A stretch of DNA of 36,770 nt from an uncultured Granulosicoccaceae bacterium (GTDB taxonomy: Bacteria; Pseudomonadota; Gammaproteobacteria; CALCKW01), in assembly GCA_937925815.1 (NCBI GenBank), contig CALAMQ010000146.1, positions 1 through 36,770 of the forward strand, given 5' to 3'. This document shows, piece by piece, positions 1 through 36,770 of the stretch. Each line of letters opens with the position of its first letter. The first letter of the stretch is position 1. The position numbers and the translations under genes were made by a program. A model generated the notes under the pieces. The model did not search any database, had not been told where the DNA came from, and worked only from the letters and a program-made list of their open reading frames with translations.

Positions 1-874
1 CGACTCCGACGACTCCGACGACTCCGACGACTCCGACGACTCCGACGACTCTGACGATTCCGACGATTCCGACGATTCCGACGATTCCGACGATTCCGAC
101 GATTCCGACGATTCCGACGATTCCGACGATTCCGACGATTCCGACGACTCTGACGACTCAGACGATTCCGAATACAGCAATCTGACAGACGCCAGAGACG
201 CGCTCACTTTCGCGGCGACCACTGTCAACGCTCTGGGCTGGCTGGATAATGCGCTGAACCAAGGCGAAATGGGAACCCGCTACTGCCTCTTGGGCGGCAC
301 TGTTAGTTTGGCAAAAGTCGAAAGCGATACCGCCGTGACATTCGACCTCTGCACAGTGCAAACAGCGGACTACAGTCATTTACAGATTGATGGTTACGCA
401 ACGTCAAACTGTGTCGACCACAGCGGTGCCTGCGTCTACGACTTGGATGCGTTGCTATTTAGTAATGATTTCGAGTCACAAGCTTTGACCAGCCGCATTA
501 CCCGTATTGACTCGGGCGAGGACCGCCTCTACCACGGTGAGGCTCTCACGTTAGACCGGCACGACGGTACAACCCTTGGCTTTGACACCTTTGCCTTACA
601 CCAGAACACTGCGGAAATTCTTGGTTACGACGCCGAATTCCACTCTGCTGACGGGGACATCCTTGATATTTCGTCCTCGGACGATTTCTCACTCGCACTA
701 TCTGGCTGTCTGCTTGCAGGAACCTTAACGCTGACCGGTGACGACTCCGTGACCGTGACACCCTACCCCAACGGCAACCTGAGCGTGGCGTCCAGCACCA
801 CCACCGACACACTCAATTGCAGTGAGATCAACCCCGTGCAAGACGCAACATACGGCACACTCACCAGCAGATAA
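1..874 (+). CDS. Acidic Asp-Ser repeat protein, probably secreted (5' end outside window)
   Basis: The reading frame is open from base 2 to the stop at 872-874, so the start lies upstream of the window. It begins with 18 Asp-Ser-Asp units, then a Ser/Thr/Asp-rich region of about 234 residues with six cysteines. The segments CLLGGTVSL (from base 284) and CLLAGTLTL (from base 707) look like two copies of a beta-rich module, each followed by another cysteine. A highly acidic linker plus paired cysteines fits an exported or surface protein with disulfides, but the signal sequence would be upstream and is not visible. I do not recognise the family. The only downstream feature before recQ is an inverted repeat at 918-952. 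No function can be assigned. Confidence 0.75.
   Translation, partial: DSDDSDDSDDSDDSDDSDDSDDSDDSDDSDDSDDSDDSDDSDDSDDSDDSDDSDDSEYSNLTDARDALTFAATTVNALGWLDNALNQGEMGTRYCLLGGTVSLAKVESDTAVTFDLCTVQTADYSHLQIDGYATSNCVDHSGACVYDLDALLFSNDFESQALTSRITRIDSGEDRLYHGEALTLDRHDGTTLGFDTFALHQNTAEILGYDAEFHSADGDILDISSSDDFSLALSGCLLAGTLTLTGDDSVTVTPYPNGNLSVASSTTTDTLNCSEINPVQDATYGTLTSR
2..163 (+). repeat. 9-bp in-frame tandem repeat, 18 copies (Asp-Ser-Asp)
   Basis: Eighteen consecutive 9-base units encode Asp-Ser-Asp. They comprise five GACTCCGAC, one GACTCTGAC, ten identical GATTCCGAC, one GACTCTGAC and one GACTCAGAC. A diverged unit (Asp-Ser-Glu) follows at 164-172. The array reaches the window edge, so the true copy number is at least 18. 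Blocks of identical units indicate recent expansion by slippage or unequal crossing over. The unit is a multiple of three, so changes alter linker length without shifting the frame. Confidence 0.97.
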
Positions 875-917
875 GGCCAGCCAGTGCGTCGTCTAATGGC
901 GCGCTGAGACACGGCAA

Positions 918-952
918 CCTGTGGCGTGACACAAACTAGTGCGCGCCACAGG
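918..952. other. Inverted repeat between the repeat protein and recQ
   Basis: CCTGTGGCG at 918-926 is the exact reverse complement of CGCCACAGG at 944-952, with 17 bases between. CAC/GTG in the loop could extend the stem. No T-run follows, so it is not a classical intrinsic terminator. It lies 44 bases past the upstream stop codon and just before the proposed recQ promoter, and may be a weak terminator or operator. Confidence 0.5.
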
Positions 953-975
953 CACGACATCAAGGCAAATACGAC

Positions 976-1003
976 TTGAGCACCAGCGGCCACGCAATGT
1001 AAT
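976..1003 (+). promoter_or_regulatory. Putative sigma-70 promoter of recQ
   Basis: TTGAGC (976-981) and TGTAAT (998-1003) are separated by 16 bases. Transcription would start near 1010. A TTG codon at 1003 therefore cannot be the recQ start, leaving ATG 1030 or GTG 1066. Assigned by eye from consensus similarity only. Confidence 0.45.
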
Positions 1004-1065
1004 TGCGGGGTAAGTGGGCTGCATTTGGTATGATCAGCAGTCCTTTGCTGATCCAACGTTGCCCA

Positions 1066-2913
1066 GTGAACACCGAAGACGCCACCCTGAATCCGGCCTC
1101 GCAAGTGCTGCGAGATGTCTTCGGCTTTGACCAATTTCGGCCTCAACAAGCGGACGTCATTGAGCACCTGATCAGCGGTGAAGACGCGTTGGTCTTGATG
1201 CCAACTGGCGGCGGAAAAAGCCTGTGTTATCAGGTGCCGGCCCTGGTGCGCGACGGCCTCGCCATTGTGATCTCGCCACTGATCGCGTTAATGCAAGATC
1301 AAGTTGGCAACCTGCGACAACATGGCGTGGCGGCCGACTGCCTGAATTCCGCGCAAACACCAGAGCAAAACCGAGACACGCTGTCGCGCATCGAGCGCGG
1401 GGAAACCAAGCTGCTCTATGTCGCGCCCGAGCGCCTGCTTATGGGCTCAACACTCGCCTTGCTCGACCGTGTACACCTTGCGCTGTTCGCGATTGACGAG
1501 TGCCATTGTGTGTCGCAATGGGGTCATGACTTTCGACCAGAGTACGCCCAGCTCAGCGTGCTTGCGCAGCGGTACCCGAACACACCGCGAATCGCGTTAA
1601 CCGCCACAGCAGACCAAACAACACAGCGCGATATTCGCAACCGCTTATGTCTTGAGAACGCGCGCACGTTTTTAACAAGCTTCGACCGACCCAATATCCG
1701 ATACCGCATAGAGGCGAGATACAAAGGCGTTGAGCAACTGGCGCGCTTTCTCAAAGACGAACACGCAGAGGACACTGGCATTGTCTACTGCTTGAGCCGA
1801 AAAAAAGTGGAAGATATCGCATCAAAACTGGCTGATCGCGGTTTCAACGCGCTGCCCTACCACGCCGGTCTCGCCAGAGAAATTCGCCAGCGCCACCTCG
1901 AGCGTTTCCTGCGAGATGACCCCGTTATCGTGGTGGCAACAATCGCCTTCGGCATGGGCATTGACAGGCCAGACGTGCGCTTTGTCGCCCACCTCGATCT
2001 GCCGCGCAGTATTGAGGCCTACTACCAAGAAACGGGTCGCGCCGGACGCGATGGACTGCCGTCAACCGCGTGGATGGTGTACGGCCTACAGGATGCCATC
2101 ACACACCGACAAATGATCGACGAAGGTTCCGACCTCGGCCAGCAGCAGGTTGAACGCAGCAAGCTCGAGGCTTTACTTGGCTTGTGCGAGTCAACAGCAT
2201 GCCGCCGCCACATGTTGCTGAGCTATTTTGACGAAGTCCGAGACACCGGCTGCGGCAACTGTGACAACTGCCTGAACCCGCCTGAAACGTGGGATGCCAC
2301 TGACGCCGCGCGCATGGCGTTGTCTTGCGTATACCGAACCGAGCAACGCTATGGCGTCAACTACCTGATTGACGTCTTGCGAGGAGAAGGCGGCGACCGC
2401 GTGCGCCGCGCGGGACATGATCGCCTGAGCACATTTGGCATCGGCGCTGACATCACTGCCAACGAGTGGCGCGCTGTGTTCCGGCAATTGGTGGCGCTGG
2501 GATTTCTGCGCAGTGAGAGCTCTCGCATGGGGGCACTGATGCTGAATGAATCTGCACGTCCGCTGTTGCGCGGCGAGCAGCGTGTGCAATTGCGTAAAGA
2601 TGCAACACCTTCAACGTCAAAACGCCGCGCCGGTCGCGGCGGCAAACGCGCGGCGGCACCGGCTGACATAGACGAATCACTTTGGGCACGGCTTCGCGCA
2701 CTGCGGATGGAACTCGCAACCGTAGAGGACGTTCCCGCCTATATGGTTTTCAGTGATGCAACCCTGACTGAACTGGCCGCAGCACAACCCACGCATCTGG
2801 CCGAAATGCTCAGTGTGTCCGGTGTCGGCGACGCCAAGCTCGAACGCTACGGCGATGCCTTCGTGGGCTTTTTTGTCGAGTACCACCGCGATCAGGAAAT
2901 GCCCGCCGATTGA
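1066..2913 (+). CDS. recQ: ATP-dependent DNA helicase RecQ
   Basis: RecQ is a 3'-5' superfamily 2 DNA helicase acting in recombinational repair and at stalled forks. With the GTG start at 1066 the protein has 615 residues. It shows the Walker A motif TGGGKS (47-52), the DECH box (144-147), LTATAD (motif III) and the motif VI arginines in QETGRAGRD (about 321-329). The RQC zinc cysteines fall at 379, 396, 399 and 402, within one residue of those of E. coli RecQ. A C-terminal HRDC domain begins near residue 540. I chose GTG 1066 because this N-terminus matches the family length; ATG 1030 would add 12 residues and is possible. Neither start has a strong ribosome binding site. The gene appears to stand alone. 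Confidence 0.96.
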   Translation: MNTEDATLNPASQVLRDVFGFDQFRPQQADVIEHLISGEDALVLMPTGGGKSLCYQVPALVRDGLAIVISPLIALMQDQVGNLRQHGVAADCLNSAQTPEQNRDTLSRIERGETKLLYVAPERLLMGSTLALLDRVHLALFAIDECHCVSQWGHDFRPEYAQLSVLAQRYPNTPRIALTATADQTTQRDIRNRLCLENARTFLTSFDRPNIRYRIEARYKGVEQLARFLKDEHAEDTGIVYCLSRKKVEDIASKLADRGFNALPYHAGLAREIRQRHLERFLRDDPVIVVATIAFGMGIDRPDVRFVAHLDLPRSIEAYYQETGRAGRDGLPSTAWMVYGLQDAITHRQMIDEGSDLGQQQVERSKLEALLGLCESTACRRHMLLSYFDEVRDTGCGNCDNCLNPPETWDATDAARMALSCVYRTEQRYGVNYLIDVLRGEGGDRVRRAGHDRLSTFGIGADITANEWRAVFRQLVALGFLRSESSRMGALMLNESARPLLRGEQRVQLRKDATPSTSKRRAGRGGKRAAAPADIDESLWARLRALRMELATVEDVPAYMVFSDATLTELAAAQPTHLAEMLSVSGVGDAKLERYGDAFVGFFVEYHRDQEMPAD

Positions 2914-3099
2914 CCGTGAAATTGGCATACATTTTTTTGCCGACCTCCAGTGATCGCTAGCAGACGACTGGACCAATGTTTGCTGTTCTCCCCTTAGCAG
3001 GACGAGGCGCAGTTGCCTCGACCAACAGACTTTGGGATCGAGCAGCGTGCAAGACGCAAGAACACACATCAAGACCAAACAGCCAGCTGGAGCGCAGCC

Positions 3100-3603
3100 A
3101 TGAGCCCGCGCACAGCGAAGATCCTATTGCTAGGAGCCCAAGGCGCTGGCAAAACGGCACTTGGGCGCCAGCTCAAGTACAAGCGTTTCTGGACCGAGCA
3201 GACAGAAAATGGCTTACCTTGGTATGACCTGACAGCTCTGGTTGACGGCCAAGCTTTTCCACTTGTGCTCTGGGACACCACAGCGGGACTGGACAATTCG
3301 CCCGAAGCCAAAGCATCGGTCCGTGGCGCAGATGCGGCACTGATCGTCGCCGACACCCAATGCCATTCTTCTGTGTCGCAAATGCTCGACACAGCGGCGG
3401 ACTTCAGAGATTTGCTCCCTGGCAGACCCGTTGCCTGCGTGCTGAATAAAATTGACGTGCAACCGCCGAGCGATTTACTCGTCAACAGCGCCAGCCGCCA
3501 CGCCGACTTTGTCACTTTCTGCAGTGCGCGAACCGGGCAAGGCACTGCCGCCACGCTGCAACGTATGGCCACAGCACTGCACAGGCGGAATACTTCGGCA
3601 TGA
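3100..3603 (+). CDS. Ras-like small GTPase, atypical switch II
   Basis: A 167-residue single-domain GTPase of the Ras superfamily. G1 is GAQGAGKT (12-19), G4 is NKID (116-119) and G5 is CSARTG (141-146). The G3 region reads WDTTAGLD (58-65): compared with the usual WDTAGQE it has one extra residue between Asp and Gly, and no catalytic Gln. The start at ATG 3100 has a good ribosome binding site (GGAGCG, 3089-3094). There is no membrane segment and no lipidation motif that I recognise. The stop overlaps the next gene's start by 4 bases (ATGA), so the two are translationally coupled, which suggests the GTPase works with that histidine kinase. Intrinsic hydrolysis may be slow, which is inference. 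MglA-type proteins are a possible relative, but the switch motif differs. Confidence 0.85.
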   Translation: MSPRTAKILLLGAQGAGKTALGRQLKYKRFWTEQTENGLPWYDLTALVDGQAFPLVLWDTTAGLDNSPEAKASVRGADAALIVADTQCHSSVSQMLDTAADFRDLLPGRPVACVLNKIDVQPPSDLLVNSASRHADFVTFCSARTGQGTAATLQRMATALHRRNTSA

Positions 3604-5081
3604 ACACAGCCCAGGCGTTCACGGACGAACGATGCACCAAGAGCGTTGCCTACGCTGACGCGACAGGCCGGGTGCTGTCTAAAGAAGGACCACACAGCCA
3701 TTGGTTGACGGTGGGTGAGCACTTGCTCGACAGCAACGTCGCGCTGATTGGGCAAGACGAAGCCTTTGACGCGCTCAAGCAAGACCCAAGCTCATTTTTC
3801 ACACTCACTGACATCAGCTTCAGTGCGCTTGACCAATCTCGTTTCTACACCATCACAGTCAAGTGGCTGCCAGAGCGGCAACACTTTCATGTTGAAACCA
3901 CCTCCCTCGAAGTTGCGCAAATCAATTCCTTTCGCGCAACACAACACGCTCGTGCGACCAACTACACCGCAGAGCAAGTCGCCCAAGAGCGCGAACATTT
4001 TCGCCACATCTACGAGCAGAGCCCGCAATTGGCCATCTGCATCGCGCGCGACGGGTCAGTGGTGGCAGCCTCTCACTTACTGCGAGACCGCTTCCTCACA
4101 CCTCGCTGCCAAGACTCAGAGACCGCACTGACGTCAGTATTGACGCGGGGAAAACTGTGGCAAGCGCTGTGGCAAGGCTCAGGATTAAGCGGCATGCCGA
4201 TCCGCGCGATCGACCACCACGGTCGCACCTGCGATCTGGAAGTGTCGGGGATAGCCGCGCAGCACCCAAGTGAACTGCGCGAAGAAGCCTATTTCACCTT
4301 GATGGACATCACTGAGCGCAACGCCTCTCGCATTGAATTGATGGACCGCAGTTTCGAGCTCGAGCAATTGAGTCAGAGACTCCAGGACTCAAATAAGAAA
4401 CTCGATCAATTCGCGTCCGTCGCAGCGCACGATTTGCTTGCACCACTGCGTCGCATTGCCGCCTTTGCCGATATGCTGCATGAAGAACTCGATGGCATCC
4501 AAGGTGACACCGTCACCTTTGCACTTGACGCCATAAGACGATCAGCGCACAACGGCCAGAAACTCGTCGACGACATTTTGCAGCTGTCGCGTCTGTCGAC
4601 CCTCGATGCCCGCATTGATGAAATCGCATTGAACGGTGTATTTGCCGAGGTCGCCAGTGAGTTCGACTACAAGCTCGCCGAGATCCAAGGTGAAGTTGAA
4701 TGCATCAGCGGGGACATCCCTGTTATTGGCGACACGCGGTTGGTCAAATTGATATTCAGAAATCTGATCAACAATGCCATCAAGTACCGCCAAAGCAACC
4801 GCAATTTACGCATCACGCTAAGTCAGTCCACCACAGGTGGCACGCCACACGCGCGCATCGAGTTGGCAGACAATGGCATAGGCATGGCACCCGAGGACGC
4901 ACAGACGGTGTTCGCGCCGTTTGTTCGCCTGTGCGAAAACAACCAAGTTCAAGGCCACGGCCTCGGGCTCGCAATAGTCCAGGAAGCGGCCATTGCCATG
5001 GGGTGGCATGTGTTTGCCCACGCGGAGCCCAAAAACGGCACGCGAATGGTTCTCACCGCCCCAACACCCAACCCACACTGA
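3600..5081 (+). CDS. Soluble PAS-domain sensor histidine kinase
   Basis: A 493-residue kinase with no predicted membrane segment. Residues 1-110 form an unrecognised, possibly PAS-like, sensor region. A PAS domain spans about 128-242, and a short coiled coil about 243-270. HisKA carries the phospho-acceptor His277 in AAHDLLAPLRRI. The HATPase domain has the N box around RNLINNAIKY (387-396), the G1 box DNGIGM (424-429) and the G2 box GHGLGL (452-457). The catalytic core resembles cytosolic kinases that work with separate receivers. Its ATG overlaps the stop of the small GTPase gene, and no receiver is fused to it. The convergent operon just beyond supplies a receiver-kinase and a free receiver, which are candidate partners. 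The input signal is unknown; regulation through the GTPase is inference. Confidence 0.92.
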   Translation: MNTAQAFTDERCTKSVAYADATGRVLSKEGPHSHWLTVGEHLLDSNVALIGQDEAFDALKQDPSSFFTLTDISFSALDQSRFYTITVKWLPERQHFHVETTSLEVAQINSFRATQHARATNYTAEQVAQEREHFRHIYEQSPQLAICIARDGSVVAASHLLRDRFLTPRCQDSETALTSVLTRGKLWQALWQGSGLSGMPIRAIDHHGRTCDLEVSGIAAQHPSELREEAYFTLMDITERNASRIELMDRSFELEQLSQRLQDSNKKLDQFASVAAHDLLAPLRRIAAFADMLHEELDGIQGDTVTFALDAIRRSAHNGQKLVDDILQLSRLSTLDARIDEIALNGVFAEVASEFDYKLAEIQGEVECISGDIPVIGDTRLVKLIFRNLINNAIKYRQSNRNLRITLSQSTTGGTPHARIELADNGIGMAPEDAQTVFAPFVRLCENNQVQGHGLGLAIVQEAAIAMGWHVFAHAEPKNGTRMVLTAPTPNPH

Positions 5082-5119
5082 CCCGATCTCTACAACACTA
5101 GGCCTTGCGTACAACAGAA

Positions 5120-5144
5120 AAAGGCTGCGCATTGCGCAGCCTTT
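5120..5144. terminator. Bidirectional intrinsic terminator
   Basis: AAAGGCTGCGC (5120-5130) pairs perfectly with GCGCAGCCTTT (5134-5144) around a 3-base loop. The 11-bp stem is GC-rich and flanked by an A-run on the left and a T-rich stretch on the right, so it can terminate transcription in both directions. It lies between the plus-strand kinase gene and the minus-strand receiver gene, both of which end here. Confidence 0.92.
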
Positions 5145-5167
5145 GTCGTTTTCTCTTGTACACCAAA

Positions 5168-5533
5168 TCAGGCCGCTAGGGCGGTCTCGATGTTGTTGAC
5201 CAAGTCGCTCGCGAGAAACGGTTTCTCGAGAAAGCCTGTCGCGCCGACATCTGTCGCCTGCTTGCGCAATCCTTCTCGACGGCTGGCGGTAATGAACATA
5301 AACGGAATGTGGTTGGTCTCAGGAGACTGACGTATCCGGTCGGCCACTTGGAAACCGTTGCCCGCGGGCAAGTTGATATCGATGATCACCATATCCGGTT
5401 GCACATCGAGCACTTGACTCTGCGCAATAGCCGCGTCATAGGCAAATGCAACGCTGTACCCGAGTGCGCGCAAACGCGCGTTCAGCGCTTTTGCAATATT
5501 GCGGTCATCCTCAATCACAAGAATTTTCTTCAT
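5168..5533 (-). CDS. Single-domain response regulator (CheY-like receiver)
   Basis: A 121-residue stand-alone receiver domain. The acidic pocket is Asp9/Asp10, the phospho-acceptor is Asp52 (in IIDINLP), the switch residue is Thr82 (FITAS) and the conserved Lys104 sits in EKPF. It has no output domain, so it should act by protein contact or as a phosphorelay intermediate. I chose ATG 5533, which follows a G-rich ribosome binding site seven to thirteen bases upstream and gives the normal receiver N-terminus (MKKILVIEDD). Upstream in-frame codons would add an unconserved 12-residue tail. It is 32 bases downstream of the hybrid kinase and probably co-transcribed with it. Confidence 0.93.
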   Translation of the reverse strand: MKKILVIEDDRNIAKALNARLRALGYSVAFAYDAAIAQSQVLDVQPDMVIIDINLPAGNGFQVADRIRQSPETNHIPFMFITASRREGLRKQATDVGATGFLEKPFLASDLVNNIETALAA

Positions 5534-5565
5534 TGGTGCATCCCCCCCAATTCGCTGATTCAATA

Positions 5566-6780
5566 TCAAGCGGCTTGTCTTCCTTGACGATCCACTGGCA
5601 AGGTGAAAACAAATTCACTGCCAACACCCAACTCACTGGTGACGATTAGTTCGCCCCCGTGCTGCAAAATCAACTGCCGTGCAATTGAAAGTCCGAGACC
5701 AAGTCCAGACCTTGCTTGCAATTCATCACCGTCTCGCTTGACTTGATACAAGCGATCAAACACCAGCTTTTGATCGTCGGTCGATATACCGCGGCCAGTG
5801 TCTTTGACCGAGAACCTAAGGCATCTATCGGCTTCGCCGAGGCCAACTTCAATGACCACTGATCCACCCTGATCGGTGAACTTCACGGCGTTTGACACCA
5901 AAATGGTCAACACCTGCATCAAGCGGTGTTCATCGCAGTACGCAGCTGGCAATTGCGTAGTACATTTAACATCTATGTCGAGTCCCGCGCTGGCCGCACG
6001 GTTAGAGAATTGGCGTACGATTCGATCCACAGCGCTAGTGGCTGACACCGCCTGGCAGTCGAGCCTGAAGCTGCCGGTTTCCAGTGCCACTGAATCTGTC
6101 AGATCATTGAGATGACCACACAGCGTGTCGCAGCTCTCGAGCGCCGTGCCAAGAAATTCCGACTGTTCGTCGTTCAATTGACCGACCACACCCTCGTGCA
6201 CCATCGACACGAACTCACGCAACGCCGTTAGCGGAGACTTCAGCTCATGTGAGACGCTGTGGTAGAAGCTCTTGATCTCTTCGTTTTGTTTTTGCAGCTT
6301 CTGGTTTGCGGCTTCCAGATAGCGACGGTGCGACACCACTTTTTTGCGCAATCGACTTTTTTCGACCGCGTTGCTGATCGCACGTCCCAGCGAGTCAACC
6401 GAAACACTCGCTTTTTGCAAGTAGTCTTCAGCGCCGTGTTTCATCACTTCGGATGCGTTATCAACTGTGCCGTAACCGGTCAGGACCACAACCGCTGGGT
6501 GCATATCGGGATTGATCGAGACCATTTGGTCTAAGACTTCAAGCCCTGTGAAATTATCAAGGTGATAGTCAAGCAGAACGCAGTCGAATTTCTCGTTTCC
6601 GTACAGCGCCAAGCCTTCTTGCGCGGTACTTGCCTCGACGATATTGAATACCATCGTCTCGTGCATGGACAGGCAGCGCCTGTAAATTCGACGGTCCATT
6701 TCGTTGTCGTCGATCATCAGGACCTTGATGGTCATCAAGTCCAGAATATCGTCGACGAATTCGGGATCACGAGTCAGCAT
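5566..6780 (-). CDS. Receiver-histidine kinase hybrid (REC-HisKA-HATPase)
   Basis: From ATG 6780 the protein has 404 residues. An N-terminal receiver (about 16-135) carries phospho-acceptor Asp71 (LLDYHLD), Thr101 and Lys123. A coiled coil of about 30 residues follows. HisKA carries His178 in SHELKSPL, and HATPase has DTGRGIS and GLGLGLSIA. It has no membrane segment. A kinase with an N-terminal receiver is usually controlled by phosphorylation from another kinase, so it can sit in the middle of a relay. The convergent PAS kinase and the downstream free receiver are the obvious neighbours. The start could also be ATG 6735, immediately before the receiver; a longer form from 6858 is unlikely. 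The 283 bases upstream, to the helicase stop, hold no gene and no promoter I can defend. Confidence 0.92.
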   Translation of the reverse strand: MLTRDPEFVDDILDLMTIKVLMIDDNEMDRRIYRRCLSMHETMVFNIVEASTAQEGLALYGNEKFDCVLLDYHLDNFTGLEVLDQMVSINPDMHPAVVVLTGYGTVDNASEVMKHGAEDYLQKASVSVDSLGRAISNAVEKSRLRKKVVSHRRYLEAANQKLQKQNEEIKSFYHSVSHELKSPLTALREFVSMVHEGVVGQLNDEQSEFLGTALESCDTLCGHLNDLTDSVALETGSFRLDCQAVSATSAVDRIVRQFSNRAASAGLDIDVKCTTQLPAAYCDEHRLMQVLTILVSNAVKFTDQGGSVVIEVGLGEADRCLRFSVKDTGRGISTDDQKLVFDRLYQVKRDGDELQARSGLGLGLSIARQLILQHGGELIVTSELGVGSEFVFTLPVDRQGRQAA

Positions 6781-7063
6781 TGAACCGGTTTTCTCTACCC
6801 ACGTTAGCCGTGGCACAGCCACTGGGGAACAATGACGTGAGGATGCCACATCTAGCAAAAACGCCTAGTAGGCGCTGCGGCGCACCCGCCAGACACCGCG
6901 GTCATCAAGCGACCGCACCCCCTATACAGCGGATAACAGAGTGCATTTCTTGAGAAAAACAGCGACTCCAACTAATGAAGAGCCGTAACTGGTTGAATCG
7001 GTGTTCAATACGCCATGCGGGCGACGGCCTATTGCACTCAGCTGGGACTTTTTCGGAGCCTCC

Positions 7064-10000
7064 CTAGCTGATTGGCTGCAACAACTCGATAACTTGATCT
7101 TCAGTCAACTCCGTTGGCACTGCATCGCCCTGCTCGACCAGACCGCTCGCCAGTGCGCGCTTTCTCGCCTGGAGTTCCAGAATTTTCTCCTCGACCGTTG
7201 AAGCCGCAATCAATCTGTACACAAATACTGTCTGTGTTTGGCCGATCCGGTGGGCTCGGTCAATTGCCTGCTGCTCAGCAGCTGGATTCCACCACGGATC
7301 AAACAACACCACCGTGTCTGCGCGGGTCAAATTGAGGCCAACGCCACCGGCTTTGAGACTGATCAAGAACACGCCAACCTTGCCAGACTGGAACTGGTCG
7401 ATGACCTCCTCTCGACGACGACTGCGGCCAGTGAGCGACACAAAGGGGATGTCGCGCTCATTGAGCGAATCACCGATCAGGTCGAGCATGGTGGCAAATT
7501 GCGAGAACACCAACACGCTGCGATTTTCCGCCTGCAGCGTCTCGATGAGTTCAAGCAAGTGCTCGAGTTTTGCCGATCCTGCGGTCTCACGCTCACCGTA
7601 ACTCGGTGGCAAAAGCCTCGGATCACAGCAAGCTTGGCGTAGCTTGAGCAGGGCGTCGAGCACCATAATCTGACTGCCGGCGAGACCACGCGAGAACAAC
7701 GCATCGCGAACACGACTCTCCATCAATGCGCGCACGGACTCATAGAGGGCTTTTTGCGTCGGCGTGAGCTCCAGACGCTGCACCATTTCATTGCGGGCGG
7801 GCAGATCGCGCGCAACCACGTCTTTATTACGCCGCAGAATAAAAGGTGCAGTTCGGCGTCGCAGCCGGGTCAGTGCGGTGGCGTCGCTCTGTTTCTCGAT
7901 GGGGTCGCGAAACAAGCGCCTGAAGGTTTCACGGTCACCGAGAAAACCCGGCATCAGGAAGTCAAACAGCGCCCAGAGTTCACCTGTGTGGTTCTCAACC
8001 GGTGTGCCAGAGAGGCACAACTTGCGCTCGGAGCGAAGCTCCCGAACTGCGCGCGCAGTCTTGCTGCCCGGGTTCTTGACCCACTGTGCCTCGTCGAGCA
8101 CCAAAAGCGACCAAGGCTGATCGACAAGCGTTTCGACGTCGCGCTGGATAACGGCATAGCTCGCTATCGCAATGTCCGCATCGTCGAGTGCCGCGTAGTG
8201 CTCTCGACGGTCAGGGCCAGACAGCGAAATCACTTTCAGCATTGGCACAAAGGCCGCACACTCCCTAACCCAGTTGCCAACCACACTGGTGGGTGTCACC
8301 ACCAAGACCGGCGCCACCAGGCGGCCATCTCGCTTTTCATCGAGTATGTGCGCAAGGGTTTGCACGGTTTTGCCAAGACCCATGTCATCGGCGAGGATGC
8401 CCCCCATTCCGGAGACAGCCAAAAAGCGCAACCAACCCAGGCCTTCTTTTTGATACGGCCGCAGCTCTGCGGCGAAGCCTTCAGGCGCCTCGCGCGCATC
8501 GGAGAATTGGTGCGAACGCAGGCTGTCGGCCAGCTGTTGCAGCGCGGCAGGAGGCGACCAAGGGCGTGTCGGCAGTTCGTTGAGAACCGCGTCGAGTTGG
8601 GCAAAGCTCGCACGCGGCAGATTCATGCGCGTTTCGACGTCAGCCAGCACATCGGCGAGGTTCGCAACCAACGGACGCAACACACCAGCTGGTATGCGCA
8701 GTTCGCGTTGGTCAACCAACCCCAGTGATATCGGAGTGTCGTCAGCCAAATTGTCTATTGGATCCGTGCGCAACCCGTGTTGTTGCAGCCAGCGCGCGAG
8801 CAGCGGTAGCAATGGCACTGACTCACCGCCAACTTCAACATTCAACCCGACTGAAAACCAACCTGCGGCCTCACCTGCCTGTTGAAAATCAACTTGCAAA
8901 TCGACGATATCGTGACGTTCGAAACGCAACTCATCGGGTAACTCTATGCGCCAGCCCTGTTCAATCAACCGCGGCGCGGTGGCAGTGGCAAATTCAACCC
9001 AGCCCGGATGGTCGGCCCAAACCGGCAATTGCGCGTCGAGCGGCACGAAGGTCGCGGGCGCATCGAGCAGTTGCGATGAGTCATCCTCGAGCAGGTCCTG
9101 GGAGATGTCATCGTTGTCGTAGGTGCGCCCATCAAAGGCGAGCAGTGACAGATCTGTATTGTCGAGGAGATCGCGAACACGCGCGAGTTCAGCCGCCTGG
9201 TCACGCGCCTGCCAGCGGCGCTTGTCCGGGTCATAGCTGCGCTCTCGCCCCGCTTGCAGTGCAATCGTTCCAATCGGGTAATCGACCATGGCGTGCAGAG
9301 CATAGCCTCGGCCGGGTTCACTCTTGGCGATCAGCGCGCATTGTCCGATGCGCGCTGCGAGCGTCTCGGCGTTGCGCGCTTGCGCTGACAACGACAGCAC
9401 CATCTCATTGCGGCACACGTTGGGAATCCGCGCTTCAACTTCACGGCGCTGTTCGGCATCCAGCTGTGGCAACTGCATGAGTTCGAGCACTTGTTGATCA
9501 CTGAGATCGCTGCGCACAGCGCCAGTGCGTCCAGAGAGCCGGTCAACGTACCAAAAGCTGTTGTCACTTCGAACCAGGCGAAGCCGTTCTCCGAGCGGCA
9601 CACCACTCAACGTGAGTCCAAGTTTGCCACCCGATTCGCCAATCCAAGCAGGCTCGAGGTCGCAGACGCCTCCGTCAACTAACGGCTTGCCGGCCTCCCC
9701 GACTTCACCAATACCCAGCGCTAACAATCGTCGCAACACTGTCGAGACAAGCGGACTCGGCAAGCGGCAGTCGAGCTGGCGGCTGTTGTAGAGGCTGCCT
9801 TGCAAACTGATGAACAAGTCGAGCAATTGCAATTGGCTGTCAGGCAGGTCCACGTCAACCGGCCGAACCAACGCCAGGCGTTTGCCACGGCTCCAAGCAC
9901 CGCTTTGCAATCGGGTACAGACCCGGCCTGAGACCCGCAGCGCCACCACCGCGCTGCCTGGCTCCAGCGAAATCGCGAATTTCAAGGTCGCGCGGGCAGC

Positions 10001-10408
10001 GTCGGCGACGACGCTGCCGCTGCGGTCAATGCTGGACAACAACCCGACCACTTGCGCCACATCGCGGTCTTCGCGAGGACTGCTCTGAGTTTGCGCATCA
10101 AAGGCGCCATCGAGCACCATGTGGCCAAAAAAGGCCGCCGCAACATGCTTGCAGGGCATACCAGCTGCGCAATCGCAATGCGGTGTCACGCGGGTCAACC
10201 CCGCGGTGTCTTGCAGCAGCGTCAGGTGGACAGTGTGCGTCGCATCCCCGCGCACCGATGCATGAATCACCGCGTCGTCGTCGCTGTGCTCGAAGCGCAC
10301 GCGACCTTGTTCAAAGTACGCGATGCCCCGGCGCAACACCTGTGGATTGAATTCAAGACCCACTTCTGCCATGACGGAGAGGAGTGCGTCGATCTCTGCT
10401 TGCTGCAC
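7064..10408 (-). CDS. SNF2-family helicase with N-terminal SWIM zinc finger
   Basis: A large protein of about 1,114 residues. Near residues 78-88 is a SWIM zinc finger (CDC...CKH: Cys, Cys, Cys, His). A long middle region with little recognisable homology follows. The SNF2 ATPase starts at about residue 630: motif I in DDMGLGKT, motif II DEAQ, motif III SGTPVEN, and motif VI in the helicase C domain (AIDRAHRIGQTQ). Such proteins are ATP-driven DNA translocases that remodel protein-DNA complexes; the exact role of the bacterial SWIM-SNF2 type is poorly known. GTG 10408 is preferred because AGGG lies six bases before it, whereas TTG 10414 would abut that site. It begins only 31 bases after batD and may be the last gene of the Bat operon. 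The C-terminus is complete. Confidence 0.93.
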   Translation of the reverse strand: MQQAEIDALLSVMAEVGLEFNPQVLRRGIAYFEQGRVRFEHSDDDAVIHASVRGDATHTVHLTLLQDTAGLTRVTPHCDCAAGMPCKHVAAAFFGHMVLDGAFDAQTQSSPREDRDVAQVVGLLSSIDRSGSVVADAARATLKFAISLEPGSAVVALRVSGRVCTRLQSGAWSRGKRLALVRPVDVDLPDSQLQLLDLFISLQGSLYNSRQLDCRLPSPLVSTVLRRLLALGIGEVGEAGKPLVDGGVCDLEPAWIGESGGKLGLTLSGVPLGERLRLVRSDNSFWYVDRLSGRTGAVRSDLSDQQVLELMQLPQLDAEQRREVEARIPNVCRNEMVLSLSAQARNAETLAARIGQCALIAKSEPGRGYALHAMVDYPIGTIALQAGRERSYDPDKRRWQARDQAAELARVRDLLDNTDLSLLAFDGRTYDNDDISQDLLEDDSSQLLDAPATFVPLDAQLPVWADHPGWVEFATATAPRLIEQGWRIELPDELRFERHDIVDLQVDFQQAGEAAGWFSVGLNVEVGGESVPLLPLLARWLQQHGLRTDPIDNLADDTPISLGLVDQRELRIPAGVLRPLVANLADVLADVETRMNLPRASFAQLDAVLNELPTRPWSPPAALQQLADSLRSHQFSDAREAPEGFAAELRPYQKEGLGWLRFLAVSGMGGILADDMGLGKTVQTLAHILDEKRDGRLVAPVLVVTPTSVVGNWVRECAAFVPMLKVISLSGPDRREHYAALDDADIAIASYAVIQRDVETLVDQPWSLLVLDEAQWVKNPGSKTARAVRELRSERKLCLSGTPVENHTGELWALFDFLMPGFLGDRETFRRLFRDPIEKQSDATALTRLRRRTAPFILRRNKDVVARDLPARNEMVQRLELTPTQKALYESVRALMESRVRDALFSRGLAGSQIMVLDALLKLRQACCDPRLLPPSYGERETAGSAKLEHLLELIETLQAENRSVLVFSQFATMLDLIGDSLNERDIPFVSLTGRSRRREEVIDQFQSGKVGVFLISLKAGGVGLNLTRADTVVLFDPWWNPAAEQQAIDRAHRIGQTQTVFVYRLIAASTVEEKILELQARKRALASGLVEQGDAVPTELTEDQVIELLQPIS

Positions 10409-10439
10409 GGACAACCCTGATCGGGGTAAACCGTATAGT

Positions 10440-12209
10440 CTACTCGCTTTTTTTGCCCGCGATGTGGTCTAGGTGAGTCCACGCCGCACCGAGCGACGGC
10501 AGCGCGAGTTCTGGCCTGTCAAAGGTGCGCTGCAGCGGTCTCACAGTACGCAGTTGCGTCAACAAATCGTGGTCTTGCCAATCCGCGTCTGGCGCACCGT
10601 GCAAACTCGCATCGAACCGCACAACGCGCTCTGCGAGCTCGCCATAACGCGGGTCAAGGCGCAAACGCTCACTGATATCCAACAGGTGTCGAGGTGGTTC
10701 ATCCCAACACGCAGCCGCCCACTCGAGCAGTTGCCGTTGCACCGCCTCGCGGTCGCCAGCGCGCATTGCGCGCGCGCCGCGGCGCAATGCCGCGTTGGGA
10801 TGACGATGCAGTCGCTGCCGCAGCTTGGACACACCGGCCACGCCCATTGCCAACAGCAAGAGTACAACGCCACCCACGGTAAGTGCCGGCAGCGCCCGTT
10901 CGACCAACCTGCGCCAAGTTGCTATCAGCGTATCGTTGTCGCTCAGTGCGACATCATCACCTGTGGGCTCGACAGTTGGTTGCTCTGAAACCGATTCGGC
11001 GCGGGCTAAATCTGCCGAATCATCCGTCGTTGGTTCACGCCCATCCAACGAAGGCGTGACTGCGAGATCGCTCAAGGGAGCCGCTGCGATGTCGATTGAG
11101 TCAATCACCACTCGCTCGCGTTTGACGCTCTGCTCTGCGGTGCTGAACCACTCAATGTCGATTGGATCGAGCGTCAACTCACCCGCTCGCGTTGGCACAA
11201 CCTGGTGGCGCACCCGACGCTGGCTGACCAGTCCACTGTCGAGTACCCGCGAGCCCGTCTCTGACTGCCCAAGATAAAATCGTGCAGAACCCGTCTGCGC
11301 AGGCTCGATTGTTGGCAACTGAGCGGCTTGCGTGCCGTGCGCAGTGACAGTGAGTTCCAGTGTGATTGGGTCTCCAACCCGCGGCGTGCCTTCCACCAGC
11401 CAGTTTGCGGTCGCCACTAACGCTGTCGCCGGCAGCCACCAGCTGTCCCCTGAGGGCGCCGGTCTAACGTCGAGTTCAACCGCGGGTCCCCGAAGACGAA
11501 TTTGGCGGGTCTGGCGGTTGAAAAAAAAGCCTGACTCGCCGCCGTCAACTGCCACACGCGCACGCAGCCGAACCGCACTGAGACTGAACTGCCCACTGCG
11601 CTGCGGGAAGAGTGCATAACGGCGCTCGTGCACATCCCAATCCACGCCGTCGCGGTTCACCGTGTAACTGCGATCGGTGCCGAGCCGCTCCAGTGCGACG
11701 CCGTCGGCCTCGGGTTCAGTCAAACTGCCGTCAACCACCGGTGTGCGCTGAAAAATGCGCACTGTGTAAATAATCTGTTCCTGCACCAAAGGACTTCGGT
11801 TTGAGACCTCGGCCTCAATAAAATGCGTGCGAGCTGTGGGTTTCAGGTCTTCTGCCGGAATCACGTTTAAGGTCAATGGACCCGCACGCACACCTTCATA
11901 TTGCAAGACCGGGATGACAATCTCGCCGGTTCGCTCTGGTGCGAGCACCAACTTGAGTACCTGGCGGACACTGATCTGCCCGTTGACGATCTGGGTATGG
12001 TGATTGCGCGATTGACTGAGTATTTCAAAGTCTGTGCGCAAGCTGCTTAAATCGGGATCAAACTCGCTGTCACCGCTGTAGGTCACGGTGAGCTCGACCG
12101 TTTCATCAAAACCGATACGGTCTGAACTCAAGTGAACGTCAAGTTCCGCCGCCGCAAGGGCGGTGCTCACGAGCCACAAAAAGAGCATGGAAAGTACGCG
12201 CATCACCAT
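10440..12209 (-). CDS. batD: BatD-like membrane-anchored protein
   Basis: A 589-residue BatD/oxygen tolerance family protein. It starts with a signal peptide (hydrophobic core of about residues 5-18, cleavage likely after Ala-Ala). A long beta-rich periplasmic region follows, including FDETVELTVTYSG near the start. One membrane helix lies at about 455-475 (VGGVVLLLLAMGVAGV), then a basic cytoplasmic tail. BatD proteins act with the BatA/BatB von Willebrand proteins and a MoxR ATPase in envelope stress or oxygen tolerance; the exact biochemistry is unresolved. The first ATG (12209) is preceded by GGAA at good spacing, and a second in-frame ATG sits at 12203. Its start overlaps the stop of the TPR gene. 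Assignment rests on architecture and gene order as well as sequence. Confidence 0.88.
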   Translation of the reverse strand: MVMRVLSMLFLWLVSTALAAAELDVHLSSDRIGFDETVELTVTYSGDSEFDPDLSSLRTDFEILSQSRNHHTQIVNGQISVRQVLKLVLAPERTGEIVIPVLQYEGVRAGPLTLNVIPAEDLKPTARTHFIEAEVSNRSPLVQEQIIYTVRIFQRTPVVDGSLTEPEADGVALERLGTDRSYTVNRDGVDWDVHERRYALFPQRSGQFSLSAVRLRARVAVDGGESGFFFNRQTRQIRLRGPAVELDVRPAPSGDSWWLPATALVATANWLVEGTPRVGDPITLELTVTAHGTQAAQLPTIEPAQTGSARFYLGQSETGSRVLDSGLVSQRRVRHQVVPTRAGELTLDPIDIEWFSTAEQSVKRERVVIDSIDIAAAPLSDLAVTPSLDGREPTTDDSADLARAESVSEQPTVEPTGDDVALSDNDTLIATWRRLVERALPALTVGGVVLLLLAMGVAGVSKLRQRLHRHPNAALRRGARAMRAGDREAVQRQLLEWAAACWDEPPRHLLDISERLRLDPRYGELAERVVRFDASLHGAPDADWQDHDLLTQLRTVRPLQRTFDRPELALPSLGAAWTHLDHIAGKKSE

Positions 12210-12934
12210 GGTTGTTCCGCATCACCAGCGCCACCGTGGCGCCGTTCATGCTCGCGCACAATGCGCGCACGCAGTAATCCAGCGGGGTCATCTGGCACCC
12301 GATTGAGCAACTGCTCTGCCGCCTGCTGACTCTCGCGGCTCGCCTGTTGTTGCGGATCGGACTCGTCATCGTTGTTTTGCTCTGGCGTAGACGCCGCGCT
12401 CTCCTCGCGGCTAGCTTCGCTGTCGCCTTCTTCGCTGTCGCCTTCTTCGGAGTCGCTGGGTTCGGCCGCGCCCGCGTCCTGTTGATCGGCATCACCACCA
12501 CTATCGGATTGATCCGGCGGCTGCGAATCATCAGTTGACGATTGCTGTTCAGCTTCAGCCAAGGCCAACAACTTCTCTGCAATATCGCGATTGACCGCAT
12601 TCCCCTCTGGCGTTTCAGGCAAGGCAGCTGCGCGATCAAACGCGTCGATCGCTTTTTGGTAGGCCCCGCTTTCTGTCAACACCGTTCCAAGGTTGTATTC
12701 ACTGTGCGCATCCCCAATTTCAGACCACAACTTCATCGCGCCCGCTGTGTCCCCGGCGTCATAGAGCGCGCGTGCACGGTGTTGCGGCGAACGAAAATGA
12801 ATCGCGGCCTCTGCTGGCTTGCCCGCATCCATCAGCCGTTGACCCACTTGATCTGGACGGCTAAACGGCGCGGCGACCGCTTGGCCGCACAGCAATGCCC
12901 ACATCAGTAACAAAGCCATGCGCTTGCTCACCAT
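12203..12934 (-). CDS. TPR-repeat protein of the Bat operon (BatC-like)
   Basis: A 243-residue protein with a signal peptide (hydrophobic stretch about 6-20). TPR-like helical repeats cover about 30-130 (AEAAIHFRSPQHRARALYDA, then a classical repeat around YNLGTVLTESGAYQKAIDAF). An acidic Ser/Glu/Asp/Gln-rich disordered region covers about 130-215. A short C-terminal segment follows (LLNRVPDDPAGLLRARI) that resembles the end of BatB/BatC TPR domains. In many gammaproteobacteria this domain is fused to BatB; here it is a separate gene overlapping batB by 7 bases. ATG 12934 has a very good ribosome binding site (AGAGGG, five-base spacing); longer in-frame starts would run deep into batB. Probably a scaffold exposed to the periplasm. 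Confidence 0.88.
   Translation of the reverse strand: MVSKRMALLLMWALLCGQAVAAPFSRPDQVGQRLMDAGKPAEAAIHFRSPQHRARALYDAGDTAGAMKLWSEIGDAHSEYNLGTVLTESGAYQKAIDAFDRAAALPETPEGNAVNRDIAEKLLALAEAEQQSSTDDSQPPDQSDSGGDADQQDAGAAEPSDSEEGDSEEGDSEASREESAASTPEQNNDDESDPQQQASRESQQAAEQLLNRVPDDPAGLLRARIVREHERRHGGAGDAEQPW
12419..12448 (-). repeat. Two perfect 15-bp tandem copies in the acidic linker of the TPR gene
   Basis: GCTGTCGCCTTCTTC occurs at 12419-12433 and again at 12434-12448. On the coding strand it gives Glu-Glu-Gly-Asp-Ser twice. The repeat is in frame and lies in the disordered linker, so copy-number change would only alter linker length. Confidence 0.9.
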
Positions 12935-13905
12935 AGCAACCCTCTGCGACACAGCACCGCGAGCGGCAGTAACAGCGCCCACAACAACCATGCCCCGTCA
13001 TCGCGCCACAAAATAACCACGCCAGTGTCCTCACCGGGCGCCACCGCTGCGTCAGCATGTTGCAGGACCGACTCAACCGGCACAGCGCCGCTGGTGAGCG
13101 CAACAAATTCCCCCTGCCCCGAGCGTGCAAGCTCGCGCAGGCTTCGGTGCGCAGGTAGCGCCACCACGTCCTGGCCGGACCGGTCTTTCAACGTGCCCAG
13201 ACCGTGTGGCACAACCACCGCATCATCGCCACCCACGCTGACAGCGCTGGTACGCACACCACGGCGGGCCAGCGATTTGGCAAATGCAACCGCGCCTGGC
13301 GTTGGCTCGCTGTCGCTGATCAACACCAAATGCCCGTGTTTGACAAAAGCCTGCTCGAGAATGTCGGCACCGCGTTGAAGTGCCGCATGAATATCCGCGC
13401 CTTGCGCTGGCGCCATATTGGTTTGAATCGTCGGCGTGATCAGTTGCAATGTGCGAACGTCGTCGGTCAACGGCGCAAGCGTGTAGGGGTAAGCTGCAAA
13501 TCCAATCAGCGCTACTGCGCCTTGCTGCGACGCCGCCAACATATCGAGCAGTTTTAATCGTGCCTGCGTCATTCTGTCGGGACGCAAGTCTGTGGCGTCC
13601 ATTGAAAGCGACATATCGAGTAAAAAAACGCTCGCACCTCCATCGCGTTGAGTTGACACTTCGCTGCGTTGCCAGCTTGGCCCAGCCAACGCCAAAACAG
13701 CCAACACGGCCGCCAGCGCCAGGGCAGTCAGTGGCCAGCGGGTTGTGGCCGAGCGGCCAGCGAGCATGGCATCAAACAAGTGCGGGTCCACAGCCTGGCC
13801 CCAGCCCCCGTCACCACGTTGGCGACACCACAGCAGCCACAGCCAAAGCGCAGCCAGCGGCAATGCAAAAAACCAGAGCGGTCGAATAAAATGCAGGTGC
13901 TCCAC
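12928..13905 (-). CDS. batB: BatB-like von Willebrand factor A membrane protein
   Basis: A 325-residue protein: two N-terminal membrane helices (about 9-25 and 58-77), a vWA domain (about 88-285) and a C-terminal helix (about 304-320). The metal-ion site begins DMSLSMD (D-x-S-x-S), with the later Asp in LISDSEP. The usual Thr is not obvious, the equivalent stretch reading GADIHAAL. Gene order and topology place it as the second vWA protein of the Bat set, which is thought to form an inner-membrane complex worked on by MoxR. The GTG start (13905) is preceded by GGAGG at ideal spacing and overlaps the batA stop by one base. Confidence 0.92.
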   Translation of the reverse strand: MEHLHFIRPLWFFALPLAALWLWLLWCRQRGDGGWGQAVDPHLFDAMLAGRSATTRWPLTALALAAVLAVLALAGPSWQRSEVSTQRDGGASVFLLDMSLSMDATDLRPDRMTQARLKLLDMLAASQQGAVALIGFAAYPYTLAPLTDDVRTLQLITPTIQTNMAPAQGADIHAALQRGADILEQAFVKHGHLVLISDSEPTPGAVAFAKSLARRGVRTSAVSVGGDDAVVVPHGLGTLKDRSGQDVVALPAHRSLRELARSGQGEFVALTSGAVPVESVLQHADAAVAPGEDTGVVILWRDDGAWLLWALLLPLAVLCRRGLLW

Positions 13906-14858
13906 TAGGCCTCCATTCGCCGCAACCAGAGTGCGACGGTCATCAAGGCGAGTGCGAGTGCAAGCGGCAAGTGGTATAGCGCTTCGACAGGCCTGACCAA
14001 GGGCGCGTCTGCGTTGGCAGGTTCAAGTTCGTCGATGCGGCTGTAGACCGCCTCGAGATCGCTGGTGTCTGTCGCGCGGAAGTATCGGCCACCGGTCTGC
14101 TCGGCAATGGCCTGCAACGCAGCATCATCAACAGACGAACTGTTGAGCAGGCTGCTGAACAATTGGCGCTGTGTGCTGCCCACACCAATGGTGTGGACGC
14201 GCACGCCAAAACGCTTGGCCAGTTCAATTGCATCGCCAACGGAGAGTTCACCAGAGGTGTTGCTGCCATCGGTCAACAATACGATGACACGAGACTCCGC
14301 CGGGCGGTCTTTGAGTCGCTTGGTCGCAAGCCCAATGGCGTCGCCGATTGATGTTGAGCGCCCAGCGAGGCCTACTACTGCATCACGCAAGAACCAACTC
14401 ACGCTGTCGAGATCAAAAGTCAGCGGCACCTGTACGTATGCTCGCTCGGCAAACAAGATCAAGCCAACCCGGTCGCCGACCCGCCGCTCTGAGAAATCAC
14501 TGGCAACCTCCCTGACAGCGGCAATGCGACTCATTCGACGTCCGGCCCAGACAAAATCACGCTCTTCCATGCTGCCCGATATGTCCAACGCCATGACCAA
14601 GTCGCGCCCCGTCTGAGGCAACGCCAATGTGTCACCAGTGCGCTGTGGCTGCGTGAGCGCGAGCACAAACGCGAACCAAGCCAGGCCAAGGCACAGTGCT
14701 GCTAGTCGCCCGCGCACCAGCGCTCTCGCGCCGGGGTAGTGTTCGACCCGCGACACCCGAAGCGCAACCCCGTCGCCACGAGAGGCTGGCAATACCGCGC
14801 GCCACAGCCAAGGCAGTGGCAACACAAGTGCGGCCCACGGCAACGCCACCTCAAGCAC
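13905..14858 (-). CDS. batA: BatA-like von Willebrand factor A membrane protein
   Basis: A 317-residue membrane protein with two N-terminal hydrophobic segments and one C-terminal helix flanking a vWA domain. The metal-ion-dependent adhesion site looks intact: DISGSM, a Thr in STSIGDAIG, and Asp in LLTDGSN. It is the first vWA protein of the MoxR-Bat operon, expected at the inner membrane with the vWA domain in the periplasm. GTG 14858 has GAGGA eight bases before it and overlaps the stop of the DUF4381 gene by 8 bases. An upstream ATG at 14957 would add a 33-residue hydrophilic extension inside that gene and is unlikely. Confidence 0.93.
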   Translation of the reverse strand: MLEVALPWAALVLPLPWLWRAVLPASRGDGVALRVSRVEHYPGARALVRGRLAALCLGLAWFAFVLALTQPQRTGDTLALPQTGRDLVMALDISGSMEERDFVWAGRRMSRIAAVREVASDFSERRVGDRVGLILFAERAYVQVPLTFDLDSVSWFLRDAVVGLAGRSTSIGDAIGLATKRLKDRPAESRVIVLLTDGSNTSGELSVGDAIELAKRFGVRVHTIGVGSTQRQLFSSLLNSSSVDDAALQAIAEQTGGRYFRATDTSDLEAVYSRIDELEPANADAPLVRPVEALYHLPLALALALMTVALWLRRMEA

Positions 14859-15372
14859 GCTGGGATTCCTCAATCGGCACTTGACGCTGGGGATCTGCGC
14901 AACGGTTGAGCAATTGTTTGGACAGAGCCAGAGTCCGTTGTAATTGCGTCTGCTCAACCGCTACTTTGCGGTAGGGCGCATCCTTTAAGCAGCGTCCTGC
15001 ACCGGCGCTGAACTCAGTGGTACCGCCGAGACGGTCGAGCATGCCCAACCAAGCGTCACCGTGGAGCCTTGCTACACCCCCACGCGGGTGTTGAAGCAGT
15101 GCTACCTGACGCAACAGCACAGACAAATCACAGAGCAACGCATGCGACTCGGGTTCACTGCAGGATGCGGCGCGCCGTTCAAGTTGGTTGAGTCTGGCCG
15201 TCGCCGTCTGACGCCAACGTCGACGAGCCCGCCGGGCCCTGAGCAATCGGTAGATTGTTGTGGCCGCGGCTATCAACACAATCCCAGTCAGCCACCAACC
15301 CCACGCCAGCGGCCACCAACTGATTGTGCTTGGCGACTCAAGCGCGTGCAACGATGCGATCAGGGCCTGCAT
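14851..15372 (-). CDS. DUF4381 membrane protein of the Bat operon
   Basis: About 173 residues. A Trp-rich stretch (SWWPLAWGWW) leads into a single membrane helix (about 24-44), followed by a strongly basic segment (LLRARRARRRWRQ) and a cytoplasmic helical domain. This is typical of DUF4381, a family found almost only between DUF58 and BatA genes, with unknown molecular role. The start is uncertain. ATG 15372 is given, but TTG 15390 would overlap the DUF58 stop as TTGA, has a G-rich site upstream, and places Asn-Pro near the N-terminus as in relatives. Confidence 0.85.
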   Translation of the reverse strand: MQALIASLHALESPSTISWWPLAWGWWLTGIVLIAAATTIYRLLRARRARRRWRQTATARLNQLERRAASCSEPESHALLCDLSVLLRQVALLQHPRGGVARLHGDAWLGMLDRLGGTTEFSAGAGRCLKDAPYRKVAVEQTQLQRTLALSKQLLNRCADPQRQVPIEESQRA

Positions 15373-15386
15373 ATCTTCTGTAGGGT

Positions 15387-16277
15387 TCAACGCAGCCCCC
15401 TGGCCGCCAGTGCGCGCTGCAGGGCCAGACCCTCGCCGTCCACCGTCGAAATCTGGCAATAATGCTGCCCCGGTCGCCCGAGCGAGACACGCAGTTGATC
15501 TGCGCGCGCGCGGTACCGGGCTGCATGCGCCGCACGATCGCGCGCACGACTCGACAAGCGGCGCTGAGACAGGTGATCTCGAATCCAGCCAACCCGCTTT
15601 GGCAACTCGATATCCAGTGGATCAGTGACGTGCCAACACACACCGTTGAGGCGCTTGAGCTCGGGCGCTGCCACACTGTCGTCACTGAAATCGCTGATCA
15701 CGTGCCACTCGGCCTTGGCAAACTGTCCAGACGCGATACCGTCCATCGCCTCGGCCAAGCTCGGCGCCCCAGAGTCGCTCGGTGCCGCTGCGTGGTGTCG
15801 GACCAATGTGTGGCACAGACGCCGCACGGCGCGTTCTTGGGCGCTGTCGCTGACGCGCTCTATTCCGAGGTCTGACACAACCCAGGCACCGACCCTGTCG
15901 CCAGCTGAGTGCGCTTGCCACCCGAGCGCCGCCGCCAACCTAGCCGCCAGCACTGACTTCAAACACACGCGAGTGCCAAAGTGCATGCAACTGCGCACAT
16001 CGACCAACAGGTACACGGCGCTAGCGCGCTCATCCTCGTAGACTTTAACGTGGGTCGCGCCACGGCGAGCGGTGACTTTCCAATCGATAGAGCGCACGTC
16101 GTCGCCGGCCTGGTATTGGCGTATCTCGGCGATATCAAGACCGCGCGACACCTTTTGGCTAGCGACTTGCCCATCAATATCCGCCGTTGGCTGGGTGGGC
16201 AAGGACCTGCGTCGACGCGATGTTCTGAGCGCGAGCAATTCAGTCAAGCTCAGGTCCACGCCGGGCCGATGGCTCAC
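15387..16277 (-). CDS. DUF58 (vWA-like) protein partner of MoxR
   Basis: A 296-residue soluble protein with the DUF58 signature around residues 53-70 (RQYQAGDDVRSIDWKVTARR). A vWA-like fold follows, without a full metal-binding motif: LLVDVRSCM replaces D-x-S-x-S, so metal binding may be lost or altered. DUF58 proteins accompany MoxR ATPases and are proposed substrates or adaptors. GTG 16277 overlaps the moxR stop by 4 bases (GTGA), consistent with translational coupling and co-regulation. Confidence 0.92.
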   Translation of the reverse strand: MSHRPGVDLSLTELLALRTSRRRRSLPTQPTADIDGQVASQKVSRGLDIAEIRQYQAGDDVRSIDWKVTARRGATHVKVYEDERASAVYLLVDVRSCMHFGTRVCLKSVLAARLAAALGWQAHSAGDRVGAWVVSDLGIERVSDSAQERAVRRLCHTLVRHHAAAPSDSGAPSLAEAMDGIASGQFAKAEWHVISDFSDDSVAAPELKRLNGVCWHVTDPLDIELPKRVGWIRDHLSQRRLSSRARDRAAHAARYRARADQLRVSLGRPGQHYCQISTVDGEGLALQRALAARGLR

Positions 16278-17239
16278 GGCACGGCCACCTGATCCAAGAT
16301 GGCATCGACAACGCGGTCAACATTCAAGCCCGCATCTTCTGCTTCAAACTCGAGCACCAACCGGTGTCGGAACACGTTGTGGACCACCGCCTGCACGTCA
16401 GCAGGCGAGACATAGTCCCGCCCGGCCAACCACGCACTCGCCCGGCTTGCAATATCAAGCGCCAAAGTTGCGCGCGGACTACAACCGTAGGCAAGCGAAC
16501 TCGCTGCCTCACCTTCGCGGGTGGCAACAACTAACGACACCATGTACCGCTTGAGGTTTTTTGACAGCGTTAAGTGCAAGACCTCGGAGCGAGCTTCATC
16601 GAGGGCGGCGAGTGAGACCATTGGCGCCGCTTGCGCCTGGGCGGGTTGCCCGAGCAAATCGCCACGTTCTTCTGCCCGCACGAGATCGAGAATGTGCAAC
16701 TCATTTTCTGCCGATGGGTAGTCGACTGGCACGTGCAGCAAAAAACGATCGAGTTGCGCCTCGGGCAGCGCATAGGTACCCGCCTGCTCAAGAGGGTTGC
16801 GAGTCGCCATCACCATAAACGGTGTCGGCAATCGGTACGTCACATCGCCAACCGAAATCTCGCTTTCTGACATGGCTTCAAGCAACGCCGATTGCACCTT
16901 GGCAGGCGCGCGATTGATTTCGTCTGCGAGCACTAAATTATGGAAAAGCGGCCCAGCCTTGAACTCAAAACTGCCGGTCTGGTTGCGGTAAATTTCTGTG
17001 CCCGTGAGGTCGGCTGGCAATAAATCAGGTGTGAACTGAATGCGTTGGAAGTCGCCTTCCAAGACATCGGCCAGAACACGGATCGCTCGTGTCTTGGCCA
17101 GACCCGGCACCCCTTCGACCAGTAAGTGTCCGCGCGACAGCAAGGCGATCAGCAAACAATCTACCAGTGCGTCCTGGCCGATAATACGGTGGCCAAGATA
17201 GCCTCTGAGCTCAGTGAAAAGCGCGTGCGTGTTGGTCAC
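16274..17239 (-). CDS. MoxR-family AAA+ ATPase
   Basis: A 321-residue AAA+ ATPase of the MoxR group. It has Walker A GVPGLAKT (43-50), Walker B LADEINRAP (104-112), a sensor 1 region in MATRNPLEQAG, and the lid domain in the C-terminal third. MoxR ATPases act as chaperones that mature or remodel partner complexes through vWA proteins; here the partners would be the products of the next six genes. It is the first gene of the minus-strand operon. The GTG start at 17239 has GGAAG about eight bases upstream. Control probably comes from the divergent intergenic region 17240-17471. Confidence 0.94.
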   Translation of the reverse strand: MTNTHALFTELRGYLGHRIIGQDALVDCLLIALLSRGHLLVEGVPGLAKTRAIRVLADVLEGDFQRIQFTPDLLPADLTGTEIYRNQTGSFEFKAGPLFHNLVLADEINRAPAKVQSALLEAMSESEISVGDVTYRLPTPFMVMATRNPLEQAGTYALPEAQLDRFLLHVPVDYPSAENELHILDLVRAEERGDLLGQPAQAQAAPMVSLAALDEARSEVLHLTLSKNLKRYMVSLVVATREGEAASSLAYGCSPRATLALDIASRASAWLAGRDYVSPADVQAVVHNVFRHRLVLEFEAEDAGLNVDRVVDAILDQVAVP

Positions 17240-17267
17240 AATGTCACTTCCATCAATGGTTCATTGC

Positions 17268-17279
17268 GGGGCATGCCCC
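17268..17279. promoter_or_regulatory. 12-bp perfect palindrome upstream of moxR
   Basis: GGGGCATGCCCC is a perfect palindrome 29 bases before the moxR start codon, between it and a TATACT box on the same strand (17299-17304). It could be an operator or a 5' leader hairpin. No regulator is identified. Confidence 0.35.
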
Positions 17280-17298
17280 CAGTCGTTGGTGTGCGCTG

Positions 17299-17304
17299 AG
17301 TATA
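17299..17304 (-). promoter_or_regulatory. Possible -10 element of the moxR-bat operon
   Basis: On the minus strand these bases read TATACT, five of six matching the sigma-70 -10 consensus. At 17-base spacing the -35 position reads CCTGGT, which is poor. The promoter may need an activator or may be a chance match. Confidence 0.3.
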
Positions 17305-17376
17305 GCGCTAGGCGCAAAAGGACCAGGCACTGACCCGAGCACTGTCAACCGCCATGCACAACGACCAAAATGGCGT

Positions 17377-17404
17377 TTGGTTGTTCCGAAAATTGACGTA
17401 AAAT
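17377..17404 (+). promoter_or_regulatory. Putative promoter of the flavodoxin-avtA operon
   Basis: TTGGTT (17377-17382) and TAAAAT (17399-17404) are separated by 16 bases, about 68 bases before the flavodoxin start. Found by eye from the consensus. Confidence 0.45.
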
Positions 17405-17471
17405 CCTGTCTTCTTTGGGTTGAGTCAAGCAACCCCGCCCTCCACCTCCAAAAACGTGCGACCCGAGACCG

Positions 17472-17912
17472 ATGTCACAGATCAATATCATTGCCGGCAC
17501 TGTGTACGGCAGCGCGCAATTTGTTGCCGAAGAGCTCGCGCAGAGCTTGTCCGATGCCGGCCACAATGCCACTTTTTACGAGAACGCCGAGCTCGATACA
17601 GTCATTGAAGGCTGTGACACCCTCATCGTGTGCAGCTCGACCACGGGCAGCGGTGACATCCCAGACAATCTCTCAGCGTTTTACAGCGGCCTTAAAGACG
17701 GTGCGGACCTCGCGAACCTGCGCTTTGCGGTAGTGGCACTGGGCGACTCCTCGTACCTCGACAGCTACTGCGGCGCCGGCCACACACTGCACGCAGCACT
17801 TGAGGATTGCGGCGCCGAGCCCATCGCCGCGCCACTCGAAATCGACGCCTGTGAGGTCGACACACCCGAAGACGTGGCTCTGCCCTGGGTTGAAGACTTG
17901 CTCAAGCTGTGA
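17472..17912 (+). CDS. MioC-like flavodoxin
   Basis: A 146-residue flavodoxin-like FMN protein of the MioC type. The phosphate-binding loop is GTVYGSAQ near the N-terminus (residues about 9-16). The second flavin loop lies in SSTTGSGDIPDN, and the third in ALGDSSYLDSYCGAG. It is a single-domain cytosolic electron carrier. The final codons overlap the avtA start as GTGA, so it is the first gene of a coupled run with avtA. The electron partner is unknown; avtA itself needs no redox partner. Other short-chain flavodoxins are possible. Confidence 0.88.
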   Translation: MSQINIIAGTVYGSAQFVAEELAQSLSDAGHNATFYENAELDTVIEGCDTLIVCSSTTGSGDIPDNLSAFYSGLKDGADLANLRFAVVALGDSSYLDSYCGAGHTLHAALEDCGAEPIAAPLEIDACEVDTPEDVALPWVEDLLKL

Positions 17913-19162
17913 CACACCGATTCAGCGCATTCGGCGAACAATTCGACAATTCACTCGGCACATTACAGTTGATGCAGGATCTCGGCGACGCCGCCGAGAA
18001 TCCCGATACCCTGATGCTCGGCGGTGGAAACCCGGCCCGGATTGAGGCTGTGGAAGAGCGCTTCGGCGATTACCTCAAAGCCCTCTCGCAGCGCGCCGAG
18101 GCAACCACAGCGCGGTTGGCGGCATACGCCGACCCCGCTGGAGATCGCACTTTCAGGCGATCAGTCGCCAAGCTGCTCAACCGCGAATACGGGCTTGGTG
18201 TGTCTGAACACCACGTGTGCTTGAGCAACGGCAGCCAAAACGGATTTTTTGCGCTGATGAATTTGTTCGGTGGCCGGCGGGCCGACGGCAGCCTTCAGCG
18301 AATCCTGCTGCCGATGACGCCCGAATACCTTGGTTACGCCGATCTTTGGGTCGACGAACCGGCATTCACCGCGCACCGACCAAGCATTGAGCTGCTAGAC
18401 GGGCGGTTTTTTAAATACCGAGTCGATTTCGATGCCGTGCAAATTGGCGATGACATAGGCGCGCTGTGCGTGTCACGTCCAACCAATCCAACGGGCAACG
18501 TCATAACAGACGACGAGCTCAACCGTCTCGATGCGATGGCACAAGCCGCCAACACGCCACTGATTGTCGACAACGCCTACGGCGCACCCTTTCCGAGCAT
18601 TACCACAACCAACATCAGCCCGAAGTGGAACGACAACACGGTACTGTGCATGAGCTTGTCAAAGCTTGGCCTGCCCGGCGTGCGCACCGGTATCATTGTT
18701 GCCCACCCCGCAATCGTCGAGCGTGTTGCCGCGATGAACGCGGTGATGAACCTCGCGCCAGGCAATTTCGGGCCGGCGCTGATGACCGAGGCTTTTGACA
18801 GCGGCGATGTTCTCTCGCTCGCGCGCGACCACATCCAGCCCCACTACCAAAACGCATCGAAGCAAGCGGTCAGTGCGCTACTGAGCGCCACCGAACGCAC
18901 ACCGGTCCGGCTGCACAAACCCGAGGGTGCAATCTTCTTGTGGTTGTGGGCGCCAGACTTACCGGGCACCGCTGATCAGCTCTACCGCCGGCTCAAGCAA
19001 GACGGCGTGGTCGTTGTGCCCGGACACCATTTTTTCCCAGGACTCGACACCGACTGGGCTCATTGCCACGAATGCCTTCGCATCAGTTTCGCCGCAGGCG
19101 CTGAGCGCGTTGCACAGGCAGCTCCCCGTATTGCGCACGCCATTGAGGAACTCTACGCATGA
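17909..19162 (+). CDS. avtA: Valine-pyruvate aminotransferase AvtA
   Basis: A 417-residue, fold type I, PLP-dependent aminotransferase that interconverts valine plus pyruvate with 2-oxoisovalerate plus alanine. It matches E. coli AvtA over its length, including MLGGGNPA (36-43), SRPTNPTGNVIT (189-200), VDNAYG (220-225), the PLP lysine Lys252 in MSLSKLGLPG, and HKPEGAIFLWLW. It therefore has a role in alanine and valine synthesis. The GTG start at 17909 overlaps the flavodoxin stop, and its own stop overlaps the GNAT start (ATGA). The family resemblance to AvtA is much closer than to general aspartate aminotransferases. Confidence 0.96.
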   Translation: MTHRFSAFGEQFDNSLGTLQLMQDLGDAAENPDTLMLGGGNPARIEAVEERFGDYLKALSQRAEATTARLAAYADPAGDRTFRRSVAKLLNREYGLGVSEHHVCLSNGSQNGFFALMNLFGGRRADGSLQRILLPMTPEYLGYADLWVDEPAFTAHRPSIELLDGRFFKYRVDFDAVQIGDDIGALCVSRPTNPTGNVITDDELNRLDAMAQAANTPLIVDNAYGAPFPSITTTNISPKWNDNTVLCMSLSKLGLPGVRTGIIVAHPAIVERVAAMNAVMNLAPGNFGPALMTEAFDSGDVLSLARDHIQPHYQNASKQAVSALLSATERTPVRLHKPEGAIFLWLWAPDLPGTADQLYRRLKQDGVVVVPGHHFFPGLDTDWAHCHECLRISFAAGAERVAQAAPRIAHAIEELYA

Positions 19163-19614
19163 GTGCCATTCACATACGCCTTGCCACCGGCGATGATGCC
19201 AAATTGATCGCCGATTTCAACCAGCGCATGGCGCTTGAGACCGAGTCCCGAAGCCTGGACGGTGCCACGGTAAACCGCGGTGTACAGCGACTGATCGAAC
19301 GGCCGGAAAATGGCCACTACCGCCTTGCGGTGCGCGATGGCCAAGTTGTTGGCAGCCTCATGATCACATTTGAGTGGAGTGATTGGCGAGACGGCAATAT
19401 GTGGTGGATTCAGAGTGTTTACGTCACACCCGAAAGCCGTCGCACTGGCGTGTTCAGCGCGCTCTACAAAGACGTTATCGACGCGGCGTCATCTGACCCC
19501 GACGTTCGCTGTGTGCGGCTCTATGTCGAACACGAAAACACCGGCGCCCAAGCAACTTACAGTGCGCTTGGCATGCACGAAACCGGTTACCGACTGTTCG
19601 AAGTTGGCGTCTAG
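19159..19614 (+). CDS. GNAT-family N-acetyltransferase
   Basis: A 151-residue single GNAT domain. Motif A for acetyl-CoA binding is around VYVTPESRRTGVFSAL (about 93-108), with the basic R-R-x-G-V/x pattern. The C-terminal half (VRLYVEHENTGAQATYSALG) is the typical motif B region. The substrate cannot be read from sequence. It starts inside the stop of avtA and precedes xthA by 39 bases, so it is probably in the same transcript. Confidence 0.9.
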   Translation: MSAIHIRLATGDDAKLIADFNQRMALETESRSLDGATVNRGVQRLIERPENGHYRLAVRDGQVVGSLMITFEWSDWRDGNMWWIQSVYVTPESRRTGVFSALYKDVIDAASSDPDVRCVRLYVEHENTGAQATYSALGMHETGYRLFEVGV

Positions 19615-19653
19615 AGACGCTTCGCACTCAGCCCACCACACGAGGATGGCCAC

Positions 19654-20469
19654 ATGCGTGTCGTCTCATTCAACGTCAACAGTGTCCGCCAGCGCCTAGA
19701 TCAGCTCGCGGCAGTCATAGAGCACCATGATCCTGTGATCATTGGGCTGCAAGAAACCAAAGTCAGCGACGTTGACTTTCCGGTCGCCGCACTCGAATCT
19801 CTCGGCTACCACGTCGTGTTCCACGGTCAAAAAACCCACTACGGTGTGGCGATGCTCACGCGTTCCAAACCTGATCACGTGATCAAAGGTTTTACCAGCG
19901 ACGAACCCGATGCACAGCGCCGATGGATCGGCGTAAAAGTGCACGACGGCAATGGCCAAGCGCTGTGGGTGTACAACGGCTATTTCCCGCAGGGTGAAAG
20001 TCGTGATCACCCAACTAAATTTCCAGCGAAGGCGCGCTTCTATGAAAATGTGCTCACACAACTCAAGAGCACACACACGCCCGCTGACCGGGTGATCGTC
20101 ATGGGAGACTTCAATGTCGCGCCTTCACAGCAGGACATTGGCATTGGTGAAGACAACGCCAAACGCTGGCTAAGGACGGGCAAAGCGAGCTTCCTGCCTG
20201 AGGAACGCGAATGGCTTCAATCGCTTTTTGACTGGGGATTGGTCGATACCTACCGCGCGCGCCACCCCGACATCGAAGACTGTTTTAGCTGGTTTGATTA
20301 CCGCTCACGCGGTTTTGAGCGAGAACCCAGGCGCGGGCTACGCATAGATGCGATCCTCGCAACCCCCGCGCTCGCCGCACACACACTGGACGCCGGCAGC
20401 GACTACGTCATTCGCGCGATGCCAAAACCGTCTGATCACTGCCCCATTTGGAGCGACTTCAATGACTGA
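19654..20469 (+). CDS. xthA: Exodeoxyribonuclease III
   Basis: A 271-residue class II AP endonuclease and 3'-5' exonuclease for base-excision repair. It aligns along its full length with E. coli ExoIII. Catalytic and metal residues are present: Asn7, Glu34 (LQETK), Tyr110 region (NGYFPQGESRDHP), Asp152 and Asn154 (MGDFN), Asp232 and the Asp261-His262 pair (PSDHCPIW). The highly conserved segment RWLRTGKASFLPEEREW is present. A GAGG site precedes the ATG at about ten bases. The last 8 bases overlap the next gene. Confidence 0.97.
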   Translation: MRVVSFNVNSVRQRLDQLAAVIEHHDPVIIGLQETKVSDVDFPVAALESLGYHVVFHGQKTHYGVAMLTRSKPDHVIKGFTSDEPDAQRRWIGVKVHDGNGQALWVYNGYFPQGESRDHPTKFPAKARFYENVLTQLKSTHTPADRVIVMGDFNVAPSQQDIGIGEDNAKRWLRTGKASFLPEEREWLQSLFDWGLVDTYRARHPDIEDCFSWFDYRSRGFEREPRRGLRIDAILATPALAAHTLDAGSDYVIRAMPKPSDHCPIWSDFND

Positions 20470-20953
20470 AATGACTTTGCCAGAAACCTGGTTCTTTTTT
20501 GGCAGCTTGCTCGACGCCGATGTGCGCCACACAGTCATTGGCCGCGCTGTACCCGACGAAGACTGCGCGCAGGTTTCTCTGGATGGCTACAAACGCGTGC
20601 GCGTAGAGAACGAAACTTATCCCGCACTGATCGCGGCCAGCAACCAAAGTGTTGAAGGCATCGCGGTCAGCAATCTCAGCGCTGACGAAGCATTGCGCGT
20701 TTTGTATTTTGAGGGCGAGGAGTATCGGCCTGAAGCGGTACTGCTGCGTTACCCGCGCGGCGGCTTCGATGAGGCCTATACCTTTCTCGCCTCGCCCGAC
20801 CTGAACCTCACAGATGAGATCTGGGATTTTGATCACTGGGTCGAACACGAACTCGATCGCTACATACCGATGACCGAAGAATGGATGGACGGTTACGGCA
20901 AGACCGATTTCGCAACACAGAATGCAGTCTGGCGATCACGACTGGACAACTGA
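20462..20953 (+). CDS. Gamma-glutamylcyclotransferase-like (AIG2-type) protein
   Basis: A 163-residue protein. Its N-terminus (TWFFFGSLLDADVRHTVIG) matches the Tyr/Phe-Gly-Ser/Thr-Leu phosphate-loop-like motif of the gamma-glutamylcyclotransferase superfamily. The pattern of a beta barrel with YFEGEEYRP fits as well. Members cyclise gamma-glutamyl peptides or amines, but many are uncharacterised, so substrate and activity are unknown. ATG 20462 overlaps xthA by 8 bases and has GGAG about eight bases upstream; ATG 20471 is the alternative. The gene ends 15 bases before the convergent alkylation-repair gene. Confidence 0.8.
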   Translation: MTEMTLPETWFFFGSLLDADVRHTVIGRAVPDEDCAQVSLDGYKRVRVENETYPALIAASNQSVEGIAVSNLSADEALRVLYFEGEEYRPEAVLLRYPRGGFDEAYTFLASPDLNLTDEIWDFDHWVEHELDRYIPMTEEWMDGYGKTDFATQNAVWRSRLDN

Positions 20954-20968
20954 CTACAAACGCACACT

Positions 20969-21802
20969 CTAGAGGGAATGTGCATCACTGCGACTGTGCT
21001 GTTCACGCGCAAGCAATGCGAGCTTGCGCGCAGCGCCCCAGCGGTAGTCACCAAAGGCACCAGTTGCTCGAATTACGCGGTGACAAGGAATGAGCACCGC
21101 AATGGGGTTTGCCCCCACAGCACTGGCAACCGCGCGGTGGGATGACGGACGACCGATGCGTCTTGCCAGTTGCGAATAACTGATACCCGTCCCATCTGGG
21201 ACAGTGAGCAGAGCCTGCCACACTTGTATTTGAAACGGAGTGCCCGCAAGCAAGAGCTCAACCGGGCCCAACCGCTCTGGTGAGAACAATCGCTGTGCCA
21301 CCGCCACGGTGCTGGATTGATCCTGTTCAAAGTCTGCTGCGGGCCAACGCGCTCTGCACCGTGAAAGACTGTCTTCGAGGGTCTCAGCCACAAATTCAAT
21401 CCCGGCGACACCGCGATCGGACACACAGACAAGCACATCCCCAAGTGGTGACGGGTGTACGCCCCAGGCCATACGCAAGCCCGCACCGCCGAGCCGAAAC
21501 TCACCAGGTGTCATGGCTTCGACATTGACAAACAGGTCGTGCAAACGGGATGGCCCAGACAACCCAACTTCGAGCGCAGTGTCGAGAACGCTTTGGTTAG
21601 CCGCCAATAAACAGCGGGAGCGCGCGAGATTGAGCGCCATTGAAAACTGTTTTGGACTGAGCCCAACCGCGCGCTTAAACAGCCGCTGAGCATGCGCAGG
21701 CGACAATCCAAGATAGTCAGCCACGTCATCGAGACTGCGGGTCACAGACGGCTCAGAGACCATCCACTCAAGGCAATTGGCTATGCGATCGAAGTGATCC
21801 AT
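20969..21802 (-). CDS. AraC-type HTH plus methylguanine-DNA methyltransferase (short Ada)
   Basis: A 277-residue protein: an AraC-type helix-turn-helix (about 20-100), the methyltransferase N-terminal region, and the DNA-binding domain with the active-site motif IPCHRVI (Cys240). It repairs O6-alkylguanine by irreversible transfer of the alkyl group to the cysteine and may regulate transcription. Full Ada also has an N-terminal zinc domain that accepts methyl groups from phosphotriesters; it is absent, since AGGAG nine bases before ATG 21802 fixes the start. A longer reading frame to 21883 shows no such domain. The activation switch must therefore differ from E. coli Ada. Confidence 0.93.
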   Translation of the reverse strand: MDHFDRIANCLEWMVSEPSVTRSLDDVADYLGLSPAHAQRLFKRAVGLSPKQFSMALNLARSRCLLAANQSVLDTALEVGLSGPSRLHDLFVNVEAMTPGEFRLGGAGLRMAWGVHPSPLGDVLVCVSDRGVAGIEFVAETLEDSLSRCRARWPAADFEQDQSSTVAVAQRLFSPERLGPVELLLAGTPFQIQVWQALLTVPDGTGISYSQLARRIGRPSSHRAVASAVGANPIAVLIPCHRVIRATGAFGDYRWGAARKLALLAREQHSRSDAHSL

Positions 21803-21910
21803 GCGGAGAACTCCTGAGACGGTTGCACACTGTGACGCAATCACGCCTCGACAGACACCCGATTCTTGCGCTGCTTGTTGCATTGGAACCTGTCCGGTGC
21901 CAGCCAGTCT

Positions 21911-22879
21911 CTAGCGCAGCGGCAAGGCGTCAACATCGATGGTCGGTTGACCACCGGATAACGCAGCGTCTACGCAATCACGGTCCAGGTGGGCTGCAAA
22001 GGTCTGAATAAAATCGTAGCTGTAACCGCGCAAGGCGGCGCCGCGCGGCAGCACAATGTGCGTTGTACTCGGTGGGAACACGGCGCTGGCGTCGAGCGCG
22101 ACAAGACCGTCACGCGGCGAATCATCCACCGCAAGGCGCGCGACAACACCCACCCCCAGACCGAGTTTGACGTAAGTGCGAATGACTTCAACATCTGATG
22201 CACTGAGCGCAATATGCGGTTTCAACCCCCGTTCGGCGAATGCCTTGCCGAGCGTTGATTGCGCGTCCACACCGAAGGTGTAACTGACCAAAGGGTACTG
22301 CGCGAGTGCCTCGACTGTGATCCCATCAAGGCGGTGCAAACGGTGCAAAGGATGGCCATCGGGGACCAGCACCGCACGCGACCAGCGATAACATGGCAAC
22401 AACGCCATGTCTTCAAAGTGTGCCTGACCCTCGGTGCTTATGGCGAAATCGACATCACCGCCAGCGAGCATCTCGGCAATCTGAGATGGCGTGCCCTGAT
22501 GCAACTGCAAGGACACGTGTGGGTAGGCCTCGCGAAATTGCGCGATTACCGGTGGCAGGACGTATCGCGCCTGGGTGTGGGTGGTTGCGATGGCGAGCTC
22601 ACCGACATTCGGGTTTGCCAACTCCCGCCCAACCGTGCGAATCGACTCAACCCCCTGGAGCACATCTGAGGCGAGTTCGACCACGCGTTCACCGGCGTCG
22701 GTGAGGCTCACGATCTGTTTGCCGCGGCGGTTAAAGAGTTCGACGCCAAGCTCATCCTCGAGTGCGCGAATCTGCTTACTCACACCGGGTTGCGATGTAA
22801 ACAAGGCCTCAGCGGTTTGCGAGACATTGAGATCGTGCCGGACCATCGCGACAATGTAACGCAATTGCTGCAATTTCAT
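21911..22879 (-). CDS. cysB: LysR-type regulator CysB
   Basis: A 322-residue LysR-family regulator that activates sulfate assimilation and cysteine biosynthesis genes with N-acetylserine or O-acetylserine as inducer. The N-terminal winged helix-turn-helix (MKLQQLRYIV, then SQTAEALFTSQPGVSKQI) is nearly identical to CysB. The effector domain keeps IATTHTQARY, HQGTPSQIAEM and KLGLGVGVVA. The close relative Cbl is possible, but the sequence fits CysB better. It lies 27 bases downstream of purA on the same strand and may be read through from it. It ends 108 bases before the alkylation-repair gene. Confidence 0.95.
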   Translation of the reverse strand: MKLQQLRYIVAMVRHDLNVSQTAEALFTSQPGVSKQIRALEDELGVELFNRRGKQIVSLTDAGERVVELASDVLQGVESIRTVGRELANPNVGELAIATTHTQARYVLPPVIAQFREAYPHVSLQLHQGTPSQIAEMLAGGDVDFAISTEGQAHFEDMALLPCYRWSRAVLVPDGHPLHRLHRLDGITVEALAQYPLVSYTFGVDAQSTLGKAFAERGLKPHIALSASDVEVIRTYVKLGLGVGVVARLAVDDSPRDGLVALDASAVFPPSTTHIVLPRGAALRGYSYDFIQTFAAHLDRDCVDAALSGGQPTIDVDALPLR

Positions 22880-22906
22880 GGTCCGGCTCCGCGGCGATCC
22901 CGATCT

Positions 22907-24205
<1,299 letters not shown>

Positions 24206-25381
24206 TTAAATCTTGAGTGTTTGCCACGCGCCGTCGCGCAGTACCAGTTCGCGGTCACAACCCAGCGTTACCGCGTCGTCTTCTTCATTGAATGCGATGA
24301 TCACGCGTTCACCCGCATCGCGCAGCTTGGCCACCTGATCTAACAGGTCAGCATCGTCACTGTGCGGTGCGAGCACCCCTCGCGTAGAGGGCACAGATGT
24401 ATCGGTTAGGTTGGCCAAGCGGCGCAAGTCACAACTGAAACCCGTCGCCGGGCGCGCCCGTCCAAAGGCTGCGCCAATAGCGTCATAGCGGCCACCCCTG
24501 GCCAGCTCGCTCAAGCTTTGCTCGCTGTACGCTGAGAACACCACGCCAGTGTGGTAGTGGTATCCACGCAACTCGCCCAAATCAATCAGGATTGGCAGCG
24601 ACGCTTCGCGGCTCATGAGCCCATCAACCAAAGCTTGCAGTTCGTCGAGCGCCTCACTAACCGGTTCACCGCCGCATGCGAGCACGCTGCGCGCACGCGA
24701 AATCACGTCGACACCACCGGCGAGTCCCGGCAAAGCCGCAAGCGCGGCCGCGGGCGCAGATGCCAGATCCAATGCGCTTATGTAGGCGTCGAGTTCCGGT
24801 CGCGACTTGCGTTGCATGATGTCAAACAGCGTCGCCGCCTGCGCCTCGCTGAGGGCTATAGCGTTCACCAGTGTGCGATAGACGCCGACGTGGCCTATGT
24901 CGAGCTGCAGTTGATCAGCGCCAGCGATGCGCAACGATTCGAGCATCAAGGACACAATCTCGACGTCGCTCGCGCTGCCACTGTGACCGAAGATCTCAGC
25001 GCCCAGTTGCATTGGCGAACGGCTCTCACCCACCCCATTGCTGTGCGTGCGCAGCACGGTGCCTACGTAGCTCATACGCGCCGTGCCCTCGCGACGAAGA
25101 CGGCTTGCGTCAATTCGCGCCACTTGTGGCGTCATGTCTGCGTGCACACCGAGGGTGCGCCCGCTGAGCGGATCGATCAGCTTGAAGGTCTGTAAATCAA
25201 GTTGGTGCCCTGTGCCTGTCAACAGAGACTCTAAGTGCTCCACAATCGGCGGGTACACGAGTTCGTACCCCCAACGTGCGTGGAGGTCGAGCAAGCTGCG
25301 GCGCAACGCTTCGATACGAGCAGCCGTCGGCGGCAGGATTTCCTCAATGCCTTGAGGCAACATCCAAAGAGGTTGAGTCAT
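24206..25381 (-). CDS. hisZ: ATP phosphoribosyltransferase regulatory subunit HisZ
   Basis: A 391-residue histidyl-tRNA synthetase paralogue. It forms the histidine-sensitive complex with short-form HisG for the first step of histidine biosynthesis. Class II synthetase motifs are recognisable: motif 1 around WGYELVYPP, motif 2 around VLRTHSNGVGESRSPMQLGAEI, and motif 3 around ARGGRYDAIGAAFGRARPATGFS. There is no anticodon-binding domain of the standard type. ATG 25381 gives the family N-terminus (WMLPQGIEEILPP). It lies in the gap between the hflC/DUF2065 genes and purA. A short-form HisG should be encoded elsewhere. Confidence 0.95.
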   Translation of the reverse strand: MTQPLWMLPQGIEEILPPTAARIEALRRSLLDLHARWGYELVYPPIVEHLESLLTGTGHQLDLQTFKLIDPLSGRTLGVHADMTPQVARIDASRLRREGTARMSYVGTVLRTHSNGVGESRSPMQLGAEIFGHSGSASDVEIVSLMLESLRIAGADQLQLDIGHVGVYRTLVNAIALSEAQAATLFDIMQRKSRPELDAYISALDLASAPAAALAALPGLAGGVDVISRARSVLACGGEPVSEALDELQALVDGLMSREASLPILIDLGELRGYHYHTGVVFSAYSEQSLSELARGGRYDAIGAAFGRARPATGFSCDLRRLANLTDTSVPSTRGVLAPHSDDADLLDQVAKLRDAGERVIIAFNEEDDAVTLGCDRELVLRDGAWQTLKI

Positions 25382-25423
25382 GCGCGGAATCGCTAAGGAG
25401 GCCAGTACTCGGCCAAAACGGGC

Positions 25424-25449
25424 AAACTGTACGTGCAGCCGCACAGTTT
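25424..25449. other. Inverted repeat between DUF2065 and hisZ
   Basis: AAACTGT (25424-25430) and ACAGTTT (25443-25449) are exact inverted copies separated by 12 bases that can fold a little further. It lies 43 bases upstream of the hisZ start on the minus strand. It could be an operator or a leader hairpin. No T-run follows. Confidence 0.4.
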
Positions 25450-25464
25450 ACCGCGATCTGGTAC

Positions 25465-25647
25465 TCAATGGAACGCGTACAGCAGCAACACGCCGGCAAC
25501 CATCAGCCCAAGGGCCACCAACCGAACCGATTGATCGGGCAATCCGTGAATCTGCACCAGCATGCGTTTGTAACCGCGCGGGCTGATGAAGGGGTAGAGC
25601 CCCTCGATCACCAGCACCAACGCGGCGGCAATCAGCAATTCAGACAC
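25465..25647 (-). CDS. Small membrane protein, DUF2065 (YjeT-like)
   Basis: About 60 residues with two hydrophobic segments (LLIAAALVLVIEGLYPFI and VRLVALGLMVAGVLLLYAF) around a basic loop and the GLPD turn. This is the DUF2065 family, found next to hflC and hisZ/purA in gammaproteobacteria; function unknown. The GTG start at 25647 has GAGG five bases upstream. GTG 25653 is an alternative two codons longer. Confidence 0.88.
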   Translation of the reverse strand: MSELLIAAALVLVIEGLYPFISPRGYKRMLVQIHGLPDQSVRLVALGLMVAGVLLLYAFH

Positions 25648-25671
25648 GGCCACCTCGCGCCGTGATCGCTA

Positions 25672-26550
25672 TCACCGGTCTCGAGGTTGCGCGTCGAAAT
25701 AGCGGAAGAAGTGCGAGTCCGGCTCTAGAACCATGACGTTACCCTGTCCACTGAAGCTCTGACGGTACGCGTCCAAAGACCGGGTGAAGCTGTAGAACTC
25801 CGCATCTTGCCCAAACGCCTCAGCGTAAATGGACGCCGCTTGCGCATCGCCCTCACCGCGAATCACTTCAGACTCGGAATAGGCGCTGGCGAGAATTTCT
25901 TCGCGTTGTCGATCAGCGTCTGCACGGATAATCTTGGCGCGCTCCTGACCTGCCGAGCGAAATTGCTTGGCCACAGTTGCCCGTTCTTTGATCATCCGGC
26001 TGAACACGGAATCACTGACGTCGTCAGGAAACTCAACTTTTTTCACCCGCACGTCCATTACCGCAATTCCGAGCTCATTGGCGCGCACGTTGGCCGCGTC
26101 ACGCACTGTGCCCATGACGTCGTTACGCTCGACCGACAACACTTCTTGCACTGTCTTCTGACCGAAAGCATCAAGCGTTGCCTTGCGCACAACCTGCGAG
26201 AGCAGAGAGTTGGCGCGGTTCTCGTTGCCGCCTGTCTTGGTGTAGTAAGCTTCAACATCGCCAATGCGCCACTTCATGAACGCATCGACAATCACGTTCT
26301 TCTTCTCGCTGGTAAGCACCCGCTCTGGCTGCACATCAAGGGTCAGCAATCGCGAATCGAAGATATGAATGGTGTTGACAAAAGGCAACTTGAAATGCAA
26401 GCCCGGCTGATAGTCGGATCTTGAAATTTCACCCAGAACAAGCTTGATTGCACGCTCGTTCTCGCGCACAACGAAGGTGCACGTGGCCAGAATCACCACC
26501 GCCACGGCGGCGAGAATTCCGGCTATTCGCAATTTTGCGTTCATGCTCAT
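25672..26550 (-). CDS. hflC: HflC, FtsH protease modulator
   Basis: A 292-residue SPFH/prohibitin-family inner-membrane protein. An N-terminal membrane anchor (about 8-26) is followed by the SPFH domain on the periplasmic side (FVVRENERAIKLVLGEI) and a long coiled coil. It contains the DVRVKKVEFPDDVSDSVFSRM and ERAKIIRADADRQREEILA segments diagnostic of HflC. With HflK it forms a cage around the FtsH protease and modulates membrane protein turnover. Its ATG overlaps the hflK stop by 4 bases. Confidence 0.97.
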   Translation of the reverse strand: MSMNAKLRIAGILAAVAVVILATCTFVVRENERAIKLVLGEISRSDYQPGLHFKLPFVNTIHIFDSRLLTLDVQPERVLTSEKKNVIVDAFMKWRIGDVEAYYTKTGGNENRANSLLSQVVRKATLDAFGQKTVQEVLSVERNDVMGTVRDAANVRANELGIAVMDVRVKKVEFPDDVSDSVFSRMIKERATVAKQFRSAGQERAKIIRADADRQREEILASAYSESEVIRGEGDAQAASIYAEAFGQDAEFYSFTRSLDAYRQSFSGQGNVMVLEPDSHFFRYFDAQPRDR

Positions 26551-27704
26551 CGCTCCCGCGTGGTGCGTGACCGAGTGGAGAAATCACCAGGTGTGACAGG
26601 CGAATCTTCAAAGGTCGGGATAACTTGACGTGGAAGTGGGTTGGCGCCGTTCTGCGACCCTCCAGCCCCACCTATGTTGTCGATGGGCAGATAGAGCAGA
26701 TTGTTATTGCCCGCATCCATCATGACTTTGGTTGAATTACCAAGAATTGAACCCATCGCGTCAAGGTACAGTCGCTCACGCGTGATCTCTGGCGCTTTTA
26801 GGTACTCCACCAGCAGATCGGAGAAGCGCTGAGACTCACCTTCGGCGGCCAGTACAACGCGTGTGCGGTGTGCCTTGGCCTCCTCGAGCAGCTGCGCTGC
26901 GTTACCGCGCGCTTGCGGCACCACCTCATTGCGATAGGCCTCTGACTCGTTGATAAAACGCTGCTCATCTTCTCGGGCTTTGTTCGCGTCTGAGAAGGCC
27001 GCTTGCACTTCTTCAGGCGGCTGTGCGCGCTCGAGGTTGACGGCAGTGACTTCGTACCCTGTGCGGTAGGTGTTCATCACCTCTTGTATTTGCAAAGAGG
27101 TCTCACTCGCCACCGTGCCACGGCCCTGAGTGAGAATGAAATCCATGGTGTTGCGACCAATGACTTCACGCACGGCGCTCTCGAGCACCTGTTCCATAGA
27201 GCGCGTTGGCTCACGCGTTTGGAACAGGAAATCTTCAGCGCTGTTGATGTTGAACTGCACCGCGATATCGATCTCGACAATGTTCTCGTCCGAGGTCAAC
27301 ACCTGCTGCGAGCGCAGCTGAAGACTGTTGTTTTGATCGACGTTAACCCGCTCCACTTGTTCAACAGGCCAAGGCAAATGCCAGTGCAAGCCCGGACCGG
27401 TGGTGACAGTGTGAGCACCAAAACGCGTGACAACGCCACGCTCGGCCGCTTGGATGATGTAAAAACCGGAGAACACCCACACGCCGAACGCAATGGCTGC
27501 CAGTATGCCGACGCCGATGCCGCTCATAGCAGGACCGGAGGCACCACCAGATCCGCCCTTGCCGCCGCCTCCACGGTTGCCGAATACTTTGTCGACTTGC
27601 GCCTTGAGGTTGCCAAACACTTCGTCCAAATCTGGCGGACCTTTGTCCTTCTCATTACGACCCCAGGGATCGTTTGAGTTCCCACCTGGTTCATTCCAGG
27701 CCAT
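26547..27704 (-). CDS. hflK: HflK, FtsH protease modulator
   Basis: A 385-residue SPFH-family protein and partner of HflC. It has the typical N-terminus MAWNEPGGNSNDPWG, a Gly-rich stretch, a membrane helix (about 70-90), the SPFH domain (YIIQAAERGVVTRFG) and a coiled coil. ATG 27704 carries a strong GGAG site seven bases upstream; earlier in-frame codons would add an unrelated 23-residue extension. The 117 bases between hflX and hflK may hold a weak internal promoter. Confidence 0.97.
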   Translation of the reverse strand: MAWNEPGGNSNDPWGRNEKDKGPPDLDEVFGNLKAQVDKVFGNRGGGGKGGSGGASGPAMSGIGVGILAAIAFGVWVFSGFYIIQAAERGVVTRFGAHTVTTGPGLHWHLPWPVEQVERVNVDQNNSLQLRSQQVLTSDENIVEIDIAVQFNINSAEDFLFQTREPTRSMEQVLESAVREVIGRNTMDFILTQGRGTVASETSLQIQEVMNTYRTGYEVTAVNLERAQPPEEVQAAFSDANKAREDEQRFINESEAYRNEVVPQARGNAAQLLEEAKAHRTRVVLAAEGESQRFSDLLVEYLKAPEITRERLYLDAMGSILGNSTKVMMDAGNNNLLYLPIDNIGGAGGSQNGANPLPRQVIPTFEDSPVTPGDFSTRSRTTRER

Positions 27705-27821
27705 GGCGCTTCTCCAAATGATTAAATTCGTGACCTTCGGTCTGCGATTCCGGCGAATACACCGGTCAGCCACCCGAGTTTAGTTGTCCGTTCACGCGGC
27801 CGCAATCACGGCCCGATGTGT

Positions 27822-29111
27822 TCACGGTGCACGTAGCCGCAATTCAGCGAGTCCTTCGCGCTTTAGCAATCGCGCCCAATCCACACTGTCCATATCAACA
27901 TCGAGTTCAACAGCACCGTTTTCAAGGCTTCGTTCGTGCGTGACCGCTCCCATGTGGTACAGAGCGGCACGCAAACGGCCGTCACTTGGCTCAAGTGTCA
28001 GCGCACCACGCACGCGATTGCCACCGATACACTCAACGACTGCGTCGCGTAACAGCGCCAAACCATCGCCGGTCAGCGCAGAGACCCACACCCGCGTTGG
28101 CCTGCCATCCTGATCTCGTTCAATGCGTGCCGGCTCCTCGATGAGATCGCATTTTGTGTAGACCTCCAGTGTCGGCACGTGTTCCGCCCCAACCGACTGG
28201 AGGACATCATTGACGGCTGTGATGAGGTCATGGCGCGCCGGGTCGGCACTGTCAATCACGTGCAACAGCAAGGCAGCCTCAGCGCTCTCTTGCAGTGTTG
28301 CGTGAAAGGCTTCGACCAACTCGTGAGGCAAGTCGCTGACGAAGCCAACGGTGTCTGCGAGCACGGTCTCGCGACCACCTGGCAGCTCCAAACGGCGAAG
28401 TGTTGGGTCGAGCGTCGCGAACAAACGGTCCGCGGCATACACAGAGGCGTCGGTCAGCGCATTAAACAATGTGGATTTGCCTGCGTTGGTATAACCAACC
28501 AACGATACCGTCGCAATATCGGCTTTGCGGCGGGAAGCACGTCCGCGCTCGCGGCGCGCTCTGACGTGTTCAAGCGTCTGACTCAATCGCTTGATCCGGT
28601 GCCCAATCAAACGACGGTCTGTCTCGAGCTGTGTCTCACCTGGGCCACGCAGACCGATACCGCCTTTCTGACGCTCAAGGTGAGTCCAGCCTCGGATCAA
28701 ACGCGTTGAAAGATGGCGCAACTGCGCCAGCTCCACTTGCAGCTTGCCTTCAAAGCTGCGCGCTCGCTGAGAGAAGATGTCGAGAATCAGCCCAGTGCGG
28801 TCCAGCACGCGGCACTGCATCACGCGTTCCAGGTTGCGCTCTTGCGATGGCGCCAGCGCGTGATTGAACACCACCAGATCGACTTCAAGTTGTTTGACCC
28901 GCTCGGCGATTTCATCGGCCTTGCCGGTACCGACGAAAAATTTTGGATCGGGGCGGTGACGGCGGCCTCGGACACAATCGAGCACCGACGCGCCAGCAGA
29001 CTGAGTGAGCTCGCTGAGCTCCGCCATCGCCTCGTCCGGATCGCGGGTGCTATTTGGGAATTGCAAGCCGACCAGCAAAGCACGCTGGCCGCCTTCAAAG
29101 CGCTCAAACAA
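27822..29111 (-). CDS. hflX: HflX, ribosome-splitting GTPase
   Basis: A 429-residue OBG-HflX superfamily GTPase. The N-terminal nucleotide-binding domain (PKFFVGTGKADEIAE, FNHALAPSQERNLE) and the helical linker with GIGLRGPGETQLETDRR precede the G domain. The G domain has GYTNAGKST, DTVGF and TKCD. HflX rescues stalled or heat-damaged 70S ribosomes by splitting them. TTG 29111 is the likely start because it gives MFERFEGGQRALLV, matching E. coli HflX (MFDRYDAGEQAVLV). There is no convincing ribosome binding site, so it may depend on coupling to hfq, whose stop is 26 bases upstream. Confidence 0.95.
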   Translation of the reverse strand: MFERFEGGQRALLVGLQFPNSTRDPDEAMAELSELTQSAGASVLDCVRGRRHRPDPKFFVGTGKADEIAERVKQLEVDLVVFNHALAPSQERNLERVMQCRVLDRTGLILDIFSQRARSFEGKLQVELAQLRHLSTRLIRGWTHLERQKGGIGLRGPGETQLETDRRLIGHRIKRLSQTLEHVRARRERGRASRRKADIATVSLVGYTNAGKSTLFNALTDASVYAADRLFATLDPTLRRLELPGGRETVLADTVGFVSDLPHELVEAFHATLQESAEAALLLHVIDSADPARHDLITAVNDVLQSVGAEHVPTLEVYTKCDLIEEPARIERDQDGRPTRVWVSALTGDGLALLRDAVVECIGGNRVRGALTLEPSDGRLRAALYHMGAVTHERSLENGAVELDVDMDSVDWARLLKREGLAELRLRAP

Positions 29112-29137
29112 GCGCGGGGCCGCGTGCGGCTATCACG

Positions 29138-29380
29138 TTATTCAACGTCGTCGAGCGCGTCTTCGATCGGCATCTTGATCGGCCGTTGCGGCACGACAGT
29201 GGAGATCGCGTGTTTGTAGACCATTTGGCTAACGCTATTCTTGAGCAACACGACAAACTGGTCAAAGGATTCAATCTGACCTTGCAGCTTGATACCGTTG
29301 ACCAGATAAATTGACACAGGCACGCGTTCGCGCCGCAAAGTGTTAAGAAAAGGCTCTTGCAGCGTGTGACCCTTGGCCAT
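29138..29380 (-). CDS. hfq: RNA chaperone Hfq
   Basis: An 80-residue Sm-like protein. Sm1 ([25 protein letters not shown]) and Sm2 ([12 protein letters not shown]) motifs are intact, with the proximal-face YKHA motif and the N-terminal Gln8 region. It forms a hexamer that pairs small RNAs with mRNAs. The C-terminal tail is short (about 15 residues, acidic end), unlike the long tail of E. coli Hfq. First gene of the hfq-hflX-hflKC run. Confidence 0.98.
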
Positions 29381-29470
29381 GAAATGACTGACTCCGCTCG
29401 CGCTCTTTGCCGACGACTGAACGCGCAGGATGTTGTTATTTTTTTGACAAGCTGTGCCGGCAAGCTTGAA

Positions 29471-29499
29471 ACCATATCAGGACTCAACACAAGTCTCAA
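29471..29499 (-). promoter_or_regulatory. Putative hfq promoter
   Basis: On the minus strand, TTGAGA (29499-29494) is followed by 17 bases and TATGGT (29476-29471). The -35 matches five of six consensus bases, the -10 four. The predicted leader is roughly 85 bases. By-eye assignment. Confidence 0.5.
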
Positions 29500-29542
29500 T
29501 CGGCTGAACACCCGCCAGCAATCCACTGACCAGCTTGGGAAT

Positions 29543-29570
29543 TTGATTTACGTTTACGTTAACGTAAGAT
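29543..29570 (+). promoter_or_regulatory. Putative prpE-pccBA-mce promoter
   Basis: TTGATT (29543-29548) and TAAGAT (29565-29570) are spaced by 16 bases, about 100 bases before the prpE start. A perfect palindrome fills the spacer and overlaps the first bases of the -10, so a bound regulator would control this promoter directly. Confidence 0.5.
29554..29567. promoter_or_regulatory. Palindromic operator in the prpE promoter (LiuR-like)
   Basis: TTACGTTAACGTAA is a perfect 14-base palindrome. The half-site is also repeated just upstream at 6-base spacing (TTTACG at 29548 and 29553). ACGT-based palindromes of this kind are, as I recall, typical of LiuR-type MerR regulators of branched-chain amino acid and acyl-CoA catabolism, and the position between -35 and -10 is typical of MerR family operators. 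The regulator is not in the window. Confidence 0.6.
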
Positions 29571-29669
29571 TCGTAGATTGGACCGTCGGCGCCAGTGCGG
29601 GCACAGTGCGTTTTTTGCGGACTTTTTCGCACCGCCCCACGCCCAATCAATCTAGGAGAGCTCGGCCCC

Positions 29670-31568
29670 ATGTCCGGTGAATTTGATCGCGTCTACGCAC
29701 AGTCCATCGAAGACCCTCATGCCTTCTGGGAAGCTGTCGGCCAAGACTTGCACTGGGACAAAGCGCCCTCTCAAACCCTCGACGACAGCAACAGTCCCTT
29801 CAACCGGTGGTACCCAGGCGGCCGCCTCAACGCCTGCTACAACGCGCTGGACTGCCACGTCGAGGCCGGTCGCGGTGAACACTGCGCCTTGATTCACGAC
29901 AGTCCAGTTACAGACTCAGTCACACGCTTCACCTACCGCGAACTGCGCGACCAAGTCGCGCTCCTGGCCGGTGTGCTGGTCGAGCGCGGGGTCACCGCGG
30001 GCGATCGCGTGATCATTTACATGCCGATGATCCCCGAGGCGATCATGGCCATGCTCGCCTGCGCCCGAATAGGCGCTGTGCACTCGGTGGTGTTTGGCGG
30101 CTTCGCCGCGAATGAACTCGCCGTGCGCATCGACGACGCCACACCTGCGGCGGTGCTGACGGCCTCATGTGGCATAGAAGGCAGCAAAATAATTGAGTAC
30201 AAGCCCCTGCTGGATCAGGCAATAGAGCTCGCCACGCACAAGCCCGGCTTCAATTTGGTGCTGCAGCGGCCACAGTGCACAGCGAACATGGGCGCACTGG
30301 ACGTTGACTGGCGTGCGGCCACGGCTTCAGCGTCGGCCGCCGACTGCGTGTCGATGGACTCAAACGCTCCGCTGTACATCCTCTACACCAGCGGTACGAC
30401 CGGCCAACCCAAAGGCGTTGTGCGCGACACCGCGGGCTACCTCGCGGCGCTCAAATGGTCGATGACCAAGCTCTACGGCGTGCAACCCGGGGAGGTGTAC
30501 TGGGCGGCCTCGGACGTCGGCTGGGTGGTTGGGCACTCATACATCACCTATGGCCCCCTAATTAACGGCAACACAACCGTCGTCTACGAAGGCAAACCCG
30601 TCGGCACCCCAGACGCTGGCGCGTTTTGGCGCGTCATCAGCGAGCACAAGGTCGCGTGTCTGTTCACCGCGCCCACAGCGTTCCGCGCCATCAAAAAAGA
30701 AGACCCCGACGCAAGCCACCTTGAACGCTACGACTTGAGCCATTTCCGCTCGCTCTTTCTCGCCGGCGAGCGCTGCGACCCCGACACCTTGCGCTGGGCC
30801 GAGTCCCATTTGCAGGTGCCAGTGATCGATCACTGGTGGCAAACCGAGACCGGCTGGTCGGTCGCGGCCAATTGCCTTGGTATCGAAGCCCTGCCCGTGG
30901 TCGCGGGCAGCCCGACGCGCCCGGTGCCGGGTTACAGACTGGAGGTTCTCGACGCCGAGGGCACGGCACTGCCAGCGGGCGAAATCGGTGCATTGGCAAT
31001 CAAGTGTCCGCTGCCGCCGGGTTCGTTCGCGACCCTGTGGAACGCACCGGAGCGCTTTGTCAGCGCTTACTTCGCAACTTACCCCGGTTACTACGAAACC
31101 GGTGACGCAGGCTATATAGACGAAAACGGCTACGTGTTTGTGATGTCACGCACCGACGACGTTATCAACGTCGCCGGCCACCGACTCTCAACCGGCCAGA
31201 TGGAGGAAGTGCTCGCCGAGCACCCGGACGTGGCCGAGTGCGCGGTACTCGGTGTCGCTGACACCCTCAAAGGCCAGTTGCCGCTCGGCCTATTGGTGCT
31301 CAGCGACAACTGCACGCGCGACGACAGCGACATTGTCGCAGAGTGTGTACAACGCGTTCGGGACACGATTGGACCGGTCGCAGCCTTCCGCCTGGCAACC
31401 GTGGTCAAGCGCCTGCCAAAAACCCGCTCCGGCAAAATTCTGCGCGGTACGGTGCGCGCGATTGCCGACGGCCGAGAGTGGAAGATGCCGGCCACCATCG
31501 ACGACCCAACCATACTCGATGAAATCACTGACGCCTTGACAACCCTTGGCTACCCCAACGCCTCTTGA
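29670..31568 (+). CDS. prpE: Propionyl-CoA synthetase (PrpE-like)
   Basis: A 632-residue acyl-CoA synthetase of the PrpE/ACSS3 group, which activates propionate with ATP and CoA. It has the adenylation core YTSGTTGQPKG, ASDVGWVVGHSYI, the WWQTETGW motif and the catalytic Lys589 in PKTRSGKILRG. Similarity to E. coli PrpE runs from the N-terminus (FDRVYAQSIEDPHAFW) to the end. ATG 29670 has AGGAGAG nine bases upstream; an earlier frame to 29595 lacks support. It heads a plus-strand run in which pccB follows after 12 bases. Acetate may be a side substrate. Confidence 0.95.
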   Translation: MSGEFDRVYAQSIEDPHAFWEAVGQDLHWDKAPSQTLDDSNSPFNRWYPGGRLNACYNALDCHVEAGRGEHCALIHDSPVTDSVTRFTYRELRDQVALLAGVLVERGVTAGDRVIIYMPMIPEAIMAMLACARIGAVHSVVFGGFAANELAVRIDDATPAAVLTASCGIEGSKIIEYKPLLDQAIELATHKPGFNLVLQRPQCTANMGALDVDWRAATASASAADCVSMDSNAPLYILYTSGTTGQPKGVVRDTAGYLAALKWSMTKLYGVQPGEVYWAASDVGWVVGHSYITYGPLINGNTTVVYEGKPVGTPDAGAFWRVISEHKVACLFTAPTAFRAIKKEDPDASHLERYDLSHFRSLFLAGERCDPDTLRWAESHLQVPVIDHWWQTETGWSVAANCLGIEALPVVAGSPTRPVPGYRLEVLDAEGTALPAGEIGALAIKCPLPPGSFATLWNAPERFVSAYFATYPGYYETGDAGYIDENGYVFVMSRTDDVINVAGHRLSTGQMEEVLAEHPDVAECAVLGVADTLKGQLPLGLLVLSDNCTRDDSDIVAECVQRVRDTIGPVAAFRLATVVKRLPKTRSGKILRGTVRAIADGREWKMPATIDDPTILDEITDALTTLGYPNAS

Positions 31569-31580
31569 CGGAATCACTCC

Positions 31581-33113
<1,533 letters not shown>

Positions 33114-33128
33114 CCGGATGTTCTTTGC

Positions 33129-35132
33129 ATGACTCAGCTCTTCGACAAAATTCTCATTGCCAACCGAGGGGAGATCGCCTGCCGAATCGCCCGCAGTTGT
33201 CGTGCGCTCGGTATCAAAACGGTCGCGATCTACTCCGAGGCAGACGCCAACAGCTTGCACGTTGAGCTCTGTGATGAAGCCGTCGCCGTGGGCGGTTCTG
33301 CGAGCAGTGAAAGCTATTTGCGCATTGACCGCATTCTCGACGCCATCAAACAAACCGGCGCACAAGCGGTGCACCCAGGCTTTGGCTTTTTGTCAGAGAA
33401 CAGCGAATTCGCCTCAGCCCTCGAAGACGCGGGCGTCACTTTCATTGGCCCAGGACAACACGCAATCGCCGTGATGGGCGACAAAATTGAGTCCAAAAAA
33501 CTCGCGCAGTCCGCCGGTGTGAGCACCGTCCCCGGCCACCCTGACGCACTCGATTCCGCAGAACAAGCGCGCAGTCTCGCCCAGACCATTGGCTGCCCTG
33601 TGATGCTTAAGGCCTCTGCTGGCGGTGGCGGCAAGGGCATGCGAATCGCCTGGACGCTTGACGACGTCATTGAGGGTTTTAACAGCGCGCAAAACGAAGC
33701 CCGCAACGCCTTCGGCGACGACCGCGTGTTCATTGAGAAATACATCGAACAGCCGCGTCACATTGAGATTCAAGTGCTCGCGGACAAGCACGGCAACACC
33801 CTCTACTTGCAGGAGCGCGAGTGCTCCATTCAGCGCCGTCACCAAAAAGTCATTGAGGAGGCGCCCTCGCCTTTTCTGGATGAAACGACGCGGCGCTCGA
33901 TGGGCGAGCAGGCCGTGGCGCTTGCGCGCGCTGTGGACTACCACTCAGCGGGCACAGTCGAGTTCATCGTCGACGTCAACAAAGACTTCTACTTTCTCGA
34001 GATGAACACCCGTTTGCAAGTCGAGCACCCTGTGACCGAGATGATTACCGGTCTCGATTTGGTTGAACAGATGATACGCGTGGCCGCCGGCGAGACGCTC
34101 GCCATGCGCCAAGAGGACATCGCGCTCAACGGCTGGTCATTTGAGTGCCGCGTCTACGCCGAAGACCCCGACCGCAACTTCATGCCATCGACTGGCAGGC
34201 TCAGCCACTATCTGCCACCGGATGCCAGCGACACTGTCCGTGTAGACACTGGCGTACGCGCAGGGTCTGAAATTTCAATGTTCTACGACCCGATGATCGC
34301 AAAGCTTGTGACGTGGGGTGAGACACGCGCCGACGCCATTGTTGCCATGCGCGATGCGCTGGACAACTACGTCATACGCGGCGTCCAGCACAACATCCCC
34401 TTTTTGACCGCCTTGCTCGATCACGATGATTTTAAAAGCGGCGAGCTGCACACCGGTTTTATCGACACCCACTACCCAGACGGATTCAGCAGCGGAGCGG
34501 TTCCCGGCAACCCGACGCTCTCGCTTGCCGCAGCGTGTTGTTGTCAACTCATCGAAGACGACCTCAACACCCAGTTCAACAACCGCATGGTGCCAGTGCC
34601 GTTACCGAGCACGCGCGACTACGCCGTGCGCCAAGATGATGAGACCACCGCCCTTCGGGTGACACGTGACGGTGACCGCTTGACCGTTGCAATCGGCGAT
34701 GAGGTGATCTCTGGAGAATGGGGCTGGCAGCCGGGTTCATCGAGACTGCAGCTCACAACAGACGACGCCTGTACAACACTGCAAGTTTGGCGCGAGGGGC
34801 GGCGCTGGCAAATCACGTGCGCCGGCCGCGTCGACAATTGGGCAATTTATCCAGGCCATATCGCAGCCTTGCTGCCCCACATGCCGACTCTGATCGAGCC
34901 GGACATGAGCGACTACTTGCTCTCGCCGATGCCAGGTTTACTCGTAAGGGTTGAGGTAGACGCTGGCGATCAAGTCAAGGCAGGCCAAGTGCTGGCTGTG
35001 GTCGAGGCCATGAAGATGGAGAACGTGTTGGTTGCAGAGCGCGACGGCACGGTCAAAGAGGTTGCAGCAAAGGCTGGCGACAGCTTGGACGTGGACCAAG
35101 TGATTCTGCAGTTTGACGAGGCCGACGCATGA
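33129..35132 (+). CDS. pccA: Propionyl-CoA carboxylase alpha subunit (biotin carboxylase plus BCCP)
   Basis: A 667-residue protein: biotin carboxylase N-terminal domain (ILIANRGEIACRIARSCRAL), ATP-grasp domain with the Gly-rich loop KASAGGGGKGMR, biotin carboxylase C-terminal domain, the propionyl-CoA carboxylase linker domain, and a C-terminal biotinyl domain. Biotin attaches at Lys629 in VVEAMKMENV, 38 residues from the end. It carboxylates biotin with bicarbonate and ATP and forms the holoenzyme with PccB. Its stop overlaps the epimerase start by 4 bases. Confidence 0.96.
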   Translation: MTQLFDKILIANRGEIACRIARSCRALGIKTVAIYSEADANSLHVELCDEAVAVGGSASSESYLRIDRILDAIKQTGAQAVHPGFGFLSENSEFASALEDAGVTFIGPGQHAIAVMGDKIESKKLAQSAGVSTVPGHPDALDSAEQARSLAQTIGCPVMLKASAGGGGKGMRIAWTLDDVIEGFNSAQNEARNAFGDDRVFIEKYIEQPRHIEIQVLADKHGNTLYLQERECSIQRRHQKVIEEAPSPFLDETTRRSMGEQAVALARAVDYHSAGTVEFIVDVNKDFYFLEMNTRLQVEHPVTEMITGLDLVEQMIRVAAGETLAMRQEDIALNGWSFECRVYAEDPDRNFMPSTGRLSHYLPPDASDTVRVDTGVRAGSEISMFYDPMIAKLVTWGETRADAIVAMRDALDNYVIRGVQHNIPFLTALLDHDDFKSGELHTGFIDTHYPDGFSSGAVPGNPTLSLAAACCCQLIEDDLNTQFNNRMVPVPLPSTRDYAVRQDDETTALRVTRDGDRLTVAIGDEVISGEWGWQPGSSRLQLTTDDACTTLQVWREGRRWQITCAGRVDNWAIYPGHIAALLPHMPTLIEPDMSDYLLSPMPGLLVRVEVDAGDQVKAGQVLAVVEAMKMENVLVAERDGTVKEVAAKAGDSLDVDQVILQFDEADA

Positions 35133-35551
35133 TCGGCCGGTTAAACCACGTCGCCATTGCCGTGCCCGACCTCGAGGCTGCAACCGCAACCTACCAAGAA
35201 CAACTCGGCGCTGAGGTGTCAGCGCCGCAGCACTTGCCGGAACACGGCGTGACCGTGGTCTTTATTTCGCTGCCAAACACCAAAGTGGAATTGCTCTACC
35301 CCCTTGGTGAGGATTCACCCATCAGCGCATTTTTGGCCAAGAACCCCAAGGGCGGCATGCATCACTTGTGTTATGAGGTTGACGACATCATAGCCGCCCG
35401 CGACCAATTGGTTGAGACCGGTGCGCGCGTCTTGGGCAGCGGTGAGCCCAAAATTGGTGCGCACGGCAACCCCGTGCTGTTTCTGCACCCAGCCGATTTC
35501 AGCGGTACGCTGCTCGAACTCGAGCAAGTGCCCCAGTCAACCGCGGCCTGA
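35129..35551 (+). CDS. mce: Methylmalonyl-CoA epimerase
   Basis: A 140-residue vicinal oxygen chelate protein that converts (S)- to (R)-methylmalonyl-CoA. Metal ligands are visible as His7 (LNHVAIAVPD), a His in GGMHHLCYEVDD (His79) and Glu130 (TLLELEQ), with Glu54 as a likely active-site acid. Its ATG overlaps the pccA stop. The 3' end overlaps the convergent tcdA by 15 bases, with no intergenic terminator. The next enzyme, methylmalonyl-CoA mutase, is absent from the window. Confidence 0.95.
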   Translation: MIGRLNHVAIAVPDLEAATATYQEQLGAEVSAPQHLPEHGVTVVFISLPNTKVELLYPLGEDSPISAFLAKNPKGGMHHLCYEVDDIIAARDQLVETGARVLGSGEPKIGAHGNPVLFLHPADFSGTLLELEQVPQSTAA

Positions 35552-36343
35552 CACCGACGGCTTGGCGCTTGCCGTCACCCGCCGCAGCAACTCCGCCGCG
35601 GCGGTCATACCGAAAGTGGCTGTGACCATCATCGATGCACCCAATCCACCCGCGCAATCCAGTCGGCCTGCGGCGCCTTTAGCACGGTGGTGGCTGACAC
35701 TCCCATCCGCTTGGGCGTGACGCACGGGTTCATCGGAATACACCGTCGGGATGCCGTAACGGCGCTTTGGGTTTCGGCTGTAGCCGTAGCGCTGGCGCAA
35801 TCGCGAGCGCACACTTGCCGAAAGCGCATCGCCACGAACCGTGTTCAAATCTGAAATGTAAAGACGCGTGGGATCGACGCGACCGCCGGCGCCTCCTGTG
35901 GACACCACGCACAGCTTGCGCCGCCTGCAACCGTTTAGCAGATCGGTTTTGGCCACCACGCTGTCAATGCAATCGAGCACACCGTCGAGCGGCGGCGTCA
36001 GAACTGTGTCGAGATTGCTGTACGAGACAAAGTCTGTGACAGACTCGACCTCACAGGCCGGGTTGATCAAACGCAAACGCGCGGCCAGCGTATCAACTTT
36101 GTACTGACCAACTTGATTCGTGAGTGCGTGCGACTGCCGGTTGGTGTTGCTCAGACAGACGTCATCGAGATCGACTAAGCGAACCGCTGCTACACCTGAG
36201 CGCACCAACGCCTCAGCAGCCCAAGACCCCACACCGCCGACGCCAATGACGCACAGCCGCGCCTGTTTGATGCGATCGGCGGCCTCTACACCGTAGAGAC
36301 GTGTGATACCCGCAAAGCGGGCGTCCCAGTCGGCCTCAGACAC
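35537..36343 (-). CDS. tcdA: tRNA threonylcarbamoyladenosine dehydratase TcdA
   Basis: A 268-residue E1-like adenylating enzyme that cyclises t6A37 of tRNAs to ct6A using ATP. The nucleotide loop GVGGVGSWAAEAL (about 34-46), the Asp in DLDDVC, the Arg finger region NTNRQSHA, and VSTGGAGGRVDPT are conserved with E. coli TcdA (CsdL). The GTG start at 36343 follows the dnaJ stop by 9 bases, so the two are likely co-transcribed. Confidence 0.96.
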   Translation of the reverse strand: MSEADWDARFAGITRLYGVEAADRIKQARLCVIGVGGVGSWAAEALVRSGVAAVRLVDLDDVCLSNTNRQSHALTNQVGQYKVDTLAARLRLINPACEVESVTDFVSYSNLDTVLTPPLDGVLDCIDSVVAKTDLLNGCRRRKLCVVSTGGAGGRVDPTRLYISDLNTVRGDALSASVRSRLRQRYGYSRNPKRRYGIPTVYSDEPVRHAQADGSVSHHRAKGAAGRLDCAGGLGASMMVTATFGMTAAAELLRRVTASAKPSVSGRG

Positions 36344-36352
36344 AGTCGAGGC

Positions 36353-36770
36353 TCAACCCCGTTCAAAAAAAGATTTGACCGAGTCGATCCAGCCACTGTG
36401 TTCTGGACTGTGTTTACCACCCTGCAAAGACGCTGAGAGTTGTTGCAAGAGCGCGCGTTGCTCACTGTTGAGGTTGACCGGGGTCTCCACACGCATCTCG
36501 CACATGAGGTCACCCACCGCGCCGCCACGCACCGGTTTGACACCTTTTCCGCGCAGGCGAAACAACTTGCCGTTTTGCGTGCCAGCGGGGATTTTCAGTT
36601 TGACGCGTCCATCTAGGGTGGGCACTTCAAGCTCGCCGCCAAGGGACGCTGTGATCATATCGATCGGCACAGAGCACACAAGGTTGGCCCCATCGCGCTC
36701 GAAAATCTCGTGCGGAAGCACTCGGATCTGGACATAGAGGTCCCCGGTTGGCCCCCCGCGGTCACCCGCC
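36353..36770 (-). CDS. dnaJ: Chaperone DnaJ, C-terminal part (5' end outside window)
   Basis: The last 138 or so residues of DnaJ, the Hsp40 co-chaperone of DnaK. Substrate-binding domain II is visible: [19 protein letters not shown], then [20 protein letters not shown] and [11 protein letters not shown] typical dimerisation tail ends in SVKSFFERG. The frame is open to the window edge without a start codon, so the J and zinc domains lie outside. Similarity is too close for the curved-DNA paralogue CbpA. Confidence 0.95.

Follow-up and report, generated by a model that had tools for sequence, protein, structure and literature searches.

The GTPase–kinase pair and its surroundings

The window, which is the whole stretch of 36,770 nucleotides analyzed here from an uncultured Granulosicoccaceae bacterium, carries a Ras-like GTPase gene that runs directly into a histidine kinase gene, with two further signaling genes facing the pair. 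The features are:

3100..3603, plus strand: Rup-type small GTPase, 167 aa (open reading frame, Pfam Ras, alignment, AF2 model)
3600..5081, plus strand: soluble histidine kinase, 493 aa (open reading frame, Pfam, AF2 model)
3600..3603, plus strand: ATGA stop/start overlap of the GTPase and kinase genes
3600..3989, plus strand: N-terminal region of the kinase, residues 1–130, putative GTPase-binding module (profile search)
5120..5144, no strand: perfect 11-pair hairpin separating the pair from the receiver genes that converge on it
5171..5533, minus strand: single-domain receiver, 121 aa, candidate phosphate acceptor, beside the pair also in G001 and G003
5569..6780, minus strand: receiver-HisKA-HATPase hybrid kinase, 404 aa, beside the pair also in G001 and G003

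The initial annotation had read the first two genes as a Ras-like GTPase coupled through an ATGA junction to a soluble histidine kinase, and this reading stands: the frames start with ATG at 3100 and at 3600, the former closing with TGA at 3601–3603 and the latter with its stop at 5081, and their products match Pfam Ras on the one hand and HisKA and HATPase_c on the other. Neither product displays a membrane-helix-like stretch in a Kyte-Doolittle scan, so the kinase is soluble by this test. Also as annotated, nothing lies between the two genes, which overlap directly; what that account missed is the receiver and receiver-kinase genes, both on the minus strand, which converge toward the pair and are conserved alongside it. 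The hairpin at 5120–5144 looks like a two-way terminator. No OmpA-type gene is found at the locus, the upstream position being that of recQ, which ends 186 bases before the GTPase start, and no roadblock/MglB gene is present among the neighbors of the pair. Adjoining the receiver-kinase, in G001 as in the window, is a gene for a large SNF2-type helicase (7064–10414, minus strand) with a SWIM-like zinc motif recognized by eye. The minus-strand row at 10440–17239, again judged by eye, apparently codes for a MoxR ATPase, a DUF58-like protein, two von Willebrand-type proteins, and TPR and BatD-like proteins, and resembles an ordinary MoxR/Bat cluster.

The kinase has both the HisKA phospho-acceptor and the HATPase_c boxes that define a two-component histidine kinase: the match to HisKA (1.2e-10) contains the acceptor His277, and that to HATPase_c (7.9e-22) displays N, G1 and G2 boxes of the form NLINNAIKYR, DNGIGM and GHGLGLAI. 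Ahead of these lie a PAS-like N-terminal domain (residues ~12–104), a helical linker (105–139) and a second PAS-like domain (~140–236). The N-terminal domain is termed PAS-like from the order of elements in its AF2 model (two strands, two helices, three strands and a long helix), as Pfam and PDB profile searches with this region returned no family and no match; a Foldseek search with the whole kinase model recovered PAS/LOV-kinases and kinase cores, a result that does not decide how the N-terminal domain folds.

Rup modules and a second copy in the same genome

The pair has its closest parallels in the Group 1 Rup systems, whose GTPases are reportedly very similar to eukaryotic Ras/Rab/Rho proteins, lack the G3 glutamine, and are encoded together with a coiled-coil protein, a membrane protein in which an inner-membrane helix is often followed by an OmpA domain, and an output protein; the latter is a c-di-GMP enzyme or a histidine kinase, with an N-terminal region featuring an invariant glutamine (Wuichet & Sogaard-Andersen 2014, PMC4316618). 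As Group 1 Rup–histidine kinase pairs were thus described in 2014 (PMC4316618), the proposal of the initial annotation that the pair represents an undescribed system has to be given up. We found no experiments on any Rup system in the literature searched.

In common with Group 1 Rups, the window GTPase is of Ras type, with Pfam matches to Ras (3.5e-9) and Roc, best PDB profile matches to Rab23, Rab6 and Sec4, and a confident Ras fold in its AF2 model; its 167 aa fall within the 150–240 aa criterion, it is devoid of the G3 glutamine and of a roadblock/MglB companion, and it adjoins a signal-output protein with a dedicated N-terminal region, histidine kinases being among the outputs reported (PMC4316618). 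Unlike them, the locus consists of two genes only, with neither an OmpA-type nor a coiled-coil protein, and the GTPase is missing both the switch I motif and the DxxG glycine. The putative trans-acting glutamine differs too: the linker glutamine is present in 24/24 aligned output proteins outside the histidine kinase clade, but it varies in the window-type kinases (Q, R, R), with Gln115 of the window kinase at a similar place in the linker and an arginine in the G001 and G003 orthologs, in a part where the alignment is uncertain and one alignment run misplaced the glutamine, so that its equivalence in kinase-type outputs depends on the alignment. Given the loss of switch I and the DxxG glycine, we regard the window pair as a derived offshoot rather than a canonical Group 1 Rup system.

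A GTPase match (E<=1e-10) was obtained in 51 of the 399 genomes sampled across the phylum. Coiled-coil and OmpA-type genes recur in these neighborhoods, and the outputs comprise GGDEF-EAL proteins, HD-GYP-like HD proteins, HisKA and HisKA_3 kinases, hybrid kinase-receivers and class III nucleotide cyclases; gene fusions of the GTPase were not seen in this sample, every GTPase reading frame being shorter than 270 aa. The fourth gene commonly codes for a class III adenylate/guanylate cyclase (loci L062, L063, L064, L067, L068, L076 and L078–L085; Pfam Guanylate_cyc confirmed in two of the Rup-locus cyclases, the others recognized by similar sequence), and HD-GYP-type HD-domain proteins occur at Rup loci L022, L065 and L077; neither enzyme class is named in the text of the 2014 Rup paper (PMC4316618). 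At L056 (5179–7288), genes for a Rup-partner kinase and, behind it, a receiver protein converge with the OmpA-type and GTPase genes, making this locus a candidate for the complete phosphorelay of a Rup module.

The genome from which the window derives (G000) codes for a second GTPase–kinase copy on contig C82. Here, the GTPase gene is preceded, with a -4 overlap, by that of a 604-aa protein, which is of the expected size and predicted to cross the membrane once; it has no Pfam OmpA match of its own, but its counterparts elsewhere do, and this OmpA-type membrane protein is a further trait that the C82 paralog shares with Group 1 Rup systems. The C82 GTPase keeps the Ras-like G1–G5 motifs, and the -4 overlap of GTPase and kinase is common to the window pair, the C82 paralog and the G001 ortholog. 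This more complete copy went unseen in the initial annotation, as did the broken switch motifs of the window GTPase.

Both the window-type and the C82-type loci occur in two of three congeners (G001 and G003); the third, G002, is uninformative because its genome is 79% complete and this recQ is missing too. The order recQ, GTPase, kinase and facing receiver and receiver-kinase is preserved in G000, G001 and G003, the receiver-kinase being 81% identical to the window copy in G001 and 62% in G003. Conserved adjacency of the two families had been put forward in the initial annotation as the check on the pairing, and it is borne out: throughout the genus, 6/6 kinases with this N-terminal region lie directly behind a GTPase gene and 6/6 GTPases directly before such a kinase, an adjacency that is hence beyond chance. 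A functional link of the two proteins is likewise supported. These six are also all the full-length relatives of the kinase in the genus, the remaining matches covering no more than the kinase core or slightly beyond it. A separate coiled-coil gene was not found in this genus, and a contig scan with a narrow pattern returned two loci, both in a single sister genome.

In the GTPase tree, the six genus GTPases form one clade (97/96) within a 12-row clade (100/100) that stands apart from those Rups that have cyclases, GGDEF-EAL or HD-GYP proteins as partners. In G003, the syntenic GTPase has intact switches and is placed with the C82 type (92/85) rather than with the window copy, perhaps through long-branch effects; its orthology to the window GTPase rests on synteny, as the tree does not group the two. 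The N-terminal domain of the kinase follows the same 12-member clade: a profile of it matched 6 of the 399 phylum genomes, all of which hold a GTPase of this clade, though five of the six had supplied the training sequences of the profile. The exception is G239, in which a kinase that is of HisKA_3 type by sequence and bears the N-terminal domain lies ~2.8 Mb from the GTPase on one contig (L112, G239:C6 at ~2.85 Mb and G239:C6:80706), a co-occurrence without adjacency. The same N-terminal module is therefore joined to both HisKA and HisKA_3 dimerization domains, which singles it out as the invariable part of these kinases and presumably the one that reads the GTPase; we infer that residues 1–130 of the window kinase constitute a GTPase-binding module.

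Switch loss and shifted constraint

Among 38 aligned Rup GTPases, the switch I motif and the G3 glycine are gone only in the window GTPase and its G001 ortholog; the other 36/36 keep both. In place of DxxG, the G3 box reads DTTA in the window and DTTP in the ortholog, and the G3 glutamine is absent from all 38, the window copy included. A 32-row alignment, scored at columns conserved in >=85% of the other 30 rows, shows that V16, S20, Y33, V39, Y73, R88 and F153 are likewise broken in the two, and that K7, G12, G17, K18, T19, D59, N116, K117, D119, S142, A143 and G146 are kept. The P-loop (GAQGAGKT, G1), NKID (G4) and CSA (G5) motifs are intact in the window protein, both GTPases retain the nucleotide pocket, and a threonine adjoining the usual switch I position in the window GTPase might still contact Mg2+. 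The loss of motifs for switching or hydrolysis in both genomes, together with a confidently modeled Ras fold, is as expected of a pseudoGTPase; this degenerate form is known from these two genomes only (G000 and G001).

Several observations indicate how constraint has shifted. The window and G001 GTPases share a stem of 2.21 changes per site, followed by branches of only 0.16 and 0.13, a burst and then constraint. In a comparison of hand-set regions (n=10; p-values uncorrected), switch II is identical at 11/19 positions between the window GTPase and its G001 ortholog versus 19/19 in the intact paralog pair (p=0.003), the stretch from alpha4 to G5 (residues 120–146) at 26/27 versus 15/27 in the paralogs (p=0.001), and the kinase linker (105–139) at 34% versus 71% in the intact paralog pair (p=0.004). 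The N-terminal domain of the kinase is 49% identical versus 66% in the intact paralog pair. Codons of the two GTPases differ by 83 synonymous versus 40 amino-acid-changing substitutions, with dS saturated between the genomes, and neither gene contains a stop or frameshift. Outside the lost switch motifs, the window GTPase is maintained under strong selection.

A possible nucleotide-insensitive kinase adaptor

By descent the window pair is a duplicated and reduced Group 1 Rup module, and we consider it somewhat probable that its GTPase serves as a nucleotide-locked or nucleotide-insensitive adaptor of the kinase. The computations show this descent together with conserved adjacency, co-occurrence, motif loss and shifted constraint, and it is from these that physical binding, the loss of switching, the surface used and the phosphate path are inferred. 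In the parent module, as represented by C82, the one-pass OmpA-type membrane protein would act as an envelope sensor and determine the state of the Rup GTPase; by docking on the N-terminal domain and linker of the cytoplasmic output protein, which in this case is a histidine kinase, the GTPase would then alter how active that protein is. The window copy is without the membrane protein, and its GTPase has lost those parts that read GTP versus GDP; the GTPase would stay bound to the kinase as a pseudoGTPase-like adaptor, through a surface of which the conserved alpha4-to-G5 stretch would form part. For its signal, the kinase itself would rely on its own PAS-like domains, and it would hand on phosphate to the neighboring receiver, to the receiver-kinase, or to both. 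Given the drift of its N-terminal domain, the window kinase might conceivably have lost its specific contact with the GTPase.

Among the alternatives, the one with the most in its favor, though we deem it unlikely, is that the window GTPase still switches by an unusual Mg2+/gamma-phosphate arrangement, with its GTP/GDP state gating the kinase. Its intact nucleotide-base and P-loop residues, its confidently modeled fold and the threonine near switch I are all compatible with this, and catalysis could be supplied in trans, since the G3 glutamine is already missing in all Group 1 Rups (PMC4316618). It has to contend, however, with the replacement of the DxxG glycine, invariant in 36 others, by alanine in the window and proline in the ortholog, with a drift of switch II that the intact paralogs do not show, and with the missing OmpA-type regulator. 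Nucleotide gating, as suggested in the initial annotation, is hence plausible for the parent module but disfavored for the window copy with its lost switch I and DxxG glycine; as the window GTPase is most likely pseudoGTPase-like, such gating probably fits the C82 pair better.

The signal could also flow in reverse, with the kinase or its phosphorelay controlling the GTPase as the output, in the manner of the conservons of Actinomycetota (AGPS). These conservons (CvnA–D) likewise combine a histidine kinase and a small GTPase in one operon, with a signal thought to run from kinase to GTPase; indeed, in Cvn8, the kinase CvnA8 has been placed upstream of the GTPase CvnD8 (PMC13343842). However, the enzyme encoded by the fourth Rup gene is interchangeable (class III cyclase, HD-GYP, GGDEF-EAL, histidine kinase or kinase-receiver hybrid), while the GTPase and the OmpA-type protein ahead of it vary less, which puts the enzyme at the output end; moreover, a roadblock gene is missing from the window locus, and an effector would find no switches to read in the window GTPase, making this direction of flow quite improbable. 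Membership in the conservons proper was rejected: they possess an MglA-family GTPase, a roadblock protein (CvnB) and CvnC, whereas the window pair overlaps directly, with neither a roadblock nor a CvnC gene beside it. The MglA/MglB polarity systems similarly tie a bacterial small GTPase to two-component proteins, but the window pair is without an MglB/roadblock neighbor and its GTPase is Rab/Ras-like on PDB profile matches.

That the GTPase is a decaying relic, with only the kinase mattering and the overlap merely preserving its translation, might be read from the lost switch motifs, the absent OmpA-type gene and the weaker conservation of the kinase N-terminal region and linker relative to the intact paralog. 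We hold this to be very improbable: between G000 and G001 the GTPase is 76% identical, as against 59% for its kinase and a slightly lower 74% for recQ, which is not the behavior of a decaying gene, and at saturated synonymous sites it has acquired no stop or frameshift. A pseudogene or assembly error is dismissed by the same motif losses in two separate genomes and the excess of synonymous codon changes.

The adaptor reading has a eukaryotic parallel in pseudoGTPases, which, in the accounts given of p190RhoGAP domains (PMC5593906) and degenerate septins (PMC10731463), keep the fold, lose nucleotide-handling motifs and serve as protein–protein interaction parts; they differ in their separate origin, the window GTPase being free-standing, bacterial and paired with a histidine kinase. 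We tentatively advance, as a possibility that falls somewhat short of being probable, that a bacterial pseudoGTPase, having lost switching and its membrane regulator after duplication of a Rup module, has become a standing subunit of a histidine kinase, which it would control allosterically through its alpha4-to-G5 face without a GTP cycle.

What is new here is a stripped, degenerate Rup copy from which the OmpA-type protein is absent and in which the GTPase switches are lost, yet the gene is kept. With an intact and a switch-degenerate Rup–kinase pair in one cell, a ready comparison is at hand that bears both on whether the N-terminal domain of the kinase reads the nucleotide state of the GTPase, and on whether a Ras fold can control a histidine kinase without a nucleotide state.
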